DNA of 64,000 bases from Grifola frondosa (Eukaryota; Basidiomycota; Agaricomycetes; Polyporales; Grifolaceae). Shown piece by piece: positions 1 to 64,000 of this stretch. Every line of letters begins with the position of its first letter. The first letter of the stretch is position 1. Where the stretch lies: positions 3,410,001 to 3,474,000 of the forward strand of contig LUGG01000002.1 of NCBI GenBank assembly GCA_001683735.1, written 5' to 3'. Both the position numbers and the translations under genes were made by a program. The notes beneath the pieces were generated by a model. It saw only the letters and a program-made list of their open reading frames with translations. It ran no database searches and was not told where the DNA came from.

Positions 1-2157
1 GAAAATCAGTTGCCGCGAAATGCACGAGAAATTCCCTGTGAGGTCTTACCTAATAAGGACTTATCACAGGAATTTTGTGCAACAAGATAGTAATCAAATA
101 TAAAAACTTTCTTGTGAATTTCAGTTCTCTCGAAAGTAAGACTCTCCATCTCTGAAGAAACCAATTTGAAATGTCACAGAAAGGACACATCTCACATGAC
201 TTTCCAATAATAGGAAAGTGTTGCAGGAAAGCCAAGGGAAAGGCATGGTGAAGGCATCTGTAATCGGATCAAAAGACACCTTTCTGGAGCCTTTATTTAT
301 CTTTTCTAGTGATTGGAAACTTATGTCATCATATACATGGAAATGTTTCAGAAAGGTTCATGGACAGATTCAAATTCAATCCCATGAAATGCCCCAGATA
401 GGCCCAGGTCATATAAAATCTATTAGAAAATTTCTTGCACATTTCTCACCCATTTATTTTCCGGTATGCCTGTAGTGCTAGTATGGTTGCTACAAGTGAG
501 AGTTAGTTTGCATATTCGTAGTCACTATGCCATGTATTATACCGTATTTAGATTATTGATTATACAGTAAATGAAATATCAAAATGGCAATTAATATTGA
601 TCATAGCGGTGCTCCCTTTACATAAGATAGTGGCTAATCTTGCCAGATATTGATACTGGATTGCCCATATGTATATGATCCTGCCAGAGGCTCTTACTGG
701 CCTGGCAGTATCTTATCAGTGTTGGTTGTGAGCGCCAGAGTTCACGGCCAACCTGGGTCAACACCAATAAAAAACTGTCAGATCAACACCCTAATCTGAC
801 AATATCTTATCAGACTGGCACCAGGATCTTGGCAGGTTCAGGAGTGGCTGCCATTCTGGCAACACTTGGCAGTACGGAGGGGATTAGTGCAAGTAACTCT
901 AGTCTTGGGGTTAAAATATATTCAACGGGGAACCTTGTATTCTACTATATTCTACATTGGGTGGGGCAACTTTTTGCTGATGTCCTCAAACAGATAGGAG
1001 TAGAATTTTTGCACAAGCAAGTTGCATGAATGGGCAGCTGATTATACATTTGCAACAGATGGAGCTTCGAGGACCGGTAGTTTCTCCAGCCAACTTGAAT
1101 CTAGTTCTGCAGGACCTTCATGATACCACACTGAACAGAGACTCTTCATCTTGCTGTTGGGAACTGTTATGTTCATATGGCCAGATCCAGGGACAGTACA
1201 TCAGGCAGTGATGATCCCAAGGCAAAGTAGCTCAGCACCGACACAGACAGTCCAGCATCCAGTTGATCTGTACACATTGTATGACTTCTTCTGCTACCAC
1301 AACGTTGAGCCCCTCCATCCCAGAGATTTTCTCTAATTGCACATTAGCAATTGAAGATTTAACCACCACAGCACTGTTGTTCTAAGGGACAGATATTAGC
1401 ATTGCGAGAGTGGGCATGATGCAGATAAGGCTTACAAAATCCTTCTTAGCCTAAATAAATGGCACTGTCCAAAGCACTGTTGTGTCTACATGCCATCTCA
1501 CTGCTTGTCTTCAAAATCCTGCTCCAATTGTACTTGCTGCTCATCTTGTTGCCTCCGTGTCCAGCCACTGCTCATAAGGCTGCCACTCGGACCATCTTGA
1601 TTAAAAGGATGCATACTAGTGGGACTACAAATGATTTGATATCTGGAAGTATTCTTCATTCAACATGTTGTCTGACATGAATAACTAGTGCATTGTGTGA
1701 AAGAAATTCACAGACTCGGGAAAGCTTGAGACACCAACACTAAGGGAGGCCTGACGGGCAGTGGTAGAGATGAGAGGAGGCATGAATGGGGATGATGACC
1801 CACTCATGGGTAAAGTTTGGTCAGCATGCTCGAGGCTGATTGCATCCAATGAAAAGAATCCAATTTTTCATTGCAGATGGCCAAGAGGAATTCATGGTCG
1901 TATCTAAATGAGACAATGTGTTCAGCAGACAGATCACGAAAATAAATTCTGAATACTTACCCAGCTTGTTGCTCATGCTGAGTTTGACCTCTTCCATTCA
2001 TTCTTCTCTCTGGAATCTCCATCCAGACGGTGGTCCTGCTCCACATCTTCCTGGATACACTTGAGATCTGGTATTCTCATTCTCTGTCCGTAATGTGCTG
2101 GCCCAGCAGCTGCACTGCACATTCATGTCAAGTGTGTCCTTTGCTTCATTGCTGGAA
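1..2157. other. AT-rich stretch without recognisable gene
   Basis: Only short open frames without recognisable motifs are present. Around 690-840 the sequence is rich in CTTATCAG and CTGGCA motifs, and GTCAGAT is followed by ATCTGAC (about 778-800) as a small inverted repeat. The same CTTATCAG motif forms a perfect hairpin near the second Plavaka gene at 24.36 kb, so this may be the subterminal region of the degenerate Plavaka element that follows. That is inference; no terminal repeat or target duplication was found. Confidence 0.4.
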
Positions 2158-3745
2158 CTAGTGAGTGTGCCATCCGTGTGTAATATAAACACCTTTGCAA
2201 GGGGTTGCTTCTTGCCATCCTTGTGTGGAAGCTTGTGGAAGGTAAACCTGCCATTCATGCTTGCCTCTTTTAATCGTCATTCGCAGCATGAATGAAAGTA
2301 AGAGCTGGGGCACAGGGTTTGAACTTAGCATTCTCTGACAGAATGTCCATCCATGTTTGCAGGAGTGGAACAGCAGCCAGCCTTGCCAAGATAAACAATA
2401 GGAGCAGAGAGGAAATGGTTGCAAATGTGAGTTCATGAGTTCCAGAAGGAGTGTCCTTACTTGTCCGTTAAACATGTGGTGATCTGCAAATCTATTGACA
2501 TAGAAGTGCTTGTATGCATCGAGGGCATGGTGTTCTGTGAGATTGTGAGGGACAGTCTGGATTTCATAGACATCAATTAAGTGAGTGACATGGACAATGG
2601 TGTTGAGATGGAGTACTGAGAGAATGGGAGCACCATGCTTTGACTCAATATACATTCCCGTATCTTTGTTCGGCTTTTCAGCTATGCATTTGAACCAATG
2701 GACAAGTGCACAAGGATAAACAATGCCATGGAATCTGCATGAGAAAAATAGATGTATTCACACTACACCAAGAGCATGGATTCCATTGAGGTCTGGATGA
2801 TAATTGATGAAGACACAGTCGAAGCACGGTGCAATGCCTCACCACATTGGCATAACATGAAGGTGTTCATGGTGCATCCATCCAATGCCAGAGGGGTCAT
2901 TAGGAGCATAATATGTGGATGCAGCAGAGAAAAAAAACTGATATCTTCTTGTCAAATTCGGGGCAGTCCTGCAGCGAGACCTCAAGTTCTGGAAGTGCAC
3001 TGTTCAGATTTAACTGGTCGTACAGGAATCGGCATATTAGCTCCTTCAATCTAGGCTGTTTGATATAGTTTTCTAGAGCAACTGCTGTACATGGAAGCTT
3101 GGTCTCTGTATGACAAGTGAGTGAGTACTTGTTATTCATGAGAATTCAGAACTTACATGCAGTCACAGCCATAACAACATATGTGAGAATGGTGGGTCCC
3201 GACACAGTGCCATCATCATCTTGTGCTTGATCGCACTTTCAGTTTGTCTTCTTGGTGACTGGTATTTCTTCTTTCAGGTCCTCATTGAGATCTGATGTAA
3301 TAGTTAGTTTATCATGCAATTCAAATAAAAAATCACATACGTAGCTTCAAATATTCTTCTAGCAAACAAGGCCATGCAAACATCCCTCGGTCTGCAAAAT
3401 CAATATGAGATGTGGCAAGTTTGGCATGATGCTGATTCCTCAGCAATATTTGGCCCATTGCTTTATATTTGTTAGAATGCCACCAAGGATCCTTCACTGC
3501 CTCAATGTGTTTGAATTCTGTTATCGATGAGCATAGATCATTGGGAACAACAAATTCTCATATAAGATTATGATAATGGCAAAGTGAATGCTGACAAGGA
3601 AGATTGAAGCCTTCTGGCTGTACACCAGTCATCTGGAAGATGTCCTGATTAGCATAGAAAAGGTCTAAAGCTTTGTTGAGCTGGTGCAGCATCTTCGGAG
3701 TGTGACCGTTGCGGCAAACCGGATATCAGAATTCAAGGAAACCCG
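2158..3745 (-). pseudogene. Plavaka-like (CACTA-like) transposase, C-terminal half
   Basis: Reading the minus strand from about 3720 down to 2480 gives, in changing frames, the usual C-terminal blocks of basidiomycete Plavaka-type proteins. The first block contains GFNLPCQHSLCHYHNLI, then CSSITEFKHIEAVKDPW and a Q-rich block. Next comes a DCVFINYHPDLNGI block, then YPCALVHWF followed by DTGMYIES, and finally HLNTIVHVTHLI with LDAYKHFYVNRFADHHMF. A likely donor site (GTAAGG) follows the last block. The gene is broken by several frameshifts and by stops; one TGA sits where these proteins have Arg (LI-stop-EFVVP). The upstream part resumes at 7062 beyond element A, so one gene was split by that insertion. 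Family assignment is from recalled conserved blocks; the exact C-terminus is uncertain. Confidence 0.7.
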
Positions 3746-3749
3746 AGCC

Positions 3750-4932
3750 CATTCAGTCACCCTCCCTGTTAGTAACAGCCAGCCAGTGTTTGGCAAAACC
3801 TGTCTTCACAGGTGAGCCAGTCCCGGCCAGATGAGCATAATTTGCTATAATTAGGGTTCGGCCAGTGGGGTCTCGGTGCATTATGACCTGTTGTGATTTT
3901 TCAAAATTTAAAGATTTACTTATAGTCTGAAATGTGAGTATACATTCACAATAATCATGTTTACCTTGGACATGTATGTATATTTCATGCTTATTCTCAG
4001 TGTTACAGTATGTGCACCAAAAATATATTAATTTTTCGGCCTTAAAGTGTTTGCATCGAAAATATATTAATTTTTTGGTGTTACAGTGTTTACACTGAAT
4101 ATATATTTATCCTCGGTGTTACAGTGTTTGCAGTGAATATATATTTATTCTCGGTGTTACAGCACTTACACCGAATATATATTTATCCTCGGTGTTACAG
4201 TGTTTACATCGAATATATATTTATTCTCGGTGTTATAATATTTGCACCAAATATATATTTATTCTCAGTGCTACGGTATTTGCACCAAATATATTTCTCA
4301 GAGTTACAGTATGTGCACCAAAAACACATTTGTTTGTCAGTGTTAGAGTATATATACCAAAGATGAATTCATATCAGAAACATTCATTTATATCCCGGTG
4401 TTCGGATATGTGCACCGAAAATGCATCTATGTCTCGGTGTTATAGTATGTGCACCGAAGATACATTTATATCTGGGACATTCATTTATATCCTGACATTA
4501 GAGTATATGCACCAAAAATGTATTTGTGTCCCGGAGTTAGACTACATGCACTGAAAATGTGTTTATGTCCGGGACATTCACCTATGTCCCGGAGTTAGAG
4601 TAATTGCACCGAAGATGCATCTATGACCCGGAGTTACAGTACATGCACCGAAGATACATCTATGTTTCAGTGTTACAGTATTCACACTGAAGATGTGTTT
4701 ATGTCCCGGGTTTACCTAATGTGCACCGAAAATCCATCTATATCCTGGTGTTAGAGTAATTGCACCGAAAATGTGTTTATGTCCTGGGGTTTGAATGAGC
4801 ACATTAAAGGTGCACTTATGTCCTGGGGTGTGAGTATATTTATGCTCTGAAATTTGAGTCAATGCTCTGAAGTTCCAGTAGATGCTCCGATGTTCGAATA
4901 TGTCATAATACCATTTTGGGTATGTTTTGATG
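3750..4932 (+). repeat. Left arm of element A, 38-bp tandem units
   Basis: From about 4000 to 4850 the arm is a degenerate minisatellite. In its least diverged part CTCGGTGTTACAG recurs at 4112, 4150 and 4188, an exact 38-bp period, each time followed by an ACCGAATATATATTTAT-type tail. Towards the core the units become GC-richer (CCGGAGTTAGAGTA with GCACCGAAGATGCAT). Open frames across this block only translate the repeat. Confidence 0.85.
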
Positions 4933-5776
4933 TCAGTCACCATATGTTGTTTTCTTCATTTCTCCTTCAATTCACAATGGATTGTGTCCATATGTGGCTT
5001 GTTTTAAAGCATGTTTTTAGTACACATAATACATGTATGTACATATGTCTGATAATGGATTGAAAACATACCATTCTGGTGAGACTACCTCAACTGTTCT
5101 AATTGAGCAACCAATATTTCCCTGATCTGGACACATAAGAATGCATTTTAATGGTGGAATATATCCAAATATGGCGCACTTTACACTGAAATAATATGTT
5201 CATTATTCACCTCACAATACACTAAACACCCTTGGATGACAGGTTTCACATTGATCCCTATATATCTTTGTGTGCATTTGCTCCTTGGTTATTATCTCTT
5301 TTGCAAATGTTCTCTCTTCAATATCTCTCTAAACAGAGCTATCTATTATCTCTCTATTCACAAAATCCATGATGCTGAAATAGATCCACTCAATTATCAT
5401 ATTCCCTGCCTAGAGCATTTTATGGCTACTACAGAAGTATAATTACCTTCGAGAAGATAGCCCCAATGTGGACTTATGAGCTCCATCAAGAATGAAATGA
5501 ATCCATGAAGATGTGGTGAAGATATGGGGAGATCACCTTCAGAACACCCAATTGTGACTGAACACTTGGTACTGCTGTATTGAGCTCAAGTCACCAGCAC
5601 AGTGGATCAGGGGTAATATACAGTGATCACTCAATTGCACACTCAGTTCCTCACTATATTTTATGATCTTGGGCTTGCTTTGGAGCTGGAATATGCATAT
5701 ATCTGGGAGTGAAGTCTGATCTGTTATTTAACTTGATGTACTAAAATAATTGTATAATCTACTGGGCACCCTGATA
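4933..5776 (+). other. Core of element A (shared with B and C)
   Basis: This unique segment between the arms begins GTCAGTCACCATATGTTG and ends before CATCAAAACATACCC. It is collinear with 13075-13463 plus 23979-24182, with the reverse complement of 31700-32900, and with 44195-45205. Shared landmarks include CACCCAATTGTG, GAGCTCAAGTCACC and CTTGGGCTTG. No coding region is supported. Confidence 0.7.
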
Positions 5777-7061
5777 CATCAAAACATACCCAAAATGGTA
5801 TTATGACATATTCGAACATCGGAGCATCTACTGGAACTTCAGAGCATTGACTCAAATTTCAGAGCATAAATATACTCACACCCCAGGACATAAGTGCACC
5901 TTTAATGTGCTCATTCAAACCCCAGGACATAAACACATTTTCGGTGCAATTACTCTAACACCAGGATATAGATGGATTTTCGGTGCACATTAGGTAAACC
6001 CGGGACATAAACACATCTTCAGTGTGAATACTGTAACACTGAAACATAGATGTATCTTCGGTGCATGTACTGTAACTCCGGGTCATAGATGCATCTTCGG
6101 TGCAATTACTCTAACTCCGGGACATAGGTGAATGTCCCGGACATAAACACATTTTCAGTGCATGTAGTCTAACTCCGGGACACAAATACATTTTTGGTGC
6201 ATATACTCTAATGTCAGGATATAAATGAATGTCCCAGATATAAATGTATCTTCGGTGCACATACTATAACACCGAGACATAGATGCATTTTCGGTGCACA
6301 TATCCGAACACCGGGATATAAATGAATGTTTCTGATATGAATTCATCTTTGGTATATATACTCTAACACTGACAAACAAATGTGTTTTTGGTGCACATAC
6401 TGTAACTCTGAGAAATATATTTGGTGCAAATACCGTAGCACTGAGAATAAATATATATTTGGTGCAAATATTATAACACCGAGAATAAATATATTCGATG
6501 TAAACACTGTAACACCGAGGATAAATATATATTCGGTGTAAGTGCTGTAACACCGAGAATAAATATATATTCACTGAACACTGTAAACCGAGGATAAATA
6601 TATATTCAGTGTAAACACTGTAACACCAAAAAATTAATATATTTTCGATGCAAACACTTTAAGGCCGAAAAATTAATATATTTTTGGTGCACATACTGTA
6701 ACACTGAGAATAAGCATGAATATACATATATGTCCAAGGTAAACATGATTATTGTGAATATAGATCAATGTCCGAAATATAAATACACTTTTAAAGTATA
6801 CAATGGACCATAAGTGAATGTCTGGTGTATATCCTCAAACCCCAAAATATCAATGCATCTTTAGAGTGTATACTCACATTTCAGACTATAAGTAAATCTT
6901 TAAATTTTGAAAAACCAGCAGGTCATAATGCACCGAGACCCCACTGGCCGAACCCTAATTATAGCAAATTATGCTCATCTGGCCGGGACTGGCTCACCTG
7001 TGAAGACAGGTTTTGCCAAACATCGGCTGACTGTTACTAACAGACAGGTCTGACTGAAAGG
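5777..7061 (-). repeat. Right arm of element A
   Basis: This is the reverse complement of the left arm and carries the same 38-bp units. It is about 100 bp longer than the left arm because of a block near 6750-6880 that the left arm lacks. Identity is high through most of the array, including the AACCCTAATTATAGC segment near the outer end. Confidence 0.85.
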
Positions 7062-7530
7062 TGTGGAGTCCCCGAATTACCCATATCATTTCTCGTGGTA
7101 CATACCCAACAATTGTGGGAAGATAAATCTAATATCATGATTATACAGTAAGTCACAGCTACCTACCTTCATCAAAGCTTTAGAATCATTGCCCATCCAC
7201 TGCTTAAAGCCTCTGCCTTCGTGAAATCTCTGCAAGCCAGAGAAGGGAGGTGCAGTGGCAATGCTATACATTTTCAGTTATTAACTTCATCTCAAAATCA
7301 ATAGACTCACCAGCAATCAATATCTGCCAGAATTACCTCAGCCTGTGCTTTCCCATGTGTTTGTATGAGATACTGCTCAACCCAATTGACTAGGTGATCC
7401 TTGAATGTTCCCTTAATCAATTGATGAAGAATATCTGGTGCTATCAACTCATGGATACTTATCAGTGCGGGGGAAGTCATTCGTGAAGGGCTTTGAAATG
7501 ATAGAGTCAGTGATTATGAACACCAGAACA
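7062..7530 (-). pseudogene. Plavaka-like transposase, central part
   Basis: This is the upstream half of the gene that resumes at 3745. On the minus strand it reads PFTNDFPR, then after a one-base shift ISIHELIAPDILHQLIKG and TFKDHLVNWVEQY, then ILADIDC. After an apparent intron it continues PPFSGLQRFHEGRGFKQW and SKALMKV, then VPREMIWVIRG, where element A interrupts it. These are hallmark blocks of Plavaka-type transposases (D-I-H-E-L, L-L-H-Q-L-I-K-G-T-F-K-D). The N-terminal part beyond about 7530 could not be traced. Confidence 0.75.
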
Positions 7531-8555
7531 AAGGAATCAATAGTAAGTGAAAAATAGACAACAAGATATCAATATGTCTGCTCCTTGAAATGATGCCCCT
7601 TGCTGTCGATAACACATTAAGTTAGAGCAAGCTGGGGGATGGACTGAAGCTGCTCCTTTGTGCTGATCGTTGCCATGTGCTCATCCTTCAGCTGCTCCAG
7701 GGTAGTGGCCGCCACTGTAGTTTCTTCTGGAGTGCATGTGCATGGTCACTGTGGAGTGAGTGCATCATAATACTACTCCTTGGTGCACAGGAGCATCATG
7801 GCAGACTCGGTATGATATTGCACCAGCTTAAGTGCAGTGATGCTGAACAATCATATGTACGCAGAGGCATCATTGATGACCTTAGGTGCCATTCAGTCAG
7901 AACCACGTCCACATCTGTGTCAGAGATGGAGATGTCATAAAGAATGCCATGAGGCTGATAGCTAATGTGAGTACTTACTCCTGTGTTGGCAGCAAGGCAT
8001 GGGTAATAATACAGAAGAAAGGTTCTTATAAAACATACTCGAGGAGGAAGAGTCATCTTTAGCCAGCCCTCCCAAGGTAGCCACACAGATGCAGGATGCC
8101 ACTATAGACAATGAAGCTGGCAACAATGCTGCAGAAGTTGGAAGACATTCAGAAGAACACAAGTCAGATAGGGAGCTCTGTCTTGGTGTAAAAGTCTGTC
8201 AAGGTAATAAGTAAGTCGAAAATGCAATGAGTTGATGTAAATGCACAAGACAGATAGAGGATCGAGCCCAGAATGAATCCTCCCTGGATAAATCCGAGTA
8301 AGGCATGACAAATGAGAAAGCTGGAGTGATCAGAGAGCCAGAATTGGGCAAGGGTGACGATAGCTAAATATTGCAGATTGCGTCAACTGGAGTTCAAGCT
8401 GACACTGTGGTACTTACACCACAAACATATCTGCATGGGGATCCAACACTCAGGACCAAACTGCGAGATAATGAGCTCAACAACTGTAAAGATGATGGCC
8501 AAGGCCCAAGGGTGCCAGTCTAACTCACTAACCAGCTGACTTGGAAGCTCAGCAG
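7531..8555. other. No recognisable gene; expected N-terminal side of Plavaka relic
   Basis: The missing N-terminal part of the minus-strand Plavaka gene should lie here, but only short frames without known blocks are visible. One minus-strand frame (about 8086-7796) lacks stops for 96 residues and is not recognisable. I assign no function. Confidence 0.3.
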
Positions 8556-8937
8556 TAGTGTTGTCATGGCTTAGTCACATCTGTTTCAGCTTTGTAGATA
8601 TTTTGATGTGAGTTTTGCAAATAATGACATGATATTAATTGAAATTAATAGCTAAGATGTATATGTATTTGAGTGTAATACAACCATTTGCATAACTATC
8701 CTTAATATGTTTCAATTTCAGTTACATTGGTAAAAAAAAGCTGACTAGAAAGTCAGACTTTGCAATCGGCTTTTTGGCCATATTTTAATCAATACAATGT
8801 ATAACATTTTGATCTTTTGCAGACATATGCCACTATATCTCAGCATAGAATGAATGCAAGATCACTGTGATAGCTAAAAATTGCACAAGTTATGAGCCAT
8901 ATATCATTTAGGCCTGACTTAGCTACAGCAACAACTA
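8556..8937 (+). mobile_element. hAT-like MITE, copy 1
   Basis: A 382-bp element starting TAGTGTTGTCATGGCTTAGT and ending TAGCTACAGCAACAACTA, so the ends are imperfect inverted repeats. It is flanked by the perfect 8-bp duplication CTCAGCAG (8548-8555 and 8938-8945). An 8-bp duplication and a TAGTG terminus fit the hAT superfamily. Other copies lie at 11939, 40375 and 60365. Confidence 0.9.
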
Positions 8938-10974
8938 CTCAGCAGCCAGGAAGACTATGCAAAAGACCGTTTGCACTCTCCTAGCACTCACAGCTTGTGC
9001 AAATGCACATGGGATGGCACATGCACATGTGAGCAGGTCACCCTGGCACTGTAACAGGCTGAGATAGCTGAGGTGGCCCCATCTGAGGACTTGGCATGCC
9101 TGCTAACATTGGCATCGGGTATGTGCACCCTCCAGGAGTACTGTTGGTCACCTGTTCACTATGCCATTGAGTATCTGATGAGGGTATGACAGCAAACGAG
9201 GGACACCACTGAAGCTTGCCCAACTCCATTTTGCTGCAGTCTTAAATGCACTGGGAATCTATGAGTGGGCACCTAATTGATAAGGCTGTGATTGATGATG
9301 CATGCCCTGCTGACCCTAGTCAGCATTGCCAAGGGAGGGAGGGATGTCAGGCAAATTGAGGGAGAGCTGACATCAGATGGCATTAAGGAGCTTGTTGCAG
9401 TTGATAATCTGCTGCTTGGCAAGTGAAAGAATTTTTTTCCCATCTACTTCCAGGTGAGAAGGAATTGGATGAAGTTGATGTTGCACTTTTGGGTCAAGGG
9501 TGGAGACAAGGTGGCATCTTCTGCATCCCAGAGGCAAGTGGCAATGCCGAGGTTGCCTAGAAGAACCATGCCATCCTCATCAACCAGGGGGCACTCACTT
9601 GATCTCCTCCAGAGCCTGCTTTAAGATGCAGCGAATGACCTCCTCAAGGTCACCGGAGCCAGCCAAATTGCATAATGTCGGTGATGCTGCTTGCATTCAT
9701 GAGACCATTGCAATGTGCAGCTTGTGATCAAGCATCCAGGTGCTGCTGATGCATAGCATGTTGTGATGCTTGGTGAGTGACATGAGCTGGGTCTCGTTCT
9801 GGAGAAGGTGAAAAACTAGAGTGGGACGCAGTTAAGGTTGAGCACCTTGAGCACACATGTAATAGGTGTGATCTATCTTGGGTTAATACAGCATGGTGTG
9901 GATGATGGAGGATGCACTGAAGTCAATTGGTGGATCAATGGTGTGGTGGAATGAACACTTACTGTCCATGCCCAATCAATCTGATCCAGACTCATGTTGC
10001 TGACCTGTATAGCTGCCACTCCATCCTCAACGGTACTGATAAACTTCTTTGATATGCAGTCTGTGGTAGCATTTGTGATGATGGATTCAATGGAGAGTGG
10101 CTCAGGAGCACAGAAAAGCAGTAATGGTGGCTTGTTGCAGGAATGTCACTCATGACATTTGGCAAACAGCCACACATGACGGAGTCAGCCAATGGTGTGA
10201 ATTGAGCATGTGACAGAAAGCGTCAAAATTTGGCAATGAGCTTGCTGCATTGGGCATGACTCAGACCTAGAAATTTGGAACTTTGGCATCAGAGACCTCT
10301 AGTGGGAGCAGCTGCCCCAAGGAGGAGGACTGAAGAGCTCAGATCTTTGAGCTGGCCATGACCCAGCATGTCTTGCTGCATTCTTGATGAGATTTGACTT
10401 GAGGTGCCCTCTGCTAGCCAGAGCAGCTTCAAGATGGAAGCAATAGAGGAGGAGTGAGTGGAGGAGTATGTGCACAATGCAAATGGGGGGGGAGTGCATC
10501 TACATGTATGTGTCAGTGTCGAGGCAGATGTTGGGCAAGAAGCGTGGGGCATGTGTGGATGATGTGCCAGTTCTGGCATGCACATGCATGAATATCTTGA
10601 CGAAGAGTTTGGTTGGGAGCATATTGACGAACATAATCAAGTTCCAGACTTCTGAGGGGGAGTGTGAAGAGCATGGAGGGGAGAGCATGATGAGGTCATC
10701 TGGATCATCACAGAGGATGGATTACTGAGTATGTGAGTAGAGGCAAAAGAGAGTTGTGATGAAGATGGATGAAGAACAGTCATGGAGAGAGACAGAGACA
10801 GAGAAAGGTGAACCTACCACAATATTCCTGATGAGACCGTACTCATTCCAAAGCATACCAAGCTCAAAATGAGTGACCAACTCTTTCTATGTTTATGTAT
10901 TCGACCTCCATTAGCAAAATCTTGATTTACTTTTTTTCTTAACTAACTCTTATGAATTTACTTTTTAGGTCTTA
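8938..10974. other. Unassigned degenerate sequence
   Basis: About 2 kb of moderate GC with overlapping short frames on both strands. On the minus strand, stretches near 10100-9950 and 9600-9470 look protein-like (for example STVEDGVAAIQVSNMSLDQI and DEDGMVLLGNLGIATCLWD), but they lie in different frames and match nothing I recognise. They may be remnants of a transposon gene. No function is assigned. Confidence 0.3.
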
Positions 10975-10976
10975 TA

Positions 10977-11836
10977 CACTAGCTCCCAAAAGTATCTGAA
11001 CACTGTGCATATGACATGAATATTTATTTCTTCAACTTTGTTGCTTTCATTTACTCTGAGTTTTTATGTAATTGGAGAGTGTATACACTACTGTATATAG
11101 TATATCATTAAGCCCATGAAATATTATAAATTCATGGAGAAAGAGCTTGGTCAATTTGTCATGTTTTTTGACTCTTCCAATTTGGTTCACCCAATTAAAA
11201 CCTTGAAGATTCCCATTAGTATTTTTTGAGTATTAGCATTATAGAGGTATGTATTAGAGAACTACAAAAATTTCATAATTTTTTTATGGATGTAGAGTGT
11301 TAAAGAGATGCTACATAACAGGGTATCTGCAGACTCTGTTAAATTCAATCTGGTCAATTTCATACACTTTCCAAATTATTTCTTCATAGTAGTAAGGAGA
11401 CAGTTCCCAGCATTATAGCAATCAAATTCTAAGAAATTTGAACCATCACAAACCTCACAAAACCATACTAAAGTAAAAAGTGTTCAAATGGTAGTCACTT
11501 TGTGATTATTCTCTACTTTTATTGAAACATTCAGTCTAGATTCTTAAATTGTTTTCTGCACATAATCTTCCCTCTCATACTTCAGATGATAGTGAATAAT
11601 AATAATATGTGTTCAATCTAAATGGATGAGCCAAATTATAAGCATCAAAAAGAAAAGATTGATAAAATCCTCCCTCTGCCAGTTTGTAGAATTTTCTAAT
11701 ATAAATGATATAATTTCATACAGCAGTATATACACTTTCCAATTATATAAAATGCAGAGTAAATAAAAGAAATAAAGTGGAAGAAATCAATGTTCATGTC
11801 ACATGCATAGTGTCCAGATACTTTTGGGAGCTAGTG
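10977..11836. mobile_element. Tc1/mariner-like foldback MITE (860 bp)
   Basis: The element starts CACTAGCTCCCAAAAGTATC and ends with the inverse, flanked by a TA duplication (10975-10976 and 11837-11838). Terminal motif and TA target are typical of Tc1/mariner elements. The inverted similarity is good for about 135 bp and continues more weakly inwards (TTTGGTTCACCCAATT against TTTGGCTCATCCATTT), so the whole element resembles one diverged palindrome. It has no transposase. Confidence 0.85.
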
Positions 11837-11938
11837 TATCTCTTTTTTTTAATTAAGAACAAAAATAGTGATTAAAAGATAAAAAAGATTCCATAAGGGT
11901 TTTTAGATGCCCAAATAACACTACTGGTCACCTAGATT

Positions 11939-12320
11939 TAGTATTGCTGCAGCTAAGTCAGGCCTAAATGATATATGACTCATAACTTGTGCAGTTTTTC
12001 AGATATCACTGTAATCTTACACTCATTTTGTAGCTTGTACATAGCCTCATAATATTGCCCCATATCAAAATGTTATACCTTGTATTGATGGAGATATGGT
12101 CAAAAAGCCGATTGCAAAGTCCGACTTTTTAGTCAGTTTTTTTTACCTATGTAACTAAAATTGAAACACATTCAAGATAATTATGCAAATGGTTGTATTA
12201 TATTCAAACACATATACATCTTAGCTATTAATTTCAATTAAGATCATGTCATTATCTGCAAAACTCATATCAGAATATCTAAAAAGCTGAAACAGGTGTG
12301 ACTAAGCCATGGCAACACTA
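11939..12320 (-). mobile_element. hAT-like MITE, copy 2 (inverted)
   Basis: A 382-bp copy in the opposite orientation to copy 1, starting TAGTATTGCTGCAGCTAAGT and ending AAGCCATGGCAACACTA. It is flanked by the perfect 8-bp duplication CCTAGATT (11931-11938 and 12321-12328). The duplication overlaps the first two bases of composite B, so this copy landed at B's outer edge after B was in place. Confidence 0.9.
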
Positions 12321-12326
12321 CCTAGA

Positions 12327-13463
12327 TTGTACTACAATATAGCACAAACCCGCAAAACTGTTGTGAGTTAGCAGGTCAGGTTGTAAAATTGGGCTGTAAT
12401 ACAACGCTAGGCTGATTGTATTAGCTATTGTATTACAACAGTAGCATTGTAATACAATTAGGCTGCAATGTACTGTACCATTTCCATCAATTCGACATGT
12501 CACGGGTCACATGGCCTTGATTTGGTCGAATTTTTGGCGTCAGTCACTGGTCACATTGCTGACTGTCGAATCGAATTTTCATCTCAAAAAGTGCAAAAAA
12601 TTTCGATGGCTTCTGCGGAGCCAATTGGCTTAATTCTGACTGTATTTTTGTTAAAATTTGTTTGAAAATTTTCAGCTGGTCACGCATCACTGACTGAGTT
12701 GTCGAATCGGTCAGCCGTTTCGGCCATGTCACGCATCACAAGGGCTGTCGAATTGATAGAAATGGTACAGTATTACAACTAGGGCTGGTTGTGATATTTC
12801 TATAGTACAACCAGGTCTAATTGTAATATTGCATAAAACAATCAGGCCTCATTGTAATTCTAGATAATACAACCAGGTCTGGTTGTAATATTTGATAAAA
12901 CAACCAGGCCTCATTGTAATATTCAATAGTACAATCTGGTCTGCTTGTAATACTTCATTATTATAATCTCACCTGGTTGTATCATCCATATCTGGCTAAT
13001 AGGCTTCGGGGCAAATACCTGATTTGTCATATGTTGTGGAAACATACCGCTTTTGGTATGTTTTGGCTTCAGCCACCATATATTTTTCCCTCTATTGCTC
13101 CTTCAATTCTTCACCAATTCTCTTTATTCTGGGTGCATCTGAAAGCGATCATTGTGTACAGTTATATTATGTAAATACTTCAATACGTTATTCGAATTAA
13201 AACATACCATTCTAGGCAGTTACCCCAGAATGTTTTTCCGAATTCCTCCCTAAATATTTACCAAATCTCTCCATTCATTTATTACCCTTGTCGCATAAAT
13301 GTCACACTTAATGTTCTTGATTTATTTTGACAGAATATGCCATGAAAAATATACCATTTCTGGTGGGTGCAGGCTCAGCCACACCAGAATTCCTCCCCTT
13401 GCCCCTCCATCAGTTTTGCATGGAATTTCTTCATTTAACATTCCCCTTGCTCTTATTAATGTA
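12327..13463 (+). repeat. Left arm of B, outer part
   Basis: From 12773 to about 12985 it consists of six roughly 33-bp units, each carrying a small palindrome of the type ACAACCAGGYCTGGTTGTAAT. After these comes core sequence shared with elements A and C. It is interrupted by the MITE at 12473-12770 and ends at the Copia insertion. The right arm carries several more of these units, so the tandem block has changed length. Confidence 0.8.
12473..12770. mobile_element. TA-target MITE with CTGTACCATTTC ends
   Basis: A 298-bp insert in the left arm of B, with terminal inverted repeats of about 25 bp (CTGTACCATTTCYATCAATT and on) and a TA duplication (12471-12472 and 12771-12772). Removing it rejoins the arm in register with the right arm (CTGCAATGTA next to TTACAACTAG). 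Inside are several copies of a GTCACNNGTCAC-like motif. TA target and short TIRs suggest mobilisation by a Tc1/mariner-type transposase. Confidence 0.85.
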
Positions 13464-13558
13464 TGTTGTGCGAGGAGACCGCGGAACGTGTGACAGGACG
13501 CACGTGATGTGACAGAGTGCACTTGGACGTGCATACTTACCTTGTAAACACCTCAGTC
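13464..13558 (+). repeat. 5' LTR of the Copia element, first piece
   Basis: The first 95 bp of the 5' LTR, cut after CACCTCAGTC by the DNA transposon. The remaining 31 bp are at 19224-19254. Compared with the 3' LTR, this piece shows five substitutions, and all are C/T or G/A changes at CpG sites. Confidence 0.93.
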
Positions 13559-13708
13559 CAGCCTCCTTCCCAGGTGTCGGGGTGCAAGGTCAGCCACAGA
13601 CAAACCGACACAAACAAAAACCTTAATTCAAGCTGACCACACCCCGACGCCTGGCACAACTTGTTAGACACGTGAGGGCGCTTGGCGGATGAGGTGTTTG
13701 GAGCGCTG
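13559..13708 (+). repeat. Left TIR of the DUF6589-RecQ transposon
   Basis: 150 bp, matching the inverted right end at all but four positions. At each mismatch this copy has TG or CA where the right TIR keeps CG. The TIR also folds on itself: GTGTCGGGGTGCAAGGTCAGC near its outer end pairs with GCTGACCACACCCCGACGCC about 55 bp further in. Confidence 0.93.
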
Positions 13709-13818
13709 GGAGTTAGCGGAAAGAGCGCAGTAAGTTCAACGAGTTTTCCGCGAGGCTCACATGATGTTGCCTGTACATACAGATAGATACAGCTTCATTG
13801 TAGTAGCTTTGATACACA

Positions 13819-16538
13819 GTATGACTGAGATGCTGCCAATTTCTGACCGTCTCGAGAATGTCTCTCAAGCACTTACAGAGAATAACTTCACTATCTCGAC
13901 ATACATCAACCACTTGTGTAACACCTCACTAGCAAACACCCATCTCAGAATGCTCGAGTCCTATTGAACACACAAGCCGTAGATATCTGTAATGGGTGCC
14001 TCGGGATGCCTAATGCTGAATTTTCTGTAACCTCTTGGGCCATGGATATAGCAAAGATGGCGTTGCGACGAGACATTACAGAGCTGGCGAAGGTCAAGCA
14101 CGGTTTTCACTTCAATGCGTCAAAGGCGGCGGCTTCGTATCTAGAAGGTTCATTCATGCACGAAGCTGCTGAGAAGATGAAAACATCCTCACCGACATTG
14201 TGGGACTTCGTGCATTCCCTCTTGGACGCCAATGACTCGCGTCGACGAACAACTCCTAACATTGATTCGGACGTTGAGATGGAGTTGGAAGACAGAGAGA
14301 TGGACCTTGGGGATTTCGGTGGGCATGAGATGTCAGTGCAGGGGAATGTCGTTGGAGGGGATCGAGACTCAAACAATGCAGATGAACAAATAGAGAAATG
14401 ACGGCGGACAGCAGCTCGAAACGCCACTCTTCTAACGATTGTACGATCAGACTTTCTTCGCTCGTGTATTATCTAACAATACAAATAGAAAACTGTCATA
14501 ACTATCAGCATATTTCTGCAAAGCACGAACGAGCGGTGCAATTACCTCCAAAGTATCCTCGGGATATTCTACCACTCGACATCAGTGCCCGAGAAGGTGA
14601 TTGAAACACTTGCCCATGCAGGACTGTCAATCAGTCTATCTTTGATTCACAATGCAATCTCAAGCCTATCCCGAGGAGCCTCAGCTAAAATCAAATCAAC
14701 TATGCGATCACTCACAGCATCTTTCGCCTACGACAACTTCGATATCAACTTCAAAACGGCACAGCCTACCCTTGAACATCAATTGACATTCGTCAGCGCC
14801 ACGTCAGCAACAGCGATCCCGCTGTTTGGAGTTGATGATCCCAGCGTCCTAAGGTGTTCAGAAGCGTTCTGGCTTCAAGATCCATTGAATCCTGAACTAA
14901 CCGGCGGGGCATCAGCGCAATCGGGAATGGACGATACGAGAGGAATTTTCAGAGACCTTATGCGAGACGATGCGAAGAAAGCCCGAGAAGCGCGGTTGAG
15001 TCCATGGCTCATGCGATTTGCATGGCATATCCATGACATTCTCGTGAAGCACGGAGAACATTTTGGCCATCTCGAAAAAGAGCTTGAAGAGCCCGAGCCG
15101 ATTGATGTTATTCCACTGCATAAAACGTCGCAAGTACCCTGCCGAGCTATGAAAATAAAGCAGTCTACGACAGACGGCAATATCCAGGTGCTGGACAGTC
15201 TGTTTCAGCAAGGTGGGATAGGTGAATCAGGAGGAAAGGGATTTGCAGCGGAGTATGGAGATGTGGATATGTCGGAATGGGTGATATTTGTCCACGGAGA
15301 TCTGCTGACAAAGGAAAGAATCGATTCCGTTCAAGAATCGCGGGCAATCGAGGACTCACCGAAGCGCCGTTTTCAATATGTCGTCTTCTTGCCTGGTCTC
15401 TTCCACTATAAAATTGCATGCGCAGACGCATTTTGGCGCACCTGGGCACAGCCAAAAGAGGCACGAACAGATGTCAATAGCCTCTACGAGCATGTTGGTA
15501 TCTTGAGGCCTGACGAGACAGGTAAATTCGTCAGCAATCCCGGATTCAGGCGCGTTCACGATGTGATTCACCATGACGCCTGGGGTTCAATGCTGGACTG
15601 TTGGCGGCTCGAAGCAGAGGCACGTAATCCGGAATGGACCTCATTGAAAATCTTCTCCGAAAGCAAGCCTAGCTGGGACCTGATTACGGAAATGTCTGAA
15701 AGCATTGTAACAAAATATGTAGCGACAACGCCAAAATTGAGTGACTTACGGGATGAGCCGATGCAAGAACGCGATGAACAATTTGAAAACCAGTGTCTTT
15801 GGAACCGTGATGAATTGCTGTATATCGAACTGTGTCATGCAATGAACGCAGGCGATATTGGTCGAGTGGAAGCATCATTCATACCTTGGACCTACATATT
15901 CAAGGCGACCGGAAAGCATAAGTACGCATCACAAATCCTTCGCTTTATGAAAGATTTGAGGGACAAATATCCTACGGAGCTTCGGTGAGTATCATTGATC
16001 CTTTGGACATATAGTAAGTGATGAATAATGGACCTACAGCAAGATTATCCGTATGAATTGGCTTATCAATCCTACCGGCAAGCTGCATGCATGCCGTGGC
16101 ATTGATTGGCTCGTGGAGAGAAATAACCTATACACAAAGGTTAGTGCCAGCAATAATGAAGATCATTCATCTGAAATACTAAATGGTTCAATAGGTCATT
16201 CATGCCGGAGGAAGTTCAAACAAGACAATCGAGCATATCATCAAGGAATCGGTGTTGATTGAGATGTATCGAGAGTGTCATACCACGATCGAAAACGGGT
16301 TTATCTCGAACACCGCACAATCCGTCACGCACCTCCCGACATGGTCAAAACACTACGAAAACTGAATACAATACTCATGCGAACCAAGCCGCACTCCTTC
16401 ACTGCAGGAAGAAAGGCTGACTACTGCATCCCTGATAAAATTGCGGATGCTATGGACATGTTCCTGACAAATAAGGAAGTTCTGGTAGCAGATGAGGAGA
16501 ATATGGTGGTCGAGCCAGAAGATTTAGCAGATGACTGA
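13819..16538 (+). pseudogene. DUF6589-domain protein, putative transposase
   Basis: Likely start ATG 13819 (MTEMLPISDRLENV). Three introns can be placed: 14441-14488 (branch-like CTAAC), 15985-16039 and 16140-16194, all in consistent phase. Conserved blocks run in this order: SWAMDIAKMALRRD; KMKTSSPTLWDFV; an acidic linker; YLQSILGIFYHSTSVPEKVI; HAGLSISLSLIHNAISSLS; VHGDLLTKERIDS at about 15292-15330; FLPGLFHYKIACADAFWRTW; NWLINPTGKLHACRGIDW; HAGGSSNKTIEHIIKES; and a C-terminal TIRHAPPDM block. The GD in HGDLLT resembles the acidic motif of RNase H-fold transposases; this is inference. Breaks are a frameshift near 13960, TGA 14399-14401 (consistent with CGA to TGA) and a frameshift near 16300. 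Otherwise it is full length and little decayed. It faces the RecQ gene, 172 bp away. Confidence 0.75.
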
Positions 16539-16710
16539 GGGAGGTGGAAGACAGATGACACACGTACCGTAGCTACACTGGGTCCTGCCTACTAGGACAA
16601 TGTTTCCTTTAGCGGTGGTATGTTCTCCTGATTTGAACGAGATTTTGGCTGCCATTTTGGACACTTTTGGTTGCTAGCTAATGTATTCGTGTCAGTTTCG
16701 AAGCATAGAG
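16539..16710. other. Convergent 3' region
   Basis: The 172 bp between the facing DUF6589 and RecQ genes. A last short RecQ exon may extend into it: GTATGT near 16737 looks like a donor, and an acceptor-like CTAG follows near 16680. No separate feature is seen. Confidence 0.4.
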
Positions 16711-19010
16711 TCACATGAGAGACAATGACATACCAATATGGTCATGAGCCCCACACTTGCCGCATTTTCGACTCGCCTTTGTGACTGAGGGGGGAGTAGA
16801 TGATGCGGAACCAGATGCAATGGGAGGGAGTGGTGCAGATGTGAACGGAGAAGGTAGAACAGGTGCGGGAATATGGAGGCGAACGAGTTCTAAGATGCGT
16901 GGGCCATACTTCGAGGCATGACACCAATCTGTCTGCTCCTGTAGAATTTGAACAGTTGAGAGTTTGGAAAAGTGTGCGAGGTCAACGATACGAGTGAGGA
17001 GCCGATCGGATAATAGATATTGAGGCCCGAAGAAGTCGTCACCGTCCAGTTCCTCCTCCTCCATTTGCTTCTCGCGCCATGCCTTCAAACTCTTCTTGAG
17101 TCTGAGATCTGCATCATTCATGGTGTAGCTGGCCATCTTGATTTTGTTCTTGCCTCGCTTGATAATGGTTGCCGACATGACAACACTCTGAAATAGGAAG
17201 GCGTCTGGATTACACGCATCACAGCACAAGCGCGTCTCTCTACTTCCACAACGTCCTTGACAGTGACAACCAAATTCCTCTATCATCTATCCGTCAACAT
17301 CTTATCTATGCAATGTACCACCACTTACCATGTCTGTGATTCTCGAAGTACTCATCAGCAACCTTTCGGCGACAAATCTTGCGCTCCGCTGCATTGATAT
17401 ACACGTCCATGGCTGCCTTCTCGTAGTCGTCGCAAGACATGTGCTTGTATGAAGGAAGGTGTGTTCTGGTTGGTTGAGAGCATAGCGGCTGTGAGGATGG
17501 ATGAGTGCTGGACAGGGGTCGCTGAGCATCTCCTGTGCTATGACAGGTTCCAGGTATGCTTTGTCCATCAGCATTGTTCTCCATCTTCACCTTTACGACA
17601 TCATCTTCACTATCCCCATCTTCCTTGTTCATCCTGAGCAGTTGATTGCTTGACGACACTGTAAATTGAAGCCGTGGTTGTTTTTGAGCAACTTTTCTCT
17701 TCGGCTCTTCACGTTTTCGTTTCGATCCAGACGTTTGACAGGCAATCTCCTTTCCCTTGATCTCCTTTTCCCTTTTTTTCACTTCTTTTGCTTCCCTGTA
17801 GCCATCAAAGTGTTCTCGCTCCACGAGATATATCCCGATGGCCTCAAGCGCAGGGTCGCGTGCTCCACGTCCAAGACGCTGCATTAGTGTGCACAGGGAT
17901 TGCATATATCCCCACTGAACAATCAATACAATGTCGGGAATATCGAGACCCTATCCCGGTGTGTTAACAACAGCATGAGTATTTCAGATTTTGTTACTTA
18001 CCATCCCTGCGGCATCAGTGCAGACTATTCCCCAGATATCTCCTTTCTTTAGATCTTCTAGTTTGCTTTGACGAAACTCCTCACTCATACCAGAGTGGAA
18101 CCAAACAATTTTATGTCGGAGCGCCGCAGGTAATTGATGCCGTAGATAGGTTGTGAGCCTCTCCGCCTCCTTTCTTCTATTTGTAAACACCATAAATTTG
18201 GGAGGCGGAGACTCGGGTTCCATTTTGAGTACACGATCAAGATCTTGCATACTCTTTACGGAGTATTGCATCTCTTTTACGACGAGATGAATATTCGGGC
18301 GGTCGTTCGACAACCAAATGTAAGACACCGTGTCATGGCGCAGATTAAGAGTCTCGTGCACATCCTTTCGGATGAGCGGAGGTTGCGTTGCGGAGGCAAC
18401 ATGAATGTTGACATGCGGAGGCAGAAGCCAGTGAAGCAGCTTAGTCTGCTTGTACTCCGGACGGAAATCATCGCCGCCCCACTGGCTGATACAGTGGCCC
18501 TCATCGAAAGTGACCTGGAACAGCCGTGATGTGAATTTAGTGTCGCAGTAGAGGGTTCGAAATCGTTTGTCGGTCATAAGCATCTCCGGATTGACCACAA
18601 TGACACGATAATGAAGTGCCTTAATCTTCTGTAAATAGAACACATTATTAGAGTCACTTGACACATTATAGCTTTGTAATTCAATACCTTGAACACGGCA
18701 TCCGTTGCTGTTTCTGCTGTGATATTCACTGCATTGATACCGAACTGTCGCATAACCTCGGCAACATTTTTGTCACCCAGAATGTTTAGAGGCGTTACGA
18801 GAATCAGAATCCCGTTGTCATTGAAGAGAAGAGGTATCCAGAAGGTCAATGTCTTTCCGGAGCCAGTAGGAGCAATAGTGAAGACATTTCTTTTCTGCAG
18901 CTGTAGTAGGGCAGATTGAAGCTGGAATTTGCAAGGTGGAAAGCCCGTTTTTGTTTAACAACATCGCTCATTTCCTCAAGGCTAGGAATGGTATATTTAA
19001 GAGCAGACAT
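16711..19010 (-). pseudogene. RecQ-like ATP-dependent DNA helicase
   Basis: Start ATG at 19010-19008 (MSALKYTIPSLEEMSDVV). Introns are at 18629-18687, 17951-18001 and 17280-17328. In order: Walker A TIAPTGSGKTLTFW; motif VTPLNILGDKNV; NITAETA; RVIVVNPEML; Walker B FDEGHCISQWGG, with DEGH in place of the usual DEAH; VASATQPP; SNDRPNIHLVV; KFMVFTNRRKEAERL; a helicase C-domain with WFHSGMSEEFRQ, VCTDAAGMG and a QRLGRGARD arginine-finger motif. Then come a Lys/Arg-rich linker, a Cys-rich segment (CHCQGRCGS, RLCCDACNP) and a CGKCGAHDHIG zinc-knuckle-like tail. One A is missing near 18951 (KQK to TGFPPC), which breaks the frame. It sits inside the TIR element, so it is a transposon-borne helicase rather than a cellular RecQ. 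Its likely role, inferred, is DNA unwinding during transposition. Confidence 0.85.
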
Positions 19011-19064
19011 TTTCAATAGGAATGAGTTTCTCGAGTTTCCAGAAGGTTACGAGAAGTCAAAGGT

Positions 19065-19214
19065 CAGCGCTCCGAACACCTCATCCGCCAAGCGCCCTCA
19101 CGCGTCTAACAAGTTGTGCCAGGCGTCGGGGTGCGGTCAGCTCGAATTAAGGTTTTTGTTTGTGTCGGTTTGTCTGTGGCTGACCTTGCACCCCGACACC
19201 TGGGAAGGAGGCTG
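19065..19214 (-). repeat. Right TIR of the DUF6589-RecQ transposon
   Basis: Inverse of 13559-13708. It keeps CpG at all four positions where the left TIR differs, and carries the same internal hairpin arms. The target duplication ACCTCAGTC follows at 19215-19223. Confidence 0.93.
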
Positions 19215-19223
19215 ACCTCAGTC

Positions 19224-19254
19224 GAGTACTTCGAGACTGAGCTTTACCTTAACA
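19224..19254 (+). repeat. 5' LTR of the Copia element, second piece
   Basis: The last 31 bp of the 5' LTR after the nested transposon and its duplicated target (19215-19223), ending CCTTAACA. Together with 13464-13558 it restores 126 bp, the same length as the 3' LTR. Confidence 0.92.
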
Positions 19255-19272
19255 GGTTATGAGCCAATAAGT
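19255..19272 (+). other. Probable primer-binding site
   Basis: GGTTATGAGCC directly follows the 5' LTR, the position of the tRNA primer site in LTR elements. It resembles sites pairing with initiator Met tRNA, but the tRNA was not checked. Confidence 0.5.
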
Positions 19273-19428
19273 ATACTGAAGCCCAGCAGCTCGAATCGAC
19301 TCGACGAGCCCGAAACTCGTCAGATTACACACCGGCGACTAGACCATCGCTCCGATACCCAACCGACGAGCCCGAACCTCGTCGCACGACTTATACCCCG
19401 ATATACCCCGCATACAGCCACCCGAACG

Positions 19429-20264
19429 ATGGCGTCTTCGGTTCCGGACACGAAGATCCCAAACTTCACCGAATCTCAGCAACTTGATCGCACAAACTGG
19501 CTTGACTGGAAGGACCGCGTCACCCGCATATGCAAGGTGCGCAAGTCGTTCGGTCACCTCGATGGATCGAAAGGCCGCCCCACTGCAGTCCTCGCGGCCG
19601 ACGGTACCGGAGCCTACCAGCGTCGCACTCGGGGAAGCATGGGATGACGAGGATGAAGTATGCAAGGCAATTATGATTCTTCAATATCAAACACTTCCGA
19701 AGCTCCGGAGTCGCTGCCGATGGGAAGACCGCTGCCGAAATATGGAAGCAATTGAAGGACAAGCGTGAGCGTACCGACTCCGTATCTCTCATGAATGCTG
19801 TCGACCATGTCCGCGCGCTCAAGTACGTCCCCGGCACCGACCTCTACGCCCACTTCGAAGAGATGCACGCACGTCGCAGCACCGCGCTCGAGCTCGGTGC
19901 ATCACTCCCGGAGGAGCAGTTCTCAGTCATCCTCTGCAGATCGATGCCCCAGTCCATGCGATCCATCACTGTGCCACTTCTCGGCAGCACCGACCCCGAC
20001 CACGTTATTAGCACGATCACCACTCTCGTGGAGGAGGAGGCTCTTGCCACCGGAAACTCTCTCGATCCAATCCGCGGCATACAGGAACAAGCCTTCGTTG
20101 CGAACACCGCGAAGGCGGCACAAGGCCAACATCCGACATGCTCGTGGTGCATGGGACGCGGACACACCCGCGAGCAGTGCTACGTTGAGGGGGGCGTGCG
20201 GGCCAACAACCCGCACACTGGAAGGTGGTGCCCAAGGGTCGCAGAGGGTCACCCGCAGAGTTAG
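19429..20264 (+). pseudogene. gag: Copia gag
   Basis: Starts MASSVPDTKIPNFTESQQ and continues in three frames: to about 19640, then a segment with EAWDDEDEVCKAIMILQ, then from 19750 onward. The last part includes LMNAVDHVRALKYVPGTDL and ends in a CCHC zinc knuckle, CSWCMGRGHTREQC, as in nucleocapsid domains that bind element RNA. The N-terminal half matches gag-polyprotein domains of Copia elements (LDRTNWLDWKDRV). Two frameshifts break it. A short overlap with the next frame leads into pol. Confidence 0.85.
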
Positions 20265-23200
20265 CATCGAGAACGACCCACTCCGCGAACGTCGCCACTA
20301 CGGGAACCACGGCGGAAACGGCAGCGGCTGCAAGCGTTGCCGCTACGCAGGCCCACAAGGCGCATCTCACGACCAGAAATGAAGACCCCAAACCTGTCAG
20401 CGACCCGTTTAACTACCACATATTCCTCACGAACGCAGTTATTCCCGCTGACTACAAACCCGCCCCCAACTCGCGATGGACGGCACTCGCGGACTCGGGC
20501 GCCACGCACCATTATTTCACACAGCGTGCGCATTTCACTGACTACGTCGCCATAGAACCACGCGTCGGACACGCCGCTGGAGCAGACTCTACCTTCGCAA
20601 TAGTCGGTCTGGGCACAGTTCACGCGCAAGTCGAGGTTGGCGGGAAGACACAAACTGTCACTTTCCGCGACGCTGTGCACGCACCCGGACTGGCTACCAA
20701 CCTCATCTCGCTTGCCCGCATCAACCGCAGTGGCCGGCTCATCACGATGTACGACGGTGTACTGACGGTCTACGACCCGTCCGCTAAGCACCCAGTTTTT
20801 ACCGGCAAGCGACTCACCACGGACCTATACGAAGTCGTCCTCCAGCCTATATCCTCCCAGAACGTCCCCGCGGTCGACATCACTTACGACCCCCGTGCGC
20901 TCGCCGCACACGCTTTCGCCGCCAAAGGCACGCCGGCAGCTGTTGATATCGCCACATGGCACCGTCGCCTGGGGCACGTCAGCGAGCGTACTGTTCAACG
21001 AATGGCTGCCCAAGGTCTCGTTAACGGGCTCAACATCAAAGGGAGCGGCCCAGCGCCAGGAAAGTGCGAAGACTGCATTAAGGGAAAACAAACGCGGCAA
21101 CCCTTCTACCCAGCCGAAGCCGAAACCGAACCTGGTGAACGCGTGTACATAGATCTTATGGGACGCTTTCAGGTCCCCAGTCTCGGCGGCGCGGAGTACG
21201 CCCTAACATGCAATGACGGCGGGACCTCGTACGCAGTCGCCTATCCTATAGCGTCGAAAGCGGCTGACGTCACGCTCGCCTGCTTCCACAACTACAGGAT
21301 CATGCTGAAGACGCAAACCGGACGCGACATTCGACGCGTGCGGTACGACAACGGCAAAGAATTTGTCAACGCGACATGGGACGCGTATTTTGCCGAACAC
21401 GGAATAGTCGCAGAGCCTACCACACCATACACGCCGGAACAAAACGGCGTAGCCGAGCGTGGCCATCGCACCATCGGGGATCACACTCGGGCCATGTTAT
21501 TCGATGCAGGCATTCCCAATTTTCTCTGGGCTGAAGCACTTATGTGCTGGACATACCTCCAGAACATCACCTGTTCTGCTCGCCAGGATGGCATGACGCT
21601 GTTCGAACGTTGGAACGGGCACAAGCCCAATGTATCGCACCTGCGCGCTTTCGGGAGCGTTGCTTATGCTAAGATACCGACGCCACGCGCAAGAAGCTCG
21701 ATCCGAAGTCCACACGATGCATAATGGTGGGCTATACCGAGGATGCCAACTACCGCCTATAGGACCCCACCGACGGACCACACGGCCGCGTGTTTCGGGC
21801 ACGCGACGTAACGTTCGAAGAGGGCCCTGGGCACCGCACCCTAACAGCGGATGGTGAACGCACATACGACGTAGGAGCGAGTCTAGACGCAGCTACAATT
21901 GCCAATCCGATCCCTGTCACAACCGTCGAGCCAGCCCCGCCGTCAGCGAGCACACAACCCACGCCCACTGCACGCATTGAGGACATCGCAGACAATGACG
22001 ACGCGCCACCAGCAGCCGTCCCCCCGCCCGCGCCTCTACGTCGCTCGACGCGCACCACTAAGACGAGCAAAGCACTCCAGCAGTCCAAGGATGCACTACA
22101 GCACGAGAGAGAGGCGGCACTGAAAGGGGCAGCCTGGGCAAACGATCGCATTCCCGCCCAAGCGGACCAGGGGGAGCACTTGCAGAGCACCCCACCGCAG
22201 GACCGCGCCGCAGCGTACGTGGCCCTACTTGCAGCCACTGACCCCAAAACAGGCGAGACGTTCACGGGCGGCGAGACTCCCATGACCTACAAACAGGCGA
22301 TGAGGGAGGACGCGATATGGGCACCGGCGATGGCGAAGGAGATCGACGGTTTGCTCCGCATCGGTGCTTGGGAACTTGTGCCTCGGACTCCGGAGATGAA
22401 CGTAGTTGGATGTAGGTGGGCTTACGCGCGCAAACACGACGAGACAGGCAAATGGAAGCCCAAGGCCCGGTTGGTAGCGAAGGGATTCCATCAAATCCCC
22501 GGCGTCGACTACTTCGAAACGCACGCGTCAGTTGTGCGTTTCGAATCCCTGCGTACCATCCTTGCCACGGCGACGTACCACGACATGGCCATGGGCCAGG
22601 ACGACGTCGAGAAGGCCTACTTGAATGCCACGCCCCAGGAGACCATTTACATGGAGCAGCCTCCTGGCTTTGAGTCAGCTGAGTACCCTGACCACGTATG
22701 CCTTATCTTACGTTCCCTCTATAGACTGATGCAGTCGGGGAACGACTGGTGGAAGGACCTTGACGTTGCCTGGGAGGACCTAGGTTTCGAGCGGTCCCGA
22801 GCGGAAGCGGATCGAGCGTGATGCGGACGCGCGACGGTCGCGAAATCTAGCGATCTCGGCGACCTACACCGATGACATTACCTCTGTAGCCACGACGGAC
22901 AATGGCCTGGCAGTCGCACGCCGTGATATTGGAGCCCGCTACCGCCTCAGTGGAGGGGAGAACTCCGGTTCATGCTCGGAGTGGCCGTCGAACGAGATAA
23001 GAAAGCTGGGACGATGAAACTCAGTCAGCGGAGCTACGCCGAACGTGTCCTGCAGCGTTTCAACATGCAAGACTCGAACCCAGTTATCACTCCTCTCGAA
23101 CCCGGGCAAAAGTATTCTAAATCCACTGAGCCGACGACCCCGAGGAGGCTCTCGAAATGGCGTCGATCCCATACCGCGAGGCGCTCGGGGCCATCATGTA

Positions 23201-23846
23201 TCTGAGTGTCGCCACACGCCCTGACCTTTCATATCCAGTTCAGATGCTCAGCAGGTTCATTGACAACCCCGGGATCACCCATTGGCGTGCGCTCAAGAGA
23301 GTCTTACGCTACATAAAAGGAACACTTGACTACGGGATCGTCTACAGCAGACCACAGCCTGGTTCGGAAGAGAAACTCCAGCCCGTGATCTACGCCGATT
23401 CATCACACGGGGACTGCCCCGACTCAGGGCGAACCACTCATGGGCACGTAGCGGTCATGGCTGGAGGACCGGTCTCGTGGAGCTCGCGGCGACAGGATGT
23501 GGTGGCGCTGTCGACCACAGAAGCGGAATACATTGCGGTTACGCACGCGGGACAGACCGCACTGTGGCTAGCGAAGTTCATGGCTGACATTTACATCCCA
23601 GTGGACTCGCCCGTCATCTTACGGATGGACAGCTCGGGCGGCGAGAGTCTCGCCACGAAGTCCATGAACTACTCGCGCGTCAGGCATTTGAATGTCAGAT
23701 ACCATTGGCTACGCGACGCAATCCGCTTGAAGGAACTCAAGATCGTTCACATCCCTGGCACGGAGAACCCTGCAGATATATTCACGAAGGCGTTAGGACC
23801 GCAGGTGTTGATGAAGCACTTGCTTTTCCTGGGTATCGCGGTCTAG
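20225..23846 (+). pseudogene. pol: Copia pol: protease, integrase, reverse transcriptase, RNase H
   Basis: Aspartic protease DSGATHH at about 20494. A GAG-pre-integrase block follows with WHRRLGHVS and C-x2-C (CEDCIKGKQ). The integrase core has VYIDLMG, RYDNGKEF and PEQNGVAERGHR, which supply D, D and E. The reverse transcriptase runs from about 22270 (WELVPRTPEMNVVGCRWAY, KARLVAKGFHQIPGVDYFET, MGQDDVEKAYLNA), with YTDD at 22865-22876 where YVDD is usual. RNase H includes YADSSHGD, WSSRRQDVVALSTTEAEYIA and IHIPGTENPADIFTKAL-type blocks, ending at 23846. Frameshifts lie near 21677 (one base missing), 22800 and 23140, and a TAG replaces a codon near 21760. In Copia elements this polyprotein makes and integrates the cDNA in virus-like particles; this copy is broken. 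Confidence 0.9.
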
Positions 23847-23852
23847 GGGGAG
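23845..23852 (+). other. Polypurine tract
   Basis: AGGGGGAG immediately before the 3' LTR, the expected site of plus-strand priming. It overlaps the stop codon region of pol. Confidence 0.8.
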
Positions 23853-23978
23853 TGTTGTGCGAGGAGACCGCGGAATGCGTGACAGGACGCACGTGATGTG
23901 ACAGAGCGCACTTGGACGCGCGTACTTACCTTGTAAACACCTCAGTCGAGTACTTCGAGACTGAGCTTTACCTTAACA
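23853..23978 (+). repeat. 3' LTR of the Copia element
   Basis: 126 bp, from TGTTGTGCGAGG to CCTTAACA. It is uninterrupted at ACCTCAGTCGAG and so gives the empty target site of the nested DNA transposon. Five differences from the 5' LTR are visible, all CpG transitions. Confidence 0.93.
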
Positions 23979-24182
23979 ATGTACTATTTGATGTTATCTA
24001 CAGTACAGAGTCACAAACTACAATGAATATTCATCTCCCCTTGCTTTCCTGGCTGATATTCACCCCAGGTTGAGAAGTTAATACTTCACCAATTCACGCG
24101 CATGAGGAATTGTCTGAAAGGTATAAGTTGATGAAATAAGGCAATCTTTACATGAAAGGAAACCATCCGGTATTCGCCTCAC
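23979..24182 (+). repeat. Left arm of B, inner part
   Basis: Resumes after Copia with the duplicated ATGTA and continues collinear with the reverse complement of 32318-32520. Identity ends at GCCTCAC; beyond it the two sides differ, so this is the inner limit of the inverted repeat. The last 50 bp show more differences than the rest. Confidence 0.8.
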
Positions 24183-24647
24183 CATTAGCAAATTCCCCAC
24201 GGGCTTGTCATACCTTGTAACTAGATAGAATTAGAACAATTGCTTGAAATACGAAAAAAATCTTACCATTACTTACATAGCAACCATAACAATTGGGAAA
24301 AGGTAGCTTGGCTGGTAAGTCGTTGCAATTGGCCAGGGCCAATTTGCACTTAGATACTGGGACTTATCAGTGTGTTAGCGCACACTGATAAGACTATGCC
24401 ATTTCCGCATATTGGGATTGCAGCCACCGGCAAGCATCGGTCAGGTACCGGGCCCCTTATGGTACCATGTTGCCAATCATTACCAGGCACCATTCGGTAT
24501 CTGGTAATGATCTGCACGAAGTTAACGGCTGCCTGGCGCTAGCTTGCAGGACCTCGGTGATGTCACCGGTCCTTGCAAGCAACACGTTCAAAAGATTTCG
24601 TAGGCAGCACATTGATTTTATACATAAGCACAATTATTATTTACATA
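24183..24647. other. Hairpin-rich subterminal region
   Basis: Contains a perfect 12-bp stem, CTTATCAGTGTG with CACACTGATAAG (24364-24393), and a second stem near 24556-24592 (CTTGCAGGACC with GGTCCTTGCAAG). TACCAGGCACC and related motifs repeat. Such clustered inverted motifs are usual in subterminal regions of CACTA-like elements, so this may be one end of the Plavaka unit. No gene is seen. Confidence 0.5.
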
Positions 24648-26645
24648 CTACACTAAGTCCGAATCCTGAGTCCCGAGAGAGTGAATGCGTTCCCGGCACT
24701 GGTCCTCATCCTCATCATCATCAGCCTCGTCTTGACGCCTCCGAGATTGGAAGCGTTCACCCGGGCCTTCTCCATTGCTCTCGCTATGATTACCTGCAGT
24801 GTTGTCCACGGGACTGGGACTGCAGGTAGGGCTGGTCAGTATGGCGGCCAATGCTTGGGCACGCCTGGCAGCGCACTGCGCTACCATCTGTGCCCACTCA
24901 TTGTCTTCCTCCACCTCATCCGAGTTTTCCTCGTCATCTATAATACCGAAGATCTGGCTACAAGGATTCAATGTTAGTAGATAGTCAAGAAAATAACATG
25001 TACTTACAAGTTCCACCATTTGAGTGTCTTGCCACCCCAATCTTCGTCGTCCTTGAACGAATTCACGATCAAATCGTAGAAATCTTGTCCCTTGAAGTCC
25101 CCGTCGTCGAGATGCCATTCACGCTGGTCATTCAGAATAAAGTGCACCTGTGCGAACACAAATGAGTGAATATGCATCAACGAACATGGAACTCACCAAG
25201 ACGCAGACATAGGCGATGTTCTCGGGCATAACCCGGTTCATCTTGTTTATTTCAGCGATAGGCTTGCGTCCTCCTTGCCCCTCATTGGCCATATCAATTC
25301 GGGCGTTGTGCCTACCCATGAAGAGATGACGGAACAACTATAAATGCAGTAAGTGCATAATCAATGACATGAAATAAAGAACTTATGCACACTATGAAAT
25401 CCCCTTGCAGGAATCCCTTATCAACCTCGGAAGGGGTATACTCGGCTCCGTAGAGGAACGCACACAGATTTTATGTGTAAATCTGTGGCTCCCTTCGTGC
25501 ACCTTGTGCTTGAAACTGTATGTAGCTAGGGTCAGTATTTGTATAATAAAATTATATTTTACTCACTATTCGGGGTCCTCATCAAACACTGCAAGCGAGC
25601 TCATCGGACAGAGCATACGGGCGGTGGCGGTGTCCTTGAATCCACGGAGAGTCTTGCTGTTCCCGGTGCTGTAGCATATGAGGAGGCCCTCCTTGGTGCA
25701 GAATTCCTCGATATATTGCATGCTGTCAAATTTGATGAAACCTATATCGTCGCCATGCATGCTGCGTGCATGGTAGTCGATCTGTGTGCAAGACTGGTGA
25801 GCAACGAGAACATGGACAATAGAAGATGCATGAAATGAGATAAATGAAATACACCATTGGTGCTCTTGCGAAAGTTGTCAGCACAACCTTCCAAACATGG
25901 AACAGCCTCCAGGAGCGATGTGAACATGCGCAAGTACAGCTCACGCTTCTCGCGTGGCCTGAAAATGTGGGTCAGCTATGGCTCTAATGATTTAAGCGAA
26001 CTTACACGTCTCTGAAGGACTTCATGTCCTCAGAGATTTCGATGGCGTCTTCGTCGCCCCAAAATGCGACTCCAAATTTGATGGCGTCGAATACGGACAT
26101 GAACCTGAACTGGCGGCACCAGAAACAGGTGTGGGCCTTGATGGAGGCCACAGGAGTTCCGGAATAGCTGGAGAAAAGGTGAGGGACAAAAGGTGAGTAG
26201 ACTTGCATGCATATATGCATGCAGACACTCACTTGTAGCCCCATCCGCACATCTTGGCATGGTGTAAGTCCATCATGATCGCGCAGTACACATCCGTGTA
26301 TGCGGGATTCCTGTGGTCTAGGATAGGTTCGTCGATAATGTCGTCCTCCTGGTCGGAAGGCGATTGGGAATGCTCATCAGAGTGCCAGGAGCTTTCACGT
26401 TCCCTATTGGGGGCAGGTGAGCTCGTGCGGGTCGAGGATCGACCCCAGTTGGCAGGGTGGTTGGGCCATTGAGGACTGGCTGAGCGCTGCCTGTTAATTC
26501 CACACCCACGAGAGGTACTCCGGGCAGGAGGAGATTGGACGCGCCTCAATAGAGTAAGTTAGTTGTATCAATGTGATTCCGTTAATTACTCACCTACACG
26601 GTGTTTGGCTGGTGGAGCACGAGACTGTCCTTTGGCATGCAGCAT
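24648..26645 (-). CDS. DUF6698-like protein of the Plavaka element
   Basis: A multi-exon minus-strand gene with a likely start at 26645 (MLHAKGQSRAPPAKH). Exons with GT-AG borders hold, in order: a Ser/Pro-rich acidic part with DEPILDHRNPAYTDVYC and MMDLHHAKMCGWGYK; VASIKAHTCFWCRQFRFM; KRELYLRMFTSLLEAVPCLE; LFRHLFMGRHNARIDM and MNRVMPENIAYVCVLV; ILNDQREWHLDDGDF and GQDFYDLIVNSF; and a C-terminal acidic, Ser/Pro-rich tail. The R-x-W-x-x-x-D-G-D-F block followed by FYDLIV resembles fungal DUF6698 proteins, which I recall near Plavaka transposases; the function is unknown. I saw no stop inside the exons. It is transcribed away from the transposase at 26931, so the two may share a promoter and work as accessory factor and transposase (inference). 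Exon borders are approximate. Confidence 0.6.
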
Positions 26646-26930
26646 TGTACAGAGACGATGGTGGGCAGAGGTTAAGAGACGATGGAGGGAATCAAGGAGG
26701 GAGTCGAGGAATTTATAGATCGAAATCTAGAGATTCGCACAGAGCTTGAGCCTCGGAGTTTGCGAAGAGTCAATCAAATTCTTTAATTAAATGACGTACC
26801 CAATTTTGACTGGCCACGCCCATGTGATCGCTAACTCAATGTGCTCTTGCCAAGTGTGGCCTTCCTGGTACCGCCCGCTATGCGAAGTGCTCATATCTTT
26901 GCTGGATTCTTGATAGTTCTCTTCTGCTTG
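26646..26930. promoter_or_regulatory. Shared intergenic region of the divergent pair
   Basis: 285 bp between the DUF6698-like start and the transposase start. It is the only space for promoters of both genes. No specific element is identified beyond AT-rich stretches. Confidence 0.4.
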
Positions 26931-29900
26931 ATGGGATTCATCTGTCGTGGTTGCAAGAGACAGTTCATCAAGGAACAAGGCCTCAAGGTTCATCACCTTA
27001 GTTGCAGGCCGTACCGACAACTTGCTCATGGTGGAACGGAAAAGGAATGACAACAGGCCAAGTAATCCAGCGCAGGAATGAAGAGGTCAAAATCTGCCAT
27101 ATTGAAAATGAGAAAGCTGCGGAAGCTGAGTGACTGCGGGCACAAGAAGCACGCGAATATGAAGAGATGCATATAAATGTTTATATATGCATGCATACAT
27201 TCTGATATTTCTACAAATAGGCTCAAGCTCTTGATGCTGAGGAGCCTGCAGGATTTTTGAGCAGAGCAGGGTGCAAACGCCGTGCTCCCAAGGCTCTGCA
27301 AGACATGCTGCCCACACAGTTGCGTGGACTACCTGCCACATTGAAAGACCCCCTCCCAAGCCTCCCAAATGCTGTGCATGTGCCCACAGCCCCCCCCGAG
27401 CCATCTCTGCCACCTCTTGCTGAATCTCCACCTCCCCGCCTCACTACGACACATCCCTGAATCATTTTGGTCTCTTTCGCCATTTCTTCATCAGACCACG
27501 TTCAGACCCGGTGGAAGCGTAGTCCAGCTTGTCATTTGCAGATGCGCCCATGCATGCTCGTCCCTCTGCAAATTCAACATCTCAGGACTCCCTTTGTGGC
27601 TTCGGATATTCGATATCTCAGATGCTCAGCATGGCTAAGACACATGTTTACCACCCTTTCCTCAATACCACAGTCTTTCGCCTCATGTGCTGGTACTATG
27701 GCTCTCCACACAAATCTATTGCCAACCTTCAGAACCTAGTCAACGACATTCTACGGTGCACCGGATTACAACACTCAAGATCTTGCTGGGTTCAGTGCGA
27801 CACGTGAGTTGCAGCGCATGGACAAATATGTGGACAACACTGCATTCTCCACTCGAGATGGGTGGCATGAAGCAACAGTCAAGATCAACTTCCCAAGGAG
27901 CACGTGAGATACAACGATGAAGCCTCTGCACCGGAATACGAGGTCAAAGGGATCTTCGTGTGCCCCCTTCTTGAGGTGATCAAGAGCGTGTTCCACGACC
28001 AGTCCGCATGCGAGTTCACATTCATGCCATATCAACTCTTCTGGCAACCCGGCTCTCCTTCTCCTTCCACTCCCAAGCCACCTCCTGAGCAGATTTACTC
28101 AGAAACCTTCGACTCTGATGCCATGTTGGAGGCTGATGCAGAGATCCGAGTGCAACCTTGTCAACCCGATGACACCGAAGATCTTGAATACGCCGTTGTG
28201 CCAATACTGGTTTGGTCGGACTCTATGGACCTTGCAAGCTTCGGAAGTGCATCTCTTTGGCCCATTTACGCATTCTTTGGGCCACTTTCCAAGTACGCAC
28301 GGGGAAACCTAGTAGCTTTGCTGCACATCACTTGGCGTACATTCCAAATGTGCGTATTGTGTTCCTGTTACAGTGGGATTGATGCTCACTCACTTCTACA
28401 GCTGCCAGAAGGGTTCACAAAATTCTACCAGAATATTTACGACTCTCCTCCATCGGTGGCTGTACGAAAATTCTGCAAACGTGAGCTCATGCATCAAATT
28501 TGGCTTCTCATCCTCGACCCGGACTTCATGTGGGCCTACATCCACGGTATAGTACTCAGGTGTGGAGACATCATCTGCGCTGGCTCTTCCCCAGGTTCTT
28601 CACATATTCTGCTGACTACCCGGAAAAGTACGTTGGCGTTCACTCTTCGCATTGCACACTGATTATCTATTCCAACAGAGTTCTATTGGCATGTATCTGC
28701 TATCTTGCTGCGTGCCCAGCCCGGATTGTCACATTAAGAAGAAGGACATTCCAGGCATGGGCACTGCAGTAGATATAAGGCGTCATGTGAAGAAGCGTGA
28801 GGACAATGGCCCCTCAACTACACTATCAAGAATGCACGCCGCCAAGTCTTCAAGCATGGTATCCCCATAGAGGGCCAAGCCATGAAGCATGTGCTCGACC
28901 CATTGTCAATTACTCCGACGCTTGTAAGTTATTATTACCAGCTGCATATTCTTACAAGTTTATGCTAACATTGTATAGAGTGCTTTCTCTACATGCCTGC
29001 GAGAACACGGCTTCAATCACTATGGATTATTCGTCCCAGACATGTTGCATGAGTTCGAGCTCGGAGTCTAGAAGGCCATCTTCACCCACCTCCTCCGGCT
29101 TCATATTGCAGTAGGCGCGGACTCTATTCAGGTCTTGGATGCACGGTGAGTTCGCTTGTATTCACTCTTATTTGCAGGACTGATTTTGAACAGGTTCGCA
29201 CAAATCCCGACCTTTGGGCGCGACACAATATGGCACTTTGGCTTCAATGTTTCCGCTATGAAAAAGCTCACCACAAGAGACTTTGAAGATATATTACAGG
29301 TGTGTACTTTATCTGATTTTTCTACCTAAGCTAATGAATACGGGCCCAGTGTATTATACCTGTAGTTGAAGGGGTATTCCCACAAAAACACAACCGGATC
29401 ATCCTTGACATGCTGTTCGACCTCTTCGTTTGGCACGCCTACGCTAAACTACGCTTGCATGCGGATTCCACCCTGACTCTCTTCAGCGAGGCGATCAAAG
29501 CACTGGGAGTGAGCGTGAGGCTCTTCAAGAGAGTCATTTGCTCGGCATACATCACCAAGGAGCTCCCGAAGGAGACTGCTACACGTCAACGCCGTTCCGC
29601 TGCACTTGCTACCAAAGGCAAGTCCAAGGACACCAATGTCAAGACTGTTGCATGTCAGGCAATGCTCAACCTCATCACGTACAAGTGGCATCAGCTCAGT
29701 GACTATGTGGTGACCATTCGGTGCTTCGGAACCACAGACAACTATAGCACGCAGATTGTAAGTAACTCAAGTACCTGTTGTGTATGACTCCTGAATAACA
29801 GCCTCCTTTCAGGGTGAACTTGAACATCGCTGGGTCAAAAGATTCTACGGTCGGACAAATAAGAATTTCCGCTTCGGCATGCAAATCGCCCGTCACCAGC

Positions 29901-31297
29901 ACCGAGAGCACTTTCTGCACAGGTTGCAAGAATCGGAGTTTTATCATACACATTCCGCCAACAAATCCCAATGTGCCAGCTCTTTCACGGTTTCATCGCA
30001 CAAGAGGAATCGTCATTCCATGCACCGCACCAGGTGCAGCCAGATGCGCCTGCGATTTGCTGATTTCGAGCCGCTGCCCTCAACGCTGCCTCAGAACCAT
30101 CACCACATCGCTGAAGATCAGCGCCATCATATTGATATTCCCATATTCGCGGCAGATCATTCAGACAACCTGGCGTGCAGTGTGAGTGCAATTGTTCACA
30201 GGCGTTTAATTAGCCTTAACCTCATTTTAGGACTTTGTGTGCAAGCTGGAGGAGCACCTCCTAGCACGAATCACTCAAACATATTACGACAACCCACTGC
30301 CCGAATTCAGAAATCACGAATGTGACACCCTCTATATCAACCATCACCGCATGTATATTCACAAGGTGATGTGCGTGAATTACACGACATATGACATACG
30401 GCGTGACCAAGACTCCATCAACCCCTCCTCTCACTCTGACATCATGCTTCTCCCTTTGTCTGACGACGACACCCACCCCTTTGAGTACGCTCGCGTGCTC
30501 AGCATCTTTCACGTTAATGCTACGCTGGTCGGGCCTGGAACGCACAAAAACCCCCAACTGCAGCATTTTGAAGTGCTCTGGGTGTGCTTTTTTGAGCTTG
30601 ACACCCTGGACCATTCCGGAGGTTTCTCCTCGAAGCGCCTCCATTGTTTAAAGTTCATTGACCACAAACTCGAAGATGCCTTTGCATTCCTAGATCCCCA
30701 GCAGGTAATTTGCAGCATGCATCTCATTCCTGCATTCCATTATGGGCACACGGATGAGATGTTACCTGGCCCTAGTATTGCTCGAGGAGATGGCGATGAC
30801 GGTGACAAGGATTGGCAGTTTTACTATGTCAGAATGTACGTATTTCTCCGGATTCAATTTATTGTAAACTAATTGGCTACTTAGGTTTTCAGATCGGGAT
30901 TTATTTATGCGCTACAAGAGGCGGGGCAGGACATCGCTCAGGTAGCGTCTACACTATGGCTGCACGACCAAGAGGCAAGGCAGAAGGTCAGGATGAGGAC
31001 ATGGATGAGGTGAAAGGCGACAGGGACAAGAGCGAGGCAAGTGGGAGTGAGGAAGACAAAGGCCCTGACGGAGGTGACGAAGAACATGACGGCAATGAAG
31101 ATGATGACGAGATATAGCAGGAGGACGAGGACGAGAAGGATGAGGATGAGGACGAAGACGAGGATGAGGATGAGGATGAGGACGGGGAGAGTTCCGATGG
31201 TGAGGGAGATGACGATGAACTGCATGATCTTGGCCCAGAAGACGGGGAAGATGGAGCCGATGACGGAGATGAGATGCATGGTTTCGGCGCGCTGTAG
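26931..31297 (+). pseudogene. Plavaka-type transposase
   Basis: ATG 26931 opens MGFICRGCKRQFIKEQGL, an N-terminal C2H2-like finger. Later blocks are a Pro-rich linker (APKALQDMLPTQLRGLP); a VPILVWSDSMDLASFGSASL block with WPIYAFFGPLSKYARGN; FPRFFTYSADYPEK; IKNARRQVFKHGIPIEG; GLFVPDMLHEFELGVWKAI; HAYAKLRLHADSTLTLF; SAYITKELPKETATRQRR; YKWHQLSDYVVTIRCFGTTD; NYSTQIGELEHRWVKRFYGR; VNYTTYDIRRDQDSINP; HSDIMLLPLSDDD with HPFEYARVLSIFHVN; and a long Asp/Glu-rich tail ending GFGAL. Introns include those before GELEHR and before RDLFMRYKRR. Frameshifts occur near 27020, 27470 and 28570, and TAG 31115-31117 lies within the acidic tail. The protein would cut and rejoin the element's ends; this copy looks recently broken. 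The name rests on recalled conserved blocks. Confidence 0.8.
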
Positions 31298-32317
31298 TCT
31301 ACGTTTGTACTTACATAGTAATCCGAACTAATTTATTTCCATCCATTTCATAAAATTTCGGGCTTAAATCTCTACAAGGATATAAAATATATGACAATGA
31401 ATTACAATGTGTACCCTGCCAGTATGTAATTGATCACCCATGCTGCCAAGCTGCACCAGAACAGATCTGTGCTTGGAGCACCTTGGCAGATGCCAGGCAG
31501 CTGGTAGCCTCATGGCTTCCCTTATCTGGAAGCATGCTTATGACAAGGTCCTGGAAAAGGTACCTTGCGCCCGACTTTTTGCTGATGACAATGCTCACAT
31601 CAGTATTCAAGGGTAATGAAAACACTTCCTCCATTGTTTTCGGATGGGATTTTGATCAAATCTTGAGAGGATTGTTTCATTTTATTAGCATTCATAAGGG
31701 CTTTACAAGGAGCTCTAATCATTCTTATCAGACCTGAAATGAGATAGCAAAATCCTTATCAGCTTCATCAGCTGATTACCCAATTGTACTACTATATACA
31801 ATTGAATAAAAGATCTGATTGCAGAGCTGAATAGAGATATAATACAGCTTCAAAACAAGCCTAACATAACAAAATTTGGTGAGGAACTGGATGCGCAATC
31901 AATGGATCAGTGTATCTGGCTCCAGATTCACTGTACAGGTGACTTGAGCTCGGAATAGCAATACTGAGCATTCAGCCACAATTGGGTGTTCTGAAGGTAA
32001 TCTCTTCATATCTCATCCACATCCTCATGGATTCTTCTAATTCTTGCTGGAACATGTACAAGCGCATTTGTAGTGTATTTAAGTCTGTCTACATATTTTC
32101 ATAGAAGCTACAAATCCTTCTAGGCAGGAAACATCACATTTGAGTGATTCCATCATAGAGATGTGAATAATGTGAATGAAGACATCATAAGTAGCTCATT
32201 TTGACGATACATATTGTGTAAAATGTGTGCAAAAGAGAATACAAAAAATGAGTAAATGTACACGAAGATATTGGAGGGGTAGTGTGGGAGCTGCCACACA
32301 GGATTGTTCTGAGCATT
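31298..32317 (-). other. 3' flank and right-hand core copy
   Basis: From about 31690 upward, the reverse complement is collinear with the core of A and with copy C (landmarks CAGCTGATGAAGCTGATAAGG, CACCCAATTGTGGCTGAATG). 31298-31690 contains repeated CCAGGCAGCTGG and CTTATCTGG motifs and may be the other Plavaka subterminal region. No gene is seen. Confidence 0.5.
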
Positions 32318-33183
32318 GTGAGGCAAATACCGGACGGTTTCCTTTCGCGTAAAGATTGCCTTATTACGTCAACTTATACCTTTCAGACAATTCCTCATGT
32401 GCATGAATTGGTGAAGTATTAACTTCTCAACCTGGGTGAATATCAGCCAGGAAAGCAAGGGGAGATGAATATTCATTGTAGTTTGTGACTCTGTACTGTA
32501 GATAACATCAAATAGTACATTAATAAGAGCAAGGGGAATGTTAATGAAGAAATTCCATGCAAAACTGATGGAGGGGCAAGGGGAGGAATTCTGGTGTGGC
32601 TGAGCCTGCACCCACCAGAAATGGTATATTTTTCATGGCATATTCTGTCAAAATAAATCAAGAACATTAAGTGTGACATTTATGCGACAAGGGTAATAAA
32701 TGAATGGAGAGATTTGGTAAATATTTGAGGGAGGAATTCGGAAAAACATTCTGGGGTAACTGCCTAGAATGGTATGTTTTAATTCGAATAACGTATTGAA
32801 GTATTTACATAATATAACTGTACACAATGATCGCTTTCAGATGCACCCAGAATAAAGAGAATTGGTGAAGAATTGAAGGAGCAATAGAGGGAAAAATATA
32901 TGGTGGCTGAAGCCAAAACATACCAAAAGCGGTATGTTTCCACAACATATGACAAATCAGGTATTTGCCCCGAAGCCTATTAGCCAGATATGGATGATAC
33001 AACCAGGTGAGATTATAATAATGAAGTATTACAAGCAGACCAGATTGTACTATTGAATATTACAATGAGGCCTGGTTGTTTTATCAAATATTACAACCAG
33101 ACCTGGTTGTATTATCTAGAATTACAATGAGGCCTGATTGTTTTATGCAATATTACAATCAGACCTGGTTGTATTACCTAGTA
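32318..33183 (-). repeat. Right arm of B, inner part
   Basis: Near-identical inverse of 12773-13463 plus 23979-24182. It contains the uninterrupted sequence CTTGCTCTTATTAATGTACT (reverse strand) that proves the Copia target. It ends at TACCTAGTA, where Helitron 1 begins. Confidence 0.85.
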
Positions 33184-34182
33184 TCTATAATATAAAGGAG
33201 AGAGCGTGACGTACCATATACGGTAAATTTGTATGTGAGGTTACAAAATGCATCGTGTCGCGTAATAAAAATGTAACAAATTTCTATACACAGTAACACC
33301 ATTACACAAGATAACACCATGTAGCATCACATCACGTCAAACTTTCGTACAGTGAGTTGCAAGCTAGTACACATTACACATATCTCACTGCGGCATATGC
33401 ATGCATGTCTATCTATGTTCTACAAGTCATCTCGGACTGTTCAGAATACATCTATTAAACTTGATCTCCATTTAAATTGACCTGTCTTCGCTGTCAATGT
33501 CATATGGCATCTGTTCGACAAACCACGGACCATGCAACTACAATGAATACTTTCACAAGCTCGATGACAAAAGTGGTTATATTGAACCTAAAGTCCGTCA
33601 TCTCATCTATAATAATCCCAATTATGTATTGTAGCTGACTCTCAACAACAATACTAGAATACATATTCAGACAACATCACACTCCCTCGACACAATCTCT
33701 CCGAGTCTGCAGAAGCTGCTCGAGCATATACTCATGAACATGCAAGACATCAGCACGAGCGTAGCGCTGAATCTTCCAACTGCCATCATATTCAAGTCAA
33801 TGCTAACTACGTGAACTGTCATGCATCCGATACTATCATACCAGAGCATGATTCACTATTTCCGGAGAAGAATTCAGCACAAATGTTCACTGCAGATGTC
33901 AGCAGAACAGGTATGTTTTTATTCCACTAATTCTTTTGACCCATCAATGCAAATCTGACATTATAACTAGGTACTGCGAGTCAACAGAGCATTCATCGTG
34001 ACAATATCGAGAACGCAGATGCACAAGTTGCACTTGCTCCCACAAGTAAACTTAACAGAACACAGAAGAATACTCTCAGCAGTATAAAACAGATGTCTTC
34101 TCAGCTCTCTGATGCATGCAGAGCACTCAAACTGGCAGTGAGTACATGTGTGAAAATTTGATGAATTCATTCAGGCTTACAT
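33184..34182. other. Helitron 1 5' region
   Basis: About 1 kb between the Helitron 5' end and the first longer frame. Short frames only. It should hold the promoter of the Rep/helicase gene, but no specific element is visible. Confidence 0.4.
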
Positions 34183-34704
34183 ATGTCATTCCTATTCCAA
34201 CAGTTGAAGATAGGTGGAAAGCGGACCCTGTCACTCTCACATGCAACTCTGCATTCGGCCCCATCGATAACAGACACACCACTGCATTCTGTGATACCTC
34301 TGATGGCTCGAAATGACACAATTGTGTCACCATCTTTGCGACATCACAGCAACAATGCTATCACTGATCGCTTGATTACTGTGGGCGAGATAGAAACACA
34401 ACAACAAATGCAGTTGTCGGAACAACCAACAAAAAGCGACAGTCAAACATCAATGTCTGTGGCCCACAAACCACCACAGGCTCCATTCTTGCATGCGGAA
34501 TTGCTTCATTGGTGCGAGACCATGATAGTGAGACATCCCGGCCTCCACTTATCCTCTGACACACTCAATCAACCAACTTCATCTCGAACTTCTGTGACAG
34601 CTGCAAGATCACCGTTGCCATGGACAATGATAGCAGAACATCTTGAAATGATACAAAATGATATGACTATTGCATTTGTCATGCTCACATTTGTGTGTGT
34701 CTAA
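34183..34704 (+). other. Open frame upstream of Helitron 1 Rep
   Basis: A 173-residue frame (starts MSFLFQQLKIGGKRTL) on the same strand as the Rep gene. It is Ser/Thr/Gln-rich with no recognised domain. It may be an N-terminal part of the Helitron protein or chance; a later segment (LHWCETMIVRHPGLHLSSD) is not recognised. Confidence 0.25.
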
Positions 34705-35036
34705 CATAATCTGACAACAGAATTGCCATCAAATCTGCCCATCTTCCAAATCAAAATCGAGTGCACAAATGATTAGCAAAATCGACACTGTACAACTGTT
34801 AAACACGTCTGAATTCCACTCTCACCTAAAATGGCCGAACAGTGCTCATATGGTGAACCTGCAGAATGACAGCATTTGCATGGTATGTTACTGATAGCTT
34901 CTCGCATACAATAACAACAACTCACAAAAGATGATATTCTTCAGCTATCACGGATGACACGGAACTGCAGTCTTCATGATATGACACATATGATTCTCTC
35001 ACTGGTAAATGAACATTATGATACTCAGGCAGGAAC

Positions 35037-36517
35037 ATGTCTAACAACCTGTTAACATCTCATAAACCCATCGGGAGCCATTTGCAATCACTGCCTTTCT
35101 ATGATCCATGTGTCGTTGGTTGCCTTCGAACACTTCCTTTTCACGATGTACCCATTGCACATCAGCCATATCGGGAACCAATCCATTGCCACGACCTTGG
35201 CAGAATGAATATTCCATGTTCATACTGCAGAGCATTACATTGGGCTGATGAAAAATTAGTCAACTCATCTGCAAGCAGACCACAGTTCGGCACCTGCTGC
35301 GATAGTGGACAAGTATGGCTACCTCCTCCAGATGATCCTCCACCTGAAATCAGGGAGCTTCTCACTTCTGATGGTCCAGAAGCTATCAACTTTCACACAC
35401 ACATCCATCAATATAATGCTGCACTTGCATTCACATCTCTTGGTGTTCAGATCAATGAGAGAATCAATAATGGCAGAGGTTCTTACATTTTCCATATCCA
35501 TGGTGAGCTCTGTCATCTCGTGGGATTGCTTCTTCCTGCCCGAGAGCAGCCTCCTGCATATGCTCAGCTTTATATCTATGACCCCGATGAGGCGCTACAC
35601 CATCGCATATCTACAAACTCGAATCTTGACCACAGCACAATGGAACATCTTCAAACTGTCCTCACAGCAAGTCATTGATACTCTGCAGTTTACAAACATG
35701 CATACGAAGTGCTCGCAGATGAAGGTCATATGGATGATCTTACTGTTACATTGTGATTTAATCCTTAAAAGATTGTCGTCAATACAACTTGCCAACAACA
35801 GAAGAAATCGCTGTAATCATGCCGGAACTGGAGAGGAACCGAAACGGAAATGAGAGATCATTCTGCATTTGCACGATGGACGTTTGGAACATATCATTGA
35901 CTGTCATCCTGCATATGTACTGCTTCACTGTGTTATATTCTATCCATATGGAACACACAGCTGGCATCCCAACCTTTGTCTCTACAAGCTTGATGGCGGC
36001 ACACCTCGACAACTCACACAAACATGATTCTATGCATACCAGATGCAAGTGTGGTGCAACGAGTTCTCCACAATTCTTCCAGGCGGCAGGTTGTTTCAGT
36101 AGTATGCTGTTGATATGTGGGCTTCCGCAAATCAAAATGACCTTAATTTTATCCGACTCAACCAGCCTCACATTCAAGCAGAAGTCTATAGTGGAATGCA
36201 TGACCTGATTGCCTCACATGATGACAACATCAATCTCAAAAGTCTTGGACAATGAATCATCCTACCGTCTTCATTCCAAGGCAGAGCGAGACATTGGCAT
36301 GAACAACTTCAGGATGCTCTTGCTATTGGATGATTTTATTGCAAACTTGACATGTTCATCACGATCACTTGCAATCCTCAATGGCCTGAAATACTTCACG
36401 AGCTATTGCCTGGACAGAAGTTGTCAGATCATCCTGACCTGGTTAATCGTGTGTTTCAGTTGAAGAAGAAGGCTATCTTAAAAGATATCTTTGAGAATGG
36501 CATCTTCGTTGAGCTGT
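35037..36517 (+). pseudogene. Helitron 1 Rep protein, N-terminal part
   Basis: Helitron-like N-terminal blocks appear in order: CSYCRALHWADEKLVNSS; FGTCCDSGQVWLPPPDDPP; YNAALAFTSLGVQINERI; YIFHIHGELCHLVGLLLP; PPAYAQLYIYDPDEALHHR. In other frames follow LPTTEEIAVIMPELE, LPSSFQGRARHWHEQLQDAL, MFITITCNPQWPEIL, LPGQKLSDHPDLVNRVFQL and KKKAILKDIFENGIF. The FIT-TCNP-WPEI block is a standard Helitron Rep signature. Frameshifts near 35680, 35830 and later break it, and it is cut at about 36517 by an insert just before the HUH block. In rolling-circle transposition this protein nicks and joins one strand. Confidence 0.85.
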
Positions 36518-38505
36518 AGCGCGTTGTCGTATTCTTCCGGTGATCGGTATGAAACAACACACTTTTCACCAAACAACCAAAAGGCTATCTGACTAGAGTA
36601 ATATTTGTTTATAGTCGGGGGTTATTTCCTGGATAGGACGGGTGCACCGAGTGTAACGGGGTTTCCTACTTTTCCGGATAGAGCTCAGTTGAGTCCTGGT
36701 TGCACGAGACACACTATATCACAGGAGACTCGTTGAAAATGCTCTGTAAGTATCCTACGGTACTTGGTTACTCGCAGTTATACCTGTGGGGAACAAGAAA
36801 AAGACTAGGCTAGACTCAAATAGTCTGCCTCATTAGTATGCTTCTAAACTTCTTTTCAAAGTTACTGCCTTCTTGCAGTACTTTGACTTCAATACTGATT
36901 CGCTTGCTGATAGGAATGCTCCTGGACTTCTTTCCAGAGACTTATACTCCGTAATCACTTTACAAGACGGACTTCCCAAACCCAATACAACAACCAATTT
37001 CTCAAACTAACGGTGCATACCTGATGTCCTTTATGACAGGGATTGCCTCCACTTTGTTCTAACAAAAGTCTACAATCTTCCTACCTAACCTTGTGCTTCC
37101 AGAATCTCTTGCCTGGACAGTTGACAATTTAGGGAAGTGATATGCCCCTTTTGTGACAGGATTACTTCACTGTCCTAATAAAGGTCCAATATTTCCTGCC
37201 TGAACTTGTGCTTCCAGAATCTCTTGCCTGGACAGTTGACAATTCAGGGAATACTTTACAAACAGGTAAGCCTAGACCACACACTCAAGTGGGCCTTAAA
37301 GTCAGAGAAAGAAAATCTGATTCAAAGCTAAGGTTGGCTGAGGAATGAGAGCTTTGGGTGATGATCAAGTTAGATAATCAAAAGATTGATTGATCAAAAG
37401 ATGGATTGATCAAAAGATGGATGATTGGGGCCCCTCGTTCACTCCAGCTTATATACTCTACAGAATGTTTTTGGAAAGTTCCATTCTATGGCTGACTAAT
37501 GCTCCTTCTGCTTACCAATCCACTTCAAATGCTTACCAATCCACTAAGTTTTCTGCTGACGAATTGCATTTGGAAGTTGCTGGAAGCTTCCTTGACCTGC
37601 TAGCACATTCTACACAGGTCTCTCTCCTTCTGGAGAATTCTCCCAGGTTCCATGAGTTCCTAGGATGTTCTTCATGATTCTTATGATACTCTGGAGTCTA
37701 CTGAAATATTTCTAGCAGATTCTCCAGGCTTCTGTATTCTTCCAGGACAATCTGGAAGGGGAATTTTCGATTAAAGTCTTCTTTTGACTATAATCTTCTG
37801 GGAAATTCCAGGACCTTCTGTCCTTCCAGGATATTCATCAGCAAGGGGCCACAAATCTGCTCAACTAAGCAGAAATGACCATAGTACATCTTTGCTGACA
37901 CGATTCCAATTACAAGAGGTGAACTGAGCGAAGTGCAATAGCAGGGATTTTGGGAGGATAAGTTGTCCCAAACTTAAACTCCCTGTTGCCATAACTGCAT
38001 ATCTCCTGGGAGTACTGCCAGATCTGATGAAAAAGACACAAAATTGTCATCCAGCTTGAGTGTGCCCATAAATTGGTGTGCATGCTGCATGACCCAGTTC
38101 CACCACCGTACCATCGGTATTGAATGCAGTGGTATGGTATTCCTACTCCTACTTCCCAATCTCCTAACTGATTCCTCACTAGGACAATAACCCGAGTTTC
38201 TTGATACTCGATGATGCATATAACTCGACCTATAAAATTCACTTGACCACCAATCATGTGAATCGCACCCGGAATTGGTGCTAGGTCATAACGTCCTTGG
38301 TCTGTATCAATAAAGAGGATGGATGCAGAGGGCCTGACTTCAGCCAGGCAGACGGGAATAGCTGATGTGTCAAGATAACAATAAAGGCTCATAATGTTGC
38401 CCAATGCATGCTATCATTCCGTTCCCTGCATACTTCAACATGCTGTCACGTGTGTGGGTAGTGCAGATGCTGGTCAATGAAATTGCCATGTCTGAGTACC
38501 AATCC
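36518..38505. mobile_element. Unidentified insert in Helitron 1
   Basis: The Rep reading frame stops after KDIFENGIF (about 36510) and resumes with ARQHVYSIEFQK (about 38505), so some 2 kb is foreign. The insert holds two direct repeats of about 115 bp (near 37020-37135 and 37145-37255; shared CTTGTGCTTCCAGAATCTCT) and a TATA-like TTATATACTC near 37449. A minus-strand frame at 37910-38404 (164 residues, unrecognised) also lies within it. The first 1.4 kb resembles an LTR in composition and starts TGTAGCGCG, but no matching LTR or target duplication was found. Confidence 0.5.
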
Positions 38506-41500
38506 AGATTGGTGCACGACAGCATGTCTACTCGATTGAATTTCAAAAGTGAGGATTACCACACGCACATCTCTTGATTTTTTTGCAGGAGCCCTTCAAG
38601 GTGCTGGAACCAGGCGATGTTGATTCCTGTATTCGAGCTTATTGGCCAGACCCAATCAAAGAACCCATCCTATTTGATGTCGTAAAGCTATTCATGGTGC
38701 ACGGACCATGTGGCATGATCAATCTGAGTTCACCATATATGGAAAATGGAAGGTGCACGAACCAATTTCCGAAACCCTTTCAGGCATATACCAGCATGGA
38801 TGATGATGGCTATCCTCTCTACTATCAATCTGAGGATGGACAAGCATATGAGATTCATGGAATGCAAATCGACAACCAGTGGATCATTCCATATAATCCA
38901 TATCTCTCTGCAAAATATCAGTGCCACATCAATGTTGAATGTGCTGCTTCATTCACATCATTAAAATATGTGAATAAGTACATTTACAAAGGTTCAGATT
39001 GGACAACACTCGAAATCAAAAACAACAATGAGATTCAAATGTTCCTTGATTCTCACTACATCTCCACTCCAGAAGCCATCTGGCGAATCTTCCACTTCGA
39101 ATTGCATGGTCATAGTCCAAGTGTTGATCACCTACAGGTTCATCTTCCTGGTCAGCACATGGTCATCTTTAATCCCACAGAAACATTGGACGACATCATG
39201 CGTAGAGCACAGCATGAGAAAACCACCTTGACAGCATTCTTTAACCTCAACAAAGAGGTCAGTGAATCCGGAATTGTAGCGAGATAATATACATACTCGG
39301 AAATCCCACAATTTTTTGTTTGGCATCCGACCACAAAGCAATGGACTCACCACCAACAAGACCAAATTCATGCAATTGGCCGCATGTATTTCGTGCCACC
39401 AACGAGGCCTCCTCCAAGCATTGATGCCATTCACCATCATCCTCAAGCAGGCCTCATGCAAGACATGCTCCTTGGAAATCTTCATATGTTGTCCCATCCA
39501 CTGTGCACAGATCCTTGAATGACGTTGGGCCTTTTATGACAGCTAGGAGGGTTCTAAGGTAGGAATGCTTTCCTGCTGTTCATGCAGACTGGCACATGTC
39601 TTCATCATTTGTTTGTCACAATCTTGGTATTCTGCAATCCAGTGAAACTGGAAGATCTTTGGAGTCAGTATCGAAGCTCAATCTGTGATGACTTGAAACC
39701 TAGGCTACTTGCTTTAGGAAGGCCTCATCCAACAGAGGACAACATATATGACTTTGGTCTCTTCCTCATAGATGGGATTTTGCAGGAGCTCGGATGTCAC
39801 CTTAACGAGTTTATCAGTATGCCATTACCACGTTAAAACTGGGCAGATTGCACGGCGAATCCATACATTGCTGAACAGACAGCATACAATCAAGATGATG
39901 AACAAATACATGCTGCTGAACATGTGTCGCACCTGAACATGGAACAGCTAGATGCATATGAACAAGTGCTCGACACTGTTCATAACAGCATGGGTCAGCT
40001 ATTCTTCATCAATGTACTAGGGGGTACGGGCAAAACATACCTTTACAACACAATCTGTCACAGCCTGCAAGCGGATGTCCATGTCATTCTGTGTGTCACA
40101 TCATCCAGCATCACAGTGCTTCTTCTCCATGGTGGATGCACTGCACACTCAATGTTCAAGGTTCCTGTGGATGGCTTGACAGCAGATTCCTTTTGCTCTA
40201 TTTGAAAGGAGAGTCAGCTAGCAGGACTGATATGCATCACAAGTCTCATTATCTGGGATGAAATCACAATGCAGCACACAGAAGCATTCGATTGAACATG
40301 CTGTGACATTCGAGATGCTACCAGCCCCTTTGGTGGGATCACCATGGTGTTCAAAGGTGACTTTCAGCAGACACTAGTGTTGCCATGGCTTAGTCACACC
40401 TGTTTCAGCTTTTTAGATATTCTGACATGAATTTTGCAGATAATGACATGACCTTAATTGAAATTAATAGCTAAGATGTATATGTATTTGAATGTAACAC
40501 CACCATTTGCATCTTTGTCTTTAATATGTTTCAATTTCAGTTACATTGGTAAAAAAGCTGACTAAAAAGTCGGACTTTGCAATCGACTTTTTGGCCATAT
40601 CTCCATCAATACGAGGTACATCATTTTACATTTGGCAATATTATGCGGCTCTATATAGGCTACAAAATGAATGCGAGATTACTGTGATATCTGAAAAACT
40701 GCCCAGGTTATAAGTCATATACTATTTAGGTCTGACTTAGCTGCAGCAACACTAGCAGACACTACTAGTTGTACCGAAAGGTGCACAACAAGATATTGTT
40801 GATGCAACATTGCAGTGCTCCTACCTGTGGTCCAGTATCAAGGTCATCCATCTGCGTCAGAACATGTGCCTCAATGATGAACAGGAAGCAGCATCATTTG
40901 TGCAGTTTCTGGAAGATTTTGGTCATGGTCGGAACATGGATGAAGATCAAAACATTACTTTACCAAGTTACATGAAGGCAAATGACATTGATTCCCTCAT
41001 CGATTTCATATATCCTGATGTAGACTCAACTCCACCCCCACCTCCTGAGTATTTCTTGCACCATGTGATCCTCAGCACATGGAATACAGATGTCGATGAC
41101 ATCAATGATTGAGTTCTAGACAAGTTATCTGGAGAAGAACGAACATTCATCAGTGTGGATCCTGTTGACATGTCTAATCCATGTAGCGAGCATGCACCAC
41201 CTATTGCCGTGGAGTTTTTGCAAACTCTAAATGCACCTGGACTGCCTCCTTCCAAACTACATGTGAAGATCAGATGTCCTCTAATTCTTCTTTGGAACCT
41301 GGCACCACAGCGAGAATTATGCAATGGCACATGCCTGATCCTTTTACGGATGTCGGACCGTGTCCTAGAAGTGAGGATCATTGGCGGTGACCACAATGGA
41401 GAGATCGCATTTATACCTCAGATCACATTAACACCTTCGAACAGCACAGGTGATTTCACATTCTGCTTGCAGCGATGACAATTTCCCGTATGTCTTGCAT

Positions 41501-41640
41501 TCTCTATGAGCATCAATAAGTCACAGGGACAATCTGTGGATTATGTTGGACTGAACTTACGGACACTCATCTTTATGCATGGACAACTCTATGTTGCATT
41601 ATCACGTACAATGTTAGGCCAACACATTTGCGTACTCTTT
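38506..41640 (+). pseudogene. Helitron 1 Rep (HUH) and Pif1-like helicase
   Basis: Resumes VYSIEFQK-stop-GLPHAHLLIFLQ, with the HUH metal-binding pair HAH at 38562-38570. Tyr-containing KYVNKYIYKGSD near 38968-39003 matches the Rep catalytic Tyr block. Next come IGRMYFVPPT and DLWSQYRSSICDDL. The helicase has Walker A FINVLGGTGKTYLYN (about 40008-40052), Walker B LIIWDEITM, FGGITMVFKGDFQQTL, then after the [41 protein letters not shown] and GQLYVALSR. At least four in-frame TGA codons fall where relatives have Arg, and several frameshifts exist. It therefore cannot encode a working enzyme as read. Normally it nicks, unwinds and rejoins Helitron ends. Confidence 0.88.
40375..40754 (+). mobile_element. 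hAT-like MITE, copy 3
   Basis: A 380-bp copy starting TAGTGTTGCCATGGCTTAGT and flanked by the perfect 8-bp duplication GCAGACAC (40367-40374 and 40755-40762). It splits the helicase motif GDFQQTL from VVPKG. Removing it with one duplication restores the frame through CAG CAG ACA CTA CTA GTT. This proves both the element limits and that the helicase was there first. Confidence 0.95.
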
Positions 41641-41984
41641 CCCTAGGAAATGTCAGGAACAACCACCAAAAATATTGTATTCTCGGAGGTCCTGTTAGAT
41701 TAAGTGAGTCCGAAATGCTTTACTGTTATCAATCAGATACTAATATTGTGACAACTCACCGAAGGTTGGACATAATACAATACCACCTGCATATAGTTTA
41801 TTGCTTGATTTTACTCTCATTATGTGCCACGCTGTAATTAGAAGTTAACGAGAACAGAACATACTGAACTGTGACTTTACCACAAGTGAGCGCCTCAGTC
41901 CAGTCACACCACATACTGTGACTATGTGTCACTCATCACATCACCGTCAGCAAAGTTTCAAGTTCCATTTGCAACTACAACAAA

Positions 41985-43068
41985 ATGTCCACTGTCCCGC
42001 ACTCTGCTTTTACAGGTGCCTGTCTCTTTGCTCTTGCTGTCTATGAAAATGTCAGGAGGCTTCCGAAATCAAGTCTTCACATCACCTTCAACTGCCAGCT
42101 ATTTGGAATCTTGAAGAGAGACCCTGTCGTCGCCAGTCTTCGCTACTTCAACAAGGAGAAATATGACTTCGGAACCATGGGTGCAATGATTGTCAGTGTC
42201 AATGTGAGTACTTCCTTCATCTATCTCACATAGCACTAATGTACTTCCAGATTACGAAACGGACCTCTGACATGGACCTGCACCTCTTGTTTGATAAACC
42301 ATTGGTCGATGTGGACTTCTCTATCATTGGAGACATCTATTGGGTGTGTTTACTTACATACTCCTGTTAGCATTGTATTAACTAACTATTCTACAGATTT
42401 GTTCCTTTAATCTGACACTGGCAATCAATGAGGCTGTCGACTTTATGAATGTCACACAACCAATGATAAGTGTGTGCAGTGTCATTACCGAAAATCATAA
42501 AGACATCAGCGACAAGTCTATCTATCTGAACTCTAATATTTCCACTTTCCACATTGACACTACACAATATACGTTGTATGCTACGGGCAATGCTACGCTG
42601 CTGACCTTACCCATCAAAGCATTTTTTCGACATGACAATGCGCACTATACCCATAATGGTCCCCCACTTCCACACTGCGGAAAGATTGTCTACGTTAATG
42701 GTCCTCTTTACAATGTCATTGATGGACCAGATGGGGAGCCTTCTCTCTTCATTATTGAAGTCAAAAACATCGATCCGCTTGCAGATGAATCTGTCCTGCC
42801 AGTTCATCATGAACCTCCCACCGAAGGATGTAAGCAAAATGTACCTACATGTCAGATTGGTAACTAACAACAGCATGCAATAGTGAAGCACAATTTTGCA
42901 CTTAACCCATTTGGCATTGGCACTCGTGATCAAGCACAGACTCTGAGTGCTGCTACTCACACTAATGCTCCTCCAAATGCTGTTGAAGTTGTACTGAATG
43001 ATGCTTTGTCTTCCAAGGGCCCAGAATTGAAGTGCCACAAAACAGCCAGCATTACAAAGAGTACCTAG
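41985..43068 (+). CDS. Helitron-borne four-exon protein, possible OB-fold ssDNA-binding
   Basis: Exons 41985-42203, 42251-42343, 42397-42829 and 42884-43068 join in phase into 309 codons plus stop TAG 43066-43068. Introns (42204-42250, 42344-42396, 42830-42883) are 47-54 bp with GT-AG ends. No stop or frameshift is present, unlike the helicase just upstream. The protein starts MSTVPHSAFTGACLFAL and has FGTMGAMIVSVN, a central beta-rich part, and PPLPHCGKIVYVNGPLYNVI followed by FIIEVKNIDPL. That P-x-x-G-K-x-V-x-V-x-G-x-L pattern with a following F-x-I-x-V strand is reminiscent of OB folds. Many eukaryotic Helitrons carry RPA-like ssDNA-binding genes, so that role is plausible but inferred. 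It lies entirely inside Helitron 1 and ends 63 bp before its terminus. Confidence 0.7.
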
Positions 43069-43105
43069 CATCATTTTCATGTATTTACATCAAATGTATC
43101 ATACC

Positions 43106-43131
43106 GTGCTGTAGGCACAGATTTCCGCTAG
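43106..43131 (+). terminator. Helitron 1 3' end: hairpin plus CTAG
   Basis: GTGC-TGTAG-GCAC (43106-43118) forms a short stem-loop, followed by AGATTTCCG and terminal CTAG. Helitrons need such a 3' hairpin and CTRR end to stop strand transfer. The stem is only 4 bp, shorter than usual. Confidence 0.75.
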
Positions 43132-43487
43132 TTACAATGAAGCCTGGTTGTTTTATCAAATATTACAATTAGACCTGGTTGTTTTAGATGGTATTACAAT
43201 TAGGTCAGATTGTTTTATGGAATATTACAATCAGACCTGGATGTATTTTCTGGTATTACAATGAGGTCAGATTGTTTTACTGAATATTACAATCAGGCCT
43301 GATTGTACTAGAGGAATATCACAACCAGCCCTAGTTGTAATACATTGCAGTCTAATTATATTACAATGCTACTGTTGTAATAGAATAGCTAATACAATCA
43401 GCCCAGCATTATATTACAGCCCAATTTTACAACCTGACCTGCTAACTCACAACAGTTTTGGCGGGTTTGTGCTATATTGTAGTACAA
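43132..43487 (-). repeat. Right arm of B, outer part
   Basis: Continues the tandem units (AATATTACAATCAGRCCTGG type) directly after Helitron 1 and ends with the complement of TTGTACTACAATATAGCAC. It has several more units than the left arm. 43350-43487 is the inverse of 12327-12472. Confidence 0.8.
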
Positions 43488-44194
43488 AAATGATGACCAC
43501 AGCTGCAAATAAGTGCATTTAAGAGCAATTAAGAGACAAAAAGTATACTAAGTCAAATTTAGATTTTGCTGATGTTCACCGTCTGGGCCATTGAGATTGC
43601 TGTTGGGAGCTGTTGTCACAAATTGACCAAAACCCCAAGTACACTTATTTGTGCTTTGTCAAAATGTACCAGTGTAGTTTCTGAAAATGAAGTGTGCAGT
43701 TCAATGAAGTTAGCATTACAAGTACATAATAAATATACAAACTTACCTGAAAATGAAGCATGCAGTTCAATGAAGTTGAACGAGCTGTCATTCCAGGTGG
43801 TTCAATCAATCTTATATAGTAAAGTCTGTTTGTACATATAGCATCCCTTTCCCATAATATGCCTTACTCATCCACCTATTACCCTTACTAATTACACCAC
43901 CTTCTGCATCATCATTATGACACTCCTTTCCTTTAAGTCACGAGCAGCTTCAGTTCGACAGATGCATCTGGCACATTAGTCCAATGAGACATGGATGCAT
44001 CAGGATGTATTCAAACTAAATGAAAGAAGGATGCATCCGTATGAATTATATAATTAATGATTAAAAATGCCACCAGCAAGACTTGAACCGGACCAGCAAA
44101 ACACATAAACATAATACATTCATGCAACTAACCACTACACCACAAAGGCTTCATAATTGTGTGATATGTGCACATTATAACATCTATATTTATC
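43488..44194. other. AT-rich flank of B
   Basis: Two copies of AATGAAGYRTGCAGTTCAAT (about 43687 and 43752), about 65 bp apart, form a short tandem duplication. Apart from the tRNA-like stretch listed separately, no gene is recognised. Confidence 0.4.
44068..44152 (-). repeat. tRNA-like promoter boxes, probable SINE fragment
   Basis: On the minus strand TGGTGTAGTGGTTAG matches a tRNA box A and, about 45 bp on, GGTTCAAGTCT matches box B. Spacing fits a pol III promoter, but the acceptor ends do not pair and the T stem is poor, so it is unlikely to be a working tRNA gene. A tRNA-derived SINE head is the best reading; a T-run (CATTTTTAATC) follows. Confidence 0.4.
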
Positions 44195-45205
44195 ATGCTA
44201 CTCCAAATGTTCTGCTGAATTCCTCCCCAAATATTCACCAAATCTCTTGATTTCTTTGTTCTCTTGGTCACATATATTCCTATGTAATGTTCTGAATTTT
44301 GTTTAATAGAATATGCCATGAAGAATATATCATTTCTGATATGTCACCAGATCAGCCACACTAAATTCCTTCCCCTGCTCTCCATCAATTCTGCATGGTT
44401 TATCTTCATTTAAATTCTCCTTACTTCCAAATATCTTGCCTTTATAATCTATATAACAGAGAGCTCCATACAGCAATAATATTTTATCTTCCCCTACTTT
44501 ACTAGTTGATATCCACCCCAAATTTTGAAGTGAATACTCAACCAATCCATAGCATGAGGATCATCTGAAAGAGCATTATGTCTGAATATGATACATTTAT
44601 TGGAATGAATCTGGCTCATATTCACTTTACAATGTGCAGAATAACCCTAGGTGTAGTTCTCACACTGATCTTGCAATATCTTTGTGTACATTTACTTGCT
44701 TTTTGTTTTCTCTTTTGCACACTGTTCATGTCTTTTATGCCATCAAAATAAGCCCTCCATCTTCTTGTTATTCACTGTGGTCACAGCAGTGTAATAGAAT
44801 CACTCATTTGCAATGCTTCCTTCCTAGAAATATTTATAGCTGCTATTAAATTATATACATGTTAAAACATACTACAAATACACCCCTACAATATATCACA
44901 AAATTAGAAGAATCCATGAAAAGGTGAATGAGATATGAAGAGATTACCTTTGAAACTCCAATTGTGGCTGAATGCTGCTATTCGAGCTCAAGCAGTGAAT
45001 CAGATGCAAGATACACTGATCCATCAATTGCCCCCCAGTTCCTCACCAAATTTTATATTCTTGGGCTTGTTTTGAAGTATACTTTTCTTAATTGGGCACT
45101 ATAATTTGACTTTTATTTACTTTGATTTAATAGTAGAATTGTGTAATCAACTGGTGAAACTGATAAGGATTTCAGTATCTCATTTTTCTCTGATAAGCAT
45201 CATTG
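44195..45205 (+). repeat. Degenerate core copy C
   Basis: Collinear with the core of A and B: GAATTCCTCCCCAAATATTC, then TAGAATATGCCATGAAGAAT, CTCCATCAATTCTGCATGG, GATATCCACCCCAAATTTTG, and later TCCAATTGTGGCTGAATGC and TTGGGCTTGTTTTGAAG. It is clearly more diverged than the B arms and has neither the 38-bp nor the 33-bp tandem arms. Confidence 0.65.
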
Positions 45206-45430
45206 AGAGCTCATTTTCAAGCCTCAATTGATACACATAATTACAATAATCTGCTTAAAATTAGAGTTAAATTCTATCTCAAAACAGTGGAGGAATTATT
45301 TTTATCACCTTTCTGGAACTTGCTTTGTGTGTTGTGAAGTGAGCCCATTCAGTCCAATATTCAGTTGTAAACAGCTAGCCAATGTTGATTTATGCTCAGT
45401 ACATATGGGCCACCCAAATGGGCTGAAAAG
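45206..45430. other. Unassigned AT-rich spacer
   Basis: No feature recognised between the core copy and the GGGCC repeat block. Confidence 0.3.
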
Positions 45431-46170
45431 GAATAAAATATCAGTTTGAACACATTGGCCGGATGTTCAAAAGGAACAGTTGGGCCGGGCACACCTTACA
45501 TAGGGAGGGTGCAGCTGTGCCAAAAATGTGCCAGTGAGCAGTGTCCATGCGTACAGTTTGGCCCAATAAATTTCTGTTTGTTTCCACCATGGGCCCAGAC
45601 TGGCCAGGGATTCTCCCAGCTGTAGTGCACACAGATTGACTGAGTGGGTGAATGGTGAACATATGCAGATGGGCTGAAATGACCCGTGGTCAGTCTCTGC
45701 TGTTGGGCAGAGAGCAATGATAGGTCTGCTTCTGTGGCTGGGCCAAAGGGGCTGGCAGCTTTGCTTTTACAGTGGGCCGAATGGCTTCACAGTGAGTGCA
45801 CACAGTGGAGCCAACTGGATCAGTGGTAATGGGTGGGCAGTCAGTCTCCTCAAGCTAGCCAAGCCGGCTAAAGCTGTACTGAATTGAGCACAGTTGGGCC
45901 GAGCGAAAGCAGGGTCAGTGCCCACGGACGGGCCAAATGGGCCCAAAACTGTGGAGGGATGGGTGCAGTTGGGCCAAAACTGCACTTAGTCAGTCTCCAC
46001 AGATTGGCCAAATTAGCCACATCTGAATGGACGCCCAATGCACGGGCCGAGTTAGCATGTGAGTTTCATCGGACTAACCGCATCTGTCTTAAACATGCAC
46101 AGTTGGAGGACACGGATGCTGACCATGTGAGTGGTCATGGACAGCTCAGCCATTTTGGCACCAATCAGAC
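45431..46170 (+). repeat. GGGCC-rich degenerate tandem repeats
   Basis: Segments containing TTGGGCCGGGC, TGGGCCAAAGGGG, TGGGCCGAATGG, TTGGGCCGAGCG and TTGGGCCAAAACTGCAC recur together with AGTCAGTCTCC and CAGTGAGTGCACAC. They look like a strongly diverged minisatellite, with a period of perhaps 85-130 bp. GC content is above the surroundings. Confidence 0.5.
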
Positions 46171-48180
46171 CCATGCAATGCTGTTACGATTGATGAGGAA
46201 CGAATTAATCGTTCTTATAGGCAAGGTCCCCAGCCAAATCTTGAAATGCACTTTTCATCCCATTAGTTGTGGGAAAGTTTTTTCAATACAAAATTTGTAT
46301 CCGTGGGAACGAAATTTCTAGGTTAGGGTTACCATCCAATACAACTAGGTAACAACTTTGTTCTTACTCATAAGAAATTTTGTATGTGAGATGCTTACTT
46401 TTCTTATCGGGTGGCTGAGAAAACATACGGAGATAAAACATATGTCAGATGCAGGTGATCTTTGCCATGCCTCTAATCATGAAACAAATGTTCCAAACGA
46501 TAAAACATGACATAAAACATATCATCAATGTCTTTAAAAGTCAGTGTAATGCTATGACATATGTTGTTAAAGAAAAAAAAACATGTGATTATAAATCTGA
46601 CATATCCCAAAAGGGCAGGAGATTGAGCATCTGTCTATGTGAAGCACTAAACTCGTCATCTGAACTATTAATTATCAATCCATCTATTATCCATTATAGA
46701 TGAGTAATCATAGAGTTACAGTATAGGTTGTTAACATTTATAAATGTGAACGCACAGGTTGAATTAATAGGTTAGCAATTTTTATGAACTTGATAGTATA
46801 TACAAGGTTCAAGTAATTGATTGAGTTTTTTTCCAAGCTTTAATTACAAGTAACAGTCTCATTAGTATCCTTGTAATTAATCATTATTGTCTTGGACAAT
46901 ATCTTGTTTTTCTCCTGTACCTCAATATCAGGTGTTCCGAGTCATGCCCACTGTGTCCATATCTATACTCACAAGGGTATTGTACTTGCTGCTGTGCATG
47001 CATCGCCTACCACAGTTGGTGCATGAGAACAGCAAAATTGTCAGTGTATGCATGGCTGGAGGGCATCATCTTGGCTGACATTTGACGCATGCGTCCGTAA
47101 GGTGCAAGCGGGTGTCTGCAGTGGGAAATGCATCCAAGGGACTCACAATAATGAACAGAATGCAGGGAGTTCATTGAAAGGAACATCTGTCCCAGCCATG
47201 CCATCACCTTGCCCATCCATGAATTCGTCGATGGTGGGGCCTTGCCACCCTCCGGCACAGCCAATGGGAGGTCGCACCATTCCTTTGTGACACCCACCTC
47301 TTCAGACCAGGACACATAGCACACTCACCCTCCCACTTGTTCCACTGCAAATGGCTGTGGCCTGGAGTCAGACTCTAGGGAACATCATGAAGGTTCTGAC
47401 ATGAGATTTCAACCAGACTCCAAAGAATGGTATCTGCAGCAGTAGCAGATGGGGGACACAGGCACAAGTAGATGGCATGCTGAGGAATGCAATGCATTTC
47501 TATGCCACAGTTGAGGAAACCGAATGTGTGTAATGATAGTCTGTCCTTGCATTATGCTATGAAACCACTATGCCTGCAAATGAAGAATATTTCATCTGCA
47601 GAAAAATTGCACTTCATTAGATATCATACATGACATATTATTCACAATGCTTGGTGACACATTATGGGGCACTCACCAGCCAATGATAAGTGAATGCTTT
47701 TCATCCAATCTACGAAATACAAATTGCTCCCCCAGGATGATAGTCCGAGGATAAATCACAAGCCCAGACCAGACCAGACAGCAGAAAAAAGATTGCATGG
47801 AGAGTGAGACTGCACAATTATTAGCTGCACAGAGACATTCGAGGGGTCTCCGAGTCTAAGGGACTTGGAGCATGAAGGATGATGTCAAGAGGTAGAGCAG
47901 GGCCACTTGTTCTGAGCACGCCGCAGTGTGTAAATCGGGACCGTGATTTGATGCGGGGTACCGTTAACATTGCGCAATCAGGTGCGTGCGGTTCTCTGAC
48001 ACCTTAATCAAGATTTTTGTTTCAGTCAATGTGAACAGAAAGATATATAAGTATTGTCGAATAAATCATTGCTAGTTAGTATACGAGAGGAGGGGAATCT
48101 TGTACAGAGGTAGAATTATTGTGTGCCATGACTGCTATCCATGAGTAATAAGAAACAAAGGATCCTGCTGTCCAAAAAGA
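46171..48180. other. Unassigned region
   Basis: Mostly AT-rich with no recognisable gene. A minus-strand frame at 47007-47324 (105 residues; SWSEEVGVTKEWCDLPLAV) is not recognised and has no supporting context. Confidence 0.35.
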
Positions 48181-48365
48181 GCGTGAAAGCAGAACGAGCC
48201 ACGCAGCAGACATAAACAATATCCAGCGTTCCTTACCGAGGCGCACAGCGATCAGGTCAAGAACGCCATCTCGCTCAGCCGCCGGCTCTCTTCATCCTGG
48301 ATCACATGCGCTTCAAGCAGGATGCTCCCGCTGCTATGCATTGTCACCGATAGGCCTGCCGTGGG

Positions 48366-49560
48366 TCACGCAAGCCCGCTCCCATCGTGCGGCTCCGATC
48401 TGGGGGCGGACGCTGGGCTGCAGAGGGAAGTTATACGATGACGGCGGGAGCGATATGCCCGGGAGTTTCGCGCCCGTCGGGAGTCAGCACCGGATGCCTC
48501 CACAGTTGACTTCGGCCGCATGGAGGAGAAGGTGCCAGTGATGGTACACCGGAGGTTTGACATCGACGATGACATCCGTGCAGTGCGCACATTCTGCCAG
48601 ACGCGTCAGCACTGCCTATCTTGCACAACACACACTGAGACATACCTCGTCCACGTGCAGCGGGACTGTGTGCCTCCCAAATGTCGCGCGGCTCGGTGAA
48701 GTCGACTGGCTGACCGTCACGTCCTTGCCTAACTGTTCCTTCAGTTCGCACACCTTCCCCACGTCTTCGTCTGCAGCCGGAGCGGGGGAAGCAATCTGCG
48801 CCTCGCGGTTCCGCGTGAGCCACGCCTCCATGATCCGCTTCGACTCGCTCTCCTGCTCGCTATCGGAGTGCTGATCTTCAACGACAACAGTGAACCGTCT
48901 GTCGAGCTCTGCCTCCTGTTCGCTAAGCGGTACCCTGTAGCCGTGGGCATCCTTGTACGGATGCGGTACAGCGGAATAAGCCCCCGAGCGCGCAATGCAG
49001 CTTGTCGCTGCTCTAGTGAGCCGAAGTTCGTGAGCGCTGGGGCAGGCGCTTTTGGCATCGGCGGCATGTGCAAGCCCACTTTGCGCTTCGGTTTGGAAAT
49101 GGTCGGAGTAGCAGAACCGCGGGTGTTGTCTGTAGGAGAGCTTGGAGAGGCGACAGGTGGCGCTGCATTGCTGCGCAGCTTCGTCGTTAGTCGTTTGAAT
49201 AAACCTGGGCCCGAGCCAGATTTTTAGCTGCTGCAGTATGAGAGGGGGTAGCTAAAGCGGTGGGAAGAGGAGGCAGGTCGGCGTCTTTTGGAATGAGCGG
49301 GGCAGCGTTGATTGAGATACGAGGCTCTTGAGGCCTTGTGTTGGACTGCTGCATTGTCGAGTTTGCAAGTGGTGTGCGTGAGGTTGAGAGCGAAGTTGGA
49401 GGCAGAGGCGGTAGATCCATGTCCTTTGACGAGCGAGATTGAACAGGGACAGGAAGTGATCCACGAGCGTCCGCGCTTTGTGCGTTCGGGGGTTGAACAC
49501 TGCGGCTGAAGCGCAGATACCGGGGCGCGGGCATGAAAGACGTGGCGAGGGGTGCTGAAT
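48366..49560 (-). pseudogene. Frameshifted gene relic in a GC-rich island
   Basis: On the minus strand a Ser/Pro-rich N-terminal part (KDMDLPPLPPTSLS, KDADLPPLPTAL) runs to HTAAA. After a shift in an A-run near 49227 it continues KSGSGPGLFKRLTTKLRSN, VGLHMPPMPKAPAP and FGSLEQRQAALRARGLIPLY. One base appears to be missing near 48966; the next frame reads YKDAHGYRVPLSEQEAELDR, then KRIMEAWLTRNREAQIASP. A donor (GAG|GTATGT) follows HVDE near 48648. The style matches nuclear proteins of unknown function in mushrooms. Two indels break it, so it is probably a stranded host-gene fragment; function unknown. Confidence 0.55.
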
Positions 49561-50820
49561 GGGCGCGGGCATGAAGGAAGTGCTTAACGCACCTGCCGCC
49601 ATGCCTCTTTAACCTCCCGCGTGTACTTCCCCTCACGGCACTAGGTGTGGCATCGGGTGGCGCCCTGCTTCGTCGGGGTCGTCCATCGGCGCGTCCGCGT
49701 GCGTATCTATCGGCGAGTTGTGCGGGCCGCGCAGGGGTGTGGATGCGGCGGCCAACGCGAGTACGTAGGCATGGCGAAGAGCGTGCGGGTGCGGCAGGAC
49801 ACAGGAAGGGATGCGACACGGGTGTGGAGCTTGGGTGAGAGGTGTAAGGGAGGTGGGCGAGGGACGCAGACGCGAGCGCGGGTGAGAGGCGGGCGTGACG
49901 GGCATACTACGGGGCGCGGGCGAGTGTGGAGCGCGGGCGCGAGGGACGCAAGCACGATGCAGGGCGTAGATGTGGACGCGGGCAGGTGTGGGGCGCGAGG
50001 GACACAGTACAAGAGGAGGCCGTGGCTGAGGCTGCTGGCCACAGTTGCACGCTTGCACGCCTGCCCGCGCCGTGCACGGATGCGCATGGACGCGGGAGAC
50101 ATGCATGAGCATGCGGCCGCGGTGAGCGAGCGTGTGGGCGTGGCGGCGAGTGCGAATGCGAGCGTCCGGGCGAGTGTCCAGACATGGCGAGGGGACTTAC
50201 CTGGAGTAACCTCTCATCATGTCCTTCGGATGACAAGCATGCGGCCATGGACACCGTGGACCGGCTCGGCGCTGAACGAGGTGTCCGGAACGACGGCAAG
50301 CGCGAGTGGAAGCCAGAGGTGGTAAACGACGCCGTGAGAAGGGAGACACATGAGATGCGGCAGCGGTGGAGAAGGAGACATGGCGGCGAAGAGATGCGGC
50401 GGCGTTGTCGAGGGCCAAAAGCTGACGCGTGCGCGCGTCAACGGCGAGTGTTAGACGCCTGCACGCGCGCGCGCGCTCGGGCGGATGTGCGATGTGAGGA
50501 TGGGGGCATTGAGGGAACGTGCGGGACGTCGGGCGTCGGAGGACGTTCGACGCGTGCTGTAATTGTTCTTAATTTAATTTCAATTTTTATCTTTAAAAAA
50601 GTACTTACCGACGACGACGATTTCGCGGTGAGCGCGGGGCAAAACCCGATGAGCTCAAATAGGCCGGTCTAGCCTGATGACGTAGATCCGGTCGTCGACG
50701 CATCCATTTCGATACGTCGACGACCGCATCTACGTCATCCTCGGTGGCTGCCAGCTTCCACTGCGCGCTCGAGCGCGCCTATTCAGCGCTTAACGTTCGG
50801 CAAATTTGCGACTTACTTCC
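49561..50820. other. GC-rich low-complexity segment with hairpins
   Basis: Strongly G-biased plus strand with repeated GCGGGCG and GCGCGAGGGAC motifs. Long open frames exist on both strands but are compositional. Two palindromes stand out near the right edge: GATGACGTAGATCCGGTCGTC pairs with an inverse at about 50715-50740 around a 14-nt loop, and GCGCGCTCGAGCGCGC at about 50763-50778 is a perfect palindrome. GC content drops sharply after 50820. Confidence 0.5.
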
Positions 50821-51172
50821 AAGCATCTTCATTGGCAATCCTTGATTTCTATCTTGGAACTCAGTGACTATAGGGCCCAAGGTATGTATCTACTATGTCT
50901 ATAGCCTGTAATTAGACCAAACCAGGTGTTCTTGACCCCTATAGACCCTCACAATTGCTCAAAATCTCTGTCTATTGTTCTTCTTGTCCATTTACTTGAC
51001 TGGTAAGCTTGTAGACTGTAGTTATTCCCCTTTTGACTTCATCTCATGTTTCAGATTTCCAATAGTCATCTTTGGCCTTGTCAAAACACTGTGAGACATA
51101 TCTGATATTGTGATCATGTCAGTGCTATCTCCTATACTCCTATCATGTTTCCTGAACTAATTAAATCATAGA
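50821..51172. other. AT-rich leader region
   Basis: Contains GT-AG-like segments (GTATGTATC to CCAG near 50882-50930) and no frame. It may be the 5' leader of the small gene that follows. Confidence 0.3.
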
Positions 51173-51424
51173 ATGTCTGTGACACTCCCTCTTACAAGCT
51201 CAGACACCTCTGGTGCATCTTATAGAGGTCATGTTGATGTTGAGGATGAAGGAGATGCCATGGTCATTTCATCTCCTGGTGATTCTTTATTCAAAATTTC
51301 TGATTCAGTTAACATCCCCTCTGGCTTTATTGCTATGTCTTATTCAGGTTCAGATATGCATGATGCATTTCACATCCTGTACTATAACTTTATTAGGTTA
51401 TCTACCATAGCAGATGTAGATTAA
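51173..51424 (+). CDS. Small hypothetical protein
   Basis: An 83-codon frame, MSVTLPLTSSDTSGASY, rich in Ser, Asp and Met, ending STIADVD. No domain is recognised. It lies 1.1 kb upstream of the first traces of the Helitron 2 protein on the same strand, so it could be a first exon of that gene. It could equally be chance; no functional claim is made. Confidence 0.3.
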   Translation: MSVTLPLTSSDTSGASYRGHVDVEDEGDAMVISSPGDSLFKISDSVNIPSGFIAMSYSGSDMHDAFHILYYNFIRLSTIADVD

Positions 51425-51715
51425 ATATGGTTTTCTTTAACATTTCTTCAATTGAATTAAGACGGAGTTATCCGGAGTTGCGGAGCTTAAATAAGATTTT
51501 GATCCATTGACCAGTTTGTGTCATCTTTCCTTTACACTTTCTTTTGACAGTTGCTCTTCCAACATCATTAACTCAACATGCGTATTCATTGGTTCTATCT
51601 ATGGCCTGCCACTCTGTGCTTTGGTGTAGTCATATGGTCTTGCAATATTGACATTAAATATGACACATCTTTCACAAACACCAGGCGATTGATATCGCTT
51701 AAAAATTATGTGGAG
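51425..51715. other. Spacer, no feature recognised
   Basis: AT-rich sequence between the small frame and the minisatellite. Confidence 0.3.
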
Positions 51716-52043
51716 GCGGCCACTATGAAAAATATAACCGTGCCCTTGTGGGTAGAGTAGAGATGGCTACTCTCAAGTATGCGACCATGCCCCTGTGGGT
51801 AGAGTAGAGACGGCTACTCTCAAGTATGTGACCGTGCCTGTATAGGCAGAGTAGAGACGGCTACTCTCAAGTATTTGACCGTGCCCTATATGGCAGATAG
51901 AGAGGCTACTCTCAAGTATGTGACCGTGCCTGATATGGCAGAGTAGAGGCGGCTATCTCAAGTATGCGACCGTGCCCCTGTGGGTAGAGTAGAGATGGCT
52001 ACTCTCAAGTATGCGACCATGCCTGATATAGGCAAAGTAAAAA
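51716..52043 (+). repeat. 47-bp minisatellite
   Basis: About six units of the type GTAGAGATGGCTACTCTCAA followed by GTATGCGACCATGCCCCTGT. Least diverged units are 47 bp. Each unit contains GAGTAG, six bases and CTACTC, a small inverted repeat, so a transcript would form a row of hairpins. Confidence 0.85.
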
Positions 52044-52500
52044 CCACCATTATTATGGATGCAACCAAGACATTCATAATAGAACAGAGATAATAGTGTA
52101 TTTCACTAGGGATGAGGTTATCACTCAATATTGTCTATGTCACGTGATAGACATAGCCGATTGTAATATCATATGATAAAACTTATCATGCAAGAATGTA
52201 TCTCTTAGTAATACCTACATCTATATTATTACTTCACCTTTAATACATTCAATAGCTTCTTATTAATGTCAGTGTCAGATTTAATTCTGAAGTCAAAATT
52301 TCCTTTTATCGTCATGTTTATTGGCGACATGATTTTGTTGTTTTACATAAACAAAAACATGGATTCATATGTTTACTTGATAGATTGGTGTATACAGTTC
52401 ACTACTCACACAAACCTATTAAAGTATATATTGAATCATTTTCTAACATGCAACAAGTAGGCGGTGCTCATCGTAGCCAAGAAATCTCGCACTTGGTCTT
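52044..52500. other. Spacer with a short palindrome
   Basis: TGTCTAT and ATAGACA flank GTCACGTG near 52133-52154, a 22-nt inverted repeat. Otherwise AT-rich with no gene. Confidence 0.4.
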
Positions 52501-55500
52501 CAGATGAAATATTATGTAAGATACAAATTGTTAACTGATAATGCTCAGTATAAGTTCATAACTTATGGTCCTAAATCTGTATTATCTGATATGAATAAGG
52601 AGGCAGATACTGTGATGGCAGATATTTCTTTCGAGTACTAGCCACACGTTTACCAGGTCATTCATTGAAAATCTTATGTCAGTCTCATGGTTTATGTTCC
52701 TCCAGAACACTAAGAAAAATGCAATAAGCAAGAAGTTTTACTACAGCATGTATGTGATACATGTCCAGAGTTTGTATCATATTTAAAAAGATCAATCTGT
52801 TAAAAGCAATCTTGAGCGACTACATCATCATAGAACACAATTGCAACATACTTCAATAATCAAACTAAATTCAAGTTTCCACCTGAAATCCTGATTCTAG
52901 TTTACTACACTCTACAATTGAAGGATTTGTTCAAGACATTAATCCTGATAAGTTTGCTGAGTCTGGCTGTGCTATTTGTGGAAGATTAAGTCTCTCTTCA
53001 AAAATGAAAAAAATTGCATTGTAAATTCAACATGACTATTCTAACACCTGATCAACCCATGACAAGATTGGAACGCATTCAGAGGATGACCCTGTCAAAG
53101 AAATAGCTGGTCCAGTACTTTTGCCAAACTGTAAAGACATATGTTTTGAATGTAACAGTCATATGGAAAAAGGAATTTGTCCACCGGATGCTTTGGCAAA
53201 TGGTTTATGGATTGGAGAAGTACCACCTCAGCTTCAAAATTTAACATGGACGAGAAAATGCTTATTGCTCGGGTAAACATAATCATTGCATCGTCAAGGT
53301 TCAGGTTTCTGGTATGTCTAAGATGAAGGCCAATGTTCTAAGTCATTCAATCCCATGCCTAAAATTTATTCGGTTTACCTCCAACCCGAGAAGAATTAGA
53401 TGAAGTTTTAGCATTTTTATTTTGGGTCCTAACATGCCAACATCACAGGATTATAAACGTATTCCTATGTTGGTTAGACGTAATAAAGTTGCTGAAGCTT
53501 TGGAATGGCTCAAACTCAATCATGTTGATTATGCCTGATTTAACATTTCTTATGCTAATCTCTCATCCTATCCTGAAGATGTTCCACCTGTAATGGTTGA
53601 TTATACTCAGTCATAGATTCTAACAAAGATCCTGAAGCCACTGCAGTGAATGATAATGAAATGGAGGAAGGTGCTGATGATGAGTGTCCTTTGTTGTTCA
53701 TGGGCTAACTGGAGAAAACATGATTAATTTAATGAAAATGCGACCTTCTGAAGTTCGGGCAAGAGCAGTTGAGCATTTTAAACAAGGAAAGGTTTTGGGA
53801 ATTGGCCAAGAAAAGGTACCTGAAAGTCTTTATCATAATCCTCAACTATATCCACAAATGTTTCCTTGGCTTTTCCCTATGGTTTGGGAGGCTTGGAGAA
53901 TAATGCAGGTTATAAGAGAGTTTCTGAGGAGAGACGCAAACAACAATTGCTAATGTATCATGACAAGCGTTTTCAACTAGAGCCATTGTTTCCATTGGTT
54001 GCCTTCAACATGAACAGATCAAAATTCCACCACTGCAGGATATCTTTTAGCTGAGCGAAGCAAATTTACAGATATTGCTGATCGTCTTTTACATTTGAAA
54101 ATGATACTTTGACAGATCTGGTGAAGCGTCTATCAGAAGGACCAGTGAAACCTGAGACAGAAGAGGAGAAGGCATGTTTTAAAATCATCAATGATCTGGA
54201 TCATGTGGCATATCGTGCAAAGGTTCTATGACAAGTAAGAAGTACATGCGTAATGAAATCTGGGCATTAACTTCATATTTAGGAGCACCTTCATGGTTCA
54301 TAACATTCTCACCTGCGATATCAATCATCCAATTGCATTTACTTTGCAGACAAGGATAGGTATTTAAACCACAATTCAGAAGTAAGGATGAGAGATTCAG
54401 ACTTATAGCCAATAACCAGTAGCAGGGGCTAGATTTTTCAAAATGATGGTAGAATTATTTCTGACACATGTACTAGGAGTAGGATTGGACCGTCGAGGTA
54501 TTTATGGTGATACTGCTGGATACTATGGCACTGTGGAGCAACAGGGTCGGCTCACTTTACACATGCACATGTTAATATGGATTCAGGTGGATTAACTCCA
54601 CAAGAGATTCGTGATCGCATTATGGATCCAAACTCTGATTTTCAAAAACATATGGTGGAATATTTAAGAGTGTACAAATTGGTGAATTTATGAATGGCAC
54701 AATGGAAGATGTGAGGCAACAATTGAAGAAACCAATGCAGCCAATCCTGAGCGACATCCTCCTACTGAGTCTTTACCGATGCTCCACCTCCAAAATGTTC
54801 TAATAAAGATTGTCAAAATTGTAATGACTGTGAGAATTACAATAGCTGGTGGAAACAATTCACTAATATTGTGGATGAGCTAATGTATTTATCTAACCGT
54901 CACTCATGTAGAAATATCGGGATGGTGATAAAGATGGCAATTCTAGAGGTTGTATCAATAAGCTGGGTAACTGTAAAGCTAGATTTCCAAGGGAAACATA
55001 TTTGGAGACTACGGTTGATCCTGCTACAGGTGCTCTTAATATGAAAAAGGGGGAGGCATGGATTAATACTGTGACCCCAACGTGACATATCTTTAAGATG
55101 TAATACGATGTCACAAGCTTACTTTCAGGCACAGCCATCAAATCAGTAATTGCTTATGTTGCTGATTATATCACCAAAACCCCATTGAAGACACACATCA
55201 TGTTTCAGGCTGTCCAAAAAGTATTTGATCGATATGCAGACATTGTGACAGGCGATCAGAGCAGTAAGGAAAAGGCTAGGTCACTTATTACCAAAATCGT
55301 TAAAGTTTGACAGCTAGTTCTGAAATAGGTGGACCTATGGCCTCGTTATACTTACTGAAACATAAGGATCATTATACAAGTCATAAATTCCATATGCTTT
55401 TGGAGAAGTTATATTAATCAGGTTAACTCTGCTTGGGAACAGCCTTCATCGATCAAACACCGGATAAAGTTGTTCTAGGTAATGTTAAAGGCAAGGTGGT

Positions 55501-58226
55501 GGCACTATCAGCAGTATCAGACTATATTTATCGACCCTTGAAATATGATCACATATCATTATATGATTGGATCAGACGGGCCAATAAACAGAGAATATCC
55601 AAGAACAAAATTGTCAATGGTGATATTAACATAGCTGAAGATGGATGTGATGACTTTGAAGATAATTATGATATTAATCCTACATTTGATATCAATTATT
55701 CTCAATCTGTGTTGATGGGTGATAATGATGTGGATACAATAGCTAATTATGATGATGAGAGTGAGGATGAACTCCTACTTACTTCTAAAAGTGCAAAAGA
55801 AGCTATACATATCTCAAATGCTGAATCACATAATAAAAATGAATCCAAGTATGCACCATTTACTCGTGATCATCCTCAATATCAGACACATCATGTTTCT
55901 TTATTACAGAGGAAGACAGTTTTGTGCCTAACTTTGTAGGAGGATCATTACCCCGACGGGACACTGGCAACCGTGAAGATTATTGTATGACAATGTTAGC
56001 TTTATTTAAGCCATGGCGCACTGGTCATGACTTAAAACCTGACAAAGATTTGCAATGGAATGATATTTTCACAGAGCATACATTTGATGATCGTCAGTTA
56101 GAAATCATGAAATTCTTTCATATACGATATGAATGCAATGATGCAAGAGATGATTTTTTGCCATGCGTAAACTAATAATGGAAACAATGATCTTCCCTTT
56201 GAAGCAGATAATCAGTTACTTGATGACTTTGACACTCAATATTTAAATGAAAGTAAATTGATGTACGAGAGTTAATGGACACTCTGAATGATAACCTTTG
56301 GACTAATGTCAGTCAATCAGAGCTCACTCGACAAAGTCACATGCTACAAGCTGAACGCATAATGTTAGGTGCTGGATGGATGGATCCAATGATTGATGGT
56401 TCTGACTCAGAGTCTAATCTAGTACCAGATCAATTTCAAAATGGAGATGGAAAAACAGCTACTGAATGGAAGACCTTGCTGGCAAACAAACGACAAGAAA
56501 TTCTCAATGCACAGAAGCTCAAGCAAGCCAGAAGAATCCTGTCAATCCAAAAACAGGCCTTCCAGAAAATAAGTTTGTTAACACCGTTGAAGTTATTGAT
56601 CAATCTTATCTGGACAAATCTTTCAAAGCTAAGGACAAACATGCCCAAGCTCTTATTGATAATACAGTCAAGAAGTTCAGCCTGAATGAAGCTCAGGAAC
56701 GTGCATTTAGAATTGTGGCCAATCATGCATCTCAGCAAAGTGGCGAACAATTGAAAATGTATCTAGGCGGTATGGCTGGAACAGGAAAATCTCAGGTGAT
56801 CAAAGCCTTGATACATTTCTTTGGTGAGCGTAAGGAGGGATATAGATTTATATGTCTTGCACCGACAGGCTCTGCTGCTGCATTAATTGGTGGATCAACT
56901 TATCATTCCATATTAGGATTACGTCAACATGGTCAGAATCTGTAGCAACTTTACTTGCAGTCAGAGAGAGACTACAGAATGTTGAATATATATTCTTGGA
57001 TGAGGTATCGATGGTTGATTGTAATAGCTTATATACTATTTGTGAGAAAATGTGCAAAGCGCTCAAAAATGAAGGTCAACCGTTTGGTGGAATCAATATG
57101 ATATTTGCAGGTGACTTTGCACAGCTTCCACCTCCAGTGAATAGCAACACTCTTTTCTCTCACAAAGTGGGACGTGTGATACATACGACTAGTAGCTATA
57201 CTCAACAGGAAGCCTCTATTGGTAAAGCACTCTGGCATCAGGTAACAACTGTTGTTATATTGAAGAAAATATGAGACAGCGGGCACAAAATTCAGATGAT
57301 GCTAAGTTGCGACAGCATTGGACAATCTTCGGTATAAGTCTTGCACAAAGGCAGATATAAAGCATATCAGTTCCCGAGTAGCTGGTCGTGGACCTGGTAA
57401 ACCCAAGTTGAATCAACGCAAATTTAGAAATGTGTCAGTTATCACTGCATGGAATGCACACAGGGATAAAATCAATGAGATGGGATGTGCTAGATTTGCT
57501 CGAGAGACATCACAACCATTGACTACATTCTATTCCCTAGATAAATGGGGAACAGATAATGATGAGAAGGATAAAAAATCTAGAAAAAAGAAGGTAGACC
57601 CTAAACGATCATCCAATGTCATTGATCCTATTCTCTCAGGATGTCTATGGAATCTGTCTCATAATAGTACAGATAATCATGCTGGAAAATTAACATTATG
57701 CCTGGGTCTTCCAGTAATGATAAAGACCAATGAGGCAACAGAATGTTCAGTCACAAATGGTGCTGAAGGTATAGTGGTTGGATGGAAGTCACGTCCATTG
57801 CCAAATGATAAACTAGGGTTAGACACTCTATTTATAAAATTAACTGCTGCACCAACATCGATTCAACTGGAAGGCTTGCCTGAAAATGTCATTCCAATAA
57901 GTCACAGCACTAAAAAGATACGATGCAAGATGCCCAATGGAAAGGAGCTTGCAATATCTCGGGACCAGGTGGCTGTAATTCCAAACTTTGCCATGACTGA
58001 CTTTGGCTCTCAGGGTCGTACTCGTCTCAATAATGTTTGTGACTTACAGAATTGCAGATCTCATCAGTCTATTTACACTTGTTTATCTCGTGGATCAACA
58101 TATGAGGGAACAATTATTGTTCAACCTTTTGATGAACGTAAAATGACAGGTGGTATCACTGGTAGTCTTAGACAAGAATTTCGTGAGCTTGAATTATTGG
58201 ATGAGATCACAAAACTCGATACTTGA
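52501..58226 (+). pseudogene. Helitron 2 Rep/Pif1-like helicase
   Basis: A DUF6570-like N-terminal part: FAESGCAICGRLSLSSKMK, ICFECNSHMEKGICPPDALA, NGLWIGEVPPQLQNLTW, PTREELDEVLAF. Helitron-like N domain: SLYHNPQLYPQMFPWLFP, YGLGGLENNAGYKRVSEE, LLMYHDKRFQLEPLFPLVAF. The HUH pair LHMHMLIW lies at 54560-54568 and IAYVADYITK near 55150. The helicase has Walker A GMAGTGKSQV (about 56770), VEYIFLDEVSMVD, FAGDFAQLPPP, DFGSQGRTRLNNV and YTCLSRGSTYEGTIIV. At least ten frameshifts break it, while the residues between them stay well conserved. It is a different lineage from Helitron 1 (HMH and SQGRT rather than HAH and SQGQS). I could not identify its TC start or CTRR end. Confidence 0.85.
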
Positions 58227-59420
58227 AGAAACTTCCAGCTAAAGTTACAGGCTCCACAAGAAATGCACTTATCCACTCGTTCAGAGCCTGGAAAGGTTCC
58301 CTCTTTGTACCTAAATCAATGCATGGAGCATTAAAATGGACCAAATCTGAGCCATTTGAAAATGAGGAACCTGAATCAGAGTTGCCCTGGAACATTGTTA
58401 CACGTCAGAAGGCAGACAAAAAGACTAAAAATCAAGAGCAACCGAGGAGAAAATATCTTTACCTCGTGGTCAAAAGGATATTAGTCTTTTTGTAAGTGCT
58501 AAAGGTACCAGCACTTTAAACACCATAAGCATTGATCAAGGTGGTTTAAAAAGTGGCAAGCGCAAAAGAGATGTGAAGTCTGAAACTGTGGAAGACACAG
58601 ATGAACGTAAAGTTAAAAAGTCTAGATTACATAGCAATCTGATTTATTAACTTATGCTTCACCCATCGCTTTTCAGTGGGATGCTGACAACTATAGCTGT
58701 GCATATGATACTTTATTCTCTTATCTTATTTTCAGTATACTGTGAACTACAGAAAGGTGGATGTCAGAAGTGGTTAATCAGAATGGACTTTTGAGATCAT
58801 TTACGGCTGCATTTCAACGAAAGGCAAATCTTACATGATATAGATGCAGAATCATTTCCACTCACAGGACATCGTGGCAGTGAACTTTTTTCACTATTAA
58901 AATGTATGCTAGAAGTGAACGCTGTGTTGAACGTACTCTTTGCTGTCAGCATTGTCATATTGACTTGGAAGCTGAAGAGGATAATACATTTTATGGGATT
59001 GCTCAAAAGTCATATGGAATGAATATCCTACAAAGCTTGGCTCACATAAAGAGAGGACTATGAAAGAGTGGCTTACTCCGTTATTCAACCGACCCATTGC
59101 TCAAAATTGTGACAAATGTAAAGGCAACATATTTTAAACGAGTTGAATTTTCACAAAATCCAAACTTTGTATGCTTCATTACTAATGGTACACGTATTAA
59201 ATTTAATCATATGATTAATCTGAATGAGGACACAGAGGCATACAGATTGTGTGAAATTATATACTTTGGTGATTTTCACTTTACATCCAGAATCATCGAG
59301 ACAGATGGTAAGACTTAGTATAATGATGGTGTGGAATTAGGCAGAAGGTCAAAATTTCAAGGGAAAATTGATGAATGGATGCAACAAAACTTAGTAGAGC
59401 TAAAAAGAGAAAGAGTAGTG
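58227..59420 (+). pseudogene. C-terminal cysteine-peptidase-like part of Helitron 2 protein
   Basis: Follows the helicase on the same strand. It begins with TRNALIHSFRAWKGSLFVP and ESELPWNIVTRQKADKKTK, then a Lys-rich linker (GLKSGKRKRDVK, KKSRL). Next is FQWDADNYSCAYDTLFSYL, with Cys at 58698-58700. A Cys/His-rich block CCQHCHIDLEAEEDNTFYG follows near 58942. The final part reads EIIYFGDFHFTSRIIETDGK, with His at 59277-59279, then stop TAG where Trp is expected and YNDGVELGRRS. The NYSCAYD block, and H-F-T-S-R-I-I-x-x-D-G-x-x-W-x-x-D, resemble the Cys and His boxes of ubiquitin-specific-protease-like enzymes. That is inference, not an established assignment. Several frameshifts occur. Confidence 0.5.
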
Positions 59421-60364
59421 TAGCTATATATACTAAGTTGTAAGATTCAATGTGAATGACTCCAAATTTGTATATTGTATCATATCAAGCTTGTAAAAAT
59501 ACTAATGTATTAGTTGAACCTAAGTGTTCCAATTTATGAATGTCGATGATCCATACCATAATATTACAATTACTTATTTATAATGTAGAAAAATGAATTA
59601 ACAAGCAATAGTTTACATAATAAGTTTGATACTTTGCAAAGGCAGGCATCTTGTAAAAACAGTAAGAGAAGATTATCTATAATATATTAGAATACAAGAT
59701 AAATAATAATATAATTAATATTCAATTGCCTTGTAAAAATGCTAACATGTTAGTTAAATCCACATGCTTCAATATATACATGTGAATGATCTATACTATG
59801 TTTCTACAATTATTTATTTACAATATATAATGGATTAATTGATAGTCAATAGTTTAAATCATGAGTTTAGCACTCTACAAAGATAGACATATTGTCGAGA
59901 GGGTGGGAGAAGGTCATATATAATATTTTAAAATAAACAAAAGATTAAATAATCATAAAATTAATCATCTTCCTCATCAATCGTACCTGCCATGCAAAGC
60001 AATGGCCCTTTAAAACCAAGTTATTTAGGATGATGGATATCGGTCTTATTAATTGATATAGGCACTCAGCATTACGAGAATTGGTGATTGGCAAGATGCT
60101 AAAGGATGTTCAACCCGACATTCATTTGCATTGGTCTCAGATGTAGGATACCAATAAACAGATTCTTGGAATTTGATTGAAAAGTTGTACATATGATATA
60201 CATGAGAAGATCTGCTGGGAAACAGTGGGGAAGATCCAGGACGGCAATGGACTACTTGGCAGCGGGCGTCCAGGCACTCGAGGACTGGAGTACAGCCGCT
60301 CACGCATTAAATTACAGATGTTCCCATGGACAACTAAATCCCAGTCTCCAACTGTATGGGCATG
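59421..60364. repeat. Direct repeat of about 235 bp and AT-rich flank
   Basis: Two diverged tandem copies: about 59490-59725 and 59733-59960 share CTTGTAAAAAT, ATTAGTTRAAYC, TGATCYATAC, ATTTATTTAYAAT and CAATAGTTTA in the same order. 59960-60364 contains no recognised gene. Confidence 0.6.
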
Positions 60365-60750
60365 TAGTGTTGCTGCAGCTAAGTTAGGTATAAATGATAT
60401 ATGACACATAATGTGCGCAATTTTTCAGATATCACAGAGATCTCACATTTATTTTGTAGCTTAGATATAGCGGCATATGCTTGCCAAAGGTCAAAATTTT
60501 ATATCTCATATTGATGGAGATATGGCCAAAAGGCTGACTGCAAAGTCCGACTTTTTATTCAGTTTTTTTTTCTTACCAATGTAACTAAAATTGAAACATA
60601 TCAAAGACAATTATGCAAATGGTTGTGTTACATTTCAATACATATACATCTTAGCTATTAGTTTCAATTAAAATCATGTCACTAGCTGCAAACCCCACAT
60701 CAGAATATTTAAAAAGCTGAAACAGGTGTGACTAAGCCATGGCAACACTA
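60365..60750 (-). mobile_element. hAT-like MITE, copy 4
   Basis: A 386-bp copy in the orientation of copy 2, starting TAGTGTTGCTGCAGCTAAGT and ending AAGCCATGGCAACACTA. Unlike the other three copies it has no target duplication: left flank TGGGCATG, right flank TTTTGGCT. Confidence 0.88.
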
Positions 60751-61138
60751 TTTTGGCTTGGTTTGTATTTGGAATAAAGTTTCATGTATAAACTGTTGAT
60801 TAATATTTAATATCTTACTGATGAATTAAACATATGTTATTCTTCAAGTTCTGGTGTGCATCCAGACTTCACAAAATTTAAGATGTCAGATTTGTATATA
60901 ATATTCATTTGTATCTCGGGTCTTACCTCACATTCAGATTGAAGCAGCTTAAAAAATGTTAGTTGTCATTTGCTCTCTGTTGAAACTGTAGTTTGTATGT
61001 AAAATTCTGACTCAAATATTCGTCCATGTGCAAAGATTGAGTATGTACTCAATTTGTTTGTCAAACAGTTATAATACATTTTTTTCTTATTTAGACTATA
61101 ATACTATCACTACTTAAATAGTAGAATAGCAAAAGTGT
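60751..61138. other. AT-rich spacer
   Basis: No feature recognised. Confidence 0.3.
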
Positions 61139-61682
61139 TAAGGGGTGACTTAAGTCCAGCTTGAGCCAGCTTAAGGTGCCATCCCAAATTGGGCGAGATG
61201 TTCTACCATCACATTCTTAATGCATTAATGTGATGTCACTGGCTGGTGATGCTTTATAGGACAGAACATATCTCTAGTGTTTTAAGCTATGCTAAGATGT
61301 ATTTGAATTTAAGACTGTAGCAGGGCACATGAGCCTATGCATTCTGATGCCACTAGAGATGGGAAAGGATATGCTGATTCAGCATATGCCATCCTTATTG
61401 TGACAATGATGAGCAGATATGCAATATAGGTCACATAGCCTTATTCATGCTGGCTGATTGGCTCACACCCCTCAATATTTGATTGTAACATACTCTATCT
61501 AATAATATCTGAAGTGTCAGTGTCCGTGGGCATAGGTTACAGCTGAATCACATCGCGAAATACACATACACACATCAATAATCATAGGAACGTGACCGTG
61601 TCCCTCGTTACCGGTCAAGGCAGCTCACTTAAGCTACCTTAAGCTCACCTTGATACCAACTTGATCAACTTAAGTTCACATG
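61139..61682. mobile_element. Possible inverted-repeat element
   Basis: GGGTGACTTAAGTCCAGCTT at the left edge and the inverse of TGTGAACTTAAGTTGATCAA at the right edge are roughly complementary, and CTTAAG motifs cluster at both ends. No target duplication was found. Confidence 0.3.
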
Positions 61683-62032
61683 CCGGAAGGCAAGATACCT
61701 CGCCTTAAGGTTACCTTCAACTTCCAGCAACACTACTCCCAGCAGCGCGTACGTCATCGACTGTCGCGCGGCGATCTGCCGATTTGCATTTTTGGCCCGC
61801 CCGTCGCAGACCTCCTTGGGCGACGGCCGATTTTCTAGATAAACCCAAACCCTTGTCTGACTTAGCCTTTTTATGCTCCAAATTGGTAGCGTAAGATGAA
61901 GGACAGTACAAATTATAGGTGCCGGCCACTCCGTGGAACGCGCGTGCAAACAGCATCGAGCGCTGAGGCTCAGAACTCCATCCGCGGCGTCCACCTTCCC
62001 TCCTACGAAGCGTCGCTTCCCCAACCCGACTG

Positions 62033-63318
62033 CTATTTCTTCCTGAGAAATGGCGGGCTTAAAGCTTCCTTGAGTGCTTTCATGGTCTCCTGTTGTGCCT
62101 TCTCCACTTCTACCGCACGCGTGGTTAATCTGTCGAGGAGGCCCTGGATCGCAATTTCATCGGAGGCAAGCGCCAAAGCCGATGCAGTGGAGGAAGCAAG
62201 CGTCGGAGCCAACGCCGTTGAGGAAATGGCTGCGGCGGCGGGTTGGGCCGGAGAAGAGGACCCGGAGGACTAGCCACCGATGGGGTGTTCGAGCCCGATA
62301 CCCGCTGGGACATGACGTAGTCGTAAGGGGGGGAATCTCTTCCACCTCGCCGTCTGAATCGGAAAGTACTTGCCTAGGCGTTCGGCGAACTCGGGAGCTG
62401 GGGCGTGAGCGAGCGAAGGTGCGGGCTCATCCTCCTCAGAGCTAAGTTCGTTATGCCAAGATCGATGGAGGGGCCAGCGATCTTGGGGGGCTGGGGCCTG
62501 CAAAGAGAGCTAGAGCGCCGTTGGCCAATGAGGAACTCAGCTCACCTCGCCGAAATAATTTCTATCACCTCCACCGATGATGATGAAGTCGAGAGGGGGC
62601 GTTTGGGACGTTTTGCGGGGGCGGGAGTGGGAACAGCTGCGACCCTGGTCCTCTTGGCCAATGCAGCGCTTGCATCCGCCTCTCCTCCGTCGACCTCTGC
62701 GGGCGCTTGGCAGCTCTTGCTCCTGCAACGGTAGCTCCCGCTTCTGCAACAGATATCAGCTGACTTGCAGCCTCGCTCGACCTTGCCACTTACCTTCCCA
62801 CCAGCGGTTTTCTCCAAGCCCCGACGTCTGCGAGGGTTTCTGTCGTGGCCGCGGCCCTCCAACCCTCCGCGATCCTGCCATCTTCCTTGCGGATGGACTT
62901 GAAGTCGATCGTCCGACCGGACTTCTGAGCATCTGCGCTTTCAGCGACGGCGCTCAGCATGAGGAGGGTGGGGTGCACAGACTCCTTGCGGGCAACGCAG
63001 CCATGGAGGCAGGCAACGCCTGCTTCCTAGAAGGCCGTTAGCGCAACGATAGCCCTGGAAAGAAAACGAGCTCGCACCACTTCTTTGCGGAACGACGCCT
63101 GAAGTTGAGGGTCGTCCGGATCCTGGGCGGCAAGTGCGAAGGCCAGGGACCTCTCTATCCTGACAAGATGAATGTGAAATGCTGTTGTCGAAGTTGACAT
63201 TGCGCAGACGTGAGCGTTCAAGTTTAAGCACGCGGCTCCCAGGCCGAACTGGGTGTGCCGCCGCCTGCCCCACCACGCCGACATCTTGCCGCCCGCGTTT
63301 GCGATAAGCGCCTGCCAT
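62033..63318 (-). pseudogene. Multi-exon gene of unknown function, broken
   Basis: GC-rich minus-strand gene. It starts MAGAYRKRGRQDVGVVGQ (63318). The main block reads RIERSLAFALAAQDPDDPQ, KEVVRARFLSRAIVALTAF, stop TAG, EAGVACLHGCVARKESV, DAQKSGRTIDFKSIRKEDGR and ATTETLADVGAWRK. A 50-nt intron (GTAAGTGGC to TTGCAG, about 62753-62802) and a 48-nt intron (GTGAGCTGA to TTTGCAG, about 62500-62547) are clear. After SDGEVEEIP a C7 run shifts the frame into PPYDYVMSQRVSGSNTPS; a C-terminal Ala/Ser-rich segment and a coiled-coil-like helix (AVEVEKAQQETMKALKEAL) end at TAG 62033-62035. The TAG and the C-run make it a likely pseudogene. No function is known to me. Confidence 0.6.
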
Positions 63319-63499
63319 TACTAATTAAAGTTTTTGAAAAAACTAAATTAAATTAGTGCAGGACCTACGAGACTTTTCAAGTTTGAATGTTCGAACAGCA
63401 TATACATTCACTACGGTCCCGGGAATTGTCAGATATGGATCGATGTCAAATCCGAGGAAGATCCGGGCATGGTAAATCTTGTAAGCCATCTGGGATATG
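63319..63499. other. AT-rich spacer
   Basis: Sequence between the broken gene and the MITE; no feature seen. Confidence 0.3.
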
Positions 63500-63764
63500 C
63501 TGTACATTACAGACCAACTCGGCGCCGGTTGTGACCTGTGACCCATGGCACCCAATCCGGCGCCGCGGCGCGACCGCTTGAGATGTGTGACCGCCGGCCC
63601 AAAACGGCGGCGACGTTGCCGCGCCGCAGGCGCAGAAAATTTGGCAGAGGCGACATGCGGCGCCACAGCCGGCCGAACCGCTTGTGACCTGTGACTACGC
63701 CAAAATCCGGCGCGTCGAGGGTCCTTGTGACCTGTGACGCGCCGAGTTGGTCTGTAATGTACAG
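63500..63764. mobile_element. GC-rich TIR MITE with GTGACCTGTGAC repeats
   Basis: 265 bp with ends CTGTACATTACAGACCAACT and its inverse; inverted similarity runs through CTCGGCGC. Inside, GTGACCTGTGAC occurs at about 63531, 63689 and 63728. The right flank is TA; the left flank is TG, possibly a mutated TA. Neither strand encodes a transposase. Confidence 0.8.
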
Positions 63765-64000
63765 TATACTCTCAGAAAGGCCAATCATGTCGGGATACAA
63801 CTTGTATGTAGCCTGGGGGCTGAATCAGCAAAATATCTCCTTCAATCTTCCACGTATCTTCAAATATTCTGGGTTGGATTGAAACATGATACGTGATACA
63901 CGAAGGAGTGCAGGATTCAAACAAGATAGTATTTCGCGTATATAATAAGATCAAATTCAACTGAATTTCAACATACGGCGCCGCACAATGCATGAAAGAA
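63765..64000. other. AT-rich end of window
   Basis: No gene or repeat recognised. Confidence 0.3.

Follow-up and report, generated by a model that had tools for sequence, protein, structure and literature searches.

The window analyzed here, a 64,000-nucleotide stretch of the genome of the basidiomycete Grifola frondosa, contains a segment in which a gene of the DUF6589 family, annotated as being of unknown function, faces a RecQ-like helicase gene between two long inverted repeats. This raises the questions of whether the segment is a DNA transposon, what part DUF6589 plays in it, and to which kind of element it belongs. The features on which the answers rest are as follows:

13559..19214: transposon (window copy), ends fixed to the base
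13550..13558, no strand: left target site duplication, 9 bp, ACCTCAGTC, from flank comparison
13559..13708, plus strand: left terminal inverted repeat, 150 bp, 5' start CAGCCTCC, from repeat search and arm alignment
13568..13656, plus strand: 17-base inverted pair inside the left repeat (repeat positions 10-26 and 82-98, 15/17 matching)
14042..16365, plus strand: DUF6589 gene with introns, 689-aa annotated protein P0001, start and stop placed by eye
14489..15988, plus strand: main DUF6589 open frame with the YDNFDI, HGDLLT and GDIGRVE motifs and the proposed DDE core
16263..16538, plus strand: open frame whose sequence resembles the DUF6589 C-terminus, not in frame with the P0001 end, by eye
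16711..19010, minus strand: RecQ-like helicase gene with introns, from profile and PDB matches, ends placed by eye
19065..19214, minus strand: right terminal inverted repeat, from repeat search and arm alignment
19215..19223, no strand: right target site duplication, 9 bp, ACCTCAGTC, from flank comparison
23853..23978, plus strand: empty target site, with a single ACCTCAGTC, in the second LTR of the Copia-type element that the transposon interrupts

A repeat search of the window detected inverted arms at 13552-13708 and 19065-19221, whose terminal 150 bases are 97.3% alike in alignment, and the 9-mers at 13550-13558 and 19215-19223 are identical. In none of 1600 shuffled flank pairs was an identical 9-mer accompanied by 17 or more matches among the 20 terminal bases. 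When joined, the flanks match 23853-23978 at 121 of 126 positions; the alignment spans the junction and holds the 9-mer once, so that 23853-23978 is the empty site. The split stretch (13464-13558 plus 19224-19254) and its intact counterpart resemble the two 126-bp LTRs, with 5 mismatches between them, of one Copia-type element that has integrase (rve) and RVT_2 frames at 20189-22821 between the LTRs; the transposon sits within one LTR. The ends, the 150-bp repeats, the 9-bp duplication and the empty site in the intact LTR, all read from the letters in a preliminary description of this DNA, are thus borne out. The two 17-base segments of the window repeat lie 72 bases apart, start to start, whereas no such internal pair was found in the repeat of the related C8 element listed below. 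The pair in the window repeat could be a transposase-binding arrangement, with two binding events per end.

The two convergent genes were also recognized correctly at that stage. The translated plus-strand frame 14489-15988 matched DUF6589 (PF20231) with an E-value of 2.1e-75 (254 bits, cut-off 27), and it is part of the Grifola frondosa protein A0H81_02890 (P0001), with 100% identity over the query. Minus-strand frames of the facing gene matched DEAD (PF00270, 5.3e-10) and Helicase_C (PF00271, 6.5e-8), both above cut-offs, as well as recQ_fam (TIGR00614, 1.3e-28) with 100 bits, below its curated cut-off of 219.8; among PDB structures, the helicase matches RecQ, WRN and BLM chains. It features the motifs APTGSGKT, DEGH and QRLGRGARD, followed beyond the core by a stretch rich in Cys, and a C-terminal CGKCGAHDH. 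The earlier label of a complete transposon holds for the ends; both genes show apparent frame breaks by eye. In the DUF6589 gene, the C-terminal-like sequence in the ORF 16263-16538 is in a different frame from the P0001 end, and, in the helicase, the first frame from 19010 and the minus-strand ORF starting at 18954 are in different frames with no evident intron. Assembly errors may be an alternative source of these breaks. Since both genes are affected, the window copy, as far as its sequence tells, may have lost autonomous movement.

We then considered related copies across the genome. A profile search yielded 34 PF20231 matches, grouped into 14 DUF6589 loci, and 14 helicase matches, grouped into 13 loci, with 11 of the latter lying at most 5 kb from a DUF6589 match. 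The helicase loci farther off are C2:3179k and C32:206k, the second of which has a copy of a DUF6589-element end within 1 kb. Of the 14 DUF6589 loci, 11 were searched for ends (all but C26, C2:575k and C21:136k), and eight of these yielded paired ends flanked by an exact 9-bp duplication, namely the window element and the following:

C8:1574668-1582982
C9:311645-318202
C10:633220-639277
C10:983683-989736
C3:1941409-1947448
C3:1743881-1753176
C20:541181-547449

The end search required a 9-mer, and controls therefore matter: when left and right 9-mers were paired across elements, none of the 56 combinations matched. By the strand of the matches, both genes are present and convergent in all eight elements. 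The ends, those of short copies included, read 5'-CAG or 5'-TAG. In the C8 element, an 11-bp duplication is also readable, with one base less per end. Inner repeat blocks tried as ends of the C10, C3 and C9 elements gave no duplication, and wider flanks revealed the ends. Four elements (C10:633k, C3:1941k, C3:1743k and C20) share ~97-99% identity along most of the sequence and differ in their duplications; hence, each represents an independent, fairly recent insertion of the same family. Paired ends were not found at three of the 11 loci, namely C7 (an 11/20 candidate only), C12 and C21:140k (6 kb only). Pairs of the two genes without detectable ends, which the preliminary description would have held against a transposon, accordingly exist at C7, C12 and C21, and we read them as decayed.

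Evidence for constraint comes from dN/dS between older families, namely C10:633k versus C10:983k (~72% DNA identity) and C8 versus C9 (84-87%), with frames assigned by eye and dS saturated in several. The sense frames of both genes showed values below 1: for instance, the C10 pair gave 0.11 for the helicase frame starting ELVAKKHR and 0.02 for a DUF6589 frame containing KCGDV; for the C8-C9 pair, three helicase frames lay between 0.05 and 0.23 and the DUF6589 frames between 0.08 and 0.48. Some opposite-strand frames were likewise low (about 0.1-0.25) and others were above 1. Given the by-eye frames and the low antisense values, these figures support, rather than prove, constraint, and we take them to suggest that both genes are under purifying selection. 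Along with the further copies, they favor the original proposal of a DNA transposon with the helicase as a mobile-element protein.

Three further observations concern other loci. A relative of the window element lies ~110 kb upstream (L061, C2:3313785-3317488), with a full left repeat (85%), a right repeat whose outer part is unmatched, and neither gene traced by tblastn at E 1e-3. Two DUF6589 loci with identical scores form an inverted pair ~2.7 kb apart (L009, C21:136092-137429, plus strand; L010, C21:140150-141487, minus strand), representing either a palindromic duplication or an assembly artefact. Further, an end motif of the four-member family, with one mismatch, is found at C2:582404-582423, ~3 kb from the decayed DUF6589 locus at C2:575290-579379; together, they are probably a remnant element.

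Short copies were considered as well. The 20-base end motif of the four-member family, searched with up to 2 mismatches, occurs 130 times in the genome, compared to a single occurrence of the reversed control. Among the matches listed of the 130, there are at least 24 facing pairs ~660 bp apart, with an exact 9-bp duplication in 22 of the 24 and none exact in the other two. Facing pairs with CAGGCTCC ends have it in seven of eight cases, one showing a single mismatch, and short copies related to the window repeat in one of two (C21:427526-428242). Overall, the 9-bp duplication is exact in 30 of the 34 short copies; L101 (one mismatch), L102, L105 and L106 are the exceptions. A cross-pairing control on 26 short copies gave 0/650 matches. 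Further copies with 9-bp duplications, which the preliminary description had proposed to seek for its 150-bp repeat, are present as both full and short versions. All 33 duplications compared are different, with no strong target preference. The CAG-group end pattern is unspecific at one mismatch (82 matches versus 42 for the reversed control). The short copies range from 249 to 908 bp and have neither gene in cis; copies with neither gene conserved, likewise named beforehand as adverse evidence, are read here as non-autonomous. One of them, C3:1752388-1753050 (663 bp), is flanked by an exact 9-bp duplication of its own and lies inside the full element C3:1743881-1753176 near its end, the two being of one family.

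The next question is what DUF6589 itself might do. A Pfam search of P0001 with an E-value limit of 1 returned DUF6589 as the sole match; the domain PF10551, named as that of MULE transposases (PMC8290104), was not found in it, in keeping with the first impression of a protein unlike a MULE transposase. Neither a MULE nor a hAT family appeared among 25 of the 27 Pfam families listed for 50 homologues, and sequence profiles run against PDB and Pfam matched DUF6589 to no DDE family; hence, the evidence for its fold comes from a predicted model. The AlphaFold2 model (pLDDT 86) displays an RNase H-like core, in which D372 of HGDL immediately follows a strand. Its best structural matches are DDE transposases, with Hermes at the top, and also the P element, ISCth4, Tn5 and RAG1. 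D183/D186, D372 and E562, each conserved in 47-49 of the 50 homologues, fit a DDE triad in this model. A DDE transposase is therefore a reading of DUF6589 that is well supported by prediction, and the early suggestion of a transposase candidate with HGDLLT as a possible catalytic site agrees with the model, as does the RNase H-like core that it proposed to look for.

The protein search with P0001 recovered 696 relatives (E <= 0.001); the 120 of these listed are DUF6589 proteins, and those with an organism name come from mushroom-forming fungi. In a search for animal relatives, no animal was named in the best 120 of 345, which were fungal or unnamed metagenome proteins, and none of the 68 pattern matches in IMG/VR viral contigs was a relative. 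A protein search for fusions and long relatives found one fungal DUF6589-helicase fusion among 7989 candidates scored. This protein, P0121 from Paramarasmius palmivorus, combines DUF6589, DEAD and Helicase_C in a single 1568-aa annotated gene model, which is either a real fusion or a merged gene model. Another Academ lineage features a fusion with an XPG nuclease.

As to the kind of element, the superfamily was initially left unclear, a judgment that we revise. We consider it a DNA transposon with a DDE transposase of the AcademH type, with a probability of roughly 0.86. AcademH, within the Academ superfamily, reportedly goes back to Kojima 2020 (Mob DNA 11:15). As published, AcademH has 9- or 10-bp target duplications, the length of which is thought to be related to the helicase (PMC10045372), and is a low-copy element of Basidiomycota (PMC10799480); fungal Academ copies possess PF00270 and recQ_fam domains and are thus often mistaken for host genes (PMC6416283). 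The elements described here agree with these accounts in three respects: 9-bp duplications at eight of the 11 DUF6589 loci and 30 of the 34 short copies, a helicase match in each of the eight elements with ends, and a basidiomycete host. Unlike the low-copy AcademH of PMC10799480, the short copies here are numerous; against these descriptions, we found no structural difference, and widespread putative non-autonomous Academ insertions are described for the mushroom Marasmius oreades (PMC8290104). Judged by the host, the kind of helicase and the length of the duplications in such descriptions, AcademH membership is probable rather than proven. Since fungal Academ/AcademH elements with a RecQ-type helicase are published (PMC6416283, PMC10045372), the pairing of transposase and helicase is no discovery, and the kind of element has probably been described already. 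What is added is the likely role of DUF6589 as a transposase, its predicted DDE nature being the part likely to be new. In the one library of literature searched, no paper brought RecQ, transposase, terminal inverted repeats and Agaricomycetes together.

The best surviving alternative is a separate superfamily, with a DUF6589 transposase unrelated to Academ and an independently acquired RecQ-like helicase. We regard it as unlikely: the PF00270 and recQ_fam domains of published fungal Academ copies (PMC6416283) are matched by the window helicase too, and the duplication length agrees with that of AcademH (PMC10045372). In its favor, the top fold match belongs to hAT. Further, the term DUF6589 was not found in the one library of literature searched, to which the statement is limited, and its transposase role is hence unpublished there under that name. 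If this alternative were true, fungal DNA transposons would have recruited a RecQ-type helicase at least three times (Kolobok, Academ and DUF6589).

Assignment to Mutator-like or hAT elements, from duplication length or fold alone, is very improbable. MULEs have 9-bp duplications and long inverted repeats, as seen here, and Hermes, a hAT transposase, is the top match of the predicted fold, in which, as in Hermes and the P element, an RNase H-like core appears to be combined with a sizeable helical region ahead of the final acidic residue. However, P0001 lacks the MULE transposase domain, DUF6589 and hAT/P element transposases have no common sequence profile, and a common fold does not establish membership. 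Moreover, hAT duplications are 8 bp as against 9 bp at all accepted ends, and the present elements encode a helicase. KolobokH, the other published fungal lineage with a RecQ helicase, has been found only from fungi, but with the TTAA (4-bp) duplication and 5'-RR...YY-3' ends of Kolobok elements (PMC9587614), it is ruled out by the 33 different 9-bp duplications and the CAG/TAG termini, leaving it next to no probability. Equally implausible is a passenger or accessory DUF6589 in DNA moved by the helicase or a host transposase, which the mobility of short copies with neither gene in cis might suggest, given the presence of DUF6589 in all eight elements with ends, the signs of purifying selection on it, its transposase-like predicted fold and the near-invariant acidic residues.

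For an AcademH-type element with a DUF6589 transposase, we envisage that DUF6589 protomers would bind the long inverted repeats and, using D183 or D186, D372 and E562, would release the termini of the element and transfer them to target strands staggered by 9 bp; repair would then leave the 9-bp duplication. The RecQ-like helicase might open or rearrange the duplex at the transposon termini, or assist in dealing with the gaps that strand transfer leaves behind, and the short copies would be mobilized in trans by the proteins of full elements. The DDE reading names testable catalytic residues, and the short copies with exact 9-bp duplications offer a donor set for the role of the helicase in transposition. 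If DUF6589 is indeed a DDE transposase, its relatives would shift from apparent host genes to transposon genes.

The window also features other repeats. The stretches 12806-13463 and 32516-33173 are inverted copies, 99.5% alike over ~659 bases, with the first lying directly to the left of the Copia LTR and containing a 31-base-spaced tandem array; related arrays are found near 43 kb. Finally, an open frame at 27871-28662 weakly resembles the Plavaka transposase family (PF18759, E 2.3e-4, below cut-off).
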